Source: Geovibrio thiophilus (GTDB lineage: Bacteria; Chrysiogenota; Deferribacteres; Deferribacterales; Geovibrionaceae). Taken from it: a DNA stretch of 64,000 bases. A program made the translations under genes and the position numbers. Shown here piece by piece: positions 1 through 64,000 of the stretch (positions within the stretch are counted from its first letter, which is position 1; every line of letters starts with the position of its first letter). The stretch covers positions 1,798,001 to 1,862,000 of the forward strand of contig NZ_CP035108.1 in assembly GCF_004087915.1 (NCBI RefSeq). Reading direction: 5' to 3'. Under the pieces are notes generated by a model that was not told the origin of the DNA, did not search any database, and saw nothing but the letters and a program-made list of their open reading frames with translations.

Positions 1-103
1 GGAGCTGATAAGCGGGCGTGTGCGGGCGGACTTCGGATTTCACAAGACTGATGTGCTGCTTTTTAATATGAAGGGAGACCTCATAGGAGTTTACAATGCC
101 TGA
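1..103 (+). CDS. cbiD: C-terminal end of CbiD (cobalt-precorrin-5B C1-methyltransferase), partial
   Basis: The last 33 codons of a gene entering from the left edge, in the frame that starts at base 2 and stops at TGA 101-103. The visible end (LLFNMKGDLIGVYNA) looks like the final strand of CbiD, and the position directly before cbiE fits. CbiD methylates C1 of cobalt-precorrin-5B in the anaerobic corrin pathway. The stop overlaps the cbiE start by 8 bp, so the two are translationally coupled. With so little sequence the name rests mainly on context. Confidence 0.5.
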   Translation, partial: ELISGRVRADFGFHKTDVLLFNMKGDLIGVYNA

Positions 104-704
104 CATATACATAATCTCCACCGGAACCGGACACCCTGACATGCTCACAGGCAAGGCGAAAAAAGCGCTCAGCCTGATAGACCTCGCAGTGGGCGGCGAA
201 AGGTTCAGAGGCTGGGTCAGCGTCCCTTATCATGTGCCGGAGCCTCTCATAAGCGGCACTCATGAGTTTATAAGAAACAACAGAGGCAAACGCATAGGCG
301 TTCTGGTCACGGGAGATGCTGGCTTTTTCAGCCTCGCTAAATCAGTGGTGAAGGAGTTCGGCAGGGAGAATGTTACGGTTATTGAAGGCATAAGCGTTGT
401 TCAGGCGGCCTTTGCCGCCATAGCAGAGCCTTGGGAAAACGCTGTCTTCCTCTCTGCCCACGGCAGAAACGGATTTGATGCCGAAAAAGCGGTCAATGCG
501 GAGAGGTTTCTGATACTCTGCGACAAGGTGAACAACCCAAGAAAAATTATTGAGGAAAACAGCCGTCTGATAAAGAATTTTGAACTTTGGGTTACCGCAA
601 ACCTCAGTCTGGACAGCGAGAGAATACACAGAGTCACGCTTAATGAACCCATCCCCGAAGATGCCCTCTCATGCGTGGTTGGAATAAGGAAAACAGGTGA
701 ATAA
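96..704 (+). CDS. cbiE: Cobalt-precorrin-7 C5-methyltransferase CbiE
   Basis: A 202-residue SAM-dependent methyltransferase of the tetrapyrrole methylase fold, acting in the cytoplasm on C5 of the corrin ring. The N-terminal signature TGTGHPDMLTGKA (about residues 9-21) and the glycine-rich VTGDAGFFSL (71-80) are typical of CbiE. The length matches stand-alone CbiE, without the fused CbiT (C15-methyltransferase/decarboxylase) found in CobL proteins. CbiT is not in the window and probably lies upstream. The start overlaps the previous stop and the stop abuts the next ATG, so this is part of a tight cbiDEFGHJ operon. Confidence 0.9.
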   Translation: MPDIYIISTGTGHPDMLTGKAKKALSLIDLAVGGERFRGWVSVPYHVPEPLISGTHEFIRNNRGKRIGVLVTGDAGFFSLAKSVVKEFGRENVTVIEGISVVQAAFAAIAEPWENAVFLSAHGRNGFDAEKAVNAERFLILCDKVNNPRKIIEENSRLIKNFELWVTANLSLDSERIHRVTLNEPIPEDALSCVVGIRKTGE

Positions 705-1457
705 ATGGCAAAAGTCTATTTCATAGGCGCGGGACCCGGCGACCCTGAGTTGATAACCCTCAAGGGTATAAACACAATCAAGAAATGCGAAACAGTCATA
801 TACGCCGGAAGTCTGGTATCAAAAGAAATTCTCACCCACTGCACCTCAACCGCAGAGATATATAACTCCGCTTCCATGAATCTGAGTGAGATTATAGAAG
901 TGACAAAAAAGGCGGTGGAAAAAGGGCGGAACGTGGCACGCCTTCATACCGGCGATCCGTCAGTCTACAGCGCGCTGAATGAGCAGATGGAGGAGCTGGA
1001 CACACTGGGAATAGAATATGATATAATCCCCGGAGTGACCGCCCTTTTCGCCTCAGCCGCCGCTCTGCGGAACGAGCTGACACTGCCTGAAATATCTCAG
1101 ACTGTCGTCATAAGCCGCATAGAGGGGAGAACCCCCGTTCCGGCGGACGAGAGCGTGGAGCGTCTGGCGTCCCACGGCGGAACCTTCTGCTTTTACCTCT
1201 CTGTGGACAGGTTCGCGGACATTGCGGACACCTTTATTAAAAAAGGCTGGAATCCAGACACCCCCGCCGCCGCGGTCTACAGGGCAAGCTGGACTGATGA
1301 GCGCATTCTGCGGGGTACGCTCACCGACCTTGATGAAAAAATAAAAGAGAGCGGCATCAACAAGCACGCTCTGATCATAATAGGTCACGCTCTGGGCGGC
1401 AAAGGCTCACACTCCAAACTTTATGATAAGGATTTCTCGCATGGAACACGCCCGTAA
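705..1457 (+). CDS. cbiF: Cobalt-precorrin-4 C11-methyltransferase CbiF
   Basis: A 250-residue tetrapyrrole methylase that transfers a methyl group from SAM to C11 of cobalt-precorrin-4. The family motif GAGPGDPELIT is at residues 8-18 and the SAM-binding HTGDPSVY loop at 81-88, followed by YDIIPGVTALFASAAAL. Length is normal for CbiF/CobM. The start follows the cbiE stop with no gap, and the end overlaps cbiG by 17 bp, which fits one polycistronic message. Confidence 0.93.
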   Translation: MAKVYFIGAGPGDPELITLKGINTIKKCETVIYAGSLVSKEILTHCTSTAEIYNSASMNLSEIIEVTKKAVEKGRNVARLHTGDPSVYSALNEQMEELDTLGIEYDIIPGVTALFASAAALRNELTLPEISQTVVISRIEGRTPVPADESVERLASHGGTFCFYLSVDRFADIADTFIKKGWNPDTPAAAVYRASWTDERILRGTLTDLDEKIKESGINKHALIIIGHALGGKGSHSKLYDKDFSHGTRP

Positions 1458-2229
1458 GACAGCGGTTATAGCCGTAACGGAAAAAGGTGCGGAGCTTGCC
1501 GCATTCATCAGCGCTGAAGCAGGATTTGACCTTTTTCTCCCCGAGGAATCAGCGGCAAAACACGGCGCTGTGCCTTATAAAGCGCTTAAAGCATGCTTCG
1601 CCCGCCTGATGGACGGCTCATACAAAGGCATAGTGGCTGTCATGGCGCAGGGAATAGTCACCCGCATGACTGCTCCCCACCTGAAATCAAAGCATGTTGA
1701 TCCGGCTGTTGTCACCTGTGACGAAGTAGGCAGATTCGCCATAAGCTCCATAGCAGGGCATGAGGGCGGCGCAAACAGTCTGGCTCATCTTGTGGCCTCC
1801 ATAACCGGAGCGGTTCCGGTGATAACCACCGCCACGGAAGCGAACAGAACGCACATAATCGGCATAGGCTGCCGCAAAGGCACCTCAAAGGCTGAGATTA
1901 TACATGCGGTACACGGAGCATGCGCCCTTGCGGGCATCAGTGTCAAAGACCTGCGGCTTGCGGCGTCGGCATGGGTTAAAAAGGATGAAGCGGGGCTGCT
2001 GGAAGCTGTGAAAGATCTGAATATCTATGTTCGTTTTATACCTGAACATGCCTATAAAAACAGCCTGTACCGCTTCACAGAGCACGAGGCGCCCATGAAG
2101 CATTTCGGCATTCCCGGTGTGGCGGAGCCGTCGGCTGTACTCGCTGCCGTCAATCCGATTATAGTATTGCCCCGTACTGTCATGGGCTCGGTGACTGTGG
2201 CAATCATCAAGGAGGGTCTTAATGGCTGA
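1441..2229 (+). CDS. cbiG: Cobalt-precorrin-5A hydrolase CbiG, short form
   Basis: CbiG opens the ring-A lactone of cobalt-precorrin-5A and releases the two-carbon fragment as acetaldehyde, a step specific to the anaerobic pathway. The N-terminal domain shows GIVTRMTAPHL, VVTCDEVGRFAIS and the GHEGGANSLA loop. The C-terminal domain starts at GIGCRKGT and carries VKKDEAGLLE. About 80 residues that separate these domains in enterobacterial CbiG (roughly 350 residues) are absent: PVITTATEANRTHII runs straight into the C-terminal domain. I chose ATG 1441 (262 aa), which has an AAGGA ribosome site 8 nt upstream. An in-frame ATG at 1423 would add six residues and lacks a good site. Confidence 0.88.
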   Translation: MEHARKTAVIAVTEKGAELAAFISAEAGFDLFLPEESAAKHGAVPYKALKACFARLMDGSYKGIVAVMAQGIVTRMTAPHLKSKHVDPAVVTCDEVGRFAISSIAGHEGGANSLAHLVASITGAVPVITTATEANRTHIIGIGCRKGTSKAEIIHAVHGACALAGISVKDLRLAASAWVKKDEAGLLEAVKDLNIYVRFIPEHAYKNSLYRFTEHEAPMKHFGIPGVAEPSAVLAAVNPIIVLPRTVMGSVTVAIIKEGLNG

Positions 2230-2959
2230 AGGAAGACTCTTTGTGACAGGTACCGGACCCGGCAAAACCGACTACACCGCTCCGGCAGCCCTTGAGGCTA
2301 TAAAAAACGCCGATTTCATATGCGGATACACCCCGTATGTTGATGCGGTTAATGAATATATATCACCCGATGCGGAAGTCTTCACAAACGGAATGACCGG
2401 CGAAACCGAACGGGTTGAAAAAGCTGTGGAAGCTGCGCAGGCGGGCAGAAACGTTGCGCTTGTCTGCGGCGGGGATGCTTCGCTGTATTCCCTTGCCTCA
2501 CTGGTTTATGAAAAGACCGCAAATACTGATATAATAGAAGTAATACCGGGCATAACAGCCGCCCTTTCCGCCTCCGCACGTTTAGGCGCTCCCGTGGCGG
2601 ATGACTTGGCGATCATCTCCATGTCTGACCTGCTCACTCCTTGGGAGGTTATAAAGAAACGGATAGATGCGGTAAACGCAGGGGATTTTGTCTGCGCCGT
2701 ATACAACCCGAGAAGCAGGAAACGCACTGAACAGATTGAACACGCTCTCAGGGTTTTCGCCTCAAGGGGGAATCTCGCCTGCGGATATGTACGCAATTCC
2801 CACAGGTATGGAGAAACCATGTGGGCGGGAAGACTGTCCGAGCTCAACACTGAGGATCTGGACATGAGCACGGTGCTTATAATCGGCTGTAAAAAAACAA
2901 TAATCAAAAACGGAAAGCTGGTCACCCCGCGCGGTTATACGGATAAATACGGAGAATAA
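2222..2959 (+). CDS. cbiH: Precorrin-3B / cobalt-precorrin-3 C17-methyltransferase CbiH
   Basis: A 245-residue tetrapyrrole methylase that methylates C17 and drives ring contraction. The diagnostic motifs of CbiH/CobJ are present: GTGPGKTDYTAPAA near the N-terminus, GYTPYVD (36-42), CGGDASLYS (82-90) and VYNPRSRKR (160-168). No C-terminal extension is present, so this is the compact CbiH type. The start overlaps the cbiG stop by 8 bp and the next gene begins 2 bp after the stop. Confidence 0.92.
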   Translation: MAEGRLFVTGTGPGKTDYTAPAALEAIKNADFICGYTPYVDAVNEYISPDAEVFTNGMTGETERVEKAVEAAQAGRNVALVCGGDASLYSLASLVYEKTANTDIIEVIPGITAALSASARLGAPVADDLAIISMSDLLTPWEVIKKRIDAVNAGDFVCAVYNPRSRKRTEQIEHALRVFASRGNLACGYVRNSHRYGETMWAGRLSELNTEDLDMSTVLIIGCKKTIIKNGKLVTPRGYTDKYGE

Positions 2960-2961
2960 AC

Positions 2962-3663
2962 ATGATACTGGTACTGGGCGGCACATCCGTCACACACAAG
3001 GTTGTCGAAGGACTTAAAGATAAGGATTTCATCATAACCCTTGCCACGGATTACGGCGAACGTGAGTTCCGACTCAGATACCCCGATAATGTGATGAAGA
3101 TCCGCTTCAGTGAGGAAACGATGGAGTGCTTCATCAAAAACAGGCATGTGACCGAAATCATAGACACCACACACCCGCACGCGGCGGAAATAACCGCCAC
3201 GGCGAAGACTGTTGCCTGCAAATGCGGCATACCCTACACGAATCTTGTGAGAAAAACCGAAGAGATAAAGGAGACTGATCTTGTGCATGTCTTCTCAAAC
3301 TATGAGGAGGCAGTCTGCTTTCTGAGAGAGGCTGGGTTCAGGAGGATTCTTTTCACCACAGGCAGCAACAACATCCGCCTTTTTTCCGAATTCGCCCATA
3401 ACGGCTGGGTGCGGATTCTCCCCTATGAAAAGTCCATTGAAAAATGTGTGCAGTCGGGGTTTGAGCGCTCAAGGATAATAGCCATGCAGGGTCCCTTCAC
3501 CACTGAGTTTAACGCATCGCTCTTCCGTGAGCTGGGCATAGGGTGTGTAGTATCAAAAAACAGCGGCGAGGGGAGCGGCTTTAAGGAAAAGCTAAACGCC
3601 TGTCTTATCCTGAGAATACACTGCGTGATTATAAACCCGCCCGAAGAAGAAGCAGACCGTTAA
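2962..3663 (+). CDS. cbiJ: Cobalt-precorrin-6A reductase CbiJ
   Basis: A 233-residue NAD(P)H-dependent reductase that reduces the macrocycle of cobalt-precorrin-6A. It opens with the Rossmann-like MILVLGGTSVTH, then shows IDTTHPHAAEIT and the conserved ILFTTGSNNI segment of the CbiJ/CobK family. It is the last gene of the + strand run. Its 3' end overlaps the 3' end of the convergent cbiC by 35 bp, so the two reading frames share sequence at their tails. Confidence 0.87.
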   Translation: MILVLGGTSVTHKVVEGLKDKDFIITLATDYGEREFRLRYPDNVMKIRFSEETMECFIKNRHVTEIIDTTHPHAAEITATAKTVACKCGIPYTNLVRKTEEIKETDLVHVFSNYEEAVCFLREAGFRRILFTTGSNNIRLFSEFAHNGWVRILPYEKSIEKCVQSGFERSRIIAMQGPFTTEFNASLFRELGIGCVVSKNSGEGSGFKEKLNACLILRIHCVIINPPEEEADR

Positions 3664-4240
3664 TCACTGTCGCGGCGCATGGACTGCCGCCTTTTGCGCC
3701 TATATTTGAGACATGGGGAATATCTGTTTTCATAAGCAGTTCCTTCGACTCCGCAGCCTTCACGAAACCCACAGGCAGCCCCGCCACGAACACGGGGTTC
3801 ATCTTACCCGCCTCAGTGAGTTCTATGAGCTTTAAAAGTGCCGTAGGCGCATTGCCTATGGCATAAACCGCTTCGGGATATTTCTCCGCGGCGTAAACCA
3901 CTGCCGTTTCCGCTCTGGTGAGGTTGAGCTCCTTTGACCTTTCTATGACCTCCGGCTCACTGATGAAGCACATCACCTTATTGCCGCTTTCACCCAGATA
4001 CCTTTTGGTTATTCCGGCTGTGACCATAGTCACGTCCGTTATGATCGGCGCTCCGTCCCTGAGAGCCTCGATGCCTGCCTCAAGGCGGTGAATACGGGTA
4101 AGTACGGCAAACTCAGGGTCGCCTGTGGTGTGTATAAGCTTGCGGACTATCAGCTTTTCCGCCTCGGTAAAACGGGAGAGGTCCGTTATGGAATCAATAA
4201 TCTCAAAGCTTTCCTTCTCTATACTCAAGCCCTTATCCAT
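3629..4240 (-). CDS. cbiC: Cobalt-precorrin-8 methylmutase CbiC
   Basis: A 203-residue methylmutase that moves a methyl group from C11 to C12 to give (cobyrinic) hydrogenobyrinic acid. The catalytic histidine sits in KLIHTTGDPEF (H37). The substrate-binding stretches TDVTMVTAGI, AIGNAPTALL, GLPVGFV and SNIGAKGGSP are all present. It is the last gene of the - strand run cbiP, precorrin-2 dehydrogenase, cbiA, cbiC, starting 9 bp after cbiA. Confidence 0.93.
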   Translation of the reverse strand: MDKGLSIEKESFEIIDSITDLSRFTEAEKLIVRKLIHTTGDPEFAVLTRIHRLEAGIEALRDGAPIITDVTMVTAGITKRYLGESGNKVMCFISEPEVIERSKELNLTRAETAVVYAAEKYPEAVYAIGNAPTALLKLIELTEAGKMNPVFVAGLPVGFVKAAESKELLMKTDIPHVSNIGAKGGSPCAATVINGLLLLRAGL

Positions 4241-4249
4241 AAAAACTCC

Positions 4250-5551
4250 TTATTTCAGTATGAAATCCAGCACTGACGGATTGGAAGCGAAATGAAAGTG
4301 CACATAACCCGCCAGAGTGTTTTTTTTCAGAAAGCCGTCCTCTGAGCGTGCCTTAGATGTGACTTTCTCAAGGGTAAACAGATACTTCTCACGCACGTTT
4401 TCCAGCATCGAATAGTGAAACTCATGCCCCACAAGTCCGTTCAGATGCCCGCTGCCTGTCACCCGCACATAGCCAAGAGCCTGTCGCCTGTCCGTCATGC
4501 GGCATTCGGCATCAAACACACCCGCCATGCGGTGAAACTCGTCCTCTATGTTTATTCCGTCCGTCAGAAGCATCATCCCGCCGCATTCGGCAACCATCCG
4601 CCCGCCCGAGAGAGCATGCTCCCTCAGCCAGTCAAGCATCGTCCCCTGTGCCGCAAGTTCCCTGACATAAAGCTCGGGATAGCCGCCGCCTATGTACACA
4701 AGGTCGGCGTCTTCAACGGTTTCTCCTTTCAGCGGCGAAAAGAAGCGTATCTCATACCCTCTTCTTCTGAGCTCACGGAAATTCGCCTCGTAGTAAAAGC
4801 TGAAAGCGTGATCAAACGCCACCGCGCAGAGCTTATCCGCCACAGGACATGCGCCTGCTGTCTTTGTGAGCGGTTTTGTTAGCTTCAATGCGGCAAGGGA
4901 GTTTATATCAATGCAGGCTGCTGCCAGCCCGGCGCATTTGGCGTAATACTCCTCTTCCGTCTCAAGCGCTGTGGCTATGCCCAAGTGTCTGGATTTGACA
5001 AGCGGCTCCGCCTGCTTCGGAACACTGCCGAAAACTGTCAGTCCTGTATGGTGCTTTACTGCGTCCGTTATGAGTTTTTCATGGTTGAGGGAAGCGGTGT
5101 TGTTTATAATAACCCCCGCTATCTCCGCATCCGTGCTGAGAGCCTCTATCCCTTTGAGGAAAGCGGCTGCGGTGTATGAGCTTGAGGCGGCGTTCAGCAC
5201 AATCACCGCGGGCAGACCGAGAGTTGAGGCAATATCATAAGTGCTCCCTTTGAAGTCTGTGTGATCCACACCGTCGAAAAAGCCCATAACCCCTTCCGCC
5301 ACAGCTACATCCCGCCCTCTGCACCCTTCGGCAAAGATCTGTTTTACAGCGGCGTCATCCAGCATAACTGTATCAAGATTCTCAGCCGTGTGCCCTGCGC
5401 TTCTTGTCAGATGGCGGGTGTCTATGTAGTCAGGACCGCATTTAAACGGCGCGACTTTTCTGCCCGAATCCGCAAGAGCCCTGATTATTCCTGTGGTCAG
5501 GGTGGTTTTCCCCGAGCCGCTCTTTTCCGCCCCTATGACAAACCCGTTCAT
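4250..5551 (-). CDS. cbiA: Cobyrinate a,c-diamide synthase CbiA
   Basis: A 433-residue glutamine- and ATP-dependent amidotransferase that amidates the a and c side chains of cobyrinic acid. The N-terminal dethiobiotin-synthetase-like domain has the P-loop GAEKSGSGKTTL (7-18). The C-terminal class I glutaminase-like domain has GGGYPELY (288-295), the nucleophile C323 in MVAECGGMML and the catalytic histidine region GYVHFHFAS near the C-terminus. Length and order are standard. It directly abuts the upstream precorrin-2 dehydrogenase gene and is co-transcribed with cbiC. Confidence 0.94.
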   Translation of the reverse strand: MNGFVIGAEKSGSGKTTLTTGIIRALADSGRKVAPFKCGPDYIDTRHLTRSAGHTAENLDTVMLDDAAVKQIFAEGCRGRDVAVAEGVMGFFDGVDHTDFKGSTYDIASTLGLPAVIVLNAASSSYTAAAFLKGIEALSTDAEIAGVIINNTASLNHEKLITDAVKHHTGLTVFGSVPKQAEPLVKSRHLGIATALETEEEYYAKCAGLAAACIDINSLAALKLTKPLTKTAGACPVADKLCAVAFDHAFSFYYEANFRELRRRGYEIRFFSPLKGETVEDADLVYIGGGYPELYVRELAAQGTMLDWLREHALSGGRMVAECGGMMLLTDGINIEDEFHRMAGVFDAECRMTDRRQALGYVRVTGSGHLNGLVGHEFHYSMLENVREKYLFTLEKVTSKARSEDGFLKKNTLAGYVHFHFASNPSVLDFILK

Positions 5552-6010
5552 TTACTCACCTTTTTCGAGAAATACGGCTATTTTATCCCTCAGCTTTTTG
5601 GAGAATGAAGGCTCCTGACCCTGCGTTGATACAGAAACCACAGTACCCGTGTCCATGTCCGCATAAACAGCGGGCATATGAAAATCGCTCATGTCCGGAT
5701 CATCCGCAACATTCACAGGTATATTTTTGATCTTCGCCTCTATTGCCAGCTCACGGTTGACCTCCTTGTCATCAGTGCAGATGAAAAGGAAATCCGCCCC
5801 GCGCATATCCTCCGCTGATGCGACTCTGAGAATCGTTTCAATCCCTTCATTATTCATTATTCCTTCAGTTGCGGACGGTGCTATGACTCTGATTTTGGGC
5901 TCCATACGGATCAGGGAGGCGATCTTCCGCTCCGCCACCTTGCCGCCGCCGATAAAAACAAGCCTTTTACCCCGTATATTCACAGATAAAGGGAAGTAGG
6001 ACAGTTTCAT
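5552..6010 (-). CDS. Precorrin-2 dehydrogenase (Met8 / SirC / CysG N-terminal type)
   Basis: A 152-residue NAD-dependent enzyme that oxidises precorrin-2 to sirohydrochlorin, the branch point for sirohaem and anaerobic cobalamin synthesis. The first half is a Rossmann fold with LVFIGGGKVAERKI (18-30). The second half contains NVADDPDMSDFHMPAV, VVSVSTQGQEPSFSKKLRD, typical of the family. It lacks the C-terminal methylase of full CysG. Its start overlaps the cbiP stop by 4 bp. Its place among cbi genes suggests that it supplies sirohydrochlorin for cobalt insertion. The cobaltochelatase is not in the window. Confidence 0.87.
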   Translation of the reverse strand: MKLSYFPLSVNIRGKRLVFIGGGKVAERKIASLIRMEPKIRVIAPSATEGIMNNEGIETILRVASAEDMRGADFLFICTDDKEVNRELAIEAKIKNIPVNVADDPDMSDFHMPAVYADMDTGTVVSVSTQGQEPSFSKKLRDKIAVFLEKGE

Positions 6011-7431
6011 AAAACCCCCTTCAATATCAGATCTATGTCGCAGTTATGCTTTATAGTCTCAGCCAGCAGGTCAAGCTGGCGTTCTTTTTCGTTTACATAG
6101 TCAGTTTCTTCAAAAGCCGTGCCGAGAAGAGAGTTCAGTGCCTTTATGTTCTCACTGTGTTCAAAGAAGCCGTGGAGATATGTTCCGAACACCTTTCCCT
6201 TTGCGGTGCAGACACCGTTTTCGGCAAGGCTTACCAGATCTCCGGTTTCCGTTCTGCCCATGTGCATTTCATAACCGGTGAGAGTCAGTCCGCTCCATGC
6301 GTTTCGTCCGGCATATTCTTTATGAATAAGCTCTTTTTGCTGAGTTATCACAGTTGACACAGGAAGAAGTCCCAGCCCGTTTATTCCGCCCTTTTCTCCT
6401 TCGATTCCCAGAGGATCGGTTATTTTTTCACCAAGCATCTGGAACCCGCCGCATATGCCGATTACAGGTATACGCCCGACCGCTTTCTTAACAGCTTCTG
6501 CAAAACCTGATTCCCGCAGAAACTTCATATCGTAAATTGTGTGTTTACTGCCCGGAATGATAACAATATCACAGTCATACAGTTCGTGAGGCTTGGAGGC
6601 ATATACGAGCTGTACGCACTTCATGGCTTTCAGCGGAGCGAAGTCGGAAAAATTGCTTATGTACGGCAGACGGACAACGCCGACCTTCATCTCTGCCTTT
6701 TCCGTGTCGGACTGTATATCCTGCGAATCCTCCTCCTCAAGGGAAAGACGCATATGGGGCATAATGCCCGTAACAGGAACAGGGATAAGCTCCCCGAACA
6801 TCCGTATTCCGGGCTCAAGGAGGGTTTTATCTCCTCTGAACTTATTTATTATGAAGCCCTTGACAAGCCTTGCCGTGTCAGCGGGCAGAAGATCGTAGGT
6901 TCCCTTCATCCACGCGAAAACTCCGCCTCTGTCTATGTCGCCGATTATCTGCACATCGGCATTGGCATATTCCGCCATGCGCATATTGACTATATCTGTC
7001 TTATGGAGATTGATTTCGGCGGGGCTGCCAGCGCCTTCCATGACGATTACTTCGTATTGTGATGCGAGGGAGTCATAGGCTTTGCAGGCGGTATCAAAAT
7101 TTTCGGATGACAGAGTGTAGTATTCCCTTGCGGAATAAACGCCCGCCACCATGCCCATGCGCACAAGCTGGGACTTAGCCTCACCCTGCGGCTTAAGGAG
7201 AATGGGGTTCATGCGCACATCGGGTGTGATGCCCGCCGCCTCCGCCTGAAGAATCTGCGCCCTGCCCATCTCTAAACCGTCCGTCGTTACGCCTGCATTG
7301 AGCGCCATATTCTGGGATTTAAAAGGGGCGACACTCACACCCATGTTATTAAGCAGACGGCAGAAGCCGGCAGTCAGAAGACTTTTGCCCACACCTGAAC
7401 CTGTTCCCTGAAACATGATGGATTTTGCCAT
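6007..7431 (-). CDS. cbiP: Cobyric acid synthase CbiP (CobQ)
   Basis: A 474-residue glutamine-dependent amidotransferase that amidates the b, d, e and g side chains of adenosylcobyrinic a,c-diamide. It has the N-terminal P-loop GTGSGVGKS (9-17), PFKSQNMALNAGVT (36-49), GDIDRGGVFAW and, in the glutaminase domain, the nucleophile C327 in IGICGGFQMLG and the histidine of GTYLHGFFEH. Length matches the family. It is the first gene of the - strand cbiP-dehydrogenase-cbiA-cbiC operon, and its promoter should lie in 7432-7599, shared with the divergent membrane module. Confidence 0.95.
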   Translation of the reverse strand: MAKSIMFQGTGSGVGKSLLTAGFCRLLNNMGVSVAPFKSQNMALNAGVTTDGLEMGRAQILQAEAAGITPDVRMNPILLKPQGEAKSQLVRMGMVAGVYSAREYYTLSSENFDTACKAYDSLASQYEVIVMEGAGSPAEINLHKTDIVNMRMAEYANADVQIIGDIDRGGVFAWMKGTYDLLPADTARLVKGFIINKFRGDKTLLEPGIRMFGELIPVPVTGIMPHMRLSLEEEDSQDIQSDTEKAEMKVGVVRLPYISNFSDFAPLKAMKCVQLVYASKPHELYDCDIVIIPGSKHTIYDMKFLRESGFAEAVKKAVGRIPVIGICGGFQMLGEKITDPLGIEGEKGGINGLGLLPVSTVITQQKELIHKEYAGRNAWSGLTLTGYEMHMGRTETGDLVSLAENGVCTAKGKVFGTYLHGFFEHSENIKALNSLLGTAFEETDYVNEKERQLDLLAETIKHNCDIDLILKGVL

Positions 7432-7519
7432 TTTCCCCTCTTTTATACGAACTTAATCAATCCTGAACCAAACAGCAAGCATGATATACTGCTCACTTAT
7501 TTAGTTATATAAAATTTTA

Positions 7520-7547
7520 TTGATCTTATCTAATATTTCGTTAATAT
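7520..7547 (+). promoter_or_regulatory. Candidate sigma-70-type promoter for the first DUF3649-PepSY-DUF3325 module
   Basis: TTGATC (7520-7525), a 16-bp spacer and TAATAT (7542-7547), about 50 bp before the ATG at 7600. The whole divergent gap (7432-7599) is AT-rich. No convincing Fur box or cobalamin riboswitch was seen in it. Confidence 0.35.
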
Positions 7548-7599
7548 ACCCCATAGGTTTTTATTACCTGCAAAATACCATTTGAATCGGGGGATATAA

Positions 7600-7890
7600 A
7601 TGTTCAACTATTCCGCAAAAACAGTTTACAGGCTGGATGTAGCGTCCCGCACTGTGCTGGCTGTATTCGGAGGATACTGGGGCTGCGCGGCTTTTACGGT
7701 TCTCTTTACCCGCCTTCTGCCGTTTGATGCCAAAAGTGCGGCACTGACCGCGAATATGATTTTTTTTCTTATTTACACCTGCGTTTTTATCTGGGTTTTC
7801 TCTGTTAAAAAGCCGCTCACCGCATGGCTCGGCGTGGGCATTCCGTCCGCTGTTTGCGGGTTTGCGCTTTTTCTGTGGGGTGCTGCATGA
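7600..7890 (+). CDS. DUF3649-type small membrane protein, copy 1
   Basis: A 96-residue integral membrane protein with about three hydrophobic segments (roughly 17-40, 47-65, 72-95). I recognise the DUF3649 pattern (YRLDVASRTVLAVFGGYWGC). These proteins usually sit in a three-gene unit with a PepSY-transmembrane protein and a DUF3325 protein next to iron or siderophore uptake genes. Molecular function is not established. Here it is the first gene of such a unit. Its TGA overlaps the ATG of the PepSY gene (ATGA), indicating coupled translation. A close relative is at 15771-16064. Confidence 0.75.
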   Translation: MFNYSAKTVYRLDVASRTVLAVFGGYWGCAAFTVLFTRLLPFDAKSAALTANMIFFLIYTCVFIWVFSVKKPLTAWLGVGIPSAVCGFALFLWGAA

Positions 7891-9431
7891 AGGAAAAATT
7901 CCGTCAGTCAATGAGCTGGCTGCACACATGGAGCGGGCTTATACTGGGCTGGCTTATGTTTGTGATATTTTTCACCGGAACTCTGTCATACTTCCGTCAG
8001 GAGATAACCCACTGGATGCAGCCGGAGACCCACAGTTCGGTAAAATTTGATCCCGCTGCCGTGGACAAGGCAGTGGACTACCTGAAACAGAACGCTCCAG
8101 ATGAGGCGGCGGGATGGCTGATCAGTCTGCCGAACGAGCGTACAAAAACTATTGAGGCGTCTTGGCGTGTGGTTAAAATCGATCCGAAATACGGCATACG
8201 TCCTGAAATAACTCAAAACTTCCTTGACGCAGCAACCGGAGAAAACACAAATGCCCGTAAAACCCACGGCGGCGAATTTCTCTACCGTTTTCATATTGAG
8301 CTTTACGGCATAGATAAAACCCACGGGCGCTGGATAATAGGCATAGCCACCATGGCTATGTTCATAGCCATAATCACAGGGATCATACTTCATAAGCGTA
8401 TCTTTAAGGACTTCTTCACCTTCCGTCAGAACAAGGGAGTGCGTTCGTGGATGGATGCCCATATTTTCACAGCGATTCTGGCTCTGCCGTATCATATTAT
8501 GATCACCTATTCCGGTCTGCTTCTATTGATGATGATACTCCTGCCTTGGAATACTGAGGAGTTTCTCCGGCAATATAAAGAAATGCGGGCCAAAATGATG
8601 TCTCAGCCCGTTGAGGTCATACCCGCCGATTTTGAAGCTTATCCGCCGGTTTCCCTTGTTCCGCTGCTTAAAGACGCAGAGGAAAGGCTTGGTGAAAAGA
8701 TAGGCAGAATATATATCAGCAACCCGGGTCAAAGGAGCATGACAGCACAGTTCGTTCCTTTCAGGAGCGATAAAATAACATACACAGACAGAAGCCGCAG
8801 CGCCGAGGCGAGCGTGAGCTACAGCCTCCGCAACGGCAGATTCTACGGAGAGATGACGGCAGAGCCCGTTTCCGCCGCTTATTCAATATTCAATGCTTTC
8901 AGCACTCTTCATGTGGCCAGATTCGCGGACACCTTTATGAGGTGGCTGTTTTTCTTATCCGGGGTGATGGGAACGATAATGACCGCCACGGGGCTCATAA
9001 TCTGGACACAGAAAAAGGCGAAAGCCGCTCACAAATCCTTCGGACGCAAGCTTGTTGAGGTGCTGAACATAGGCGGAATAACCGGACTCGCAGCAGCCAC
9101 CGCCGCCTACTTCTGGGCGAACAGACTTATTCCCGCTTCCCTTGAAAACCGAATGAGCCTTGAGCTCTGGGCTTTTTTCAGCGTGTGGGCGCTCTCGTTC
9201 GCGCATCCCCTGATACGTGACAGGAAAAAGGCGTGGGTAGATCAGCTCTGGCTCTGCGCCGGACTGTATGCGCTTCTTCCAGTGCTGAACGCCTTTACAT
9301 CGCCCATGAACCTGATAAAAGCCTTTTCCGCAGGAAATATGATAGTGGCAGGATTTGATCTGACGGCTCTGGCAACAGGCGTTCTGCTCGGTCTGACGGC
9401 TGTCGCAGTCTCCAAAAAAGAGGTGAAATAA
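7887..9431 (+). CDS. PepSY-associated transmembrane protein, copy 1
   Basis: A 514-residue inner-membrane protein. It opens with MKEKFRQSMSWLHTWSGLI, a first helix at about 12-33, a periplasmic PepSY-like region, a helix pair near 155-220, another helix near 350-375 and four more at the C-terminus. This is the PepSY_TM architecture. Characterised relatives (FpvG, FoxB and PiuB-like proteins) act in reducing or releasing iron from siderophores in the periplasm, so metal or tetrapyrrole handling is a reasonable inference. The start at 7887 is set by the ATGA overlap with the upstream gene and by matching the N-terminus of the copy at 16061. A longer open frame upstream lies inside the DUF3649 gene. 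Confidence 0.8.
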   Translation: MKEKFRQSMSWLHTWSGLILGWLMFVIFFTGTLSYFRQEITHWMQPETHSSVKFDPAAVDKAVDYLKQNAPDEAAGWLISLPNERTKTIEASWRVVKIDPKYGIRPEITQNFLDAATGENTNARKTHGGEFLYRFHIELYGIDKTHGRWIIGIATMAMFIAIITGIILHKRIFKDFFTFRQNKGVRSWMDAHIFTAILALPYHIMITYSGLLLLMMILLPWNTEEFLRQYKEMRAKMMSQPVEVIPADFEAYPPVSLVPLLKDAEERLGEKIGRIYISNPGQRSMTAQFVPFRSDKITYTDRSRSAEASVSYSLRNGRFYGEMTAEPVSAAYSIFNAFSTLHVARFADTFMRWLFFLSGVMGTIMTATGLIIWTQKKAKAAHKSFGRKLVEVLNIGGITGLAAATAAYFWANRLIPASLENRMSLELWAFFSVWALSFAHPLIRDRKKAWVDQLWLCAGLYALLPVLNAFTSPMNLIKAFSAGNMIVAGFDLTALATGVLLGLTAVAVSKKEVK

Positions 9432-9772
9432 TGTTATCCGGACTTATAACCCTCGCCCTGACATTCACGGGCTTCACCCTCATAGCTCTCTCCATGGACA
9501 AACACCACGCGCAGATCATAGGGAGTGAAATTAACCCTAAACTCAGACCTGCCTTCATGTTTTTCGGCTGGGTGCTGCTTATTGTTTCCGCTGTTCCGTG
9601 CGTTCAGCAGTATAAAATATCCATCGGGCTCAGTGCATGGTTCGGCTGCATGAGTGTATCGGGCAGCCTGCTTGTGCTTATGCTGGCGTATACACCTAAA
9701 AAGGTTTTTGCGGGCGCGGCAGGGGCAGTTCCTTTTGCCGCCCTCATATTTCTGATACAGGTTTTTCTGTAG
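9431..9772 (+). CDS. DUF3325-type membrane protein, copy 1
   Basis: A 113-residue protein with three or four hydrophobic segments. The pattern ALSMDKHHAQI, then FGWVLLIVSAVPC and IGLSAWFGCMSVSG, is that of the DUF3325 family, the usual third partner of DUF3649 and PepSY-transmembrane genes. The start ATG overlaps the stop of the PepSY gene (TAATG). It ends the first module, and a hairpin follows at 9786-9816. It is about 20 residues longer than the copy at 17749, with an extra C-terminal helix. Function unknown. Confidence 0.75.
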   Translation: MLSGLITLALTFTGFTLIALSMDKHHAQIIGSEINPKLRPAFMFFGWVLLIVSAVPCVQQYKISIGLSAWFGCMSVSGSLLVLMLAYTPKKVFAGAAGAVPFAALIFLIQVFL

Positions 9773-9785
9773 ATTCTTCTCTTTC

Positions 9786-9816
9786 AGCCCGCACTGTTTT
9801 GACGGCGGTGCGGGCT
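9786..9816 (+). terminator. Hairpin after the first PepSY module, probable terminator
   Basis: A 9-bp perfect stem, AGCCCGCAC (9786-9794) with GTGCGGGCT (9808-9816), loop of 13 nt, 14 bp after the DUF3325 stop. It lacks a strong T-run. Confidence 0.5.
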
Positions 9817-9898
9817 CCTCATAATATTCCTTCTATGATAAACTTATGGACAAACCGCCGCTCTTTTTTATAAGCTTAAGATTATTGAGGTGCTTATA

Positions 9899-10582
9899 AT
9901 GATTATTTACGGAATCGGTCTCGGACCCGGTGATCCGGAGCTTGTTACGGTCAAGGCTGTCAAAACCCTTGAAAAATCAGACATTGTCATAGTCCCCCAG
10001 TCCGACAAAACAGGGCGGAGCATAGCGGGCGACATAGTGAAAAACTATGTGCCGGAGGAGAAGATCCTCTGGTACTACTTCCCCATGACGGGCAACAAGG
10101 CGGATCTGGATGTACGCTATACAGCACTGGCAGCGGAGATGGAAAGGCTCGCGGCAGAAGGCAAAGTAATCAGCTACGTCACCATAGGCGATACTCCGGT
10201 TTACAGCACGTTCAATTACCTGCGTGATAAGCTCAAGGCAAAAAATATAGACACAAAAATGATAGCGGGAATCTCCGCGTTTTCAGCGTCAGCAAACAGG
10301 ATGAACCTTCCCCTCTGCGAAAAGGACGGTTCATTCTGTGTGGTGGAAATGCCTGATACAGATGATGAACTCCTCGAACTTACCCGCCGTTTCACTTCTG
10401 TTGTGCTGATGAAGGTGCACAAAAGGCTCGGCGTTCTGGTTGATTTCGTGCGGAAAAACAGCCTCAGTGAGGCGTACCTTTTTCAGCGTGTGACAATGGA
10501 GGATGAACAGATCTTCGACCTGCTTAAGGAAACGCCGGAGGAATCGGCGGGTTATCTCTCAACGGCTATTTTAAAGGCTTAG
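9899..10582 (+). CDS. cbiL: Precorrin-2 / cobalt-factor II C20-methyltransferase CbiL
   Basis: A 227-residue tetrapyrrole methylase that methylates C20 of the sirohydrochlorin-derived ring, the first methylation after cobalt insertion in the anaerobic route. It shows IYGIGLGPGDPELVT at the N-terminus, YVTIGDTPVYSTFNY and MIAGISAFSASANR. I chose ATG 9899, since GAGG at 9887-9890 lies 8 nt upstream. A GTG at 9890 overlaps that ribosome site and would add three residues. It is separated from the other cbi methylases by the membrane module and the 3' end meets the convergent CbiR-like gene with a 12-bp overlap. Confidence 0.9.
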   Translation: MIIYGIGLGPGDPELVTVKAVKTLEKSDIVIVPQSDKTGRSIAGDIVKNYVPEEKILWYYFPMTGNKADLDVRYTALAAEMERLAAEGKVISYVTIGDTPVYSTFNYLRDKLKAKNIDTKMIAGISAFSASANRMNLPLCEKDGSFCVVEMPDTDDELLELTRRFTSVVLMKVHKRLGVLVDFVRKNSLSEAYLFQRVTMEDEQIFDLLKETPEESAGYLSTAILKA

Positions 10583-11239
10583 GAGAATGTCCAGAGATTC
10601 AAGAAAGGCGTTCTCCTCAAAGACCTCAACGCAGACTGTGAGTTCCTGAAGCTCCGCAAAGTTTTTAATCAGGCGGAGCGTATTCTTATCAATGTATTTC
10701 AGGCTCTGATGATCACGCATTCCGTCTGAGCCGTGCAGGTGGATAAGACCAATGTCTCTGCCCCAGTGCCTTATTATATCCTCAACCGTTCCGCCGTAAT
10801 GGAGCACATGCCCTAAGTCGGCGCAGATCCACACGGGCTCATTGGGAATAAGCCCAAACAGGTTTGCGTCATCGCCGCCGTTTTCAAGTGTTACGGGGAG
10901 ATCTGTCTTCGCTATGAAGTTGATCAGATGCTCAAAGAACGAATCCTCTTTCTGTATATGGAGTGTATGAGTATGCGCTTCCAGAGGGAGGAGAAGCTCT
11001 GCGTAACGCTCTATCACAGCCCAGTTTTCTTTCTTTGACAAATCAATATCGTAAGGCATGTGCACATTGAACCGCATTCCCGTTGCGGCAAGCTCCGCAA
11101 CTTCAGCAGGATCAGGTTCGTCACCCTCATAAAGGCTGGACATGTACAAAAGCTCCACCTCGTCCACGAACTCTTGCAGAAAGCGGACATTTGTAATTCG
11201 GTCTGCCCTTTTTATGAATGACGGAGCGGCTATGCGCAT
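10571..11239 (-). CDS. cbiR: CbiR-like cobamide-remodelling phosphodiesterase (AP-endonuclease-2 TIM-barrel family)
   Basis: A 222-residue TIM-barrel protein of the sugar-isomerase/AP endonuclease 2 superfamily. Likely metal-ligand segments are FNVHMPYDIDLS, HTLHIQKED, LPVTLENGGDDANLF, ICADLGHVLHYGG and LIHLHGSDGMRDHQ. In Akkermansia, CbiR of this superfamily cleaves the phosphoester in the nucleotide loop of cobamides so that the lower ligand can be exchanged. The assignment rests on the fold plus the position directly behind cbiB and cobD, with its start overlapping the cbiB stop. I chose ATG 11239 (MRIAAPSFIKRADR) over an upstream in-frame start inside cbiB. A different sugar-phosphate isomerase-like role cannot be excluded. 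Confidence 0.65.
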   Translation of the reverse strand: MRIAAPSFIKRADRITNVRFLQEFVDEVELLYMSSLYEGDEPDPAEVAELAATGMRFNVHMPYDIDLSKKENWAVIERYAELLLPLEAHTHTLHIQKEDSFFEHLINFIAKTDLPVTLENGGDDANLFGLIPNEPVWICADLGHVLHYGGTVEDIIRHWGRDIGLIHLHGSDGMRDHQSLKYIDKNTLRLIKNFAELQELTVCVEVFEENAFLESLDILLSL

Positions 11240-12207
11240 AGAGGACACCCGCCGTAATACCGCAGCACAAAATAAACGGCAACGCATAACGCTACGGCAA
11301 AGACTGCGGCGGTTTCAAACAGCCTAACCGCCTCTTTTATTCTCTCAGGTTCCGGTTCGCCTGTTCCTTCCCCGATAAACGGCTTGTCCTTAACCTTGCC
11401 GAAATAGGACACCGGTCCGCCGAGACGCAGGCTCATGGCTCCGGCAAATGCGGACATGGAATGCGCCGAATTGGGACTGTCATGGGCAAGCCTGTATTTC
11501 AGAACAGTTTTCAGAGTATTTTTCATGCTCATACCACAGAAAGGGGCGGACAAGGCGATTATCACAACGGAGAGTCTGGCGGGAATGAAATTAAGCACAT
11601 CATCAAGACGGGCGGCGAATTTGCCGAAGCTGACATACTTTTCATTTCTGTAGCCAATCATCGAATCCAGCGTACTCGCAGCCTTGAAGAACAGAGCTCC
11701 TGCCCCGCCGCCGAAAACGGAAAAGAAAAGAGGCGAAAGCACACCGTCAGTATAATTCTCGGACACGGATTCCACTGCGGATTTCACAACCGCCGCTCCG
11801 TCCATATTCTCAGTGTCACGGCTGACTATCATGGAGAGCTCACGCCTCGCAGAAGGCAGATCACCCCCCGCAAGGGGCTCATAGACCTTCATGGCGTGCT
11901 GCTTCATTGATTTTGCACTTACAGCGGTATATATGATCACTGAGTTTAACAGGACAAACGCATAAATATGAAAACCATAGGCAAAATAAAGCAGGGCAGC
12001 CCCAAGCCCTGTCCAGAACATGGCGGACAAAACTGTCAGCAGCATCCCACCGGCAAAGCCGGAGCGGTACAGATATTTTTCCAGAAATCTGTTAATTCTG
12101 CCCATGAGAACAACCGGATGAAGCCCTGTTCTCGGATCGCCGAAAATATCATCCAGAAAAAAGGCTATAGCCGCCGAAACAAGGTTCAGGCTGATGAACT
12201 GTGTCAC
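11230..12207 (-). CDS. cbiB: Adenosylcobinamide-phosphate synthase CbiB
   Basis: A 325-residue inner-membrane enzyme that joins the aminopropanol phosphate arm to adenosylcobyric acid. Family features are DDIFGDPRTGLHPVVLMG at 19-36, SIVSRDTENMDG-like (here MIVSRDTENMDGAAVVKSA), ENYTDGVLSPLFF and HDSPNSAHSMSAFAGAM. Several hydrophobic helices run through the protein. It starts within the last codons of cobD (4-bp overlap) and its stop overlaps the CbiR-like gene, so cobD-cbiB-cbiR form one - strand operon. Confidence 0.93.
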   Translation of the reverse strand: MTQFISLNLVSAAIAFFLDDIFGDPRTGLHPVVLMGRINRFLEKYLYRSGFAGGMLLTVLSAMFWTGLGAALLYFAYGFHIYAFVLLNSVIIYTAVSAKSMKQHAMKVYEPLAGGDLPSARRELSMIVSRDTENMDGAAVVKSAVESVSENYTDGVLSPLFFSVFGGGAGALFFKAASTLDSMIGYRNEKYVSFGKFAARLDDVLNFIPARLSVVIIALSAPFCGMSMKNTLKTVLKYRLAHDSPNSAHSMSAFAGAMSLRLGGPVSYFGKVKDKPFIGEGTGEPEPERIKEAVRLFETAAVFAVALCVAVYFVLRYYGGCPLCA

Positions 12208-13199
12208 AGCACATTCCCCAGAGCATCAACCAGAGGCTGCATATCACCGCGCACGGAAAAGCGTATGTGTTCACCAATAAGCCCTGTGAAATTAGCGCAG
12301 TCACGGATAAGCACTCTCTGCTCAAAGCATTTACGGAAAGCGTCCGCAGAGGTCACTCCGTGCAGACGGCAGAGTATGAAATTGACGTCCGATTCCAAGG
12401 GTTCGATCCACCCGAGCTTGTCCAGCTCGGGGAGAAAAGCTTTTTTCAGCTTGGCTGTCTTGGCGGCAGTCTTTGACGTATCTTCATTCAAGAGAAGCAT
12501 ACCCGCAGCCTGAGCGGCAGTATTCACATTCCATGGCGGCATAAGTCCGGTAATCCTGCCTATGAGTTCTTCATTGCCGGAGATCACAAAACCGAGCCTC
12601 AGCCCGGGCACGCCGAATATTTTGGAGAACGAACGCAGAACGGCAAGGTTCTCAGTGAGATGGTTTTTCAGCGTGAAATCAGGCTCATTCACGTGAAAAG
12701 GCATGTAGGATTCATCAACTGCAAACATAGTCTGCGGGTTGGTTTTGATCATTTCAAGAAGCACCGCACGGGCAGTTGTCCCGCCTGTGGGGTTGTTGGG
12801 ATTGCAGATAAAACACAGATCCGCCGGTGCAAGCACAGGATGGGTTTTAACGCTTATTCCGTACATGCGGCAGAAATATTCGTAATCGGAATATGTTGGC
12901 GCTGCAATATTCGCCCTTTTGTCTGAGTACAGGCGGCATATTTTCTCTATGGCTTCTGTCGTACCGGCGGTAACGCAGACATTTTCAGGGCTTACGCCGA
13001 TAGAAGCTGCATAGGCTTTTCTGAGGGTGCATGATTCGGGCTCGGGCAGAACGGAGAGAAGCTCAGGCAGATTAAGCCCGCTGAGGCGCTGCGGCTGCAT
13101 GTGACTCACGTTTCCGCTGTAGTCTCTGATTTCTGCCAGCGGAACATTCAGTTCTGCCGCCGCTTTATATATGTCTCCGCCGTGTTTTCCCTGTTTCAC
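12204..13199 (-). CDS. cobD: L-threonine-O-3-phosphate decarboxylase CobD
   Basis: A 331-residue PLP enzyme of the aspartate aminotransferase fold. It makes (R)-1-amino-2-propanol phosphate for the CbiB reaction. It has the family N-terminus KHGGDIYKAA, the CNPNNPTGG motif (132-140), VDESYMPF, and the PLP lysine K193 in SFSKIFGVPGLRLG. The histidinol-phosphate aminotransferase family is the close alternative, but the KHGGD start and the direct overlap with cbiB favour CobD. It is divergent from cobU with an 87-bp gap. Confidence 0.9.
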   Translation of the reverse strand: MKQGKHGGDIYKAAAELNVPLAEIRDYSGNVSHMQPQRLSGLNLPELLSVLPEPESCTLRKAYAASIGVSPENVCVTAGTTEAIEKICRLYSDKRANIAAPTYSDYEYFCRMYGISVKTHPVLAPADLCFICNPNNPTGGTTARAVLLEMIKTNPQTMFAVDESYMPFHVNEPDFTLKNHLTENLAVLRSFSKIFGVPGLRLGFVISGNEELIGRITGLMPPWNVNTAAQAAGMLLLNEDTSKTAAKTAKLKKAFLPELDKLGWIEPLESDVNFILCRLHGVTSADAFRKCFEQRVLIRDCANFTGLIGEHIRFSVRGDMQPLVDALGNVL

Positions 13200-13286
13200 G
13201 TGGGTTTCCCCCTTTAAAATAATAATGTTTTATAGCGTAAAGAATCATCTTGTCATACAATAATTTTGTTTTTACGGAGATAAAAA

Positions 13287-13796
13287 ATGATCACACTCAT
13301 AACAGGCGGGGCGGGAACGGGCAAAACATCCTATGCTCTGAACCTTGCGGAAAAGCATGCAAAAAAAGCCTATATCGCAACAGCGGAAGTGACTGACGGC
13401 GAAATGGGGCTCAAAATAGAGAAGCACAGACAGGAAAGAGACGAAACCTACACCACATATGAGGAGCCGCTGGAAATAGACGAGGCTCTCACCGAAGCGG
13501 CGGAAGAGAATGACATAATTGTTCTGGACTGTCTGACCTTCTGGATCAATAATCTTCTGTATTATAAAAAACCTGCGGCGGAATACACCTACAGGCTCAT
13601 AAACGCACTGAAAAACGCGGGAAAGCCCGTTATTATAGTAACAAACGAGGTGAGCACTGGCGTTGTACCCGCAGATAAGCTCACGAGGGAATATGTCAGC
13701 CTCACTGCGGCTGCGAACAGGAAAATAGCAGACATTGCGGATAATGTAATACTCATGGTGGCAGGACAGCCGCTTTACGTTAAGGGGGAAAGATGA
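13287..13796 (+). CDS. cobU: Adenosylcobinamide kinase / guanylyltransferase CobU
   Basis: A 169-residue bifunctional enzyme that phosphorylates adenosylcobinamide and then attaches GMP. The P-loop GGAGTGKT is at 7-14. The guanylylated histidine is H47 in EKHRQERDETY. The Walker-B-like IIVLDCLTFWINNLL and NEVSTGVVP are also typical. The stop overlaps the cobT start (ATGA at 13793-13796). It heads the lower-ligand assembly operon cobU-cobT-cobS. Confidence 0.94.
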   Translation: MITLITGGAGTGKTSYALNLAEKHAKKAYIATAEVTDGEMGLKIEKHRQERDETYTTYEEPLEIDEALTEAAEENDIIVLDCLTFWINNLLYYKKPAAEYTYRLINALKNAGKPVIIVTNEVSTGVVPADKLTREYVSLTAAANRKIADIADNVILMVAGQPLYVKGER

Positions 13797-14866
13797 GATT
13801 TCAGCAGATAGTGGAAGACATTAAAGAGAGCAATAAGACGGTTTATGAAAAAGCCCGTGAACGCACCGCAAACCTCATAATGCCGCCGAGAGCCATGGGC
13901 AGGCTGAACGATATATCCGAAAAGCTCTGCGCAATTTACGGAAACCTCAAACCCGCAACGGATAAACGTGCCGTATTTGTTATGGCGGGCGACCACGGTA
14001 TAGCGGCTAAGGGTGTAAGCGCCTTCCCGCAGGAGGTCACGGGTCAGATGATGGGCGCCTTTATGGGCGGCATGGCGACAATAAACGCCCTCTCAAAGGC
14101 GGTGGGAGTCAAGGTTTTTGTGACGGACGCAGGCACGCTCCACTCCATGCCGGACGCTGTTATCTCCGAAAACGCCGAGTTTTTTCAGCGTAAAGTCGCT
14201 TCAGGAACTAAGGATTTCTCCGCTGAGCCCGCCATGACAAATGAGCAGGCGAAGCTGTCGATCCTCGCCGGATACGACGTTACAAGCGAACAGATCAGAA
14301 GACACGGACTGAATCTTGTCGCCACCGGAGACATGGGAATAGGAAACACAACCCCATCCTCCGCCATAGGCAGCGTCATCACCGGAGAAACAGTCGAAAT
14401 GATGACAGGCATGGGCTCAGGGCTCACCGACGACAGGGTGTTGAACAAAATCAATATGATAAAACAGGGGATAGAGATAAATAAGCCGAACCCTAAAGAC
14501 GGTCTGGACGTTCTCGCCAAGGTCGGCGGATTTGAGATAGGGGCGATCGCCGGAACCATAATCGCCGCCGCACACCACAGAATCCCCGTTGTGATAGACG
14601 GCATAATCTCCACAGCAGGCGCACTTATAGCGGCAAGCATAGCCCCTAAAACCCTTGACTACATGATAGCCGGACACGTCTCAGAGGAACCCGGGCATAA
14701 GCTGATGCTCCGCCATCTGGGGCTTGTGCCTGTGCTTGATCTCGGCATGAGGCTCGGCGAAGGCACAGGAGCCGTCGCCGCTATGCAGATAATTGATCTT
14801 GCCGCCGCTGTAATCCGTGATGTAGCAACCTTTGAGGAGGCAGCCGTCTCCGGCAGGGATGAATGA
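13793..14866 (+). CDS. cobT: Nicotinate-nucleotide:lower-ligand-base phosphoribosyltransferase CobT
   Basis: A 357-residue phosphoribosyltransferase that activates the lower-ligand base (dimethylbenzimidazole or another base) to its alpha-ribotide. It contains FVMAGDHGIAAKGVSAFPQEVT (the substrate-site region, 57-78), ATGDMGIGNTTPSSAI, and the catalytic glutamate in LGMRLGEGTGAVAAM. No dimethylbenzimidazole synthesis gene (bluB, bza) is in the window, so which base is used cannot be read from here. Starts and stops overlap cobU and cobS by 4 bp each. Confidence 0.94.
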   Translation: MRFQQIVEDIKESNKTVYEKARERTANLIMPPRAMGRLNDISEKLCAIYGNLKPATDKRAVFVMAGDHGIAAKGVSAFPQEVTGQMMGAFMGGMATINALSKAVGVKVFVTDAGTLHSMPDAVISENAEFFQRKVASGTKDFSAEPAMTNEQAKLSILAGYDVTSEQIRRHGLNLVATGDMGIGNTTPSSAIGSVITGETVEMMTGMGSGLTDDRVLNKINMIKQGIEINKPNPKDGLDVLAKVGGFEIGAIAGTIIAAAHHRIPVVIDGIISTAGALIAASIAPKTLDYMIAGHVSEEPGHKLMLRHLGLVPVLDLGMRLGEGTGAVAAMQIIDLAAAVIRDVATFEEAAVSGRDE

Positions 14867-15567
14867 TGAAGGGCTTCATTCAGGCTTTATCCTTCCTCAC
14901 GGTAATCAGAATCAGAACAGGCGGGGAATACAGACCCGCCGCCATGATTCCGTACTTCGCGCCCGCAGGTCTTGCAATCGGTGCGGGTCTGTGGGCAGTG
15001 TCACATGTTACGGACGGTTTCTTCCTCCGTCCCGTACTGATGCTGGTCTACCTTGCCGCAGTGACCGGAGCGCTCCACCTCGACGGATTCATAGATACTG
15101 CGGACGCCCTCTTCTCCCACCGGAGCCGTGAGCGCAAGCTTGAGATAATGAAAGATCCCCACGCGGGCTCAATGGGTATTGTGGCGGTTGCGCTTCTGCT
15201 TCTTGCCAAATGGTCTGCCTTTTCGCAAATCGGCGGCATTTGGCTCATAGCCGTAATACCCGCCTACGCACGCTTTGCAGCGGTGATCGGCATGCTCGCC
15301 CTCCCCTATGCACGTAAAGAGGGGCTGGGTAAAATGTTCGCCGAAGGAGCGGGGAAAGCAGCGCTTTTACAGATAATCCCCTTTATGATCGCCGTGTTCT
15401 GGTTCTGCGGTCTGTCATTCTTCTTATGGTTTCATTTTGTGTTCATCATATGCGTGCTCCTTGTCCTGTTCTTTTACCGTTTTTCCCTCGGCGGAATCAC
15501 AGGGGATCTCATGGGTGCGATGATAGAATTTATCGAAGCAGCCCTTTTCATTTTTGCTGCCCTTTAA
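14863..15567 (+). CDS. cobS: Adenosylcobinamide-GDP ribazoletransferase CobS
   Basis: A 234-residue inner-membrane enzyme that joins adenosylcobinamide-GDP to alpha-ribazole (or its phosphate), the last step of cobamide assembly. The acidic metal-binding motif HLDGFIDTADALFSHRSRE is at 72-90, followed by the KDPHAGSMGI segment (97-106) and several transmembrane helices. ATGATG at the start leaves a one-codon ambiguity. It closes the cobUTS operon. Confidence 0.93.
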   Translation: MMKGFIQALSFLTVIRIRTGGEYRPAAMIPYFAPAGLAIGAGLWAVSHVTDGFFLRPVLMLVYLAAVTGALHLDGFIDTADALFSHRSRERKLEIMKDPHAGSMGIVAVALLLLAKWSAFSQIGGIWLIAVIPAYARFAAVIGMLALPYARKEGLGKMFAEGAGKAALLQIIPFMIAVFWFCGLSFFLWFHFVFIICVLLVLFFYRFSLGGITGDLMGAMIEFIEAALFIFAAL

Positions 15568-15600
15568 GTTTTGTAAAGCCCAAGTTAGGCAAGAGCAAAT

Positions 15601-15670
15601 TTGTTGACATGTCCCAACAAGACTGATATTCACTTAAACGACATTAAGCTTAAAAGATTCCTCTTTTAAG
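15601..15670 (+). promoter_or_regulatory. Promoter, operator-like palindrome and leader hairpin before the second PepSY module
   Basis: TTGACA (15604-15609), 17-bp spacer, TATTCA (15627-15632). The -35 box lies inside a dyad with arms TTGTTG (15601-15606) and CAACAA (15615-15620). About 17 nt after the -10 there is an 8-bp hairpin, CTTAAAAG (15649-15656) with CTTTTAAG (15663-15670), in what would be the leader. The remaining gap to the ATG at 15771 shows nothing I recognise. Confidence 0.5.
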
Positions 15671-15770
15671 TCCCGAGATCCATTTCCTTCAGAGATTCAG
15701 AATATGTCATAAAAGAATCGGCGGCAGTTATGCTTACGGTTCGGTATTTTTAATATTCAGGGGGAATTTT

Positions 15771-16064
15771 ATGACTAAAAACTCATCGGGAATGCGCTAT
15801 AAAGCCGAAGTTGCTTCCCGTGTTCTGCTTGCCGTTTTCGGCGGTTACGCTCTTTCGGCTTTTGTTACCTTATGGATAACGAAGTTCATGCCTTTTGAGC
15901 CGAGATACGCTGCCACAGCCGCAAACATGCTCTTTTATCTCATTTACACATGTGCAGTCATATGGTCTTTCGCTAACATAAGAACAATAACAGCATGGCT
16001 TGGAATCTGCATTCCGGCGGCGCTTCTGGGCGGGCTCCTGCTGCTTCCGTGGAGCGTACAATGA
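15771..16064 (+). CDS. DUF3649-type small membrane protein, copy 2
   Basis: A 97-residue membrane protein closely related to the one at 7600-7890: both share YR/YKAEVASRxxLAVFGGY-like starts, a central KFMPFEPRYAATAANMLF versus RLLPFDAKSAALTANMIF segment, and LIYTC followed by a C-terminal helix. A GGGGG ribosome site lies about 8 nt before the ATG. The stop overlaps the next ATG (ATGA at 16061-16064), as in copy 1. Function unknown; family context is metal or siderophore uptake. Confidence 0.75.
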   Translation: MTKNSSGMRYKAEVASRVLLAVFGGYALSAFVTLWITKFMPFEPRYAATAANMLFYLIYTCAVIWSFANIRTITAWLGICIPAALLGGLLLLPWSVQ

Positions 16065-17749
16065 GAGAAAAATTCCGTCAGTCAATAAGCTGGCTCCACA
16101 CATGGAGCGGACTCATAATCGGGTGGCTCCTTTTCGCTATTTTCTTTACTGGAACCTATTCATATTTCAGAAACGAAATAACCTACTGGATGCAGCCTGA
16201 GCTTCACGGTTCCATACCCACGGGCAGCGAAGCGTCTATGGCTGTGAATTACCTTGAGAGAGTTGCCCCGGATTCTCCGAGCTGGTCAATAACTCTTCCT
16301 GATGCCAGAAACAGGGTGGTTCAGGTTGTCTTCAGAGAACAGCCGCAGCAGATTCAGGCTCCCGAGCGCCCCGGAAAAGAACGCCCCGAAGGCGCTGAAA
16401 ACACTGGAAGGCAGCCAAGAGACGAAGGACGCGCGCACACGGCGGCAGAAGGCGGCGATAAACCCGACAATACGAAAAACACACAGCAGGAAAACGCAAC
16501 ACCAGTAAGAGTGCCGATGACAGTCCACTATCTGGACTCTCAGACAGGCGAACGCATCATCCCCAGAGAGACAAGGGGAGGAACATTCCTCTACCGCTTC
16601 CATGTGGAGCTGTACGGAATGGACAGGATGACCGGACGGAAAATAATCGGAGCCGCCACGATGGTTATGTTCATAGCCATAATCAGCGGCGTAATAATCC
16701 ATAAACGAATATTTGCGGACTTTTTCACCTTCCGCAGGAAAAAAGGCACGAGATCATGGACAGATGCCCACATCTTCACCGCCGTTCTCGCCCTGCCCTA
16801 TCATATAATGATCACTTACTCGGGGCTTGTTCTGTTCATGATGATCCTGCTCCCGTGGAACGCAGACGGAATGAGAAGAATGCACAGCCACGCTCAGCCT
16901 GCTCAGACTGTCTCATATGAGGAAAGAGTGAAGCTTACGCCTGTAGAACCGCTTATAAAGAATGCCGAGGAACGTCTGAAATCGAAGATTCAGCGTATTT
17001 CAATCAGCAATCAGGGAAAAAAGAACATGCTGATTGAAATGGTTCCCTCCGGAAGAAAAAGCATCACCGCAACAGGTAGAGGAAGCGGAACCGCTGTTCA
17101 GGTAGCCTATAACGGAGTAAACGGAAGGTTCATGGGCGAAGCGGTAACCTCAGCTCCGAACGCTGTGGCGGCTACAGCAAATGTTCTCGGTTCACTGCAT
17201 CTTGCCCGATTTGCCGATACATTTACAAGGTGGCTGTTCTTCATCTCCGGAGTTCTCGGAACAGCTATGGTCGGAACGGGGCTCATAATCTGGACACATA
17301 AAAAATCAAAAGCCATGAATAAATCATTCGGCAGAAAGCTTGTAGAGGTGCTTAATGTCGGCGGGATGACAGGGCTCACCGCAGCAACTGCCGTTCATCT
17401 CTGGTCAAACAGGCTTCTCCCCTTTGACCTTGCATCAAGGGCAAACTGGGAAATACGCCTCTTCTTCACTGCATGGCTTCTCTGCTGCCTCCATCCGCTG
17501 GTGAGACCAGTGAGAAAAGCATGGACGGAGCAGCTTGCGTTCTGCGCAGCTCTCTACTGCCTTCTTCCCGTGCTCAACGCATTCACCTCCAAGGTGAACC
17601 TGTTCAGCGCCATAGCTCAGGGCAACGCCATAATCGCAGGCTTTGACCTCACTGTTTTCGGCTTCGGTCTTCTCTTCGGCTATGCCGCATGGAAAACATC
17701 GGAAATTGAAGAAAAAAAACCTTCAGCCGCTGCTCAGGGGGTGCACTGA
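16061..17749 (+). CDS. PepSY-associated transmembrane protein, copy 2, with hydrophilic insert
   Basis: A 562-residue paralogue of the protein at 7887-9431, nearly collinear with it from the N-terminal MREKFRQSISWLHTWSGL through the C-terminal helices. The main difference is in the first periplasmic region: residues about 94-147 form a Pro/Glu/Arg/Gln/Asn-rich, low-complexity stretch, where copy 1 has only a short loop. Both keep FLYRFHxELYG, the DAHIFTAxLALPYHIMITYSGL helix (not written in full) and the LHLARFADTFxRWLFFxSG segment. Likely role is the same as copy 1 (periplasmic metal or ligand reduction is inferred, not shown). The start is fixed by the ATGA overlap. Confidence 0.8.
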   Translation: MREKFRQSISWLHTWSGLIIGWLLFAIFFTGTYSYFRNEITYWMQPELHGSIPTGSEASMAVNYLERVAPDSPSWSITLPDARNRVVQVVFREQPQQIQAPERPGKERPEGAENTGRQPRDEGRAHTAAEGGDKPDNTKNTQQENATPVRVPMTVHYLDSQTGERIIPRETRGGTFLYRFHVELYGMDRMTGRKIIGAATMVMFIAIISGVIIHKRIFADFFTFRRKKGTRSWTDAHIFTAVLALPYHIMITYSGLVLFMMILLPWNADGMRRMHSHAQPAQTVSYEERVKLTPVEPLIKNAEERLKSKIQRISISNQGKKNMLIEMVPSGRKSITATGRGSGTAVQVAYNGVNGRFMGEAVTSAPNAVAATANVLGSLHLARFADTFTRWLFFISGVLGTAMVGTGLIIWTHKKSKAMNKSFGRKLVEVLNVGGMTGLTAATAVHLWSNRLLPFDLASRANWEIRLFFTAWLLCCLHPLVRPVRKAWTEQLAFCAALYCLLPVLNAFTSKVNLFSAIAQGNAIIAGFDLTVFGFGLLFGYAAWKTSEIEEKKPSAAAQGVH

Positions 17750-18030
17750 TGCTTTACGGAATAATCTCAATGATTCTGTCGTTCTCAGGTCTCGCAGCTC
17801 TTGCCCTGTCGCTGGACAGACACTGGCAGCAGTTCAGAGCCGGAATCCCCGCCGCAAAAGATAAAATAATACTACGAACAGCGGGATGGCTTCTTCTGGC
17901 AGTATCCCTTGTCCCATGCGCCGCTCACTGGGGCACGGCAATAGGATTAAGCGCCTGGTTCGGAGCGGCAAGTGTCTCGGGAAGCGTTCTCGTGATGCTT
18001 CTCTCGTACGCTCCGGCAAAAAAAATATAA
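17749..18030 (+). CDS. DUF3325-type membrane protein, copy 2
   Basis: A 93-residue membrane protein related to the one at 9431-9772: ALALSLDRHWQQF versus IALSMDKHHAQI, then GWLLLAVSLVPC and IGLSAWFGAASVSG. It lacks the extra C-terminal helix of copy 1. Its ATG overlaps the PepSY stop (TGATG). It completes the second module; a terminator-like hairpin follows about 75 bp later. Confidence 0.72.
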   Translation: MLYGIISMILSFSGLAALALSLDRHWQQFRAGIPAAKDKIILRTAGWLLLAVSLVPCAAHWGTAIGLSAWFGAASVSGSVLVMLLSYAPAKKI

Positions 18031-18344
18031 TAATTCTGGGTTACCCAAGGCAAAACTTCTCCGTCTTTAAACCAATAGGGGTTAGTTTTGTCTTATATTT
18101 TGAAGTCGCACCGTTTCCTGTAGGTCGGTGCGGCTTCTTAATGTACGGAGAATGAGCCGATTATGAATAATTTGCACACAAGTGAGCAGAAAATGCACCT
18201 GAACCTAATGGTTACACTTTTTTTCACCCTTATTTACAAGCATCTTACAACTTATTACGGCAAAGGCATAGCTATTGCTTTTAACAACAGAGGCAATCAG
18301 TATCAGGTCTGTTGCCTGTATGATTTATAAGCACAAGGATTGAT
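18031..18344. other. 314-bp gene-free stretch between the second PepSY module and macA
   Basis: It holds a hairpin at 18105-18134 and, near macA, two overlapping inverted repeats that exclude each other: CAACAG (18285-18290) with CTGTTG (18309-18314), and AGGCAA (18291-18296) with TTGCCT (18312-18317). I see no gene and no clear promoter in it. Confidence 0.4.
18105..18139 (+). terminator. Hairpin terminator after the second PepSY module
   Basis: GTCGCACCG (18105-18113) pairs with CGGTGCGGC (18126-18134) with one G-T pair and a 12-nt loop, followed by TTCTT. The loop-side core resembles that of the hairpin after the first module (GCAC/GTGC). Confidence 0.6.
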
Positions 18345-19667
18345 ATGAACAGGAAAAACACATCGTCAAAAGTACGAAAAATAATTCTTTTAACCGCATC
18401 CGCAGTCATAGTCTTTATTGCAGTGTCAACCGCGTTCAGCCTTTGGAAGGATATTTCAGCAGGACGCACCACAGCATCAGCAGGAACCACGGCTCAGGTT
18501 CAGAGAGGGAACATAGAGGTTCTTGTTTCCGCGACCGGAACTTTGCAGCCCCTTGATTATGTGGATGTGGGCGCTCAGGTTTCGGGTCAGCTTAAAAAAA
18601 TCCACGTCGAAGTTGGCAGCGAGGTTAAATCAGGAGAGCTCCTTGCGGAAATAGACCCTACTCTTTTCATAGCGCAGGTAGACGCAAGCCGTGCGCAGCT
18701 CCGTTATCAGCAGGCGCAGCTTAAGGACAGGGAAGCCCAGCTCTCTCTGGCAGAAAGCCAGCTCAAACGCCAGAAAAATCTTTTCACAGAGGATGCCACA
18801 ACACTTGAGACAGTTCAGAACGCTGAGGCTGAATACAAATCCGCTCTTGCGCAGCTTGAAATGCTGAAGGCTCAGATAGAGCAGACGGAATCAGACCTCA
18901 GAGCCGATGAGGCAAATCTCAATTATGCTAAAATTTACGCCCCCATGGACGGCACCGTGGTTTCAGTCAGCGCACGTCAGGGGCAGACGCTGAACGCCAA
19001 CCAGTCCGCTCCGACAATTCTCCAGATAGCGGATCTCGCCACAATGACAGTTCAGACAGAGGTATCCGAAGCGGATATTATAAAACTCAAAACAGGCATG
19101 AGAGCGTATTTTACAACTCTCGGCGGTCAGGGCAGAAGATGGTACGGCGAACTCAGGCGCATAGAGCCCACACCGACAACGGAGAACAACGTTGTGCTCT
19201 ACAACGCCTTGTTTGATGTGGACAATACGGAACGTAACCTTCTTCCGCAGATGACAGCGCAGGTTTTTTTCATAACCGCCTCAGCCCGTGATACTTTTCT
19301 TGTGCCTGTCTCTGCGGTAAAAGCAGTCACTCAGGCGGCACCGTCAGCAGAAGAACGCGGTCCGCGCGGAAATGACAACGTCAGCGAAGGGCAGCAGCAG
19401 CGCAAAAAAAGACAGCAGCAGAACAGCGGTACCCGAACGCTTTCAGGAGCGAGCGAAGCAACCGTGCTGAACCCTGACGGAACAACGCAGATAAGAACGA
19501 TCAAGGTCGGCATAACAAACCGTATTCAGGCGCAGATACTTGAAGGACTGAACGAAGGTGAAACAGTTATCCTTTACCCTTCTGAAACGAAAAAAACGTC
19601 ATCACAGCAGAATAACAGCTTCGGACCGCCCCCGGGAGCAGGACTCGGAATGCAGGGGATGCGCTGA
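18345..19667 (+). CDS. macA: MacA-like periplasmic adaptor of an ABC efflux pump
   Basis: A 440-residue membrane-fusion protein. It has an N-terminal signal-anchor helix (about 11-31), a lipoyl-like beta region beginning [17 protein letters not shown], a coiled-coil hairpin at about 115-190 rich in Gln/Ala/Glu, and the second half-lipoyl [11 protein letters not shown]-type segment (here [19 protein letters not shown]). A Gln/Arg/Asn-rich insertion (about 325-360) interrupts the membrane-proximal domain. MacA links the MacB ABC permease to an outer-membrane channel. The next two genes are exactly those partners, so this is a tripartite export pump. Substrate (macrolide, peptide, siderophore or other) cannot be told. 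Confidence 0.87.
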
Positions 19668-21607
19668 TGAACGGAAACAGAATGCCTCTGATAGATTTAC
19701 GGGGCATTTATAAGACATACAAAACCGGAGAGCTTTCGGTTGAGGTTCTCCACGGAATAAACCTGAAAATACAGCAGGGCGAGTTTGTGGCTATAATGGG
19801 TGCCTCAGGCTCCGGCAAATCAACCCTGATGAATATACTCGGCTGTCTGGATCAGCCTACGGAAGGCACTTATCTTTTCATGGGCGAGGATGTTTCCCGC
19901 TTCGGCAAGGATGAACTGGCAAGACTCCGCAGAGAGGAGTTCGGCTTCATATTTCAGAGCTACAACCTCATAAGCACAGCTACAGCGGCAGAAAACACAG
20001 AGGTTCCCGCAGTGTATGCCGGTATTCCCCAGCATGCCCGCAGGAAGAGAGCAATTGAGCTATTAACCGAATTGGGGCTTGACGACAGAACGCACCACCG
20101 CCCCACTCAGCTCTCAGGCGGTCAGCAGCAGAGGGTCTCCATAGCCCGCGCGCTGATGAACGGGGGACGCATAATCCTTGCCGATGAGCCCACAGGAGCG
20201 CTGGACAGCAAAAGCGGCACAGAGGTAATGAAACTACTCGGCGATCTTTCCGCCAAAGGACACACAATAATACTCATCACCCATGAAAGAAGGGTTGCCG
20301 AATATGCCGACAGGATAATAGAAATAAGTGACGGCAATATCCTCAGCGATGCCGTGATAAAAAAAGCGGCGGAAAAACCGGAGATATTCAGTCCGGAACC
20401 GGAAAAAGTCTCAAGGTTCACAGAACTCACGGAAGCGGCGAAAACCGCAGTAAGATCACTTAAAAGCAATATATTCCGCACTGTGCTGACTCTTCTGGGA
20501 ATAGTGATAGGCGTTGCCTCGGTAATCACCATGCTCGCAGTAGGCGACGGAGCCAAGCAGGAGGTTGTGGACAGAATAAGCTCAATGGGAAGCAACCTGA
20601 TGAACGTTCGCCCCGGCGCACCGAACATGCGGGGACGAATGAACATTGCTACCCTTGTGCCGGACGATGTGAAAGCGATAAAAGACCTGCCGAACATCCT
20701 AGCCGCCGTGCCGGAGCAGGAAAGCTCCGTTACTGTGCGGTTTGAGGAATCCGACCATTCCACAAAAATAAACGGAACCTCACCGGATTATATAATAGCC
20801 AGAAACTGGGAAGTAGCTGAGGGAACCTTCTTCACCGATGAGGATGAAGAGCTTTACGCCACTGTGGCGGTTCTGGGGAAAACCGTTGCCGATGCGCTTT
20901 TCAGCGGCAGGGAACCAACTGGAAGCTATATTCTCATCAACAATATACCTTTTCAGGTGATAGGCGTTATGTCCGAAATGGGCGCAGGAATAGGCGGGCA
21001 GGATCAGGACGACATAATCTTCGTGCCCTACACCACGGGCAGCCTGCGTCTTACCGGTCAGAACTATCTGCGCAATATCACCGTCGCGGTAAAGGACACA
21101 GGCATAATAAACGATACTCAGGATGCTGTTTTCACAGCGATTCTCGCCATGCACGGCGGAGTTGAGGACTTCCAGATACGCAACATGGCGTCCCTGATCG
21201 AAAACGTGTCCGAAACCCAGAACACAATGACCATACTTCTCGGTTCCATAGCGGCAATCTCCCTTCTCGTGGGCGGAATAGGTGTAATGAACATAATGCT
21301 TGTCTCCGTAACAGAACGCACAAGGGAGATAGGCATACGCATGGCTACAGGGGCGAGAATGCGAAATATACTCCAGCAGTTTTTAATAGAAGCCGTCACA
21401 GTCTCCGCCCTCGGAGGGCTCATTGGCGTTGCGGCGGGTCTTGGCATGGCGGGAATAATATCCGCCTTCGGTACGCCTGTGAAATATGAGATGACTCCGG
21501 TGGTTGCCGCTTTCGGGTGCGCCTTCGCCACAGGGCTCATATTCGGTTATCTGCCCGCCCGCAAAGCAGCAGGTCTGAACCCTGTCACCGCCCTTGCGTC
21601 AGAATAG
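19667..21607 (+). CDS. macB: MacB-like ABC transporter, fused ATPase and permease
   Basis: A 646-residue protein with an N-terminal ATPase and a C-terminal FtsX-type permease. The ATPase has Walker [10 protein letters not shown], signature LSGGQQQR and Walker [12 protein letters not shown]. After residue about 260 there is one transmembrane helix ([18 protein letters not shown]), a large periplasmic domain, and three C-terminal helices. This is the MacB mechanotransmission topology. The start ATG overlaps the macA stop (TGATG). It should work with the adaptor and the TolC-like factor encoded on either side. Confidence 0.92.
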
Positions 21608-21617
21608 AGGTAAAATA

Positions 21618-23021
21618 ATGAAAATACGTAAATTCACATATGCCTTCTGCGTGTCCGCCCTGCTCTTCTCCGCCGGATGCGCCGCCAAACAGACGGAAAA
21701 TTTCACCCCGCCCGTAATGCCCGCCGCATGGATTGCGGAGCATGACAACAAAAGCGCCTTAATCAACTCCGACTGGTGGAAAAGCTTCAACTCGCCCGTG
21801 CTGGCGGAACTCATTGACAGAAGCCTTAAACAGAGCCCGGACATCACCACTGCGGCGGAAAGCATAATTCAGGCAAAAGCGCAGCTTAAGAGCACAGGCG
21901 CGTCTATGTTCCCGTCTGTTAATCTCAGCGGCGGCTCATCGGTAAACCGCAGCTTTCCGTCAGAGGGAAGCGCCCGCACAAGTGAATCCTCCAGTCTCTC
22001 CCTCGGCGTCAGCTATGAGGTGGATGTATGGGGCAGAATATCCGCGCAGGTCAGGGGAGCCAAGGAATCACTCAAAGCTGCGGAATACGACTATGACGCA
22101 GTCAGGCTCACGCTGGTTTCCGGTGTGGCAAACGGATATTTCCAACTCCTTTCACTGGAAAAAAGGATCGAGTATGCCGAAATCAACCTTGAAACCGCTG
22201 AAAGAATATTGAAGATAGTTCAGGCAAAATACAGAAACGGCAGCGCACTCAAGTCAGAACTGCTTAATCAGGAATCTACAGTTCTCAGCAGAAAAAGCAC
22301 TCTGCTCTCACTGGAAGAAGAGAAAAAGCAGACACTTAACGCTCTTGCCGTGCTCACCGGAACAATGCCGCAGGATTTCAGCACCGGAGCAGAGGATTTC
22401 GGCGCTGTTTCTGTTCCGGCAGTCACCGCCGGACTCCCCTCAGACCTTCTGCTGAGAAGACCGGATCTGGTCAAAGCTGAGGCTCAGATAGCCGCCGCTG
22501 ACGCAAACGCAGCAGCCGCCAGAGCGGCGCTTTTCCCAACACTCTCCCTTTCCGGCTCGGCGGGGCTCGCAACGGACGCTCTTCTTTCCCTAGCCAATCC
22601 GGCTACAAGCATAGGTTTGTCTGCATCCGTTGTTCAGTCAATATTTGACGGCGGGACAAAACGCAGCCAAATAACTATCAGTGAATCACAGAAACGGGTT
22701 CTTGCGGAAAATTACCGTAAATCCGTTCTCACCGCCCTTCAGGAGGTTGAGGACGCTCTCAATTCCGTTAAATACGGAGAGGAAAGGGAAGAAATCCAGA
22801 ACCAGACAACAGCCAAGCTTGAACATTCCCTCCGTCTGACGGAAATACAGTACAGAGAAGGTTCAAACAGCCTTTCGGATGTTCTGGACGCTCAGACCTC
22901 GCTCTTTCAGGCAAGGGATCAGCTTGCCTCACTCCGTCTCACACGTATAAACGCTGCTGTCGATATGTTCAAGGTGCTTGGCGGCGGATGGGAAATAACT
23001 GATAAAATTGCGGAAAAATAA
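21618..23021 (+). CDS. TolC-like outer-membrane efflux lipoprotein (NodT family)
   Basis: A 467-residue outer-membrane factor. The N-terminal lipoprotein signal ends in LLFSAGC, with acylated C21. Two repeated outer-membrane-efflux domains follow, with the markers VDVWGRISAQVRGAKES, LPSDLLLRRPDLVKAEAQIA (20 residues) and YREGSNSLSDVLDAQTSLFQ (20 residues). This is the NodT/OprM type. I chose ATG 21618, which has AGAGG 7 nt upstream and gives the lipoprotein signal at the N-terminus. An upstream in-frame start lies in the 3' end of macB. It forms the outer channel of the MacAB pump. Confidence 0.92.
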   Translation: MKIRKFTYAFCVSALLFSAGCAAKQTENFTPPVMPAAWIAEHDNKSALINSDWWKSFNSPVLAELIDRSLKQSPDITTAAESIIQAKAQLKSTGASMFPSVNLSGGSSVNRSFPSEGSARTSESSSLSLGVSYEVDVWGRISAQVRGAKESLKAAEYDYDAVRLTLVSGVANGYFQLLSLEKRIEYAEINLETAERILKIVQAKYRNGSALKSELLNQESTVLSRKSTLLSLEEEKKQTLNALAVLTGTMPQDFSTGAEDFGAVSVPAVTAGLPSDLLLRRPDLVKAEAQIAAADANAAAARAALFPTLSLSGSAGLATDALLSLANPATSIGLSASVVQSIFDGGTKRSQITISESQKRVLAENYRKSVLTALQEVEDALNSVKYGEEREEIQNQTTAKLEHSLRLTEIQYREGSNSLSDVLDAQTSLFQARDQLASLRLTRINAAVDMFKVLGGGWEITDKIAEK

Positions 23022-23036
23022 GCTTAAGGTTGTGCC

Positions 23037-24236
23037 TCAGTTTTCCGTTGAGGCATAACCTCCTTCACATATACCGAAGGCTTCTCTTTCGCTGCTTTTT
23101 TCAGCAAGGAAGAGAAACATAAATGTTCCGGCTATTCCCGCCAGACCGGAGACAATAAAAACAGCTTTCAAGCCGAAAATTCCGTAAATGAGCGAACCCG
23201 CAAGGGGACCTGCGGCGAAGCCCATGTTCATGAAAAGATTAAAAACGCCGACAGCTTTACCCATACCGAGCCTTTCCCCCTCCTCAAGCAGAGCCGCGGT
23301 GCAGGCAGGCTGCGATAATGCTCCGAAAAGCCCTGTTCCGGCACACACAGCTATGATTTCGGGAAAATCCGCAGCATGAGGAATAAGCATATACATAACG
23401 GAAACAGCCATGCCGCCGGATACGATTATATTTCTTTTTGAGAAAACCTTCCCGAGCATGCTCATAGGACGCAGGCTGAATGTCATGAAAACTGTTGAAA
23501 CACAAAGAATAACGCCAGAGCGAAAGCTGCCCAGCTTCATCCCCTGTTCAATAAACAGAGGCAGGAACACTGCGCAGGAGGCTATTCCGCATGCCCTGAA
23601 AAAGATGAAAGACAAAAGCCCGCAGTATCGTCTCCCGGGAATGAAAGACTTATCCACGGAATCCACCGCCGTTTTCCGACGGTCCAGCTTTCCTACGCCG
23701 GAGATAAGCACAAAGAAAAGCGATATTATGCACAGCGCAAAAAGCAGGATAAATACTCCCTCAAACCCCGCAAAGCTTCTCACAGCTCCGCCTATCAGCG
23801 GTCCCGCGCCGAGAGCTCCGTAAAATGACATATCAAAAGTTCCGCTGACTGAGGCAAAGCTTGTCCGGCGTGAGCTGTTTCCGATAACAGCAAGAACCGA
23901 TGCACGGAAAGCCGCACACGCAGCGCCTTGGAATATGCGGAGGATAATGACCGAAACCAGACTCTCAGCAAACAGATAGCCCGCAGAAACACAGCAGAAG
24001 CACAGCACGGAAACAACAAGGGTGCGTCCCGCTCCCGTATTTTCCGCTGCATTCCCCGCAGGAACGCTGAAAAAAATCTTGGCAAGCGAGTAGAAAGCCA
24101 GAGGAACGCCGAGAAGCGCCCCTCTGGCTCCCAGTTCAAATACATACAGGGAAAAAAAGGAGTCAACCACCCCGTAACCGAGGGTTATGCAGAAATTTAT
24201 AATAAAAAGCGCAGTAAACAGCTTTCTGTTTTCCAT
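23037..24236 (-). CDS. Major facilitator superfamily transporter
   Basis: A 399-residue protein with about twelve hydrophobic helices and the MFS layout. The loop after helix 2 (FSVPAGNAAENTGAGRTLVVS) is a weak version of motif A, and the second half has a matching region (FSLRPMSMLGKVFSKRNII-like). It resembles drug or metabolite exporters such as the YdeE/Bmr group, but the substrate cannot be given. I chose ATG 24236 (MENRKLFTALF). A GTG 30 bp upstream overlaps a hairpin arm. It is the last - strand gene after the OprD-type porin, separated from it by a hairpin at 24257-24288. Confidence 0.8.
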   Translation of the reverse strand: MENRKLFTALFIINFCITLGYGVVDSFFSLYVFELGARGALLGVPLAFYSLAKIFFSVPAGNAAENTGAGRTLVVSVLCFCCVSAGYLFAESLVSVIILRIFQGAACAAFRASVLAVIGNSSRRTSFASVSGTFDMSFYGALGAGPLIGGAVRSFAGFEGVFILLFALCIISLFFVLISGVGKLDRRKTAVDSVDKSFIPGRRYCGLLSFIFFRACGIASCAVFLPLFIEQGMKLGSFRSGVILCVSTVFMTFSLRPMSMLGKVFSKRNIIVSGGMAVSVMYMLIPHAADFPEIIAVCAGTGLFGALSQPACTAALLEEGERLGMGKAVGVFNLFMNMGFAAGPLAGSLIYGIFGLKAVFIVSGLAGIAGTFMFLFLAEKSSEREAFGICEGGYASTEN

Positions 24237-24256
24237 ATCAATATCCGTTAAGGAGG

Positions 24257-24288
24257 AGCCGGACACACCCGTGGAAGCGTGTCCGGCT
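24257..24288 (-). terminator. Hairpin after the OprD-type porin gene
   Basis: A 10-bp perfect stem AGCCGGACAC (24257-24266) with GTGTCCGGCT (24279-24288) and 12-nt loop. It lies between the porin stop and the MFS start, so it may end or attenuate porin transcription. The T-tail is weak. Confidence 0.5.
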
Positions 24289-24353
24289 GTTACGTGTATA
24301 CCCGCTGTGTGTGTGATGCTGCGGAAACAGACGGGCAGGAGGTCAAAAGACTT

Positions 24354-25583
24354 TTATTTTTTGCCGCCCAAGGCGAAGTTGTATCTGAGGTAGACTCTGA
24401 AATCGTTATAGTCTTCACCGCCGTCCACATCGATCATAGCGTATCTCAGACGCAGGCTGAGCCCGTCAAATGCGCCGCCGAAATTATACTGTGCGCTTAA
24501 GTCTGTCTCACTCATATCCGCTGAAGCGCCGCTGCCTGATTCGGGGGTATCATATACAGTGTGAAAAGCATAAGCGCTGAGTCCCTTGACGCCAATTTTG
24601 GAAAAATCATAGCCGACTTTAAGGGCGTAAGCATCCTCTTCGGCTCTGCCTGCGGCGAGAACCTGCTGTATTATTACCTTGCCGTCACCCCACGGAACAA
24701 ACAGATCATCGTCTCCTGTTTTCGCATAGAAGCCCGTCACATCAAAACCGTATGCGGCAAAACCTGTGTTGAAACCGAACTGATCTGTATCAAACTCTCC
24801 GCCCAGATCATCACCTTTGGATTTCTGGAAAAGTGCTGAAGGATTGAAATACAGATTATAGTCTCCGAGCTTTTTAGAGGCTGAAAGCTGAACATAGTTC
24901 GAGCCGAAAACATCCTCCATGTCATAATGCCAGCCCTGAACAGTAATTTTTGCGGCTTCAACGGGAAGAGTGTATTTTGCGCCGCCGACTATCAGCGCCT
25001 TGTCGTCATCAGCTCCGACATTTACGGACTTCACTATGTCCATCGCCTCATCATCAGTCCAGCCCATGTAGCCTGTTATATAATAGGCTGACAGTTCAAG
25101 GTTTTTAATGCTGCTGTTTACGATGGAGAGCCCTTCGTATGACTTAGGCATCATACGTATGTCGTGAGTGTTCATGAAAGGGGTATTGATCTCCTGAGCG
25201 CCGTATTTTACTCTGGTATTAAACCATTCACCCTGAATATAATACTCCTGAAGACGGGTGTAGCTCTCATGCTTCCCGTCCGAGTCTCTCTGAAGCAGTC
25301 CGTATACAGCTTTATCGTCATCACTGTATATGTCGCTGGACGAAGCGAAAGCAAATCCGGCGCTTATACCGTAAAGAGGCGCTGTTTTGTAATAAAACAG
25401 AGTGCCCACAGCCATATCCGCCCTGTCGGGTGTGTTTTCATCAAAATCCCTTGCGAAATAGAAGTTTCTTATCTCGCCTTTCAGTGTGCCGTTTCCAAAG
25501 GCATCTTTCAACGTGTCTGCGGCGAACGCGGAAGCCGAGATAAGAAAGATTGCCAAAGCAGTAAATAAAACAGAAAGTCTCAT
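24354..25583 (-). CDS. OprD-family outer-membrane porin
   Basis: A 409-residue outer-membrane beta-barrel with a signal peptide (cleavage near SAFA-AD, residues 18-23). The mature start TLKDAFGNGTLKGEIRNFYFARDF is the usual opening of OprD-type porins, and the last strand ends in an aromatic-rich YLRYNFALGGKK. The pattern AQEINTPFMNTHDIRMMPKSYEG (positions about 128-150) is typical of the campylobacterial and deferribacterial OprD branch. OprD porins pass amino acids or small organic acids. It lies 66 bp behind the flavoprotein gene on the same strand, so it could admit the substrate of that reductase. This link is an inference. Confidence 0.83.
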   Translation of the reverse strand: MRLSVLFTALAIFLISASAFAADTLKDAFGNGTLKGEIRNFYFARDFDENTPDRADMAVGTLFYYKTAPLYGISAGFAFASSSDIYSDDDKAVYGLLQRDSDGKHESYTRLQEYYIQGEWFNTRVKYGAQEINTPFMNTHDIRMMPKSYEGLSIVNSSIKNLELSAYYITGYMGWTDDEAMDIVKSVNVGADDDKALIVGGAKYTLPVEAAKITVQGWHYDMEDVFGSNYVQLSASKKLGDYNLYFNPSALFQKSKGDDLGGEFDTDQFGFNTGFAAYGFDVTGFYAKTGDDDLFVPWGDGKVIIQQVLAAGRAEEDAYALKVGYDFSKIGVKGLSAYAFHTVYDTPESGSGASADMSETDLSAQYNFGGAFDGLSLRLRYAMIDVDGGEDYNDFRVYLRYNFALGGKK

Positions 25584-25649
25584 TTTGTTCCTCCAATAAA
25601 AATTAAATCCCGCCGCCTTTAAAACAGACGACGGGGAAAGCCGTGAATG

Positions 25650-27179
25650 TTATTTGGAGATGAATTTAACAGCGTTCTCGCCTGCTATACGTCCGGAGTT
25701 AATGGCAAAACCGAATGTACCGCCCCCGAGCTTGAGATCGTAGCTGTCGCCGTACATGCCGCCAGCGTCAAGACCGCCGGCATAAAGTCCGGAGATAACT
25801 GCCCCTTTTGTATTAAGAACCTCTGTTTTTTCGTTTATTTTAATACCGCCTAGTGTGCCGAGTGCTCTGGGATGGAGCTTTGTCACATAGAAAGGAGCTT
25901 TCGTAACGGGTCTGAGATAATCTGCTTTTTTGTGGAAGAGATCATCCTTGTGCATTTCTGCCGCTTTATTATTGCGCTCAACAGTGGCTTTAAGAACCTT
26001 GGGATCCGCGCCTATTTTTGCCGCAACCTCTTCAATAGTGCTGCATTTGAAAACATTACCGTTGTTTTTTGCCAGCTCTTTTGTGAAGTCCTGTTCAAGC
26101 TTGTCGAGTTTTGTCCCGAAGATTACCCATTCGCCGAGAGGCATCTGGATGCCGTCGTTAATGAACATCTGTTTTGTTGTTTCGTCATAGATTGAGTAAG
26201 CTGTTCCGCCTATTCTCTCAAGGGCGTTGCCGGACTGGGGCCATTCTGTGATGTTGGATTCATCAGTGTATCTGTGACCTTGAGGATCAACAAACAGATA
26301 AGGCTGAACAGCGGCTGCTATAAGATGAGACGCAGGATGAAAGCCGGCAAGCCCGGGGCGGTATGACTGCATAACTTCCGCGCCTTCTTTATCCGCGCCT
26401 GCTGCCCACGCCATCTGTATACCGTCACCAGTTTTACCGATCTGACCGATGAAAATCATGTCGGGGTATCTGGAGAACTGTTTCATCATCTCTTTATTAT
26501 TGGCAAAGCCGCCCGTGCCGATTACAACTGCCTTGGAATTGATGATGACTTTTTCGCCGTCTCTGTCCTCCGCGACTACACCTGCTATTTTACCGTCTTT
26601 GACTATGAGGGATTTGCCGGGGGTCTGAAGAAGAAGCTGACCGCCGTTATCTTTGAGAGCCTTGGTAAGAGCCTGAACGACAGCCGCTCCGTGATGGTAG
26701 TGTTTACCGTCTTCACCGAGATAATCACCCACAACGTGCCATGTGAGAGGACCGCCGAAACCGCCCACACCAATGTATTCGTACTGGATTCCGAACTGTT
26801 TGAGCCATTCTACCGTCTCTGCGGATTTGTTTACGAATGCGCTCACAAGAGGAGCGTTTGCTCTCCAGTGGCTGTAGTCCATGATTGTTTTAAATGCAAA
26901 CTCTTTTGATACATCAATACCCTGCCTCATCTGAAGCGAGCTCTCAGCAGCGAAAAGACCTTCGGCGAAGTTGCTTGTTCCGCCGGGGATAGCCTGTTTC
27001 TCGATCACTATGACTTTAGCTCCGAGAAGAGATGCCTGAACACCGGCGGAGAGACCTGTAGCCCCAGCGCCTATGATGGCGATGTCCGTGTTGTAAACTT
27101 TTTCCGCATACGCGGGCAAAGACATTACTGCCGCGATTAACAGCGCAAGCAGAAACCTAATGGAAAATAAACGTTTCAT
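25650..27179 (-). CDS. Periplasmic FAD-dependent reductase of the flavocytochrome c / fumarate reductase superfamily
   Basis: A 509-residue exported flavoprotein with a signal peptide (cleavage near AYA-EK, residue 25) and the FAD-binding GAGATG motif (37-42), VIEKQAIPGGTSN, VVIGTGGFANN and the C-terminal GGGTFGFAINSGRIAGENA. No haem or FMN-binding domain is fused; the small tetrahaem cytochrome encoded upstream would supply electrons. Such split pairs are known for methacrylate and related respiratory reductases. Compared from memory with Shewanella FccA, the proton-donor Arg position (TTRDKA there) reads NITEWP here, and the substrate Arg (NRLGG there) reads LKLGG. A substrate other than fumarate is therefore likely. 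Confidence 0.85.
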   Translation of the reverse strand: MKRLFSIRFLLALLIAAVMSLPAYAEKVYNTDIAIIGAGATGLSAGVQASLLGAKVIVIEKQAIPGGTSNFAEGLFAAESSLQMRQGIDVSKEFAFKTIMDYSHWRANAPLVSAFVNKSAETVEWLKQFGIQYEYIGVGGFGGPLTWHVVGDYLGEDGKHYHHGAAVVQALTKALKDNGGQLLLQTPGKSLIVKDGKIAGVVAEDRDGEKVIINSKAVVIGTGGFANNKEMMKQFSRYPDMIFIGQIGKTGDGIQMAWAAGADKEGAEVMQSYRPGLAGFHPASHLIAAAVQPYLFVDPQGHRYTDESNITEWPQSGNALERIGGTAYSIYDETTKQMFINDGIQMPLGEWVIFGTKLDKLEQDFTKELAKNNGNVFKCSTIEEVAAKIGADPKVLKATVERNNKAAEMHKDDLFHKKADYLRPVTKAPFYVTKLHPRALGTLGGIKINEKTEVLNTKGAVISGLYAGGLDAGGMYGDSYDLKLGGGTFGFAINSGRIAGENAVKFISK

Positions 27180-27246
27180 CAGTCAACCTCTCTTTATATA
27201 TTTGGCGCTGCTTATGAGCACCTAAGGTTACCAAAAATAAAATTAC

Positions 27247-27597
27247 TTATTTCACCTTCATGTCAAAGTTATGGCATTCCTTGTTGCAGAAAAGCTCTGA
27301 AGGCTTGTGAATACCGTGACATTCCTTACAGGCAAGCTCACCCATATGGTTTTCATGCGGATTTGCTTCTTCCACATTCTTTGTCAGCTCAGCAAGGGAT
27401 TTGTAATCGCCGTGGCAGGAAAAGCATGAGGATGTTTTTGCGGCGGAATCAGGAGTGTCTGTTCCGTGACAGTCAGCGCACTGAACATCATTTTCTTTGT
27501 GTGATCCTCTGAGCTCACCCGAAGCAAACACTGAACCAGCAATGAGGACAGCAAACAAAACAGACAAAATAATACTGATAAATCCGGTGGTTTTCAT
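27247..27597 (-). CDS. Small periplasmic tetrahaem cytochrome c
   Basis: A 116-residue exported protein with a signal peptide (cleavage near VFAS-GE). Four haem c sites are visible: CADCH (40-44), CFSCH (58-62), CKECH (90-94) and CNKECH (104-109). The last has three residues between the cysteines instead of two; I checked the codons. Extra histidines (HKEND, NPHENH, HGIH) can act as sixth ligands. The spacing matches the cytochrome domain of flavocytochrome c fumarate reductases, so this protein most likely passes electrons from the quinol-oxidising membrane cytochrome to the flavoprotein encoded just downstream. Confidence 0.9.
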   Translation of the reverse strand: MKTTGFISIILSVLFAVLIAGSVFASGELRGSHKENDVQCADCHGTDTPDSAAKTSSCFSCHGDYKSLAELTKNVEEANPHENHMGELACKECHGIHKPSELFCNKECHNFDMKVK

Positions 27598-27946
27598 ATA
27601 CTGCTCCTTAAATAAAAGAATTAAATTTAAACAACATACCTTAGCATTTGTAATACGTCATATGTCATACATTTGATGATTAAACATATAACCATACATC
27701 CCGCTATGTCAATAAAATTTTAAAAGCAGTCAGAAAGCGCAGCTCGAAATCAGTCAAATAGATGTTGTTTACCAATAAATAAGAAAAATAGATTCATTAA
27801 GAATCTCAATATTTCGACATTTACAAAACTATACAGAAAACAGTTAATAATATCTTGACTTTAGCACCCTTAAATATGGTATTATTAAACATTAGACCAT
27901 TTGTTATTCAGTTTTATGATTACCTATAAACACACGGAGAACACAA
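27598..27946. other. 349-bp divergent regulatory region between the cytochrome and FadR-family genes
   Basis: AT-rich, with no gene. On the + strand TTGACT (27855-27860) and TATTAT (27880-27885, 19-bp spacing; GTATTA at 18 bp is an alternative) may be the regulator promoter. An inverted repeat ATGGT (27876-27880) and ACCAT (27896-27900) overlaps it and could be a GntR/FadR-type operator. Near the cytochrome there are two direct copies of a GTCATA-like word (27658-27673). Confidence 0.4.
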
Positions 27947-28684
27947 TTGAAAGCATTCCAGCCGGTCAGGCAGGTAAAAGCTTCTGATGAAGTTTTTAAT
28001 CAACTGAAAGATTCCATTATCACAGGCATGTACAAAACCGGAGACAAACTCCCTTCCGAACGTGAATTAATCGAAATGTTCAAGGTCAGCAGAACCGTTG
28101 TGAGAGAGGCGATGAAAGTTCTCGCCGCCACAGGTTTTGTGGAAATACGCTATGGCGCCACAGGCGGTGCCTTTGTAAACGACCTTACATTTGACAGACT
28201 GAGCGATGCGTGGGGGGATCTGTTTTCATCAGGCAAGCTTTCCATCCCTGAGCTCTGTCAGGCGAGAATACTTATAGAACCGCACGTGGCAAGGCTTGCA
28301 GCGGAAAACAGAAATAATGAATACATTGAAAAACTGGAAAAAGCTCTCTCGAACGAAGGACTTCACGATACATACCCCGACACGGTACACGAAAGACAGA
28401 GAGTACATTATGTTTTGGCTGAAATGTGCCGTAACAGGTTTCTTGAGTCAATAGTCAAATCACTTGTTATCCTCATAAGAAACATCACGGAAGAGTTTCA
28501 GCCGCCCACTGATGAGGTTCACCCTCTCGGCATGCACGATGCTCTTGTGAAAGCCGTTATCGCCGGAGACGGTGACGCAGCGGAAAAAGAGATGCGCGCG
28601 CACCTCATAGAATTCAATGACCGTATGGCGGCGGCAGAGGAAAAATACAGAAAATCCCAGAAGAAGATCTGGACCGTAGGCTGA
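27947..28684 (+). CDS. FadR-family (GntR superfamily) transcriptional regulator
   Basis: A 245-residue regulator with an N-terminal winged helix (about 8-75: VFNQLKDSIITGMYKTGDKLP, then SERELIEMFKVSRTVVREAM) and a helical FCD ligand-binding domain with the metal-ligand type residues in RILIEPHVARLAA and HDALVKAVIAGD. It starts with TTG at 27947, preceded by GGAG with 7-nt spacing; no ATG fits. FCD regulators respond to small carboxylates. It is divergent from the cytochrome-flavoprotein-porin genes and is the obvious candidate to control them in response to the electron acceptor or its product. Confidence 0.88.
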   Translation: MKAFQPVRQVKASDEVFNQLKDSIITGMYKTGDKLPSERELIEMFKVSRTVVREAMKVLAATGFVEIRYGATGGAFVNDLTFDRLSDAWGDLFSSGKLSIPELCQARILIEPHVARLAAENRNNEYIEKLEKALSNEGLHDTYPDTVHERQRVHYVLAEMCRNRFLESIVKSLVILIRNITEEFQPPTDEVHPLGMHDALVKAVIAGDGDAAEKEMRAHLIEFNDRMAAAEEKYRKSQKKIWTVG

Positions 28685-28738
28685 CATTTTTTTCATATAA
28701 TAATCTTAATTCCCTGAACATTTGCTGACAACTAAGTT

Positions 28739-28784
28739 GCATTATCCGCTAAGGGCAATATTTCTTTAGAGGAGCGGATAATGC
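28739..28784 (+). promoter_or_regulatory. 12-bp perfect hairpin that covers the phoD start codon
   Basis: GCATTATCCGCT (28739-28750) is exactly complementary to AGCGGATAATGC (28773-28784), with a 22-nt loop. The right arm contains the ATG (28781-28783), and part of the GGAG ribosome site (28771-28774). In RNA this would hide the start codon. As DNA it could instead be a regulator site. Confidence 0.55.
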
Positions 28785-30997
28785 TTAACAGAAGAGATTT
28801 TCTGAAAATAACCACAGTCGCGGCGACCGCGGCGTCACTTGGCATGCTCGGAGGGTGCGGGAGCAGCTCCGACGGAGACAACACGGAAGTTTCTGCGGAA
28901 CATTTCCCTCAGTCTGTAGTTTCCGGAGACCCTAAAGCGGACAGTGTAATACTGTGGACACGTCTGTCAGGAGAAACTCTCGGAGGCGGAGCTCACAAAA
29001 TCACTCTCATCGTTGCGTCAGACAAAGAGCTCAAAAACACTGTCGCATCATACGATCTCACAGTGACAGAAGAGCATGACTACTGCACGAAGGTGAAAGT
29101 AACAGGACTTCAGTCCGGCAGCTTCTATTATTACAGATTCCACTACGACAAAAACGGCAAGCGCTACACTACACGCACAGCGAGAACCAAAACCGCTCCG
29201 GCGGCAGATGCGGATGTTCCGGTTAAGTTTACTTTCCTAAGCTGTCAGGACTATATAGGCAGATACTACAACTCCCTTTCCTACCACCTTCAGCATGTAA
29301 CAGACATTGACTTCGTGGTTCACCTCGGCGACTACATATACGAGACCACCGGAGACCCTTCCTTTCAGAATATTACCGACGCAAGAAAAATAACTTTCAC
29401 CGATACAGACGGCTCCGTCGCTCTGGGAACAGACCAGCCCTATTACGGCGCGGCAGCAGTCTCAAACTACAGGGAAATATACAAAACCTACAGAACAGAC
29501 CCCATACTTCAGAAATTCCACGAACTTTACCCCATAATAGCCATATGGGATGACCACGAATTTTCCGACGACTGCTGGGGAGCAACGGCAACATACTTCA
29601 ACGAAGAAAAAGACGAATTTGACACTGTAAGAAGAATGAACGCCGAGCAGGCATTCTATGAGTTTCTCCCCGTGGATAACACATCCTCAGACGGAGCCTT
29701 TCAGACTCCCGATTCACAGCTTTACGGACAGATGAACAATGCTGGGATCTACAGAGACTTCCGTTTCGGGCAGCATCTTCACCTAATACTTGCGGATTAC
29801 AGAACGTTCCGCCCCGATCACCTTATCCCCGAGGGAGCATTCCCCGGAAAGGTTGTTCTGGATAAAACGGCTATAACCGCTCTCTTTGAGGCGCAGTATC
29901 CCGGACAGGGAGCGGCTGTTTATGAGCTCCAGAAGGCTGCCTTCGGTCCCTATGTGGATATGACCTCAGCACCTTGGGACGCGTACTCAGCGGCTCTGGT
30001 TCCCACACTCGCTTATGCTTACATGCAGACAGGTCTCAGCCAGACGGACGCAGGCATAAAAGCGGCGGCGGATTTAAGCGGGCTTGTGAGCGCATATGTC
30101 TTCAACGCGCTGGTCACAGGCTACAACTCCTCCGTTCCCTCCGGCAGCCAGCTTCCCCTCATAGACGACAACACATATGACAACGTTCTGGAGAGAGGCA
30201 TAGCCTACATGCACATAGGCAAACAGGGCTACTTCAGCGACATAGGCTCCAGATACGGCGTGGTGAAAGCCACATATGACATGCTGGCGGGTTATAACGC
30301 CATGGCGGACACTCTGGCGGCGAGGACACCGGAAAACGTGTTCGGCGACACTCAGCTTGCGTGGCTTACAAACAAAATAAGCACCAGCACCGCGACAAAT
30401 ATCTGCTTCGGCAGCTCTGTATCCACAACGTCCCTTATATGGGATATGACAGCGCTTGATATTCCCGCCGATTACAAACAGAGATTTTACGCCAACGTTG
30501 ACCATTGGGACGGCTTCCCCAACCGCAAGAACATGCTTCTTGAGCAGCTGGGCGCAAGCGGCAAAAGAGCTTTTGTGATCTCCGGTGACATACACGCCTC
30601 CTTCGTGACAGACCATCCCACCTCAGGAGCGAATGTTGCGGATTTCACGGGAACCTCTGTATCATCATCAACTTTCATAAACATGGTAGAGCATGCTGTG
30701 GAGGCTGTTCTGGCAGCAGGAGCGTTCACGGAGGATCAGAAAACCGCTGTGAGAGCTAAGCTTATCACTGACCTTGATGATTCGCTTCTTGAGGCTTTCA
30801 GTCCGATGATATTCGCTGATACGGCAAGGAACGGGTTTGTTACTGTCACTGTGACGGAAGACAATGTCTCAGCGGATTACTACCTCACAGAAAGAGAAGA
30901 TGTTTTTGAAAGCTTCTATAAAAAAATGAATGAGCTCGTAATTACTCATAAAAAATTCGTGTTCGACGGAACTCAGGTAACAGAAGAGCAGTCCTGA
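28781..30997 (+). CDS. PhoD-like alkaline phosphatase / phosphodiesterase, Tat-exported
   Basis: A 738-residue extracytoplasmic phosphoesterase. It starts with a twin-arginine signal (NRRDFLKITT, residues 3-12) that ends in a possible lipobox (MLGGC, C26). An N-terminal fibronectin-like PhoD domain (FPQSVVSGDPKADSVILWTR, 20 residues) precedes the metallophosphatase domain with LSCQDYIGRYYN, VVHLGDYIYE, AIWDDHEFSDDCWG and ISGDIHASFV, the usual Fe/Ca ligands. It is longer than Bacillus PhoD because of a helical insertion in the middle. It stands alone and has a strong terminator. Phosphate-starvation control is possible, but no Pho box was recognised. Confidence 0.9.
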   Translation: MLNRRDFLKITTVAATAASLGMLGGCGSSSDGDNTEVSAEHFPQSVVSGDPKADSVILWTRLSGETLGGGAHKITLIVASDKELKNTVASYDLTVTEEHDYCTKVKVTGLQSGSFYYYRFHYDKNGKRYTTRTARTKTAPAADADVPVKFTFLSCQDYIGRYYNSLSYHLQHVTDIDFVVHLGDYIYETTGDPSFQNITDARKITFTDTDGSVALGTDQPYYGAAAVSNYREIYKTYRTDPILQKFHELYPIIAIWDDHEFSDDCWGATATYFNEEKDEFDTVRRMNAEQAFYEFLPVDNTSSDGAFQTPDSQLYGQMNNAGIYRDFRFGQHLHLILADYRTFRPDHLIPEGAFPGKVVLDKTAITALFEAQYPGQGAAVYELQKAAFGPYVDMTSAPWDAYSAALVPTLAYAYMQTGLSQTDAGIKAAADLSGLVSAYVFNALVTGYNSSVPSGSQLPLIDDNTYDNVLERGIAYMHIGKQGYFSDIGSRYGVVKATYDMLAGYNAMADTLAARTPENVFGDTQLAWLTNKISTSTATNICFGSSVSTTSLIWDMTALDIPADYKQRFYANVDHWDGFPNRKNMLLEQLGASGKRAFVISGDIHASFVTDHPTSGANVADFTGTSVSSSTFINMVEHAVEAVLAAGAFTEDQKTAVRAKLITDLDDSLLEAFSPMIFADTARNGFVTVTVTEDNVSADYYLTEREDVFESFYKKMNELVITHKKFVFDGTQVTEEQS

Positions 30998-31002
30998 AAA
31001 AA

Positions 31003-31020
31003 AGGGGGCAAAAGCCCCCT
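31003..31020. terminator. Bidirectional terminator between phoD and the MoaE-family gene
   Basis: AGGGGGC (31003-31009), AAAA loop, GCCCCCT (31014-31020), flanked by A-rich sequence on the left. It serves the convergent genes on both sides and reaches into the last codon of the - strand gene. Confidence 0.75.
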
Positions 31021-31382
31021 TACCCTTTATATTCCTTTTTAGTCACCGCTTCCGCCTTTATTCTGTCCAGAAGAAGGGCGAGAGCGGGCTTGACATTCTC
31101 TCTTATATCACCTGCGACAATGAGAAAAAGCACATCGTCCCCGGGCTCCATCACACCGGAGCGGGCTTCAACCACGACCCTGTATATTCCTTCCGATGCT
31201 TCCACTTCACGTCGTATCTGTTCTATCTTATCCTGATCGCTGTGAACCTCCATCTTCTGAACGGAGGCGTGATCACCCCTTGACCAGCCGCGCACTGTGC
31301 CGTTATGTATCAGAATCATGCCTACATTGGCAGCAAATTCTTTATCCTTCTTGAGCTCCGCTATAGTTGCCGAAATATCCAT
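31020..31382 (-). CDS. MoaE-family protein (molybdopterin synthase large subunit-like)
   Basis: A 120-residue protein of the MoaE family. It shows IHNGTVRGWSRGD, VHSDQDKIEQIRREVEA, IYRVVVEARSGVMEPGDDVL and IVAGDIRENVKPALALLLDR, and ends with the lysine-rich IKAEAVTKKEYKG that supplies the active-site lysines in MoaE. True MoaE inserts sulfur into precursor Z with MoaD. This shorter branch is common in anaerobes and is often separate from other moa genes, as here, so a specialised role is possible. It follows nothing in an obvious operon; its own promoter should lie in 31383-31440. Confidence 0.75.
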   Translation of the reverse strand: MDISATIAELKKDKEFAANVGMILIHNGTVRGWSRGDHASVQKMEVHSDQDKIEQIRREVEASEGIYRVVVEARSGVMEPGDDVLFLIVAGDIRENVKPALALLLDRIKAEAVTKKEYKG

Positions 31383-31444
31383 TACAAGTCTCCTTTAAGT
31401 TAACCTATGAAATAATAGATACTATAACGTAAAGCTCAGGTAAA

Positions 31445-31467
31445 CAAAAGGGCGGAAAAAACCGCCC
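31445..31467 (-). terminator. Terminator of the liv operon
   Basis: GGGCGG (31450-31455) and CCGCCC (31462-31467) with a 6-nt A loop; read on the - strand the stem is followed by TTTTGTTTA. It lies 8 bp after the livF stop. Confidence 0.75.
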
Positions 31468-31475
31468 CAAGAAAT

Positions 31476-32195
31476 TTAAACTCCGAGGTAAGCCGCCTTA
31501 ACATGCGGATCGGTGAGGAGCATCTGGCTTTCTCCTTCCAGAACCACCTGCCCCTGCTCCATGACATACGCTCTGTCGCTTATGGCAAGAGAATTCACAA
31601 GATCCTGTTCCACAAGAACTATTGTTGTTTCATAATCTATTGCTATGCGTTTGACAGCCGCGAAAATATCCTTTTTGAGCACGGGCGCAAGCCCGAGGGA
31701 AGGTTCATCCAGCATCATCAGCTTGGGCTGCGCCATTATGCCTCTGCCTATGGCGACCATCTGCTGTTCGCCGCCGGAAAGAGTGCAGGCAAGCTGCTTC
31801 TGTCTTTCAGCCAGACGGGGGAACAAGGCATAGACCTCTTCAAGGTTGCGCTTGAAATTAGCCTTGGCGTTCCTGTTATAAGCGCCCATCTCAAGGTTCT
31901 CATACACTGTCATTAATGAGAAAAGCCTTCTCCCCTCCGGCACATGCACAAGGCCTCTTGTCACGATTTCATCAGCGGGAACACGGCTTACATTTTCTCC
32001 TCTGAAGCTCACAGAGCCGGACATGGGTTTGATAAGCCCTGATATGGCTTTAAGCAGGCTGGACTTGCCGGCTCCGTTGCCGCCCACTATGCTCACAATC
32101 TCGCCCTCATTGATGTGGAGGGAAACATCGAAAAGGACCTGTATCTCGCCGTAACCCGCGTTCAGTTTATCAATGCTGAGTAGCGACATATTCAT
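31476..32195 (-). CDS. livF: Branched-chain amino acid-type ABC transporter ATPase LivF
   Basis: A 239-residue ABC ATPase with Walker A GGNGAGKSS, signature LSGGEQQM, Walker B LMMLDEPSLGLAP and H-loop region VLVEQD. The overall pattern (HVPEGRRLFSLMTVYENL) is that of LivF. It pairs with LivG to drive LivHM. Its start overlaps the livG 3' end by 26 bp. It is the last gene of the livKHMGF unit. Confidence 0.93.
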   Translation of the reverse strand: MNMSLLSIDKLNAGYGEIQVLFDVSLHINEGEIVSIVGGNGAGKSSLLKAISGLIKPMSGSVSFRGENVSRVPADEIVTRGLVHVPEGRRLFSLMTVYENLEMGAYNRNAKANFKRNLEEVYALFPRLAERQKQLACTLSGGEQQMVAIGRGIMAQPKLMMLDEPSLGLAPVLKKDIFAAVKRIAIDYETTIVLVEQDLVNSLAISDRAYVMEQGQVVLEGESQMLLTDPHVKAAYLGV

Positions 32196-32901
32196 CCCCC
32201 AGATAAGCCTTAATCACTTCCGGATCGGCAACTACCTCATGCGGGTCGCCTTCCGCTATCTTTTTGCCGAAGTTTATCACATACACCCTGTCGGAAAGGT
32301 TCATGATAGCCTGCATTATGTGCTCCACAATAACAATGGAAACCCCGACAGAGTTGATTTTCCTGATAATAGGCAGCATCTCCGAAACCTCGGAGGGGCG
32401 CAAGCCAGCCATAACCTCATCCAGAAGGAGAAGCTTTGGTTCCGTTGCCAGAGCACGGGCAAGTTCAAGTCTTTTGCGCTCCGGCAGTGTGAGGTTTTTC
32501 GCCTGAATATCCCTTTTATCGTAGAGATCAAGCATTCTGAGAACTTCCAGAGATTTTGCCTCCGCCTCGTCCATTCTGTTGGTGTTTGCGAATGCCCCCA
32601 CTACTGTGTTATAGAGAACAGTCTTAGTTACAAAAGGCTTAACCACCTGAAACGTTCTGGTGATGCCCAGCTTGCAGATGTCATACGGTTTCCTGCCCGC
32701 TATCTCTTTCCCCAAGAACTTTATGCTGCCGGAGGTGGGCGGCAGGGCGCCCGCTATACAGTTGAAAAGCGTTGTTTTCCCTGCGCCGTTGGGGCCTATT
32801 ATCCCGACTATCTGCCCTTCCTGAACTTCCAAATCCACATTATTTACAGCGGTAAGACCACTGAACTGCTTAACCGCCTTATTAACCTCAAGTAAAACCA
32901 T
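32170..32901 (-). CDS. livG: Branched-chain amino acid-type ABC transporter ATPase LivG
   Basis: A 243-residue ABC ATPase with Walker A GPNGAGKTT, GITRTFQVVKPF and Walker B KLLLLDEVMAGLRPSE. The signature motif is unusual: LTLPERKRLELARAL where LivG normally has LSYGQQRRLEIARAL, and the D-loop reads MAGLRPSE. The codons are intact, so this is a variant and not an error. In the heterodimer LivF carries a canonical LSGGE, so one ATP site may be degenerate. Ten bp separate it from livM. Confidence 0.9.
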   Translation of the reverse strand: MVLLEVNKAVKQFSGLTAVNNVDLEVQEGQIVGIIGPNGAGKTTLFNCIAGALPPTSGSIKFLGKEIAGRKPYDICKLGITRTFQVVKPFVTKTVLYNTVVGAFANTNRMDEAEAKSLEVLRMLDLYDKRDIQAKNLTLPERKRLELARALATEPKLLLLDEVMAGLRPSEVSEMLPIIRKINSVGVSIVIVEHIMQAIMNLSDRVYVINFGKKIAEGDPHEVVADPEVIKAYLGDEYVATQH

Positions 32902-32911
32902 ATTCCGCTCC

Positions 32912-33949
32912 TTAATCCGTGACCGCTTCGCCGCTTTTTACGGCCGGTTTTGACGAGAACCTGTCCTTAAGCATGCCTATCCATCTGGAAACAGGCTCAA
33001 CAAGCCCTCGGGGCTGATAACGCATCACAATAATAAGTACCAGACCGAAGATGATAAGATGAAGCCCGGGCAGAGAATCGGAGAGATATATCCTCGTCAG
33101 CTCATTAACCGGACGGAGCAGAAGAGCGCCGAGCACCGGACCCAGTATGGTTCCTCTGCCGCCTATGAGGGCTATGAACGCTATCTCGTATGACAATTCA
33201 AGCCCCAGAACAGACTTGGGATAAAAATAAAGCATAAGCTGAGCATAAAAAGTACCGCCGAGAGCCGTAAGGAAGCAGCTTATGATCATGGCGATGAGCT
33301 TATAGCGTGAAACCTTGATACCCAGAGCCTCAGCCGCGTCCTTTTCCTCGCCGCCCGCCGCAAGATAGTAGCCTATTTTGGAGTTCATCATAATGTAAGT
33401 AAGCAGAAGAACCAGAAGCAGCATAACGAGTATTATGTAGTAGTAGGGAACCTTGCTCATGAACTGGAAATGAGCAAACGAGCTTTCGGTAAGATTGATC
33501 AGGAGCCCTTTGGGTCCTCTGATCTCAAGCGGACCGATCTTCTCCACGTTTTCGACAAAAACCCTTAATCCCTCACCGAAGGCAATGGTGGCAAGGGCAA
33601 AATAAGCGCCTCTGAGCTTAAGTGTCGGCAGACCTATGAGTATCCCCATGAGCGCCGCGACTATGCCTCCGGCGAACATCCCAATCCACGGACTGAGACC
33701 GTAGGTAAGATAAAGAGTGGTCGACGTATAAGCCCCTATCCCCACAAAGGCGGAATGCCCCAGCGGGAGAACGCCCGCAAACCCTCCAACAAAGTTCCAG
33801 CAGGAGGTGAGGTAAGCATAGAATATTATGAGTATAAGAATCTGCATAACCGAAGGACTGCTCACAAACATAGGAACAGCGAACAGCAGAGCGATTATTC
33901 CAATGGCTATGCCAATGTTGGATGGCTTTTGATTAAGAAGAAATTTCAT
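32912..33949 (-). CDS. livM: Branched-chain amino acid-type ABC permease LivM
   Basis: A 345-residue inner-membrane permease with about nine or ten helices. LivM markers include SCWNFVGGFAGVLPLGHSAF (20 residues), GIGAYTSTTLYL, the coupling segment FALATIAFGEGLR, and IALIGGRGTILGPVLGALLL. It partners LivH to form the channel of the transporter. Eleven bp separate it from livH. Confidence 0.93.
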   Translation of the reverse strand: MKFLLNQKPSNIGIAIGIIALLFAVPMFVSSPSVMQILILIIFYAYLTSCWNFVGGFAGVLPLGHSAFVGIGAYTSTTLYLTYGLSPWIGMFAGGIVAALMGILIGLPTLKLRGAYFALATIAFGEGLRVFVENVEKIGPLEIRGPKGLLINLTESSFAHFQFMSKVPYYYIILVMLLLVLLLTYIMMNSKIGYYLAAGGEEKDAAEALGIKVSRYKLIAMIISCFLTALGGTFYAQLMLYFYPKSVLGLELSYEIAFIALIGGRGTILGPVLGALLLRPVNELTRIYLSDSLPGLHLIIFGLVLIIVMRYQPRGLVEPVSRWIGMLKDRFSSKPAVKSGEAVTD

Positions 33950-33960
33950 ACCGCCCTCCC

Positions 33961-34845
33961 CTAATAATCCTGTTTCAGACCGAAAAGCCCTGACGGCTTA
34001 ACGAACAGAACAAACAGGAAAAATACGTAAATAAGCATCTCTGTCCATGTGGCAGCCATAAACTGAGCGCCGACTGTTTCGATGAGTCCGATGATTATGC
34101 CGCCGAGAATGGCTCCCGGAACGCTTCCCAAACCGCCGAGAACGACAATTACAAATGCCTTTATGTCGAACGGAACGCCCACTGTGGGATAAACATAATA
34201 AAACGGAACCAGAACGCAGGCCGCTACGCCGCAGCAGGCACAGCCTAGTCCAAAAACGATATTGTATATTCTGGTCTGCTTGATTCCCATGAGCGTTGCC
34301 GCCTCACGGTCAAGGCTTGTGGCACGTACTGCCTTGCCCATGCGGGAATGCCTGAGAAACCAGTAAAGATAAATGCCGAGAAGAAGAGTCACCCCTGCGC
34401 CTATTATCTTTGACCAGAGGAAATACATATCGAATATCTCAAGCATCTGACCGGAGACAACGGTCTTAGCCACCCTGAACTCAGCGCCGAAGAGAAGCAG
34501 CGCGAGGTTGTCCAGAACATACCATATCCCTGTTGTAACGATGATCACCGTTATGGGCTCGCGGATGTCTTTTTCCGCCTCAAATATGGGCTTTATTACA
34601 AACTTCTGAAGATAAAAACCGAAGAAGTAAAGAAACGGCACAACCACAAACAGCGCCAGATAGGGGTTCACCCCTGTAAGGGTCACAAACCAGTAAGCGG
34701 CGAACATTCCCACCATAAGGATGGAGCCGTGGGCGAAGTTTATAACCTTCATCACGCCGAAAATAAGTGTAAGCCCGACGGCGGTGAGCCCGTAAATAGA
34801 CCCCATCAGAATGCCGTTTATCACAGACTCGACATAACCAATCAT
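33961..34845 (-). CDS. livH: Branched-chain amino acid-type ABC permease LivH
   Basis: A 294-residue inner-membrane permease. LivH features are GSIYGLTAVGLTLIFGVMKV (20 residues), NFAHGSILMVGMFAAYWF, the RATSLDREAATLMGI coupling region and FVIVVLGGLGSVPGAILGG. About eight helices. It follows livK after a 70-bp gap holding a hairpin that may lower expression of the permease and ATPase genes relative to the binding protein. Confidence 0.93.
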   Translation of the reverse strand: MIGYVESVINGILMGSIYGLTAVGLTLIFGVMKVINFAHGSILMVGMFAAYWFVTLTGVNPYLALFVVVPFLYFFGFYLQKFVIKPIFEAEKDIREPITVIIVTTGIWYVLDNLALLLFGAEFRVAKTVVSGQMLEIFDMYFLWSKIIGAGVTLLLGIYLYWFLRHSRMGKAVRATSLDREAATLMGIKQTRIYNIVFGLGCACCGVAACVLVPFYYVYPTVGVPFDIKAFVIVVLGGLGSVPGAILGGIIIGLIETVGAQFMAATWTEMLIYVFFLFVLFVKPSGLFGLKQDY

Positions 34846-34860
34846 GTGTCAGCTCCTTAA

Positions 34861-34894
34861 AAAAAAGGCGCAGAGGAGAACCTGAGCCCTCCTC
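34861..34894 (-). terminator. Hairpin between livK and livH, possible attenuating terminator
   Basis: GAGGAG (34873-34878) and CTCCTC (34889-34894). On the - strand the stem is followed by TGCGCC and then eight T residues. Partial termination here would favour production of the binding protein, a common arrangement in binding-protein operons. Confidence 0.5.
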
Positions 34895-34915
34895 CTTTCC
34901 TTTTTGAGACTTTAA

Positions 34916-36148
34916 TTATTTGTTAGGCTGAGGGAATACAGGGGTATAGCCTGCTCTTCTCACGTTTTTGGGCCATACCGTGATACGTTCCATATCCTTG
35001 CCTTTCTGGCGGATCTGAACTATTACGAGGCTGGCGTTTTTGTTCTGACCGCTCTGGTCAAACTGGATGCAGTCATAGGCAAGAAGACCCACAGTGCCGC
35101 CGCAGAGGTTGGTTTCGATAAGCGCCTTGCGTACAGCTTCGGGCTTTGTGGAGCCTGCTCTTTCAAGCACGTCCTTGATGAGATACATTGACGCATAAGC
35201 ATCAACAGACTCTCCGGCGAGGCTGTAGCCGTATTTTTTAGTGAATTTCTCGTTGGTTTCCTTAAGTCCGGGGCGGTTAAGATCCGCTTCCCACTCTACA
35301 AGGTCGAATATGTATTCAGCGTTTTTGCCTGCCGCTTTGAGGAAGGAAGGGTCAGCGTGTCCGCCGCCGCTGGTGATTATGGCTTTTACGTTAACTTTCA
35401 TTTCAGCCATTGTGTTTGTAAGGAGGATTGCGTCCGCTGCGTTAGAAGTCATGAAGACAACGTCAGCCTTGGAGCGTTTAAGCTTGATAACAACAGGCGT
35501 GAGGTCACTTGCCGTACTGGGATAAGGCTCATCAAGAACAACTTTGTAGCCTCTTTCTTTTGCCATTTCACGCCATTTTTCAGCGAAGCCCACTCCCCAG
35601 TCGCCGTTTTCATAAACAAAGGCAACGTTTTTAACATCGACGCCGAATTCCTTTTTCATGTCATCAAGGAATTTGAACTGATCCCTTGTCCACCATGAAT
35701 CCTTGGCAGCTATACGGAAAACGTTTTTAAAGCCTCTTTCTGTGATAGTGTCACGCACTGAAACAGGAACTATGAAGGGCATGCCGTAGCGTTCGGCGGT
35801 CTGAGTAACGGGGTAGGTTACTGCGGAGTTCCATGCGCCAGTGAGCACGTGTACTTTTTCTGAATTGATAAGACGCTCAGCCTCAGTAACCCCTGTGGTC
35901 GGGTCGCTTTTACTGTCTGAGAAAACAAGCTGGAGCTTCGCCCCGCCTAGTGACTTGATGCCGCCTGCTGCGTTGATCTCTTCAACAGCCATTTCACGGG
36001 CGTTTTTGCCCTGAATGCCCACAGAGGCAGAAGGACCTGAGAGAGGGATAATGTTGCCGATTTTGATTGTTTCTGCGGCTTCCGCCTGCCCGAAAGAGCA
36101 GAGTGCGGTAAGCAGCGCAAGAAAAGGCAGTACTTTGAAAAACTTCAT
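34916..36148 (-). CDS. Periplasmic amino-acid-binding protein LivK-like
   Basis: A 410-residue type I periplasmic-binding protein with signal peptide (cleavage near AEA-AE, residue 24). Mature start ETIKIGNIIPLSGPSASVG is typical of the Leu/Ile/Val-binding family, as are GGAKLQLVFSDSKSDPTTG and RLINSEKVHVLTGAW. It delivers a ligand to LivHMGF. The ligand cannot be read from sequence; the nearby aminotransferase and aldehyde dehydrogenase suggest an omega- or branched amino acid. No sigma-54 site was found in the 156 bp upstream, so it may be read through from the aminotransferase gene or have another promoter. Confidence 0.85.
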   Translation of the reverse strand: MKFFKVLPFLALLTALCSFGQAEAAETIKIGNIIPLSGPSASVGIQGKNAREMAVEEINAAGGIKSLGGAKLQLVFSDSKSDPTTGVTEAERLINSEKVHVLTGAWNSAVTYPVTQTAERYGMPFIVPVSVRDTITERGFKNVFRIAAKDSWWTRDQFKFLDDMKKEFGVDVKNVAFVYENGDWGVGFAEKWREMAKERGYKVVLDEPYPSTASDLTPVVIKLKRSKADVVFMTSNAADAILLTNTMAEMKVNVKAIITSGGGHADPSFLKAAGKNAEYIFDLVEWEADLNRPGLKETNEKFTKKYGYSLAGESVDAYASMYLIKDVLERAGSTKPEAVRKALIETNLCGGTVGLLAYDCIQFDQSGQNKNASLVIVQIRQKGKDMERITVWPKNVRRAGYTPVFPQPNK

Positions 36149-36211
36149 ATCTTTCTCCTGTATCAGTGTTTATGCGGGATACCCCGCCGTGGTTAACATT
36201 TTAATAACTGA

Positions 36212-36300
36212 AATCCGCACATCCTGTCGGATTGCCACACACGCTTACGCCGCAGTAAATGCGGCTTCGCTCCGCACGGCGCAGTTCCATCCATGGAACT
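36212..36300 (-). repeat. Three-hairpin structured repeat, copy A, directly after the aminotransferase stop
   Basis: Hairpins: AATCCG (36212-36217) with CGGATT (36228-36233); GCCGCA (36249-36254) with TGCGGC (36260-36265); AGTTCCAT (36283-36290) with ATGGAACT (36293-36300). The single-stranded parts (TTCGCTCCGCACGGCGC) are identical to copy B at 37988-38082, whereas the stems differ by paired changes. It begins 4 bp beyond the stop codon of the gene at 36305. Confidence 0.75.
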
Positions 36301-36304
36301 GTTC

Positions 36305-37648
36305 CTATTTCAACGTTTTGCGCACAGCAGATTCAAATATATCCATAGCCTGTTTAAGCTGTTCATCGGTGAGTACGAGGGGAGGGAGAAACCTCACCAC
36401 GTTGCCGAAGATCCCCGCGCCTATCACAAGCAGACCCTGCTTAAAGCATTCGGCGTTGATGGAGGATACAGCGTCCTTGTAAGGTTCCTTGGTCGCCGGA
36501 TCTTTCACAAACTCGATGCCTATCATGGCGCCCAGACCGCGCACATCGCCCATCTGTGGAAATTCTTTTTGCAGCGCTCTCGCTCTGTCCATGATGTAAG
36601 CGCCTATTTTCAGTGATTTTTCGCTGAGGTTCTGCTCCTCCATCATCCTGATGGAAGCAAGGGCAGCCTCGCACGCAACAGGGTTTCCGCCGTATGTGCC
36701 GCCTATTCCGCCTGCGCCCACCGAGTCCATAATCTCTTTTTTGCCGACCACTGCGGAAATAGGCATTCCGGAGCCAAGAGACTTTGCCATTGTCACGAGA
36801 TCAGGTTCTACGCCGAAATGCTCCACGGCAAACATTCTGCCTGTGCGGCAGAAGCCTGACTGAACCTCGTCCGCAATGAGAACTATGCCGTATTCGTCGC
36901 ATATTTCTCTCAGACCCTGCCAGTATCCCTTGGGAGGCACATTGAAGCCGCCCTCGCCCTGCACCGGTTCAAGGATAACCGCCGCTATATTCATGGGATT
37001 GACTTCGGAAACAAAGAAACGTCTGAAATAGTCAAGGTAAGCTCTGCACGCCTCCTCCTCGGAGGTGTTTATCTGCCCCCTGTAAACATTGGGGAACGGA
37101 ACCTTGTAAACCTCGGGAGCGAAAGGACCGAAGCCGTCTTTGTACGGCTTGACCTTGCTTGTGAGTGTCATCGTGAGGAGTGTTCTTCCGTGGAAGCCTG
37201 ATTCAAAGGCAACCACGCCTGTGCGCTTGGTATATGTCTTTGCTATTTTGATTGCGTTTTCCACAGCTTCAGCGCCGCTGTTTACAAACATCGCCTTCTT
37301 GGACGATTTACCCGGAGCTATCTGCGTGAGCTTCTCCGCAAGACGCACGTAAGGTTCGTACATGCTGACCATGAAGCAGGAGTGCAGGAGTTTGTCCGCC
37401 TGATCCTTTATTGCTTTTACAACCTCATCAGGGCAGTGTCCGCAGGAGGTAACGCCTATGCCTGCGTAGAAGTCAAGATATGTATTGCCGTCCGTGTCCT
37501 CTATGACTGCGCCCTTAGCCTGCTTCACAACCAAAGGGAAGGTGCATGATATTCCTGCTGCCACGTATGCGGCTTTGTCATCGATTATCTTTTTGGTGCG
37601 CTCGCTCTGGTGTGTGCTTATATTTGCCAATTCCTTTCCGTTTAACAT
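36305..37648 (-). CDS. gabT: Class III omega-aminotransferase, 4-aminobutyrate aminotransferase-like (GabT)
   Basis: A 447-residue PLP enzyme that moves the amino group of an omega-amino acid to 2-oxoglutarate, giving an aldehyde such as succinate semialdehyde. Motifs: FVNSGAEAVENAIKIA, ESGFHGRTLLTMTLT, EPVQGEGGFNVPP, IADEVQSGFCRTG (D260) and PLP lysine K289 in MAKSLGSGMP. These match GabT; 5-aminovalerate, beta-alanine or putrescine-derived substrates remain possible. A sigma-54 promoter at 37689-37704 and three palindromic sites at 37768-37824 lie upstream. The product aldehyde would be oxidised by the dehydrogenase encoded upstream. Confidence 0.88.
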   Translation of the reverse strand: MLNGKELANISTHQSERTKKIIDDKAAYVAAGISCTFPLVVKQAKGAVIEDTDGNTYLDFYAGIGVTSCGHCPDEVVKAIKDQADKLLHSCFMVSMYEPYVRLAEKLTQIAPGKSSKKAMFVNSGAEAVENAIKIAKTYTKRTGVVAFESGFHGRTLLTMTLTSKVKPYKDGFGPFAPEVYKVPFPNVYRGQINTSEEEACRAYLDYFRRFFVSEVNPMNIAAVILEPVQGEGGFNVPPKGYWQGLREICDEYGIVLIADEVQSGFCRTGRMFAVEHFGVEPDLVTMAKSLGSGMPISAVVGKKEIMDSVGAGGIGGTYGGNPVACEAALASIRMMEEQNLSEKSLKIGAYIMDRARALQKEFPQMGDVRGLGAMIGIEFVKDPATKEPYKDAVSSINAECFKQGLLVIGAGIFGNVVRFLPPLVLTDEQLKQAMDIFESAVRKTLK

Positions 37649-37688
37649 CTGAAACAGCCTCCGGATTCAAAAATGTTTTAAAGTTATG

Positions 37689-37704
37689 AGCAACGGTTGT
37701 GCCA
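37689..37704 (-). promoter_or_regulatory. Sigma-54 (-24/-12) promoter of the aminotransferase gene
   Basis: On the - strand TGGCACAACCGTTGCT, a full match to the TGGCAC-N5-TTGCW consensus with the required 10 nt between GG and GC. The expected transcript start is about 30 nt before the ATG at 37648. Confidence 0.85.
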
Positions 37705-37767
37705 CAGATCTTTTTTATCTGACAAATAAGCGAAAACAGCCTGAATAAGGACTATGCGTATATACGG

Positions 37768-37824
37768 GTTAACTTTGGTTTACATGAGCGTCAACCAGAG
37801 GCTACAGGGTCAACCATGGTTTAC
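37768..37824 (-). promoter_or_regulatory. Three 16-bp palindromic sites, probable enhancer for the NtrC-type regulator
   Basis: GTTAACTTTGGTTTAC (37768-37783), GTCAACCAGAGGCTAC (37790-37805) and GTCAACCATGGTTTAC (37809-37824) share the pattern GTYAAC-N4-GKYTAC and are spaced 22 and 19 bp, about two helical turns. They lie 64-135 bp upstream of the sigma-54 promoter, the usual place for activator sites. Binding by the regulator encoded at 39576-40979 is inferred. Confidence 0.65.
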
Positions 37825-37837
37825 TCCAAAATAAAAA

Positions 37838-37864
37838 GCCCGCAGCACGGTAGAAACTGCGGGC
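37838..37864 (-). terminator. Terminator downstream of the aldehyde dehydrogenase gene
   Basis: GCCCGCAG (37838-37845) with CTGCGGGC (37857-37864), loop 11 nt. Read on the - strand the stem is followed by TTTTTATTTT. It lies 225 bp after the stop, beyond the two repeat elements. Confidence 0.75.
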
Positions 37865-37897
37865 AGGGGAAACTTAACTGCAGTCATTAAACTCGTT

Positions 37898-37978
37898 AGA
37901 GACTGCTTCGTCGCTTATGCTCCTCGCAGTGACGTAAACTGCTGTCATTGCGAACCCTGAAAGAGTGAAGCAATCTCT
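37898..37978. repeat. Inverted-repeat element with CATTGCGA / GAAGCAATCTC-type arms
   Basis: AGAGACTGCTTC (37898-37909) faces GAAGCAATCTCT (37967-37978), and CTCGCAGTGACG (37923-37934) faces TGTCATTGCGA (37943-37953). The arms resemble the dispersed TCATTGCGAG...GAAGCAATCT repeats seen in many bacterial genomes. Paired head to head they would form one long imperfect hairpin. Confidence 0.6.
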
Positions 37979-37987
37979 GTCTTTACA

Positions 37988-38082
37988 ATCCAAAATTTAC
38001 CATCCTTGGAAATTTTGGATACACGCTCACGCCGTGATAAACACGGCTTCGCTCCGCACGGCGCAACTCCATCCATGGAGTT
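37988..38082 (-). repeat. Three-hairpin structured repeat, copy B, directly after the aldehyde dehydrogenase stop
   Basis: Hairpins: ATCCAAAATTT (37988-37998) with AAATTTTGGAT (38010-38020); GCCGTG (38031-38036) with CACGGC (38042-38047); AACTCCAT (38065-38072) with ATGGAGTT (38075-38082). Compared with copy A, the stems change on both sides (for example GCCGCA/TGCGGC to GCCGTG/CACGGC) and the linkers stay the same. It lies 6 bp beyond the stop codon at 38089. Confidence 0.75.
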
Positions 38083-38088
38083 GCATGG

Positions 38089-39516
38089 TTAATTTCTGTT
38101 AATCATCACCATCTTAATCGTCATCATGTCTTCCATGGCGAACTTAACGCCCTCTCTGCCGAGACCGGAGAGCTTGTTGCCGCCGTAGGGGAGATGATCG
38201 ACCCTGAAAGTGGATGTATCGTTTATCATCACGCCGCCGACATCAAGTTCATCAACGGCTTTCATCGCTTTGTTTATATCTGTCGTGTATATACCCGCCT
38301 GAAGTCCGAAATCGGAATCATTCACTCTCGCCAGAGCATCATCAAAATCATCATAAGCCACTATGGACACCACTGGAGCAAAGGTTTCCATGCACATTAC
38401 CTTCATCTCCTCAGTAACGTTTGTAAGCACCGTTGGAAGATAAACCATGCCTTCCGCCCTGCCGCCTGCGGCAATAACAGCGCCCTGAGCTTCAGCCTCC
38501 TTCACCCATGAGTCGATACGGTTAAGCTCTTTTGAGTCTATCATGGGTCCGACATCACACGCCTTATCCATAGGATCGCCGATTTTCAGCGCTTTCGTCT
38601 TTTCCACAAACAGCTCAGTGAACCTGTCCACGCATTTGCTGTTAACGTATATCCTCTGGAGGGAGATGCACACCTGACCGGAGTTTGAAAAAGCGCTCAC
38701 AACGCATCTGGCGGCGGTTTTTTCAAGATCGGCATCGGGCTCAATGATCGTAGCCGAGTTGTTACCGAGTTCCAGCGTAACCTTCTTGATCCCTGCCTTG
38801 CGCATTATCTGATCCCCTACCCCGGGAGAACCGGTGAAGGTGATTTTCTTGGTTTTAGGGCTTATAACTATTGTGTCTCCCACTGTTGCGCCTGAACCTA
38901 TAACAACATTAAGCACCCCTGCAGGGAGCCCTGCTTTCTCCATTATTTCAGCGAGAATTATGGACGAAAGCGGTGTGGATGAGGCAGGCTTCAGCACAAC
39001 GGTATTTCCGGCAGCGATTGCAGGGGCAACCTTATGAGCCACAAGGTTAAGAGGGAAGTTGAAGGGGGTTATGGCGCCGATTACGCCCACAGGCTCACGC
39101 AGGAAATAGCCGACGCGGTTTTCACCGAACTTGCTGGCATCAATCTGAATTGTTTCACCGTGGATGTGTTTTGTCTCTTCCGACGCGAACTTGAATGTCT
39201 CCGCACTGCGCAGTACCTCGTTCATGGAGAACTTCCACGCCTTACCCGCCTCAAGGCAGATTATCTCGGTTATTTCATCCGCACGGTCAAGTATACCCTG
39301 CGCCGTCTTCTCCAATATTTCCGAGCGTTTGTGTGCGGGCATCCTGCGAAATGATCTGAATGCCGCTTCCGCCGCGTCTATAGCCTCGTCAGTGAGCGCT
39401 TCATCCGCCTGCGGAACATAGGCGAAGATTTCGCCGCTGAATTTATTTTTTACTTCGAGTTCCTTACCCGTTTCCACCCATTTGCCGTTTATGAGTGTTC
39501 TGTAATGCTTAGGCAT
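38089..39516 (-). CDS. NAD(P)-dependent aldehyde dehydrogenase, semialdehyde dehydrogenase-like
   Basis: A 475-residue aldehyde dehydrogenase with the catalytic cysteine C283 (SNSGQVCISLQRIYV), the general base E249 (KVTLELGNNSATII), the cofactor segment GVIGAITPFNFPLNLVAHK (19 residues) and GSPGVGDQIMRKAG. It is closest in style to lactaldehyde, phosphonoacetaldehyde and succinate-semialdehyde dehydrogenases. I chose ATG 39516 (MPKHYRTLINGKW), 32 nt after the predicted transcript start. A sigma-54 promoter (39558-39573) lies between it and the regulator gene. It would oxidise the aldehyde made by the nearby aminotransferase to a carboxylate. Confidence 0.88.
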   Translation of the reverse strand: MPKHYRTLINGKWVETGKELEVKNKFSGEIFAYVPQADEALTDEAIDAAEAAFRSFRRMPAHKRSEILEKTAQGILDRADEITEIICLEAGKAWKFSMNEVLRSAETFKFASEETKHIHGETIQIDASKFGENRVGYFLREPVGVIGAITPFNFPLNLVAHKVAPAIAAGNTVVLKPASSTPLSSIILAEIMEKAGLPAGVLNVVIGSGATVGDTIVISPKTKKITFTGSPGVGDQIMRKAGIKKVTLELGNNSATIIEPDADLEKTAARCVVSAFSNSGQVCISLQRIYVNSKCVDRFTELFVEKTKALKIGDPMDKACDVGPMIDSKELNRIDSWVKEAEAQGAVIAAGGRAEGMVYLPTVLTNVTEEMKVMCMETFAPVVSIVAYDDFDDALARVNDSDFGLQAGIYTTDINKAMKAVDELDVGGVMINDTSTFRVDHLPYGGNKLSGLGREGVKFAMEDMMTIKMVMINRN

Positions 39517-39557
39517 TTTTTCACCTCTCACGCTGTTTAACTTACAGCATTGTCAGG

Positions 39558-39573
39558 TGCAATAAGCATGCCA
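39558..39573 (-). promoter_or_regulatory. Sigma-54 (-24/-12) promoter of the aldehyde dehydrogenase gene
   Basis: On the - strand TGGCATGCTTATTGCA, one mismatch to TGGCAC-N5-TTGCW with correct GG/GC spacing, in the 59-bp gap after the regulator gene. It shares the CTTATTGCA half with the promoter before the kinase. Confidence 0.8.
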
Positions 39574-39575
39574 GA

Positions 39576-40979
39576 TCAGGAGGTGCGTTTTTTGAGACGT
39601 TTGTGGAGAGCCTGTTTTGAAATGCCTAAAAGCCTCGCCGCCTGACTCATGTTTTCCGAAGCCTTGAGAGCCTCACTGACGGCGTATTCCGAAACCTCAT
39701 CCAGCGTGGGGAAGCGCCCGAAGATTTTCTCAAGGGAGCTGACGGTTTCAGCGTCCGCAGCAGGGAGAACTTCAGTGCCGCCCAAGCGTCCGGCGATTAT
39801 ATTTTCCGTGATTATGCCGTCCGTGCAGCGCACCACAGCATCATAGATATAGGTTTTAAGCTCACGTATATTCCCGGGAAATGTGTGGGAGGTGATAAGG
39901 CTCATAGCCTCCCTGCTGATCTCAGGCTTGGGTTTATTGACTGTTTTAGCCGCTTCTTCCGCAAGATAGTTCGCGATAAGCGGAATGTCCTCTTTTCTCT
40001 CACGGAGGGGCGGAATTTTGATAAGATGGGTGCTGAGCCTGTAATACAAATCCCTGCGGAATCCGCCGGAGGAAGCGGCAGAGCTGAGGTCTTTGTTTGC
40101 GGCGGCGATTATCCTCGCCTCGCATCTCTTCGGCTTGTCCGAACCGAGAGGATAGTATATCCGCTCCTGTAAAAGACGCAGAAGTTTAACCTGTGAGACC
40201 TCACTCAGGTCTCCTATTTCATCCAGAAAGATTGTACCCTGCCTTGCCTTCTCGATAAGTCCTGAGCGCACACTGTCCGCGCCTGTGTAGGCTCCCTTGG
40301 CATGTCCGAAAAGTGTATCCGAAAACAGTGTGTCATCCAGACCGGAAACATCCACAGCCACAAACTCGCCGGTGAAGCCGCTGACATCATGAATGGCACG
40401 GGAGATCATCTCCTTTCCGGAGCCTGTTTCACCAAGAATAAGCACAGGCTGACCGCTCACCGCTATTGCTTCAATATACTGAAAAATACCGTGCATCTCA
40501 GCGTTTCTGGTTACTATACGGCTGAAAATATCCTGCCGCCTGAGACCGCCGCCGAAGTTCATTCCTTTCATGGAGAGAAGCTCGGAACGCAGGGCGCTTA
40601 TCTCGTGGGCATTTCTCAGCGCAGAGCTGAACGTGTTCATATTTATAGGTTTTACAAGGTAATCATGGGCGCCCAGCTTAAGGCACTCCACAGCGACCTC
40701 GATCTCCGAATTGGCAGTGCAGATAATCACCGGAACATGGGGCATCTGCTCCTTGATTTCCCGCAGAACCTCCTGACCGGACTTGTGGGGCATGTTAAGA
40801 TCCAGAAAAACCACTGGCGAAGGCATAGTCCGCAGAACACTCATAACCTCTCTTGAATCCTCAAGGGCGGTTATGTTCTTTATTCCCATGGACTGAAGCA
40901 GGAAGGAATACGCCTCAAGCTCGTCTTTTTCATCATCCACAAGAAGAATGCTTGAGCCGTAGTTGTTGAAATCTATCAT
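39576..40979 (-). CDS. NtrC-family sigma-54-dependent response regulator
   Basis: A 467-residue activator. The receiver domain has the phospho-acceptor D60 (VVFLDLNMP) with DDE and K110 (YLVKPINM). The AAA+ domain has Walker A GETGSGKE (183-190), the sigma-54-contacting loop GAYTGA (229-234, the accepted Phe-to-Tyr variant), Walker B TIFLDEIGDL and the arginine finger region FRRDLYYRLS. A C-terminal Fis-type helix-turn-helix (SQAARLLGISKQALHKRL) binds DNA. The ATG overlaps the stop of the kinase gene. It should activate the three sigma-54 promoters found here. Confidence 0.94.
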   Translation of the reverse strand: MIDFNNYGSSILLVDDEKDELEAYSFLLQSMGIKNITALEDSREVMSVLRTMPSPVVFLDLNMPHKSGQEVLREIKEQMPHVPVIICTANSEIEVAVECLKLGAHDYLVKPINMNTFSSALRNAHEISALRSELLSMKGMNFGGGLRRQDIFSRIVTRNAEMHGIFQYIEAIAVSGQPVLILGETGSGKEMISRAIHDVSGFTGEFVAVDVSGLDDTLFSDTLFGHAKGAYTGADSVRSGLIEKARQGTIFLDEIGDLSEVSQVKLLRLLQERIYYPLGSDKPKRCEARIIAAANKDLSSAASSGGFRRDLYYRLSTHLIKIPPLRERKEDIPLIANYLAEEAAKTVNKPKPEISREAMSLITSHTFPGNIRELKTYIYDAVVRCTDGIITENIIAGRLGGTEVLPAADAETVSSLEKIFGRFPTLDEVSEYAVSEALKASENMSQAARLLGISKQALHKRLKKRTS

Positions 40980-43099
40980 TAAGCCTCTGCGTGCTTGGGC
41001 AGGGAGATGGTGAAAACCGTCTTTCCTTCGCCGCTTTTTACGGTGATTGTGCCGTGCATCTCGTTTTCAACTATCATTTTTGCCATGTAAAGCCCCATTC
41101 CGGTGCCGGAGGCGGTGCCCTTTGTGGTGAAGTACGGATTAAAAATCTTCGGCATCATGCTCTCTGTTATGCCGCAGCCTCTATCTGTGATGTGTATCAT
41201 AACATTGTTTGTCAGGTTCTCAACATCGATTTTTATCTCACGGGCGTCCGCGTCCGGCTGTGAAACAAATCTTTCAATCACAGCGTCCCGCGCGTTGGCG
41301 AGAATATTCACTATTACATGCACAAACTCGCTTCTGTAGCCGTACACAACAAGAGCCACGTCATCGGGCACTGTCACTTTCATCGTGATTCCGCTCTGCT
41401 TGAAGTTCGGCTGAACAAGCTTCACTGAGCTGTCTATGACTTCTGCGATGCTGAAATGCTCCTTGTTTTTGCTGGGTTTGAAGAAATGACGGAAGTCATC
41501 TATGGTTTTGGACATGAACTGAATCTGGGAATCTGCCGCTGTGACAAGCTTTTCCACAAACTCTTTGGTGATCATGCTGTTGTAAAAGGCTGACTGTATG
41601 CTTACCACATAGGTTGAGAGAGTGTTCAGCGGCTGACGCCACTGGTGAGCTATAGCACCCAGCATCTCACCCATGGCTGCCATTTTCTGCGCCTGTCTGA
41701 GCTGCTGCTCGGCGTTCACACGTTTTGATATATCTCTGATGCTTATGAGGATAAACTCCTCCTTGTTAAGATGCTGGCTCTTGAGGTTAACCTCACAGGG
41801 AAACTCTGTTCCGTCTGAGCGGAGGAAGCTCCACATGAAGGACTGCTGTTCCCCTTCGCTCGCCTTATTTATAATGCGCCTAACCTTCTCTAGGCTGTTT
41901 TCGCCCTCGGGCTGAAACTCAGGTGAGAGATCAAGCATGTTGTTTCCGATTATACCGTAATGATTTACGCCGAAGACCTCTTTGGCCTTCTCGTTGCACT
42001 CCACGATTATCATCCCCTTGCTTATGAGGATGGCGTCATTCGCCACATGAAAGAGCGTCTGGTAGTGGGTTTCCACCTCTTTACGCCTGTTTATGTTCCA
42101 CGCAAGATCCTGATTCATCCCGCTTATCTGCTCGGCGTGCTGGAGAACTGTGGATTTGTAGCGGCGGTTATAAATGAAAAGCAGAAAAGCGCTGCCGCCC
42201 ACAACAGCCATTGTGAGCAGAACCATCAGCCCTACCGCTCTGAGAGCGGATTCAGCGGCGAAAAGCATAGAAGTGCGCTCGGACAGGGCATAAGCCTCTT
42301 CCCTTGTCATTGTGGTGCAGAGGTACCAGCCGACGCTTGAGATAAGCTGATAGGCGAGAATGTTCTCCTGTCCGCCGACCTTATATGAGAAAGTGCCGGA
42401 ACCGAAGCTTTTGAAATGCTCCATGACTCCGTTCAGGCTTGGATCTGTCTCCTGAAGGCTGTGCTTAAGCAGAAGCTCCTGATCCGGATGCACCATGTAT
42501 GTTCCTTCGGAATTGACGATGAAGGAATAGCCTGTCTCCGCCGCCTTCACGTTCATCACATTCTTAACCAGCATGTCGAGAATTATGTCGTTGCTGATCA
42601 CGCCTATCATTTTATCATCCCTGAAAAGGGGAGCGGAGAGAGCTATAACCATCTCCATGGTTGTCATATCTATATAAGGCGGGGAAACAGCCATTTTTCC
42701 CTCTTTGACGGCGTTGATGTACCAAGGACGGACTCTGGGATCATAACCCTCAGGCGGAATCCAGTCCGCTCCGTCTATCATAGTTCCGTCCTCAAGCCCT
42801 ATGTAAACATCGCTGAAATCACCTGCGGCTATCGCCATTTTCAGAACGGACATTGTGGTTTCTTCCGAAAGATGCTCTATCTTGTTGAGCTGATCGATTG
42901 CAGAATCCACAACCTGCATCTGATGCTTAAGCCACATTTCCGTTGTAGCGGCCGCCTGCGCCGCCACATTCTGCTGATGCGCAAGCACGGTGTTCTCTAT
43001 GACCACATTGGCGCTGTGGTAGGTAATGCTCACCAGAACACTGACGGCTGTCAGCAGAAGAGCCAGAACAATTAATGAATTCCGCAGTTTGATTATCAT
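40979..43099 (-). CDS. Membrane sensor histidine kinase with dCache amino-acid sensor and PAS domain
   Basis: A 706-residue kinase: transmembrane helix at about 7-27, periplasmic dCache domain, second helix near 285-310, PAS domain, then a HisKA domain with the phosphorylated histidine in GAIAHQWRQPLNTLS and an ATPase domain with NILANARDAV, DRGCGI and GTGMGLYMAK. The sensor shows Y119, R124, W126, Y127 (YDPRVRPWY), Y142, D144 and D171, the spacing of the amino-acid-binding dCache_1 motif described for PctA (121, 126, 128, 129, 144, 146, 173). I chose ATG 43099; an upstream frame start at 43162 would overlap the sigma-54 promoter. It forms an operon with the regulator. Confidence 0.92.
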   Translation of the reverse strand: MIIKLRNSLIVLALLLTAVSVLVSITYHSANVVIENTVLAHQQNVAAQAAATTEMWLKHQMQVVDSAIDQLNKIEHLSEETTMSVLKMAIAAGDFSDVYIGLEDGTMIDGADWIPPEGYDPRVRPWYINAVKEGKMAVSPPYIDMTTMEMVIALSAPLFRDDKMIGVISNDIILDMLVKNVMNVKAAETGYSFIVNSEGTYMVHPDQELLLKHSLQETDPSLNGVMEHFKSFGSGTFSYKVGGQENILAYQLISSVGWYLCTTMTREEAYALSERTSMLFAAESALRAVGLMVLLTMAVVGGSAFLLFIYNRRYKSTVLQHAEQISGMNQDLAWNINRRKEVETHYQTLFHVANDAILISKGMIIVECNEKAKEVFGVNHYGIIGNNMLDLSPEFQPEGENSLEKVRRIINKASEGEQQSFMWSFLRSDGTEFPCEVNLKSQHLNKEEFILISIRDISKRVNAEQQLRQAQKMAAMGEMLGAIAHQWRQPLNTLSTYVVSIQSAFYNSMITKEFVEKLVTAADSQIQFMSKTIDDFRHFFKPSKNKEHFSIAEVIDSSVKLVQPNFKQSGITMKVTVPDDVALVVYGYRSEFVHVIVNILANARDAVIERFVSQPDADAREIKIDVENLTNNVMIHITDRGCGITESMMPKIFNPYFTTKGTASGTGMGLYMAKMIVENEMHGTITVKSGEGKTVFTISLPKHAEA

Positions 43100-43132
43100 G
43101 TGTTTACCTGTCCGCTTATTCAGGTATCCGGA

Positions 43133-43148
43133 TGCAATAAGTGTGCCA
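43133..43148 (-). promoter_or_regulatory. Sigma-54 (-24/-12) promoter of the kinase-regulator operon
   Basis: On the - strand TGGCACACTTATTGCA, a perfect match to TGGCAC-N5-TTGCW, 34 bp before the ATG at 43099. It implies autoregulation of the two-component system. Confidence 0.85.
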
Positions 43149-43158
43149 GTTTTATTTT

Positions 43159-43872
43159 TCAAGGCAGATCTATCCCCGCTTTTTTCGCCTGAGAGTGATG
43201 AAGCTCACGGCGGAGAGTATACAGCTTTCCGTCCTTGCGAAAGTGCCTGCCTGTCTGCCTGAAATTAAACGGCACTCCCGCCGCCCTGCACTGATCACGT
43301 ATTGATAGCACCCAGTCGTAATCGCACTCCCTCGCCTCTGTGCCGGATTCGCCGCCGACAATGACAGATTCTATGGCAGAGGTAAGATAATGCGACAGAT
43401 CAATGGCTTCAAGCAGGGGCTCACATATTATAGATTTATGCTTCACTGGGACTTCCAGAAAAATCGGCAGGCGGTAGTCAGCCATTTTCTGGTTTTCCAC
43501 AGTGCAGGATATGGTCACGTTTTCGTACCCCTCTGCCCAGTCATCGGGAAGGGAGACACGGAAGCGGTCTATCCGTTTGGTTATGATGAAAAAATTCAGA
43601 TCCGAACGGAAGCGTATCATCTCCCATATGTCCCGGCGCCACTCATCCGCCTCTTTCAGGAAAAAGTCTGATGAGAAGCAGGTGTACACCACATCGCTTC
43701 CTGTCAGCTTGTGGTCGCCGCTTTTTGTGCATCTCAGCGGCAGATTGAAGCTTCCTGTTTTTTCAACCTTGGAGCTGTCTTTGTTATGCACGGCGTCCAT
43801 ACGGTATACGTAGCAATGGTCGCATCCCGGGCTGATTTTTGTGCATCCGTGCCATGGGTTCCAGATAGGCAA
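43159..43872 (-). CDS. DUF5131 (phage Gp37/Gp68-like) protein
   Basis: A 237-residue protein that begins WNPWHGCTKISPGCDHCYVYRMD; the cluster of three cysteines (CTKISPGCDHC) is the hallmark of the DUF5131/Gp37-Gp68 family, related in sequence style to radical-SAM proteins. Other family segments are DVVYTCFSSDFFLKEADEWR (20 residues), FFIITKRIDRF, VIVGGESGTEARECDYDWV and NFRQTGRHFRKDGKLY. Function is not established; members occur in phages and in chromosomes. It lies directly upstream of the kinase promoter on the same strand but is probably a separate unit. Confidence 0.75.
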   Translation of the reverse strand: MPIWNPWHGCTKISPGCDHCYVYRMDAVHNKDSSKVEKTGSFNLPLRCTKSGDHKLTGSDVVYTCFSSDFFLKEADEWRRDIWEMIRFRSDLNFFIITKRIDRFRVSLPDDWAEGYENVTISCTVENQKMADYRLPIFLEVPVKHKSIICEPLLEAIDLSHYLTSAIESVIVGGESGTEARECDYDWVLSIRDQCRAAGVPFNFRQTGRHFRKDGKLYTLRRELHHSQAKKAGIDLP

Positions 43873-43924
43873 AGGGGGGTTCTCCGTCTTAATTAGTTAT
43901 GCTGTTAATATAACATCGGTCGGG

Positions 43925-43951
43925 GAAAAAGCCGCCCCTTTTCGGAGCGGT
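43925..43951 (-). terminator. Terminator of ppnP
   Basis: On the - strand CCGCTCC, GAAAA loop, GGGGCGG (about 43932-43950), then CTTTTT. It lies directly after the ppnP stop. Confidence 0.7.
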
Positions 43952-44272
43952 TTATTTATTTTTCACAAATGAGCAGCAGTAATCGGCGGGTTTGGAAACC
44001 CTCAGACTAAAGCTTGAGTTTGCGGGCACTTCAAATGTGCATTCGCCGTTTATTACCAGAGGTTCTCTCCTGTCAGGCAGATCAACCTCCAGCTCGCCGC
44101 TCATAAACTCCATAACCTCCGCCTCAGCAGTGTTGAAGGTGTATTCCCCTGCCTGCATGAAGCCAAGAGTCTTCACTGAGCCGTCTTCAAACCTGACCGT
44201 GCGGCTCACGACATTGCCGCCGAAATATACGTTCGCCTTCTTCACCACCGAGACATTTTTAAATCCGTCCAT
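43952..44272 (-). CDS. ppnP: Pyrimidine/purine nucleoside phosphorylase PpnP
   Basis: A 106-residue cupin-fold protein of the former DUF1255 family. It phosphorolyses several nucleosides to base plus ribose 1-phosphate in the cytoplasm. Family hallmarks: VYFGGNVVSRTVRFEDGSVK (20 residues), TLGFMQAGEYTF, EVMEFMSGELEVDLP, FEVPANSSFSLRV and DYCCSFV. Full length, single gene with its own terminator. Confidence 0.92.
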   Translation of the reverse strand: MDGFKNVSVVKKANVYFGGNVVSRTVRFEDGSVKTLGFMQAGEYTFNTAEAEVMEFMSGELEVDLPDRREPLVINGECTFEVPANSSFSLRVSKPADYCCSFVKNK

Positions 44273-44336
44273 TTTCTCCCCCTGCTAAGAGTTTTATTCA
44301 GAAAAAGATAGCCTGAATTAAGCGAATAATCATCAT

Positions 44337-46904
44337 TTATTTGCTGAATATGCCCGATGCGCCGCCGCTTATGAGACTCGCGATGCTTTTAAGAGCGGAA
44401 GGGAGAGAGAAAATACTCTGAACGGCGATGTATCTCGGTTCCCACTGGGGTTTGAACTTCTCTTTATAGCTTCTTAAGCCTTTGAAATTATAGAATCTTT
44501 CACCGTGCTTAAACATTATGCCCGCAAGCCTGTTCCAGAACGGGGAGAATGAGTGCAGCTCAAAACCGGAAAGCGGAGCCATACCGAGGTTGAAAAACTC
44601 ATATTCTTCCTCTTTCGCATGGATAATCAGCTTAATGAACAGGTACTCCATTATACCTTTCGGAGCGTCGTTTCCGTATCTCATAAGATCTATTGAAAGT
44701 TCATGTTTTGAATCAGTCATCCAGAGGTTGGCGAACGCTACCGGCTTATTATCCCTCATTACCGCCGCAAAAGGCATGCGCATGAGGTAATCCTCACTGA
44801 AGCAGCCGAGAGAGAAGCGTTTCTCTCTGCTGTTCTTGGTTTGCATCCATTCATCGGAAAGCTGTCTGAAAACAGGAAGCAGGGGGAGAACTTCCTCTTT
44901 TGAAAAAATTCTCAGTGAGCAGCCCTCCTTCTCCGCTTTTTTTATGGTGTTGCGCATTCCGCTCCAGTGGCTTCCTTCCAGAGAAAAATCAGCAAGCTTC
45001 ACTCTTGCCTGTTCGCCGATTTTAAAGATTTTAAGCCCCGCGTCCAGATAATGGGGGATATAGTCCGCCCCCACTTCGTAAAAAACGGCTCTGCACCCGT
45101 GTTCCTCACTCATCTTTCTGAAACGGAACACAAGCTCAGCGGCAAGCTCTTCCGGTCCCACCGGATCGCCCATGCTGATAAAGCTGCGCCCTTCCGTTCC
45201 GTACATTATGAAGCTTTTACCGTCTTCTCCGAAAAGATACTGTTTGTCGGGCAGATACGCCAGATATGCCGTAGTGTCGTCACTTTTAGCGACAACAGGC
45301 TCAATCAGCTTATTTATATCATCCGTATAAGGGACGAAAGCAGGCTTTGACGGCTGAATGAGCTTAAACGCCGCAAGAACGGCAATAAGCGTAAACAGCC
45401 CCACCATAGCACGGAGGAAGCGGGGTGCCTGATCGTCAAAAGTAAATGTCCACCAGAGTTCGCTCCGGTATTCCACATGCTTGTATGAGAAAAAACCGAG
45501 CCAAGTGAAAACAAGAAATATTACAAGAATAGTGAAGAACCACTCCTTAGTCAGAACTTCGCTGATGAAGGAGCTCTTCTTATTATAAAGCCCTCTGGTG
45601 GGGAAAAGAGCAAAGATTATCACTCCCTGAAGAGCGAAAGTCTCAACCTCTGCGCCTTTGAACAGAGAAAGCACAGCGCCCACCGTAAGCAGAATGAGAG
45701 TAAGCTGGTATGCGAGATCGATCTTTTTCAGCAACCCTCTGGAAAGGATTATAAGTCCCATTCCGGCAAGGCTCGCCAGAAAGTGAGACGACTCCATGAG
45801 ACTCAGGGGAATTATCTTCGCCAGAAACGGCAGACGGTCAGGGTTGACGGGAGTAGCGCCGCTGAAAAGCAGATATGCGCCGCCGATGAACACTACCGCC
45901 GCCATAAGCATAGGCGTTACAGCATTGTACATCCTCCCCGCGAACAGGATAGGTTTTGCCATTGCCGATTTCAGCCTTAAAACTTCCGAAAAGCCCACCA
46001 GACAAGCCGCAGCGAGGAGCGGGAGGATGTAGTAAGTTATCCTGAAAACCAGAAGAGCGCCTATAGCCGCTCCGGATGATTCAGGCGGAAGAAAAGAGAG
46101 AAGCACCGTCTCAAAAACAAGCACGCCGCCCGGAACATGGCTTATGAGCGCCGCAGCCTGAGCAAGCATGAAAATACTCAGAAAACTGAAATAGCCTATA
46201 TTCGCCGAATCGGGCAGGAGAACATACAGAACCGCCGATACGCAGAGCCAGTCCGCACAGCCCACAAATATCTGCATCACTCCGAGTGAGGGCGAAGGCA
46301 GACTGACGGGCATGCTGTATATACTGAAAGGCTCTCTGTAGCGGAAAAGCATAAAGATATAAGCGGCGGATGCCAGAAGCAGCACAACACCCGCATAGCG
46401 AAGATTTATAAAAGGGAAAGACAGCAGAGGGGAATGGACGGCAAAGGTAATGCCGCTCAGCGTCACAAGACCGCCCCAAAGGGTTGCCGTCGTGAAAATT
46501 ATCACTTTTGAAATATCGCCGAAGCTCAGTCCGCAGGCTGAATAATACCTGTATCTGACAGAACCGGAAGCAAGCACGGAAAGCCCTATGGAGTTACCGA
46601 AGGCGTAGCTTATGAACGAGGCGAGCATCACTTGTTTTTTCCCGACCTTTGCTCCGGCGTATTTCAGTCCGAGAAAATCATAAAATGAAAGTATAAAAAA
46701 ACTCAGAGAGGTCAGCACCAGTGCGGCTGCTTTTTTATATGCGGGAATACCGTTGAGATCGGCAACTATTTCATGGATACTGTGCTTCCTCAGGAATGAA
46801 TGAAGAAAAACCGCCAGCAGAACCGCAAGAATAAAATAGAGAGCAAGAACAAGGAAGTGTCTGTTCTTTATGTTTTTTATTAACCGCATGCCCAATGTTA
46901 GCAT
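44337..46904 (-). CDS. mprF: Bifunctional lysylphosphatidylglycerol flippase / synthetase MprF
   Basis: An 855-residue membrane protein. The N-terminal half has some 12-14 helices (flippase domain, with SYAFGNSIGLSVLASGSVRY, 20 residues). The soluble C-terminal half is the DUF2156 aminoacyl-tRNA-dependent transferase, with FIMYGTEGRSFISMGDPVGP (20 residues), FSLGCFSEDYLMRMPFAAV and GMAPLSGFE. It adds lysine or alanine to phosphatidylglycerol and moves it to the outer leaflet, lowering the negative surface charge. In-frame ATG codons at 46904 and 46889 (MRLIKNIKN) are both possible starts. Confidence 0.93.
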   Translation of the reverse strand: MLTLGMRLIKNIKNRHFLVLALYFILAVLLAVFLHSFLRKHSIHEIVADLNGIPAYKKAAALVLTSLSFFILSFYDFLGLKYAGAKVGKKQVMLASFISYAFGNSIGLSVLASGSVRYRYYSACGLSFGDISKVIIFTTATLWGGLVTLSGITFAVHSPLLSFPFINLRYAGVVLLLASAAYIFMLFRYREPFSIYSMPVSLPSPSLGVMQIFVGCADWLCVSAVLYVLLPDSANIGYFSFLSIFMLAQAAALISHVPGGVLVFETVLLSFLPPESSGAAIGALLVFRITYYILPLLAAACLVGFSEVLRLKSAMAKPILFAGRMYNAVTPMLMAAVVFIGGAYLLFSGATPVNPDRLPFLAKIIPLSLMESSHFLASLAGMGLIILSRGLLKKIDLAYQLTLILLTVGAVLSLFKGAEVETFALQGVIIFALFPTRGLYNKKSSFISEVLTKEWFFTILVIFLVFTWLGFFSYKHVEYRSELWWTFTFDDQAPRFLRAMVGLFTLIAVLAAFKLIQPSKPAFVPYTDDINKLIEPVVAKSDDTTAYLAYLPDKQYLFGEDGKSFIMYGTEGRSFISMGDPVGPEELAAELVFRFRKMSEEHGCRAVFYEVGADYIPHYLDAGLKIFKIGEQARVKLADFSLEGSHWSGMRNTIKKAEKEGCSLRIFSKEEVLPLLPVFRQLSDEWMQTKNSREKRFSLGCFSEDYLMRMPFAAVMRDNKPVAFANLWMTDSKHELSIDLMRYGNDAPKGIMEYLFIKLIIHAKEEEYEFFNLGMAPLSGFELHSFSPFWNRLAGIMFKHGERFYNFKGLRSYKEKFKPQWEPRYIAVQSIFSLPSALKSIASLISGGASGIFSK

Positions 46905-46935
46905 GATATGAATGAAAAACGCATGAAGATTTTTA

Positions 46936-46961
46936 CGGAGCGGACAGGTTTATCCGCCCCG
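46936..46961 (-). terminator. Hairpin after metQ
   Basis: CGGAGCGGA (46936-46944) and TCCGCCCCG (46953-46961) form a 9-bp stem with one G-T pair. The better T-run is on the + strand side, so its efficiency for metQ is uncertain. Confidence 0.4.
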
Positions 46962-46971
46962 TTTTATTTTG

Positions 46972-47841
46972 TTATCTTATTACTTCCTGAGCGGGAACAA
47001 TCGCGCCCTGATATTTTTCTTCTATAAAGGCTTTCACTTCAGGAGAAGCGAGAACTTCCGCAAGCTTAACGAGCGCCTCTTCATTTGCTCTCTCTGCTTT
47101 TACAACAAGGATATTTGAATAGGGCGAGTCCTTATCCTCAATGATAAGAGCATCCTTGGAGGGGTTGAGCCCCGCCTCAAGAGCGAAGTTCGTGTTGATC
47201 ACCGCACCCGCAGCGTCTTCAAGCACACGGGGAAGCTGAGCTGCGTCAAGCGCTTTCACTGTGATATTTTTGGGGTTTTCGGTTATATCCTGCACAGTCG
47301 CCTTTATGCCTGCGCCGTCAGCAAGTTTGATAAGCCCTGCCTTTTCAAGGAGAGCAAGTGCGCGTCCGCCGTTTGTGGGATCGTTGGGAATGGCGATAAC
47401 TGCGTTATCCTCAACCTCGGCAATGGACTTCACCTTTGCTGAGTAGAAGCCCATTGGCTCGATGTGAACTTTAGCTGTAGCCCTGAGGCTCAGACCGTGA
47501 TCAGCGCTGAAAGACTCAAGATACGGAAAATGCTGAAAATAGTTCGCGTCAAGCTCGCCCTTGTCCAGAGCAAGGTTCGGCTGAACATAGTCGGTGAAAG
47601 TGATTATTTCCAGATTAACGCCCTGTTCCGCAAGAATAGGCTTTGCGAACTCCAGTATCTCCACGTGGGGAACGGGGGTGGCGCCTATTTTCACTGTAAC
47701 AGCCTGCTGTTCAGCGGCTGCGGGAGCGGCTTCGCCTGATGCCTCTTTCTCCTCTTTTTTGCCGCATCCGGCAAAAAGAACCGCTGATGCGATCAGAACC
47801 GCCGCACCGAGCAGCAGTTTTTTTAAAGTAACACCTTTCAT
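46972..47841 (-). CDS. metQ: Methionine ABC transporter substrate-binding lipoprotein MetQ
   Basis: A 289-residue NlpA/MetQ-family lipoprotein; the signal ends with VLFAGC (C26). The mature protein shows VKIGATPVPHVEILEFAKPI (20 residues), YVQPNLALDKGELDANYFQH (20 residues) and IAIPNDPTNGGRALALLEKA (20 residues), all family hallmarks. It captures D- or L-methionine for the MetNI importer. It ends the metN-metI-metQ operon, 14 bp behind metI. Confidence 0.94.
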   Translation of the reverse strand: MKGVTLKKLLLGAAVLIASAVLFAGCGKKEEKEASGEAAPAAAEQQAVTVKIGATPVPHVEILEFAKPILAEQGVNLEIITFTDYVQPNLALDKGELDANYFQHFPYLESFSADHGLSLRATAKVHIEPMGFYSAKVKSIAEVEDNAVIAIPNDPTNGGRALALLEKAGLIKLADGAGIKATVQDITENPKNITVKALDAAQLPRVLEDAAGAVINTNFALEAGLNPSKDALIIEDKDSPYSNILVVKAERANEEALVKLAEVLASPEVKAFIEEKYQGAIVPAQEVIR

Positions 47842-47855
47842 GTACTCCTCCTTAC

Positions 47856-48533
47856 TTATATTTTTCTTCCGTAGCTGTAGCGAACCGCCAGCCTCATACC
47901 CAGTGTCTGGATAAGCTGAACAATTATCACCAGCACCGCCACGGTTATTATCATCACGTCTGTCCTGAAACGGTTGTAGCCGTACTGGATGGCAAGGTCT
48001 CCAAGACCGCCGCCGCCCACGGCGCCCGCCATAGCAGTGTAGCCCACAACATTAATAGCCGTTATAGCCGCACCCAGAATCAGCGAGCTTCTTGATTCGG
48101 GCAGCAGAACCTTAGTTATTATCTGCCAAGGGGAAGCGCCCATGGACTGCGCCGCCTCGATTACTCCGGAGGGAACCTCCTTCAGCGATGTCTCGACAAT
48201 CCTTGCCACAAACGGCGCTGTTGAAATAACAAGCGGGACAATTGCCGCAGTTGTGCCGATCGATGTGCCCACCACTGCCCTTGTAAAGGGGATGAGTGCC
48301 ACCATAAGCACGATGAACGGAGCGGAACGGAGGATATTGATCACCGTGCCGAGAGTTTTTTCCACCCAAGTGTTGGGGAGAATATGTCCATTGGAGGACA
48401 CAACAAGGTAAATACCCAGCGGCAGCCCGATTATATACGCCATAGCGCCGGAAGCGGCGATCATGTACAGAGTCTCCCACACTGCGGGAGACACAAGCTT
48501 CAGCATTTTAAACAGATAAACTGAATCAGGCAT
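47856..48533 (-). CDS. metI: Methionine ABC transporter permease MetI
   Basis: A 225-residue inner-membrane permease with five helices. MetI features are WETLYMIAASGAMAYIIGLP (20 residues), NILRSAPFIVLMVALIPFTR (20 residues), the EAA loop VIEAAQSMGASPWQIITKVL (20 residues) and VNVVGYTAMAGAVGGGGLGD-like end (INVVGYTAMAGAVGGGGLGD, 20 residues). The start overlaps the metN stop by 8 bp. Confidence 0.95.
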   Translation of the reverse strand: MPDSVYLFKMLKLVSPAVWETLYMIAASGAMAYIIGLPLGIYLVVSSNGHILPNTWVEKTLGTVINILRSAPFIVLMVALIPFTRAVVGTSIGTTAAIVPLVISTAPFVARIVETSLKEVPSGVIEAAQSMGASPWQIITKVLLPESRSSLILGAAITAINVVGYTAMAGAVGGGGLGDLAIQYGYNRFRTDVMIITVAVLVIIVQLIQTLGMRLAVRYSYGRKI

Positions 48534-49560
48534 CTGCTCCTCCCCTGCTCAGGTATGAAAAAGTGAGATTATTTCTTTTGAGATATTCATGGGCACGGGC
48601 GCGCTGCTCCGCCGTTCCCCGTATTTCCAGTATCAGGTTGCCGAAGAGCGATGAGCGCAGATGCTCTATGCTGCCGTAGAGAATGTTTATCTGCACGCCG
48701 CACTCTGTTACGAGTCCGTTTATGACGGGTTTTGATGCGGCATCGCCGAGAAAGTTTATACGCACAAGCTCTGCGTCCGCATGGGCTGAAAGCTCTTTCA
48801 GGAGCTCTTCCGGCAGCTCGGCAGGGAAAACACTGGCGACAAAGTCTTTAGCCGTTTCAGATTTCGGAGCGGTGAAGACCTCCTCCACAGAGGCATCCTC
48901 AACGCATCTGGAATCATGAAGGACTGCGACGTGGGTGCAGATCTCTTTGATCACCTTCATCTCGTGGGTTATTATAACTATCGTAAGCCCAAGCTCACGG
49001 TTGATGTCTTTAAGCAGGCTGAGAATAGAGAGAGTAGTCTGCGGATCAAGAGCTGAGGTTGCCTCATCGCACAGGAGAACATCCGGCTTGAGGGCAAGCG
49101 CACGGGCTATGCCAACCCTCTGCTTCTGCCCGCCGCTGAGCTCGGAAGGGTAAGAATCCGCTTTTTCCGTGAGTCCGACCAAAGGAAGAAGCTCTGAGAC
49201 ACGCTCTTTAATCGCAGCCCTTTTCATGCCGTCTATCTCAAGGGGAAAGGCGATGTTCTCCGCCACAGTTCTTGATGCAAGGAGATTGAAATGCTGAAAT
49301 ATCATCCCTATCTTCCGTCTGGCTATGCGGAGATCAGTGCCTGAAAGCGAAGTGAGATCCTGCCCGTTTACAAGTATCTGCCCTTCCGTGGGCTTTTCCA
49401 GAAGGTTAAGGCAGCGCACCAGAGTGCTTTTACCGGCTCCGCTCAGACCTATGATGCCGTAAACGGAACCCTTGGGAATATTCAGATTTACACCGCCGAG
49501 AGCACGGGTACTGCTTCGCCCTGTGGAATAAACCTTGCCTAAATTATTAATTTGAATCAT
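48526..49560 (-). CDS. metN: Methionine ABC transporter ATPase MetN
   Basis: A 344-residue ABC ATPase with Walker A GLSGAGKST, signature LSGGQKQR and Walker B LLCDEATSALD, followed by the C-terminal NIL domain (about 265-340), which binds methionine and inhibits transport when internal methionine is high. Standard MetN length. It is the first gene of metNIQ; about 120 nt of leader with a hairpin terminator precede it. Confidence 0.95.
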   Translation of the reverse strand: MIQINNLGKVYSTGRSSTRALGGVNLNIPKGSVYGIIGLSGAGKSTLVRCLNLLEKPTEGQILVNGQDLTSLSGTDLRIARRKIGMIFQHFNLLASRTVAENIAFPLEIDGMKRAAIKERVSELLPLVGLTEKADSYPSELSGGQKQRVGIARALALKPDVLLCDEATSALDPQTTLSILSLLKDINRELGLTIVIITHEMKVIKEICTHVAVLHDSRCVEDASVEEVFTAPKSETAKDFVASVFPAELPEELLKELSAHADAELVRINFLGDAASKPVINGLVTECGVQINILYGSIEHLRSSLFGNLILEIRGTAEQRARAHEYLKRNNLTFSYLSRGGADA

Positions 49561-49597
49561 TAATTTCCTCTGCCGCCGTCAAAAAGGCAATCCAAAA

Positions 49598-49706
49598 CAA
49601 AAAGGCTAAGAGCCTTCCGTGTGTGGAACCGCTTAGCCTCGGTTTTCATACATATCCATAAAACCTATATTTTTTATAGGCTAAAATAACTGCGCTGAAA
49701 AGTCAA
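49598..49706 (-). promoter_or_regulatory. metNIQ promoter and attenuator-like leader
   Basis: Read on the - strand: TTGACT (49701-49706), 17-bp spacer, TAGCCT (49678-49683), then a possible 8-codon leader peptide MDMYENRG (49633-49659), whose TAA lies in the 5' arm of a hairpin GGCTAAG (arm at 49632-49638) with CTTAGCC (arm at 49604-49610), containing an inner TTCC/GGAA stem and followed by TTTTTG. This is an intrinsic-terminator shape between promoter and metN. The sequence does not match the S-box (SAM-I) riboswitch core I know. Confidence 0.5.
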
Positions 49707-49766
49707 CAAATTTGTCTTAACATTTAGGCACTATATGTACAGTCGGCAGTTATGTGAAGAGAAAAA

Positions 49767-50678
49767 TCAGCCCTCAAGCAGACCCTGCACCTCATTGAGT
49801 GAGGGCATTCCATCCTGAGCGCCGTGTTTTGTGGTTGAAATGGCTGCTGCTGCGTTGGCGAATCTCACTGCGGCTCTAAGCGCCATACCCTCGCCGAGCG
49901 CATAGGCAAGCCCCGCGTTAAACGTGTCCCCCGCCGCGGTGGTGTCCACGGTGTTCACTTTGAAGCCCTCCGCATGGATGAGCCTGCCGTTTTGGTAAAT
50001 GTACGCGCCCCTGCTGCCTGCCTTCATCACAGCAGCCTTCACACCCTTAGCGGTGAGAGCTTTTCCGGCAGCCTCAAACCCTGTCTGATCATCAGGGCGT
50101 ATTCCGGTGAGCGCTTCCGCCTCGGTTTCATTAGGTGTAATTATATCTGCAAGTTTGAGAAGCTCAGAAGGAACATCCCCCGCCGGCGCCGGATCGAATA
50201 TAATCCTCGTTCCTGCGGAGTTTGCGATCTTCGCTGCCTCAAGCACCGCTTCCATGGGCACCTCAAGCTGGAGCAGCAGAAAATCCGCCTTCGCGATAAG
50301 CTCATTTTTTTCTTTTATATATTCCGCGCTTACTCTGCCGTTTGCGCCGGGGATGATGATTATAGAGTTTTCCCCGTTTTCATCCACGGTAATAACGGCT
50401 ATTCCCGTTGAGGTTTCCTCTCGGGTTATCCCTTCGGTGCTGATGCCCAGCTTTCTGAAATACTCCATATACTGCGCAGCGTATATATCATTGCCGAGCT
50501 TGCCCGTCATAACCGTCTCTGCTCCGAGCTTGGAGAGAGCAACCGCCTGATTCGCCCCCTTGCCGCCTGTAAACGTGCTGAATGATTCGCCCTGCACAGT
50601 CTCCCCTTTTTTCGGGAAACGCTTTGTTCTTGTAACCAGATCTATATTAAGACTTCCCGCTACGCAAAATCTGCTCAT
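49767..50678 (-). CDS. rbsK: Ribokinase RbsK
   Basis: A 303-residue PfkB-family sugar kinase that phosphorylates ribose with ATP. It has the N-terminal GSLNIDLVTRTKRFPKKGET (20 residues), the GGKGANQAVA motif (37-46 region), and the C-terminal signature VDTTAAGDTFNAG with the catalytic base Asp. Its ATG overlaps the stop of the regulator gene (ATGA), so rbsR and rbsK form one - strand unit. Confidence 0.95.
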   Translation of the reverse strand: MSRFCVAGSLNIDLVTRTKRFPKKGETVQGESFSTFTGGKGANQAVALSKLGAETVMTGKLGNDIYAAQYMEYFRKLGISTEGITREETSTGIAVITVDENGENSIIIIPGANGRVSAEYIKEKNELIAKADFLLLQLEVPMEAVLEAAKIANSAGTRIIFDPAPAGDVPSELLKLADIITPNETEAEALTGIRPDDQTGFEAAGKALTAKGVKAAVMKAGSRGAYIYQNGRLIHAEGFKVNTVDTTAAGDTFNAGLAYALGEGMALRAAVRFANAAAAISTTKHGAQDGMPSLNEVQGLLEG

Positions 50679-51721
50679 AAATCCTCCTTAAAATTCGCTA
50701 GGCGCTTCACGCTTTTTCTCTCTATAACCTCGCCGCCTATCATTATCTTCTCATAGGGCATGCGGCTGCCCTCCTTTATCCTCTGGGTAAGGAGGCTTAC
50801 CGCCTTTGAGCTTATCTTCTTCTTGGAAACACTGACTGTTGTCAGCGGAGGCTCTGTCATTGATGTTGCGGGCAGGTTATCAAACCCGACCACAGAAACA
50901 TCCTCCGGAACGGAATACCCCTTCTCTTTAAGCGCGCGGACGCAGCCCATGGCTATTATATCATTCACGCAGAACAGAGCGGACGGCATCTTTACACCGG
51001 AGGCGAGTATTTCACGCATGTCCCTGTAAGCGTCCTCGTATCTAGAATCCGCAGTGAAGAAAAACATTTCATCCGCCTTAAGCCCTGAAAGCTCAAGGGA
51101 TTTAACGAAGCTGCGCTTTCTGTGGGCGAAGTTGCTTGTCTCTCTCCTGCCTGTGACTATGCCGATTTCCCTGTGCCCCATGCGGACAAGGTGCGAAACG
51201 GCGTTGTAAACAGAAGAATCGTTGTTCATATCCACGAAATCAAAGGGCATGTGCGGATAAAGAAGATCTATGAAGACAAGAGGTATGTGCACCTTAAGAA
51301 AGTGGGTTATGTCCCCTTCGTCCAGCTCGGTTCCAAGTATGATCGCTCCGTCTGCGCCGGAGGAGTTGAGATAAGAAACAACCTCAGAGGGATTAAAGGA
51401 GGGAAACGCCGTGACCTCCAGCGAATAGCCCTTGCTCCCCGCTTTCATCTGCGCTCCGTCTATATAATCGGCTATGAATGCCTTATGGTTCTCATTAAGG
51501 ATCTGTCCGTGCTTGACAATATTCACAAACAGCAGCGCTTTGCGCTTCTTCCTCGGCACGCCGCCCTCAAGTCCTTTGTAGCTGTTTTCACGGGCAATTC
51601 TGAGAATCCGCTCCCTCGTCTCCGATCCAACGCCGGATTTGCCGTTGAGCACAAGGGAAACGGCGGCGGGAGAAACTTCTGCAAGCTTTGCGATTTCTGC
51701 TACTGTGATATTTTTTTTCAT
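50675..51721 (-). CDS. rbsR: LacI-family repressor of the ribose locus (RbsR-like)
   Basis: A 348-residue repressor with an N-terminal LacI helix-turn-helix (ITVAEIAKLAEVSPAAVSLV, 20 residues, with VLNGKSGVG hinge) and a periplasmic-binding-protein-like sensor domain. The name is based on its position: it is coupled to rbsK and divergent from rbsDACB across a 151-bp gap with a perfect 22-bp palindrome. Ribose is the likely inducer. Confidence 0.85.
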   Translation of the reverse strand: MKKNITVAEIAKLAEVSPAAVSLVLNGKSGVGSETRERILRIARENSYKGLEGGVPRKKRKALLFVNIVKHGQILNENHKAFIADYIDGAQMKAGSKGYSLEVTAFPSFNPSEVVSYLNSSGADGAIILGTELDEGDITHFLKVHIPLVFIDLLYPHMPFDFVDMNNDSSVYNAVSHLVRMGHREIGIVTGRRETSNFAHRKRSFVKSLELSGLKADEMFFFTADSRYEDAYRDMREILASGVKMPSALFCVNDIIAMGCVRALKEKGYSVPEDVSVVGFDNLPATSMTEPPLTTVSVSKKKISSKAVSLLTQRIKEGSRMPYEKIMIGGEVIERKSVKRLANFKEDL

Positions 51722-51794
51722 TTTATTCCTGATGTGGACGGAACATATTTGCTTTATGATTATTATATCACATTTTAGCAGCGCTCAACTAAAT

Positions 51795-51851
51795 TTTTAG
51801 TAAAATTTTACTAAAACATTTACTTGATCTCTTCTTACCGTCTGGTATCAT
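51795..51851 (+). promoter_or_regulatory. rbsD promoter with a 22-bp perfect palindromic operator
   Basis: The palindrome occupies 51795-51816 (arms TTTTAGTAAAA and TTTTACTAAAA) and ends 7 bp before TTGATC (51824-51829). A 16-bp spacer leads to TATCAT (51846-51851). The site has the size of a LacI-family operator and also lies close to the divergent rbsR start. Confidence 0.7.
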
Positions 51852-51872
51852 TACATTAGAAAGGGTGCTGAT

Positions 51873-52292
51873 ATGAAAAAGGGACAGCTTCTTAACAGCC
51901 GTATTTCGGCAGTTATTTCAGAAATGGGACATACCGACACCATAGTCATAGCAGACGCAGGTCTGCCCATACCCGCTTCCGCAGAGAGGATCGACCTAGC
52001 CCTCACTACCGGAGTGCCGGATTTCATCACCACTCTGCTTAATGTCCTCTCTGAGCTTCAGGTGGAGAAAATCACCGTCGCCGAAGAAATAATCAAGGCT
52101 AATCATACAGTTTGGGACATGATAACCGCTGTAGTAAAAAAAACCGCAAAAACACAGGGAAAACCCGTTGAAACCGCCATGGTTTCCCACGAGCGCTTCA
52201 AAGAGATGACCAAGAACGCCAAGGCTGTTATCAGAACGGGCGAATGCACCCCTTACGCCAATATAATCCTGCATTCCGGAGTGGTATTCTGA
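51873..52292 (+). CDS. rbsD: D-ribose pyranase RbsD
   Basis: A 139-residue enzyme that speeds interconversion of the pyranose and furanose forms of ribose so that RbsK can use it. Family features: MKKGQLLNSRISAVISEMGH (20 residues) with the catalytic His20, IVIADAGLPIP, FKEMTKNAKAVIRTGECTPY (20 residues) and ANIILHSGVVF. The stop overlaps the rbsA start by one base (TGATG). Confidence 0.95.
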   Translation: MKKGQLLNSRISAVISEMGHTDTIVIADAGLPIPASAERIDLALTTGVPDFITTLLNVLSELQVEKITVAEEIIKANHTVWDMITAVVKKTAKTQGKPVETAMVSHERFKEMTKNAKAVIRTGECTPYANIILHSGVVF

Positions 52293-53797
52293 TGAATAAC
52301 GCCCCTCTGCTTGAGATGAAAAGCATAACCAAGACATTCCCCGGAGTAAAGGCTCTGGACGATGTTTCCCTGCGGATTTTCTCAGGGGAGGTCATGGCGC
52401 TTTTGGGTGAAAACGGGGCGGGCAAATCCACTCTGATGAAAATTCTCAGCGGTGTTTACACAATGGACTCAGGGGAAATGCTTTATGAAGGCAAAAAACT
52501 CACCGTCAAAGATCCGAAGGACGCTCAAAACAAAGGCATAGCCATAATCCATCAGGAGCTTAACCTTATCCCTGAACTCACAGTGAGCGAAAATATTTTC
52601 CTCGGGCGGGAGCCTGTGAACCCCTTCGGTAAAATAAAATACGCTGAAATGAACGCTCTGGCTGCGGAATACCTTGTGCGCCTCGGCGAAAAAACGCTTC
52701 CAACGTCCAAAGTGTCGTCCCTCAGTGTCGGTCAGGCGCAGATGGTGGAGATAGCCAAGGCGCTTTCCATGAACGCTAAAATCATAATCATGGACGAACC
52801 CACAGACGCGCTTACGGACGTGGAAACAGAAAATCTCTTCAAAGTAATCAATGAACTGAAAAATGACGGCAAGGCACTTGTTTATATTTCCCATAAGCTT
52901 TCCGAAGTATTTGAGGTCTGCGACAGGGCAACAATCCTCCGTGACGGAACCCTTGTGGACGAAAAACCCGTGGCGGAGCTGGATGAAGAGAGCATAATCC
53001 AGCTTATGGTAGGCAGACCGCTTCTTGAGAGATACCCCAAGTCCGACTGTCCGCAGGGGGAAGTGGTTTTTGAGGCGATCAGTCTCACCAACTCTCTTGT
53101 GCGAAGCATCAGCTTTCAGGTGAAAAAAGGTGAGGTCGTGGGCATAGCGGGGCTTATGGGCTCAGGGCGCAGTGAAGTTGCGAAAACCATCTTCGGCGTA
53201 CTCCCTCTCACGGCTGGCGAAATCAGGCTGAACGGAAAACCGCTGAAGGTTACCCATCCGGCGGACGCAATCGCCGAAGGCATATCATACGTCTCCGAAG
53301 ACAGAAAACAGTTGGGGCTGATTCTTGGCATGAGCATAAAAGAGAACATCACCCTGCCCGCTCTTAAAAAATATCAGAATGTGTTCAGGCATGTTTCATA
53401 CGATAAAGAGACGGAAACATCAAAAGAATACATAAAAAAGATGTCCATAAAAACCACAGGTCCTTCACAGAAAGTAGTCAACCTCAGCGGCGGCAACCAG
53501 CAGAAGGTTGCGATAGCCAAGGGTGTGGTCACAGAGCCTAATGTCCTGATTCTGGATGAACCGACAAGAGGCGTGGATGTCGGCGCCAAGAAAGAGATAT
53601 ACGAACTGATAAACCTGCTCAAGGCTGACGGAATGGCTATTATACTCATATCATCCGAACTGCCTGAGGTTCTGGGCATGAGCGACCGCATACTCATCAT
53701 GAGTGCGGGACGCATATCCGGTGAGCTTACCCGACAGGACGCCACTCAGGAAAAGATAATGACGCTCGCCATAAGCGGGCTTACACAAACAGCCTGA
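52292..53797 (+). CDS. rbsA: Ribose ABC transporter ATPase RbsA
   Basis: A 501-residue protein made of two ABC ATPase domains, as in all sugar importers of this class. The first domain has Walker A GENGAGKST and signature SVGQAQMVEIA. The second has GLMGSGRSE, LSGGNQQKVAIA and ILDEPTRGVDVGAK. I chose ATG 52292 (MNNAPLLEMKSITK), which overlaps the rbsD stop. A longer frame runs back into rbsD. Confidence 0.95.
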   Translation: MNNAPLLEMKSITKTFPGVKALDDVSLRIFSGEVMALLGENGAGKSTLMKILSGVYTMDSGEMLYEGKKLTVKDPKDAQNKGIAIIHQELNLIPELTVSENIFLGREPVNPFGKIKYAEMNALAAEYLVRLGEKTLPTSKVSSLSVGQAQMVEIAKALSMNAKIIIMDEPTDALTDVETENLFKVINELKNDGKALVYISHKLSEVFEVCDRATILRDGTLVDEKPVAELDEESIIQLMVGRPLLERYPKSDCPQGEVVFEAISLTNSLVRSISFQVKKGEVVGIAGLMGSGRSEVAKTIFGVLPLTAGEIRLNGKPLKVTHPADAIAEGISYVSEDRKQLGLILGMSIKENITLPALKKYQNVFRHVSYDKETETSKEYIKKMSIKTTGPSQKVVNLSGGNQQKVAIAKGVVTEPNVLILDEPTRGVDVGAKKEIYELINLLKADGMAIILISSELPEVLGMSDRILIMSAGRISGELTRQDATQEKIMTLAISGLTQTA

Positions 53798-53824
53798 TAA
53801 AAACATAATGACGGAGTTATTCAT

Positions 53825-54763
53825 ATGAAAATGACGGTTAAGGAATTCCTCATCAGATTCAGACCGCTTCTGGGTCTGTTGATTCTCGCAGTGATAGTCT
53901 CGCTTCTGAGTCCGAGATTTCTCACCGTCAGCAATATCTTAAACGTTCTCCGCCAAACCTCGATCAATGCGGTGATGGCAGCGGGAATGACATTCGTTAT
54001 TCTCACCGGCGGCATAGATCTCTCAGTGGGTTCCATACTCGCACTATGCGGCGCCGTGGCGGCTTTTATGATCTCAAGCGGGTTTGACCCGTACATAACC
54101 ATAGCGACCACCCTGCTTCTGGGAACTGTTCTGGGAGTTTTCGCTGGGGTAATCATAACGAAAGGAAAGGTTCAGCCCTTCATAGCAACCCTTGTAGCTA
54201 TGACCCTTCTCAGGGGAGCAACCCTTGTTTTTACCGACGGCAGACCCATCTCAACTGGTTTTGACGCAAGCTCGGACGTTTTCGCATGGTTCGGCACAGG
54301 CTATGTTCTCGGCATTCCGGTGCCTGTTTTCCTAATGATTCTTGTTTTCGCAGTGTCTTATTATGTGCTTAAATACACCCGCTTCGGCAGGTATGTATAC
54401 GCTGTCGGCGGCAATGAGGAAGCATCAAGACTCTCCGGTGTGCGTGTCAGCAGAGTAAAAACCGCAGTTTACGCCATAAGCGGGCTCCTCTCCGCTCTGG
54501 CGGGAATAATAATCACCGCGCGTCTCTCCTCCGCTCAGCCCACAGCGGGCGCAGGATACGAGCTTGACGCCATAGCCGCCGTCGTCCTCGGCGGAACAAG
54601 CCTCGCCGGAGGCGTGGGAACAATCTTCGGAACACTGATCGGCGCGCTGATAATAGGCATACTTAACAACGCCCTGAACCTCATGAACGTGTCTTCATAC
54701 TACCAGATGATCGCTAAGGGAGCGGTGATTCTCATCGCTGTCCTTATGGATAGAAAAAAATAA
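53825..54763 (+). CDS. rbsC: Ribose ABC transporter permease RbsC
   Basis: A 312-residue inner-membrane permease of the BPD_transp_2 family with eight to ten helices. Hallmarks: [20 protein letters not shown] (20 residues), [35 protein letters not shown] (20 residues), [12 protein letters not shown] and [20 protein letters not shown] (20 residues). It lies between rbsA and rbsB, 27 bp after rbsA. Confidence 0.95.
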
Positions 54764-54786
54764 CATCAAACAAAAAGGAGAGTCGC

Positions 54787-55662
54787 ATGAAAAGGATCTT
54801 AGCTATCGCGGCGGCATTTATTGCAATTACTGCAATGTCCGCCTTCTCTGCACAGAAACCAGTAGGTCTTGTGGTATCCACGCTCAACAACCCGTTCTTT
54901 GTGACCCTTAAGGACGGTGCTGAGTCAAAGGCAAAAGAACTCGGAGTTCAGCTCATTGTTCTTGACTCACAGAACGATCCCGCAAAGGAAATAGCAAACG
55001 TTGAAGACCTTCTTTCAAGAGGCGTAGCGGTTATACTGATCAACCCCACCGACTCGGACGCTGTGGGCAACGCAATCCGCATCGCAAACAGGGCAAAGGT
55101 TCCCGTCATCACCCTTGACAGAGGCGCAAACGCCGGAACAGTTGTTTCCCACATAGCCTCAGATAACGTAGCCGGCGGCAAAATGGCAGGTGAATACATA
55201 GTTCAGAGACTTGGCAAGCAGAGCAACGTTGTGGAACTTGAGGGCATACCCGGAACATCCGCAGCCAGAAACAGAGGTAAAGGCTTCAACGAAGCGCTCA
55301 AAGGTTCGCAGATCACCGTTATCGCCCGCCAGACAGCAGACTTCGACAGAACAAAAGGGCTCAACGTAATGGAGAACATCCTTCAGGCTCAGCCCGTTAT
55401 AGACGCTGTTTTCGCTCATAACGACGAAATGGCGCTCGGCGCCCTCAGAGCTATTCAGGCTTCCGGCAGAAAAATCATGGTTGTCGGCTTTGACGCAACA
55501 GATGATGCTGTTAAGGCTGTTAAAGACGGCGCGCTTTCAGCCACAGTGGCACAGCAGCCAGCTTTCATCGGCGCCAAAGGCGTTGAAACAGCAAAGGCGG
55601 TTCTTGACGGCAAAAAAGTTCCCGTCGGCATACCTGTGGGGCTTAAGCTCATAACAAAATAA
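54787..55662 (+). CDS. rbsB: Ribose-binding periplasmic protein RbsB
   Basis: A 291-residue periplasmic protein with a signal peptide (cleavage near SAFSA-QK, residue 22). Ribose-site segments are [20 protein letters not shown] (20 residues), [20 protein letters not shown] (20 residues), [22 protein letters not shown] and GFDATDDAV. Last gene of rbsDACB, with a strong terminator 26 bp after the stop. Confidence 0.95.
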
Positions 55663-55687
55663 TTATCCATACACATCACCAAACTAT

Positions 55688-55712
55688 GGCGGGGGCAGCC
55701 CCGCCTTTTTTT
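55688..55712 (+). terminator. Terminator of the rbs operon
   Basis: GGCGGGG (55688-55694) pairs with CCCCGCC (55699-55705), 4-nt loop, followed by seven T residues. Confidence 0.85.
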
Positions 55713-55785
55713 ATCAGTTCCATGCGGTTTTTTCGTCAGAATAGGTGTATAACATTATTGTACAAATTTTAAAAAAGGTCGTGAT

Positions 55786-56160
55786 ATGAGCTTAAAAAAC
55801 GATTTGTTCAGCAAAACCGCAGGCGAATACACATATGGCGGCAGAATCTGGATCGATAAAAACGGAAAAAACTTTCTCGGACTGGGCAAAATACACTTTC
55901 TTGAACTCATTAAACAGCACGGCTCCATGTCAAAAGCGGCATCTATGCTCAATATGTCCTACAGCAAGGCGTGGGGCATGGTGGACACCATGAATTCGCT
56001 TGCGCGTAAACCTCTTGTGGTCAAAAAAACAGGCGGCGCAGGCGGAGGGGGAGCGGAGCTTACAGAGGAAGGAGAAAGGGTGCTTGAACTTTACTGGGAA
56101 TTTTCAAGGAATTTTGAGCTGTTCCTTCTGAAACAAAAGGAAGTCATTGATCAACTTTAG
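55786..56160 (+). CDS. ModE-type winged-helix protein (DNA-binding domain only)
   Basis: A 124-residue protein that matches the LysR-like winged-helix domain of ModE: GRIWIDKNGKNFLGLGKIHF (20 residues), LIKQHGSMSKAASMLNMSYS (20 residues), KAWGMVDTMN, then the KKTGGAGGGGAELTEEG wing. The C-terminal molybdate-binding domains of full ModE are absent, so any molybdate response would need a partner. No transport genes for molybdate are near; the only related gene is the MoaE-family protein 24 kb away. It is a single gene between the rbs terminator and the CRISPR array. Confidence 0.8.
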   Translation: MSLKNDLFSKTAGEYTYGGRIWIDKNGKNFLGLGKIHFLELIKQHGSMSKAASMLNMSYSKAWGMVDTMNSLARKPLVVKKTGGAGGGGAELTEEGERVLELYWEFSRNFELFLLKQKEVIDQL

Positions 56161-56305
56161 AAAAGTTCCCTTAACCAAAAGAAACCTAACCTGTTGTCAC
56201 AAAATCACATGTTGTAAAAACAGATCTAGGGGGAAAATCAAGTAAGCAAAAACTGCCAGCCCCACCCTATCGTTATCAGTTGATGTTCGCCTTACTTTTT
56301 GCTTA

Positions 56306-59300
56306 TTTCTAAGCTGCCTGTGCGGCAGTGAACGCCAGTATCAAGGCTTGTCACCATCCGTATCGTTTCTAAGCTGCCTGTGCGGCAGTGAACGTGCCCT
56401 CTGTGGTGGACGTAATAACATCAAATTTCTAAGCTGCCTGTGCGGCAGTGAACTCGCAAGAGATATAGCCTCTGCCATTGTGCGAATTTCTAAGCTGCCT
56501 GTGCGGCAGTGAACAGATGTGGTGAAATAGAAGCTCTCCGTATACATTTCTAAGCTGCCTGTGCGGCAGTGAACAAGGCAGCCAATATATCACGTTCGAT
56601 ATTCATTTTCTAAGCTGCCTGTGCGGCAGTGAACGCTGTCACTTCCCTTTACTGCGGCCGCTTTCATTTCTAAGCTGCCTGTGCGGCAGTGAACGCGGAT
56701 GCTATCAGCGCACAGCATATAGGAGTTTTCTAAGCTGCCTGTGCGGCAGTGAACGTAGAACGAGCTTGATCTGAAACCGAGGTGCATTTCTAAGCTGCCT
56801 GTGCGGCAGTGAACATCAATTTTAGATTCAACATACTGAACTTTAGTTTCTAAGCTGCCTGTGCGGCAGTGAACCGAATGGTAAAAACCGGGGAGATAGA
56901 GGGGTTTTTCTAAGCTGCCTGTGCGGCAGTGAACAAATGCTTGAAGTTCTTACGGAAACCCTCAAATTTCTAAGCTGCCTGTGCGGCAGTGAACGGACTT
57001 TTTAAGTCCGCCAGATTCAAGGTTAATTTCTAAGCTGCCTGTGCGGCAGTGAACGCAACGGGGGCTTGCCCTGCCCGAATGGACAGTTTCTAAGCTGCCT
57101 GTGCGGCAGTGAACTTATACTGGCGGCGTGAACCGCCAAAAAATTATTTCTAAGCTGCCTGTGCGGCAGTGAACGCCATTCCGCATCAATGACAAAAAAC
57201 CCGCATTTTCTAAGCTGCCTGTGCGGCAGTGAACCTGGCGGAGAAGAGGTTCTCGCCCGCTCAAATTTTCTAAGCTGCCTGTGCGGCAGTGAACGGTAAA
57301 CAGGTATAGTTATGAGGATTTTTTCATTTCTAAGCTGCCTGTGCGGCAGTGAACTACGGGCTCATTGAGTCGCCCCGAACTTTGAATTTCTAAGCTGCCT
57401 GTGCGGCAGTGAACACCACAAACAACACATTCCGCCATTTTTCACCTTTCTAAGCTGCCTGTGCGGCAGTGAACATATGCTCCGTGGGGTTGAAAGCATC
57501 CTGAAATTTCTAAGCTGCCTGTGCGGCAGTGAACCTTGTCGAAATTAGCGCCCGCTTCTTTAAGCATTTCTAAGCTGCCTGTGCGGCAGTGAACTCTGGC
57601 GGACTTAAAAAGTCCGCATCGTTGAGTTTCTAAGCTGCCTGTGCGGCAGTGAACATGGGCAGATGCTCCAGTTACAGGCGTTACAATTTCTAAGCTGCCT
57701 GTGCGGCAGTGAACCCGTGCCGTCTCTCCTGCGCTTTCTCTCCAGTTTTCTAAGCTGCCTGTGCGGCAGTGAACTCAGTAATTCAGCTTATGCTGTGAGC
57801 TATAAGTTTCTAAGCTGCCTGTGCGGCAGTGAACCTGTAAAGAAAGAAGTCAGAAAAATTGACAAATTTCTAAGCTGCCTGTGCGGCAGTGAACTGTGAA
57901 GCATATCTATTTGCAAGTGCTGTGTCTTTCTAAGCTGCCTGTGCGGCAGTGAACAGAAACCGGCTGCCTCCCCTGTGTACACTCAGTTTCTAAGCTGCCT
58001 GTGAGGCAGTGAACATATCCACGGCGGGTTGTTTCCGGCGGGTTTTTTTCTAAGCTGCCTGTGCGGCAGTGAACTCGGGACAATACAGGTCTGTCCTGAT
58101 TCTTGATTTCTAAGCTGCCTGTGCGGCAGTGAACGCTCAAGCGCATCTTCTTCCGGTTCTTCCTCCTTTCTAAGCTGCCTGTGCGGCAGTGAACGACAGA
58201 CTTGAAGAAAGGATGCTGGAGATGCTTTTCTAAGCTGCCTGTGCGGCAGTGAACATGCGGCAATGCCTGTTCAGAGAAGTTATTAATTTCTAAGCTGCCT
58301 GTGCGGCAGTGAACGAAATGATTTCGTGGTATATCGATCAAGAAACTTTCTAAGCTGCCTGTGCGGCAGTGAACAAAACGCAACGGTGTATATTTATGAC
58401 TCTCTTTTTCTAAGCTGCCTGTGCGGCAGTGAACGTACGCAATACCTTATTTGCATATCTGCTTTATTTCTAAGCTGCCTGTGCGGCAGTGAACTGGGGA
58501 TCGCAAACACCATAACCGTTACATACTTTCTAAGCTGCCTGTGCGGCAGTGAACCGTGCATACATGCACAGTCGCCGCAAACTGATTTTCTAAGCTGCCT
58601 GTGCGGCAGTGAACGAACAGCGAATAACGGGATCGACAGATACGCATTTCTAAGCTGCCTGTGCGGCAGTGAACTCGTAAGAGGCTTTAACGGGCTTGAC
58701 GAGAACTTTCTAAGCTGCCTGTGCGGCAGTGAACAACACTTTCTCCGGGCGAAAGCTCTGGAATGTTTTCTAAGCTGCCTGTGCGGCAGTGAACATGCAA
58801 TTAAGCGGGTTCTGGCAACATCACGGTTTCTAAGCTGCCTGTGCGGCAGTGAACTTATGTACGTTATGACAAATCAGCAGCTTGAATTTCTAAGCTGCCT
58901 GTGCGGCAGTGAACGAGGAATACGAAGGAACCAGCCCCATAGCAGATTTCTAAGCTGCCTGTGCGGCAGTGAACTCAACGTTTGCCCAGACATCATCAAA
59001 GCCAACTTTCTAAGCTGCCTGTGCGGCAGTGAACCTATGTATGATCCACCTAGCACCGCCGCTAACGTTTCTAAGCTGCCTGTGCGGCAGTGAACAGAAG
59101 GCGCACGCATAAGCGAGATAAGCACAGTTTCTAAGCTGCCTGTGCGGCAGTGAACGGTTATGCCTGTTAAAACCGGTCCTGCATTAATTTCTAAGCTGCC
59201 TGTGCGGCAGTGAACTTATATTTATTTTATAAGTATATTCGCTAATTTTTCTAAGCTGCCTGTGCGGCAGTGAACATTTATCGTGGAAAATTTCCCCGAT

Positions 59301-61739
59301 GCGAACGTTTCTAAGCTGCCTGTGCGGCAGTGAACTAAATATCTGGTTTTCTGGCTCTCAACCGGGCTTTCTAAGCTGCCTGTGCGGCAGTGAACGCCGC
59401 TTTTCTCGTCACTCGCTTGTGCGTTTTTTTCTAAGCTGCCTGTGCGGCAGTGAACCGCATACAGGTTGAATTTGAGTATGAGGACATTTTCTAAGCTGCC
59501 TGTGCGGCAGTGAACTTACTCGTTCTAATGAAACAGCTAAGTGTTTTTTTCTAAGCTGCCTGTGCGGCAGTGAACGCATACCTATTATAAAAACACCATT
59601 ATCTTCATTTCTAAGCTGCCTGTGCGGCAGTGAACGATAAGTCTGCACCAACATTCTATATTGTTCAGTTTCTAAGCTGCCTGTGCGGCAGTGAACATGC
59701 AGCATATCAGTGCTACGATAACAGTTACATTTCTAAGCTGCCTGTGCGGCAGTGAACGAAAAGAAAACTTACCAAAAACAGCCAAATTATTTCTAAGCTG
59801 CCTGTGCGGCAGTGAACGTCAATGATGTTAAATGTAATCATGGACGAAATTTCTAAGCTGCCTGTGCGGCAGTGAACGAGTACAATGAGAAAGATTTTTT
59901 TGGTTATTATTTCTAAGCTGCCTGTGCGGCAGTGAACTCGGCACGATAGCTGAGGCTGTGGCGCAGAAATTTCTAAGCTGCCTGTGCGGCAGTGAACACG
60001 GGAACTTTACCGATGTGTGCGTTATTTCATTTCTAAGCTGCCTGTGCGGCAGTGAACACTAAGTTTCTTGGGAATTTGGGGTCAAACGTTTTCTAAGCTG
60101 CCTGTGCGGCAGTGAACTTGCGAAGCTCTGTAAATCCCTGCCTGAGTGCTTTCTAAGCTGCCTGTGCGGCAGTGAACCGGTTCAGCCATGCTGATTATCC
60201 CGCTTCGGCGGTTTCTAAGCTGCCTGTGCGGCAGTGAACTTTTCAAAACCTGATGATGAAACATATCTCAATTTCTAAGCTGCCTGTGCGGCAGTGAACA
60301 ACGCAAGCTTAAAGCAGTATCAGAAGCTACATTTCTAAGCTGCCTGTGCGGCAGTGAACAACGCAAGCTTAAAGCAGTATCAGAAGCTACATTTCTAAGC
60401 TGCCTGTGCGGCAGTGAACTTTTCGCAGACCTGAAAGCACTTTGTGAGACATTTCTAAGCTGCCTGTGCGGCAGTGAACATCCCCACCGCTGATCGCTCT
60501 GATGAGCAAAATTTCTAAGCTGCCTGTGCGGCAGTGAACGAAAAGATTCTTTGTTTTCAGATATGTTCCGATTTCTAAGCTGCCTGTGCGGCAGTGAACT
60601 GTCAGCCGGTTTATGAACGCTGGCTGTTTGATTTCTAAGCTGCCTGTGCGGCAGTGAACGTGTTGGAGTGTGCCATATAGCCTGACGTGTTTTTCTAAGC
60701 TGCCTGTGCGGCAGTGAACATGAACATGGTTGTGAACGGCAGTATTGCAGCTTTCTAAGCTGCCTGTGCGGCAGTGAACCCCTGATGTCGATGGGTATGC
60801 AGACGCTCACGTTTCTAAGCTGCCTGTGCGGCAGTGAACAGTGATGAATACATAGATCACTGGTGGGGATGTTTCTAAGCTGCCTGTGCGGCAGTGAACA
60901 GAACCGAGCCTTTAACAACCCCATCCGCATCTTTCTAAGCTGCCTGTGCGGCAGTGAACGAGGGCGGGGCTTTTATGTGAGCTCCGGCGCGTTTCTAAGC
61001 TGCCTGTGCGGCAGTGAACTCTGCGGAAGCAGAGTAAGCACCTTCCCCAACTTTCTAAGCTGCCTGTGCGGCAGTGAACAAGAGAATGTTATCAGAACTG
61101 AAATTGAGATATTTCTAAGCTGCCTGTGCGGCAGTGAACGTTGAGGTCTGAAAGGTGAGGTGAGTAGCATATTTCTAAGCTGCCTGTGCGGCAGTGAACA
61201 TGGTACAGGTTTATCTGAAGAAGAAGTTTTATTTCTAAGCTGCCTGTGCGGCAGTGAACAATGGTTCGGAAAGGTTCGGAACAGTTTTAAATTTCTAAGC
61301 TGCCTGTGCGGCAGTGAACGACCGCCGCATGTGGGCTTATTTAGCACTTTGTTTCTAAGCTGCCTGTGCGGCAGTGAACAAGTGAATTTAATATCATCTA
61401 CGGTTTTTAAATTTCTAAGCTGCCTGTGCGGCAGTGAACACATCAAGAAACTGGTGAACGGCTCCGTTATCTTTCTAAGCTGCCTGTGCGGCAGTGAACT
61501 TTACGCTTTTTACCGTGAATGCGTTGACGGTTTTCTAAGCTGCCTGTGCGGCAGTGAACTTACCCTTCCTGTTAGCGAGGGTGTCAATGAATTTCTAAGC
61601 TGCCTGTGCGGCAGTGAACCATCGAAAATCCCGGCGGCGATACATGGTACTTTTCTAAGCTGCCTGTGCGGCAGTGAACGATCTGCTAATATAATATCAT
61701 ATTTTTTATCTTTTCTAAGCTGCCTGTGCGGCAGTGAAC
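56306..61739 (-). CRISPR. Type I-F CRISPR array, 91 repeats and 90 spacers
   Basis: The 28-nt repeat, read on the - strand, is GTTCACTGCCGCACAGGCAG followed by CTTAGAAA, the I-F type with the CTGCC/GGCAG stem cut by Csy4. By position I count 91 repeats with a nearly constant 60-bp period. Spacers are 32 nt, apart from 33-nt ones starting at 56454, 59035, 59636 and 59697 and one of 34 nt starting at 60178. One repeat (57987-58014) has a C-to-A change at 58004 in the loop. Spacers at 60300-60331 and 60360-60391 are identical. The leader side is the high-coordinate end, next to csy4, so the newest spacers are near 61.7 kb. Confidence 0.97.
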
Positions 61740-61797
61740 TGTAGATAGAATAGCAAAAAATATTACACATAAACAACAAACAAATTTTTCATACAAA
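61740..61797 (-). promoter_or_regulatory. CRISPR leader with array promoter
   Basis: An AT-rich 58-bp stretch between the csy terminator and the first repeat. On the - strand TTGTTT (61771-61776), an 18-bp spacer and TATTCT (61747-61752) preceded by TGC form a plausible extended -10 promoter that would start the pre-crRNA at the first repeat. Confidence 0.55.
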
Positions 61798-61845
61798 AAA
61801 CCCTTTTATTCAGCTATTTTAAAAATGACTGATATAAAAGGGTTT
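61791..61845 (-). terminator. Terminator of the csy operon
   Basis: AAACCCTTTTAT (61798-61809) and ATAAAAGGGTTT (61834-61845) form a 12-bp perfect stem; on the - strand it is followed by TTT and then G. It lies 23 bp after the csy4 stop and separates csy transcription from the array promoter. Confidence 0.7.
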
Positions 61846-61867
61846 CTAATTTTACTGAAAAAAAGGG

Positions 61868-62431
61868 TCAAAACCACGGAACGGCAGAAACAGCGCTCAG
61901 TCCATATGTGCTGAAGCCTTTTCCATTTCCGGAGTTGCTTGCCTCTTCATGGCGTATATAGAGACGGAATTTCTGTCCTGTGCTTTTACTGTTTAGCGTT
62001 ATGAAAGGCAGTTCAAGCATCTTCGCTTTTGAGTCTGGAACTCGTAGCATTGCTTCTTCTTCACTCATACCAAACTTTTTAATACTGCGCCTGCGGAGAC
62101 GTTCCGGGCTGCTTTTTGCCTGTACCCTGCTTACTATGCAGTAGGCAGCATTATCAGGAACCTGACGAATGCGCCCTATTTCCGCATAATCAGCAGTCCT
62201 TTCTATCGCCGGATGCAAAACGACGCTCTCCAGCGCTTCTTTTTCCCCATGAACTCTCAGAACTTTGCCAAGGTTTTTCTGTCCGTTCTTTACATCGGGA
62301 AAGCTTATGCCCACATCCCCTCTTACCTGTTCAGCGAGAACAAGATGCAGCTTTTCAAAGAGCATATTGAGTATAACCTGCGGGGTGATCTCAGGGTTTT
62401 CCCTCACGCGCAAGTCTGCATAAAAGCGCAT
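61868..62431 (-). CDS. csy4: CRISPR endoribonuclease Cas6f / Csy4
   Basis: A 187-residue Cas6f that cuts each repeat RNA below its hairpin and stays bound to the crRNA in the Csy complex. It aligns along its length with Pseudomonas Csy4: catalytic His29 (MLFEKLH), GVSFPD-like GISFPDVKNG, SRVQAKSSPERLRRRSIKKF (20 residues, the arginine-rich helix that grips the stem), ELPFITLNSKSTGQKFRLYI (20 residues) and the C-terminal FSTYGLSAVSAVPWF. It starts 3 bp after csy3. Confidence 0.97.
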   Translation of the reverse strand: MRFYADLRVRENPEITPQVILNMLFEKLHLVLAEQVRGDVGISFPDVKNGQKNLGKVLRVHGEKEALESVVLHPAIERTADYAEIGRIRQVPDNAAYCIVSRVQAKSSPERLRRRSIKKFGMSEEEAMLRVPDSKAKMLELPFITLNSKSTGQKFRLYIRHEEASNSGNGKGFSTYGLSAVSAVPWF

Positions 62432-62434
62432 AGG

Positions 62435-63466
62435 CTACTCCTTCTCCGCATCGCCGAATACGCCGCCACGGATGAACACAGCCATAACAAAATGCTGGTT
62501 TTCAGGAGACGGTTTTTTATCCTTAAGAATCCACCCGTCCAAAAGATTATAGAAGTCTGTCTTATCAACAGGCTGGCGATATGCGCAGCCCTGAGACGTT
62601 ACTGAGCCGTAGGGCTCCACGGCAATTGGAAATTCAGGGAAATCCGCATACCACGTATCAATTGTTCTTAAAGCGTTGCCCACCTTCTGAGAGTGCATTC
62701 CCGCCACTCCGTCAACACTGTAAAGAGTCCTGCTCTTTTTACCTTTTGCATTGGATTTCTCAAGAATAAGCTCCTGTGAAGGGAAAACCTCCTGCCCGTC
62801 CCCTATGCGTGCATAAGCCACCACATCGAGCAGAACATAACCTTTCCCGCTGAGTCCATCAGTAATAATCGAACCGAGTTTAGCGGTTTCAGAATCCCCT
62901 GAAAAATCATCCAAACGATAGTTAAGAGCATCGAAAGTTAACTTTGCTGCTGAGTTTCCGTTTACCATATGGCTTACTATAACCTCAACCTTTTCAGCAC
63001 CAATCCTGTTTCTCCATAGGAAACGACCATTTGCTATGTTAATAGCATATCTCTCAGCAAGTGCTTTAAATCCAAACTCCTGCACATAACCATCAACGGT
63101 TTCCATCAGTTTCTGTTTATAATCAGGTTTGTTGCATGCAGAAGGAGTGCCCACGCCGCCAATAACCCGAAGAGTGAAACGTACTTTAAGCGTATCTGCA
63201 TCCGCAGGAAGCGTAACTACATCCACAGTCTGAAGGTTTGGGTTATCCACCATGGAATTAACCTTGTCCGCATTGTCTCCAGTTTTGGTACCGAGCCTGT
63301 TGGATATAGTTCCTCTTACTGATTTTGTTTTCACATCAAGAGCTTTCCACATGCCGCCATTTTTTATATTGTCCCATTTACCTGCATAAAAAAGAGCATC
63401 CGAAACATCAAGTTTACGCTCAAATGCCAGAACTGAAGCTGTCTCAAGTTTTTTTTCTTTTGCCAT
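62435..63466 (-). CDS. csy3: Cas7f / Csy3, backbone subunit of the type I-F Cascade
   Basis: A 343-residue Cas7-family protein; six copies coat the crRNA spacer in the Csy complex. It shows ASVLAFERKLDVSDALFYAG (20 residues), RGTISNRLGT, the FGFKALAERYAINIANGRFL (20 residues) region, FPSQELIL and the C-terminal QPVDKTDFYNLLDGW. I chose ATG 63466 (MAKEKKLETASVL) with GGAG 8 nt upstream. A longer open frame overlaps csy2. Confidence 0.96.
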   Translation of the reverse strand: MAKEKKLETASVLAFERKLDVSDALFYAGKWDNIKNGGMWKALDVKTKSVRGTISNRLGTKTGDNADKVNSMVDNPNLQTVDVVTLPADADTLKVRFTLRVIGGVGTPSACNKPDYKQKLMETVDGYVQEFGFKALAERYAINIANGRFLWRNRIGAEKVEVIVSHMVNGNSAAKLTFDALNYRLDDFSGDSETAKLGSIITDGLSGKGYVLLDVVAYARIGDGQEVFPSQELILEKSNAKGKKSRTLYSVDGVAGMHSQKVGNALRTIDTWYADFPEFPIAVEPYGSVTSQGCAYRQPVDKTDFYNLLDGWILKDKKPSPENQHFVMAVFIRGGVFGDAEKE

Positions 63467-63483
63467 CTTATCATCTCCTATAA

Positions 63484-64000
63484 TTATATTTTTTTGTGAC
63501 CGCAGAGGTATAAACCTTTTTCCGGCTCTGCTTTGTGAAACCATATGAAGTCAGATGCTTTTCCCAGTTTGAGCGGATTAAGCCACTCACCCAGAGAATA
63601 CGCCGCTTCAACAAAACGGAAGGGTACAGAAGCGTCCCTCACGTTTTTTACTTCCCCTGCCGGATAAAGCGGGGATATAGCGGAAAAACCCACAGGAATG
63701 GGAACAAGCCAGCCTTTCTTACTCACATGTTCCCAAGTGACTTTCCCCTCTTCATCCTGCTCCGGCTTATAAGTTACTCCTGCAAAGTGAAGCAGAGCAT
63801 CAAGTGAGTTAACTTCCGAATCTGTTTTACGCATTTTATTAAGCTGCTCAGACAGATTATCGCTTCTGTCCACCAGAACAAAGCCCGGCAGAAGTTTACG
63901 ACGAATCTCTGAGAATTTAACTGCATCATCTTCCGCTATGCCAGAATGTTCATAGAGTCCGGGCTTGTTCTTCACGGCATCAATAAAAATACTGCCTCCG
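63484..64000 (-). CDS. csy2: Cas5f / Csy2, partial (5' end beyond the window)
   Basis: The C-terminal 170 or so residues of Csy2, open to the right edge of the window. Csy2 pairs with Csy1 and caps the 5' handle of the crRNA. Typical segments are GWLVPIPVGFSAISPLYPAG (20 residues), VRDASVPFRFVEAAYSLGEW (20 residues) and EPEKGLYLCGHKKI. A GTG at 63975 is in frame but internal: coding continues upstream (GGSIFIDAV). csy1, cas2-3 and cas1 are expected beyond the edge. Seventeen bp separate it from csy3. Confidence 0.93.
   Translation of the reverse strand, partial: GGSIFIDAVKNKPGLYEHSGIAEDDAVKFSEIRRKLLPGFVLVDRSDNLSEQLNKMRKTDSEVNSLDALLHFAGVTYKPEQDEEGKVTWEHVSKKGWLVPIPVGFSAISPLYPAGEVKNVRDASVPFRFVEAAYSLGEWLNPLKLGKASDFIWFHKAEPEKGLYLCGHKKI

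Follow-up and report, generated by a model that had tools for sequence, protein, structure and literature searches.

The closest described systems are the sRNAs CsrB/CsrC and RsmX/Y/Z, single stand-alone genes of proteobacteria whose transcripts act as CsrA sponges: each RNA carries several GGA hairpins with CAGGA(U/A/C)G and ANGGAN loops and sequesters CsrA dimers. By NMR, the high-affinity CsrA/RsmE site was defined as a hexaloop ANGGAX placed directly on a stem (PMC4005645), and the CsrB repeat reads CAGGA(U/A/C)G, with a bridging range of 10–63 nt reported for pairs of CsrA sites and stems of four or fewer base pairs in most SELEX hairpins (PMC7652899). In bacteria with FliW, such as Bacillus subtilis, the 5′ leader of the flagellin gene hag combines a GGA hairpin with a GGA in the ribosome site. 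FliW is a protein antagonist of CsrA, and we know of no RNA antagonists of CsrA in FliW bacteria. Furthermore, the TwoAYGGAY RNA motif consists of two hairpins with an AYGGAY-type loop. This motif was reported from human gut, gamma-Proteobacteria and Clostridiales (PMC2864571). The TAACTGA repeats of Beggiatoaceae comprise some 170 tandem sets in intergenic regions and were proposed to act post-transcriptionally, but CsrA was considered unlikely because GGA motifs are missing (PMC4679880). At the DNA level, REP/BIME/REPIN elements with RAYT are high-copy extragenic palindromes that occur in tandem or composite form and exchange modules.

We analyzed a window of 64,000 nucleotides from Geovibrio thiophilus (1,798,001–1,862,000 of a single-contig genome of 2,997,552 bp), in which two copies of a three-hairpin repeat, A and B, had been noticed behind two enzyme genes. 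Both copies were present and belong to an intergenic family of at least 183 copies at 78 loci of the 3.0-Mb genome, where they stand in tandem arrays of 1–7. We consider it probable that this is a dispersed, tandemly amplifying, mRNA-borne repeat with two predicted CsrA-binding hairpins per unit that acts as a sink and/or a cis element. It would thus resemble CsrB/CsrC and RsmX/Y/Z in its GGA hairpins and in the predicted sequestration of CsrA dimers, but differs from them in consisting of short units behind protein genes, in its conserved core without GGA and in a host that has fliW. The two-hairpin layout with AYGGAY-type loops is shared with TwoAYGGAY, a likeness by name and description only, and the Rfam scan gave no TwoAYGGAY match at the repeats among the families of the release used. 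Indeed, Rfam yielded no match for the repeat in the window at gathering thresholds, none up to E 10 around the copies and none in five array loci, and a known Rfam RNA, including the CsrB/CsrC/RsmXYZ families, was therefore rejected for want of a covariance-model match. The TAACTGA repeats are alike as intergenic tandem sets, whereas the GGA that they lack is the conserved part here; a TAACTGA-type repeat was set aside, CsrA having been judged unlikely for those repeats (PMC4679880). Like REP/BIME/REPIN elements, the repeat is a high-copy extragenic palindrome, yet it is unlike them in its unit of ~96 nt with three hairpins, in its same-direction arrays and in the protein-binding consensus of its loops. 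Searches of the open-access literature turned up neither a description of CsrA-site repeats nor one for this genus. The best reading is that the repeat is not a known family.

The coordinates of copies A and B and of their upstream genes are collected in Table 1. The earlier note had located both copies well, with ends that fell 2–5 nt short of the covariance-model extents, and had placed their starts 4–6 bp behind stop codons; they do start just behind them, with gaps of 2 nt (aminotransferase gene to copy A) and 4 nt (aldehyde dehydrogenase gene to copy B). In the window, the RNA strand of the repeat is the minus strand and runs in the same direction as the upstream gene, so that the letters of the supposed CATCC loop read GGAUG in the RNA. 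On this strand, a unit is composed of hairpin H1 (7-bp stem, six-base loop), a conserved core (CGCCGUGCGNAGCGAAG 5′ and CGCGAGCGUGU 3′ of H2) that contains the 6-bp hairpin H2 (loop e.g. UUUAC), and hairpin H3 (11-bp stem, loop ACAGGAUGU or CCAUGGAUGG). The H2 loop of copy A is without GGA. The third stem, thought to differ completely between the copies, turned out to be one 11-bp hairpin, common to both, that can carry either of two interchangeable loops; copy A has ACAGGAUGU and copy B CCAAGGAUGG. Copies A and B also occupy the same places in a congener (G004).

Table 1. Positions in the window of repeat copies A and B, their parts and the genes upstream of them
Feature	Position	Strand	Evidence
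Copy A, whole unit (H1-core-H2-core-H3)	36207..36302	-	covariance-model match 101.6 bits, E 9.7e-18
Copy A, hairpin H1, CAGUUCC[AUGGAU]GGAACUG, hexaloop ANGGAN, GGA 36290-36292	36282..36302	-	sequence, fold, loop profile
Copy A, conserved core CGCCGUGCGNAGCGAAG ... CGYRAGCGUGU around H2 (36249-36265)	36239..36281	-	
Copy A, hairpin H3, loop ACAGGAUGU (CsrB-repeat type), GGA 36222-36224	36207..36238	-	sequence, fold
Class-III aminotransferase gene (447 aa), upstream of copy A	36305..37648	-	Aminotran_3, E 1.9e-132
Copy B, whole unit	37988..38084	-	covariance-model match 92.4 bits, E 6.5e-16
Copy B, hairpin H1, CAACUCC[AUGGAU]GGAGUUG, GGA 38072-38074	38064..38084	-	sequence, fold
Copy B, conserved core around H2 (38031-38047)	38021..38063	-	
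Copy B, hairpin H3, alternative loop type CCAAGGAUGG, GGA 38003-38005	37988..38020	-	sequence, fold
Aldehyde dehydrogenase gene (480 aa), upstream of copy B	38089..39531	-	Aldedh, E 3.6e-165

Two further elements lie near copy B. A second interspersed repeat, GAGATTGCTTCACCCTTTCAGGGTTCGCAATGACG, and its relatives (TCATTGCGAGGAGCGAAGCGAC...) flank it at ~37905–37985 of the window; repeats of the GAGATTGCTTCACCCTTTCAGGGTTCGCAATGACG type form the spacer of many tandem units, being found in the linkers of many arrays (e.g. L034, L018). Between the aminotransferase and aldehyde dehydrogenase genes, at ~37837–37865, we noted a G+C-rich inverted repeat (GCCCGCAG...CTGCGGGC), possibly a terminator or a second hairpin element.

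The family proved to be far larger than the pair first described. Copy A as BLAST query gave 107 matches in its own genome. A covariance model of 96 positions (R1), built from 26 non-redundant copies, returned at least 150 matches in a search of the genome and 183 at E ≤ 0.001 in 491 kb of stretches around the copies; 181 of these 183 were grouped into the 78 arrays of 1–7 units used for analysis. The covariance-model search of relatives that had been proposed likewise uncovered further copies, 144 and 123 in two genomes of the same genus, and all three copy numbers are lower bounds. Draft contigs of the congener G004 (C2, C4, C6, C9, C13, C14 and C26, first bases) break at arrays, so draft-based copy numbers are underestimates. 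In several arrays (L025 3086–3365, L018, L043 and others), later units consist of core, H2 and H3 only, and array growth is thus possible with one GGA hairpin per unit. Carriage by phages or plasmids was rejected for lack of any match to the repeat in phage and plasmid collections; the exact core occurred in only four viral contigs. Among the matches listed in a GTDB pattern scan, one Deferribacterales genome had several hits, and the single hits in many phyla are probably due to chance.

The compensatory stem changes described for A and B are real, 22 of 30 pairs being changed on both sides among the 26 non-redundant copies. In these copies, 97.1% of cells were paired compared with 78.6% in shuffles (0 of 500 as high), and pairing fell to 27–48% when the partner was slid by 1–3 columns. 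The 319 distinct stems, with ~2,860 pairs, are near-perfectly Watson–Crick, the exceptions being 36 G·U and 31 A·C. For a helix selected as RNA, G·U is expected to exceed A·C on the RNA strand; at 36 versus 31, this asymmetry is lacking and offers no proof of RNA-strand selection. At orthologous places in the congeners, entire H2 modules, and in many cases entire H1 modules as well, have been exchanged for others, and H3 stems are often retained. For instance, H2 of copy A reads CCGCAUUUACUGCGG in the window genome versus GCGGGUUUACCCCGC in G004, and the H3 loop type of copy B is switched between congeners. Module swaps of H2 with H3 stems kept suggest that copies exchange segments at their conserved core. 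Since such exchange, or DNA-level correction, could give rise to paired changes as well, covariation alone is an insufficient argument. The stems are paired as claimed, but with equal G·U and A·C exceptions and whole stem modules swapped, the step from covariation to structural selection was too strong: the stems by themselves do not show RNA as the selected form, and the argument for selection rests on the loops. The H2 stems make up a small recurring set of modules that are swapped between orthologous pairs, e.g. window 36207–36302 and L263 1600–1695.

The H1 hexaloop follows the pattern A-N-G-G-A-N, in which both N positions are free and the others nearly fixed (entropies of 0.29, 1.55, 0.30, 0.24, 0.00 and 1.53 bits, respectively, counting each of 133 arrays from three species once); the H1 stems of the 133 arrays comprise 49 different sequences. 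The H3 loop consists of CAGGA, a variable base (U 176, C 36, A 8, G 2) and G. GGA was found in the loop of H1 in 213/243 cases and of H3 in 264/290, compared with 0/298 for H2, so that the H2 loops of the same units provide a built-in control. Of 299 units, 181 carry C[ANGGAN]G exactly, with a stem of 4 bp or more beneath it, and 274 have CAGGANG or CANGGANG in H3; both sites were exact in 162. About 10% of the loops have lost GGA, and H1 is absent from many array units. The two GGA motifs of a unit lie at a linear distance of 68 nt, and the distance is shorter between units of short-period arrays. At the sequence level, the H1 and H3 loops match forms of the published high-affinity CsrA/RsmE loop and of the CsrB repeat, on stems longer than those of most SELEX hairpins. 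We thus predict, with some confidence, that CsrA binds the hairpins of the repeat.

Gene context, derived from simple longest-ORF genes, placed a co-directional gene upstream of 61 of 77 arrays, with its stop codon within 10 nt in 24 of these; about a third of all loci lie ≤10 nt from a stop codon. At tandem junctions of the window genome, 31 arrays were in sense and 12 in antisense orientation, with 29 at convergent and only 4 at divergent junctions. The two congeners showed 47 sense versus 8 antisense arrays at tandem junctions, 15 at convergent and 3 at divergent ones. Replication-strand bias was rejected as the cause of this orientation, being weak (19 leading versus 10 lagging in convergent junctions). 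The repeats are not confined to 3′ ends: 31 of 78 arrays are located between co-directional genes, and some end 18–27 nt ahead of the downstream start codon. Terminator-like sites occurred downstream of 13/153 arrays versus 2.1 expected. Intrinsic termination by the arrays themselves was dismissed, as only 2/155 end in a terminator-like site. A gap of 1–8 nt behind the stop codon leaves no room for a terminator in front of the array. The scarcity of terminator-like ends and the third of arrays lying close behind stop codons tend to speak against an independent sRNA gene of the CsrB/CsrC/RsmXYZ kind. Most likely, then, the arrays are transcribed as 3′ UTRs or intercistronic RNA. Among the options put forward in the earlier note, a protein-binding RNA at 3′ ends is the best supported, by the CsrA-site-like loops and the prevalence of co-directional upstream genes.

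The genome encodes CsrA at C1:452962–453120, and the adjoining gene was read as fliW from its sequence. Compared with solved CsrA/RsmE structures, L4 is aligned and the VHR(K/E)EI stretch with R44 is kept. Exactly one csrA is present in each of 12 family genomes. The leader of one flagellin gene carries CGGCAAGGAUGCCG ~30 nt ahead of the start and ACACGGAGG at the ribosome site, in analogy to hag; sites of the hag type are 5′ leaders of one gene, whereas the repeats are 3′ or intercistronic and genome-wide. Since this leader has the same hairpin, the CsrA of this organism very likely reads the same loop as in the repeats.

Diverged forms of the repeat were detected in all four genera of the family (Deferribacterales), of which Denitrovibrio is one. 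A genome of the Denitrovibrio group (G002) has six copies at E ≤ 0.001 with different stems; the GGA loop of H1 is kept in 4/5 copies read and the rest is decayed. In Denitrovibrio, copy number is low or the copies are decayed, and the repeat system thus appears dispensable there. In genus g3 (G006), a second model, R2, revealed a different scaffold of 131 nt, present in at least 147 copies; it has a C[ANGGAN]G hairpin at the start and UCAGGAUGA or CCAUGGAUGG at the end. In the g4 genomes, the copies number 5–22 and have diverged; either of their ends may carry CAGGAAG, CAGGAUG or CAUGGAUG. Across genera, scaffold and stems change and the loops persist, with the two loop types trading places between H1 and H3. 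A wide distribution was rejected: searched under stricter filters, the remaining phylum yielded R1 matches in just three genomes, each of them single and weak. These matches outside the family are in G041, G045 and G048 (family f7, genus g15; E 5e-5 to 5e-4).

A plausible mechanism can be outlined from these observations. Each unit would be transcribed within the mRNA of the gene in front, as 3′ UTR or intercistronic region. Its folded core would be flanked by two loops, the ANGGAN hexaloop of H1 and, in H3, either CAGGAUG or CANGGANG. This fold may bring H1 and H3 close together, and would matter because the linear GGA spacing slightly exceeds the 63-nt bridging limit. A CsrA dimer would then be expected to bind H1 and H3 within a unit or, alternatively, to span neighboring units of an array, from H3 to the following H1. 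With the units counted here, the genome would hold over 300 candidate CsrA sites. The transcript pool would buffer free CsrA, the size of the sink tracking the expression of the carrying genes, and CsrA availability could follow transcription. Locally, the sites could alter 3′-end stability or translation of the next gene, and the carrying genes would gain a CsrA-dependent 3′ end or operon junction.

Much of the genomic behavior would also suit a REP/BIME-like or MITE-like DNA repeat, whose hairpins and loops serve a mobilising enzyme and whose effect on RNA is incidental. The REP-like mobile element envisaged at the outset is borne out as far as very high copy number, dispersal, tandem arrangement and lineage-specific expansion are concerned; the near-perfect Watson–Crick stems with their balanced exceptions fit as well, and the swapping of stem modules between copies is expected of DNA-level exchange. 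However, no Y1/RAYT transposase gene (PF01797) was found in the genome in a search that detected its positive controls, which on present evidence rules out membership of a RAYT-driven REP family, and no GTAG-type tag was noted. Furthermore, strand preference tracks the upstream gene, loop variation falls exactly at the two H1 positions left free by CsrA and at the free position of CsrB in H3, and across genera the loops outlast the scaffold. We thus regard a purely DNA-borne repeat as improbable. The conservation of the loops also counts against a generic mRNA 3′-end stabiliser, in which hairpins behind the stop codon would block exonucleases and loop sequence would be irrelevant. Its appeal lies in the stable predicted folds and in the third of loci close to stop codons, but conservation within the hairpins is among the highest at the loop bases and the stems are free, H2 of the same units keeps no GGA loop, and many arrays lie between genes or just ahead of start codons, leaving this explanation very improbable.

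A narrower alternative accepts CsrA binding and limits it to a cis element for the junctions at which the arrays reside, without global titration, the sites being too few relative to CsrA or the transcripts too short-lived. Arrays that end 18–27 nt before a downstream start codon are reminiscent of CsrA-regulated leaders, and orthologous positions are conserved in the congeners. Set against this are the sheer number of units, the interchangeable stems, the lack of a single target class among the genes seen and an amplification that would seem to go well past the needs of local control; we judge an exclusively local role to be somewhat unlikely. Within the reading that we prefer, an mRNA-borne repeat with CsrA-binding hairpins, whether it forms a sink rather than acting only locally is a close call on which we stop just short of assent. 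With slightly more reserve, we offer the tentative proposal that an extragenic repeat which proliferated in the genus now serves as a CsrA sink, genome-wide and carried by mRNAs, beside the protein antagonist FliW.

If this holds, CsrA control would have an RNA arm in a bacterium with FliW, and a post-transcriptional regulon would have been built in a new way, by dispersal of a repeat. CsrA hairpins on the 3′ ends of ordinary messages would couple total transcription to free CsrA, and repetitive extragenic DNA would be seen to spread a specific RNA–protein binding site to many genes. The case is directly testable, as one small genome combines fliW, csrA, a CsrA-type flagellin leader and hundreds of CsrA-type hairpins. 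The window contains, in addition, a long CRISPR array on the minus strand (56306–61739), with 91 matches to Rfam CRISPR-DR4 (RF01317) at a period of ~60 bases.
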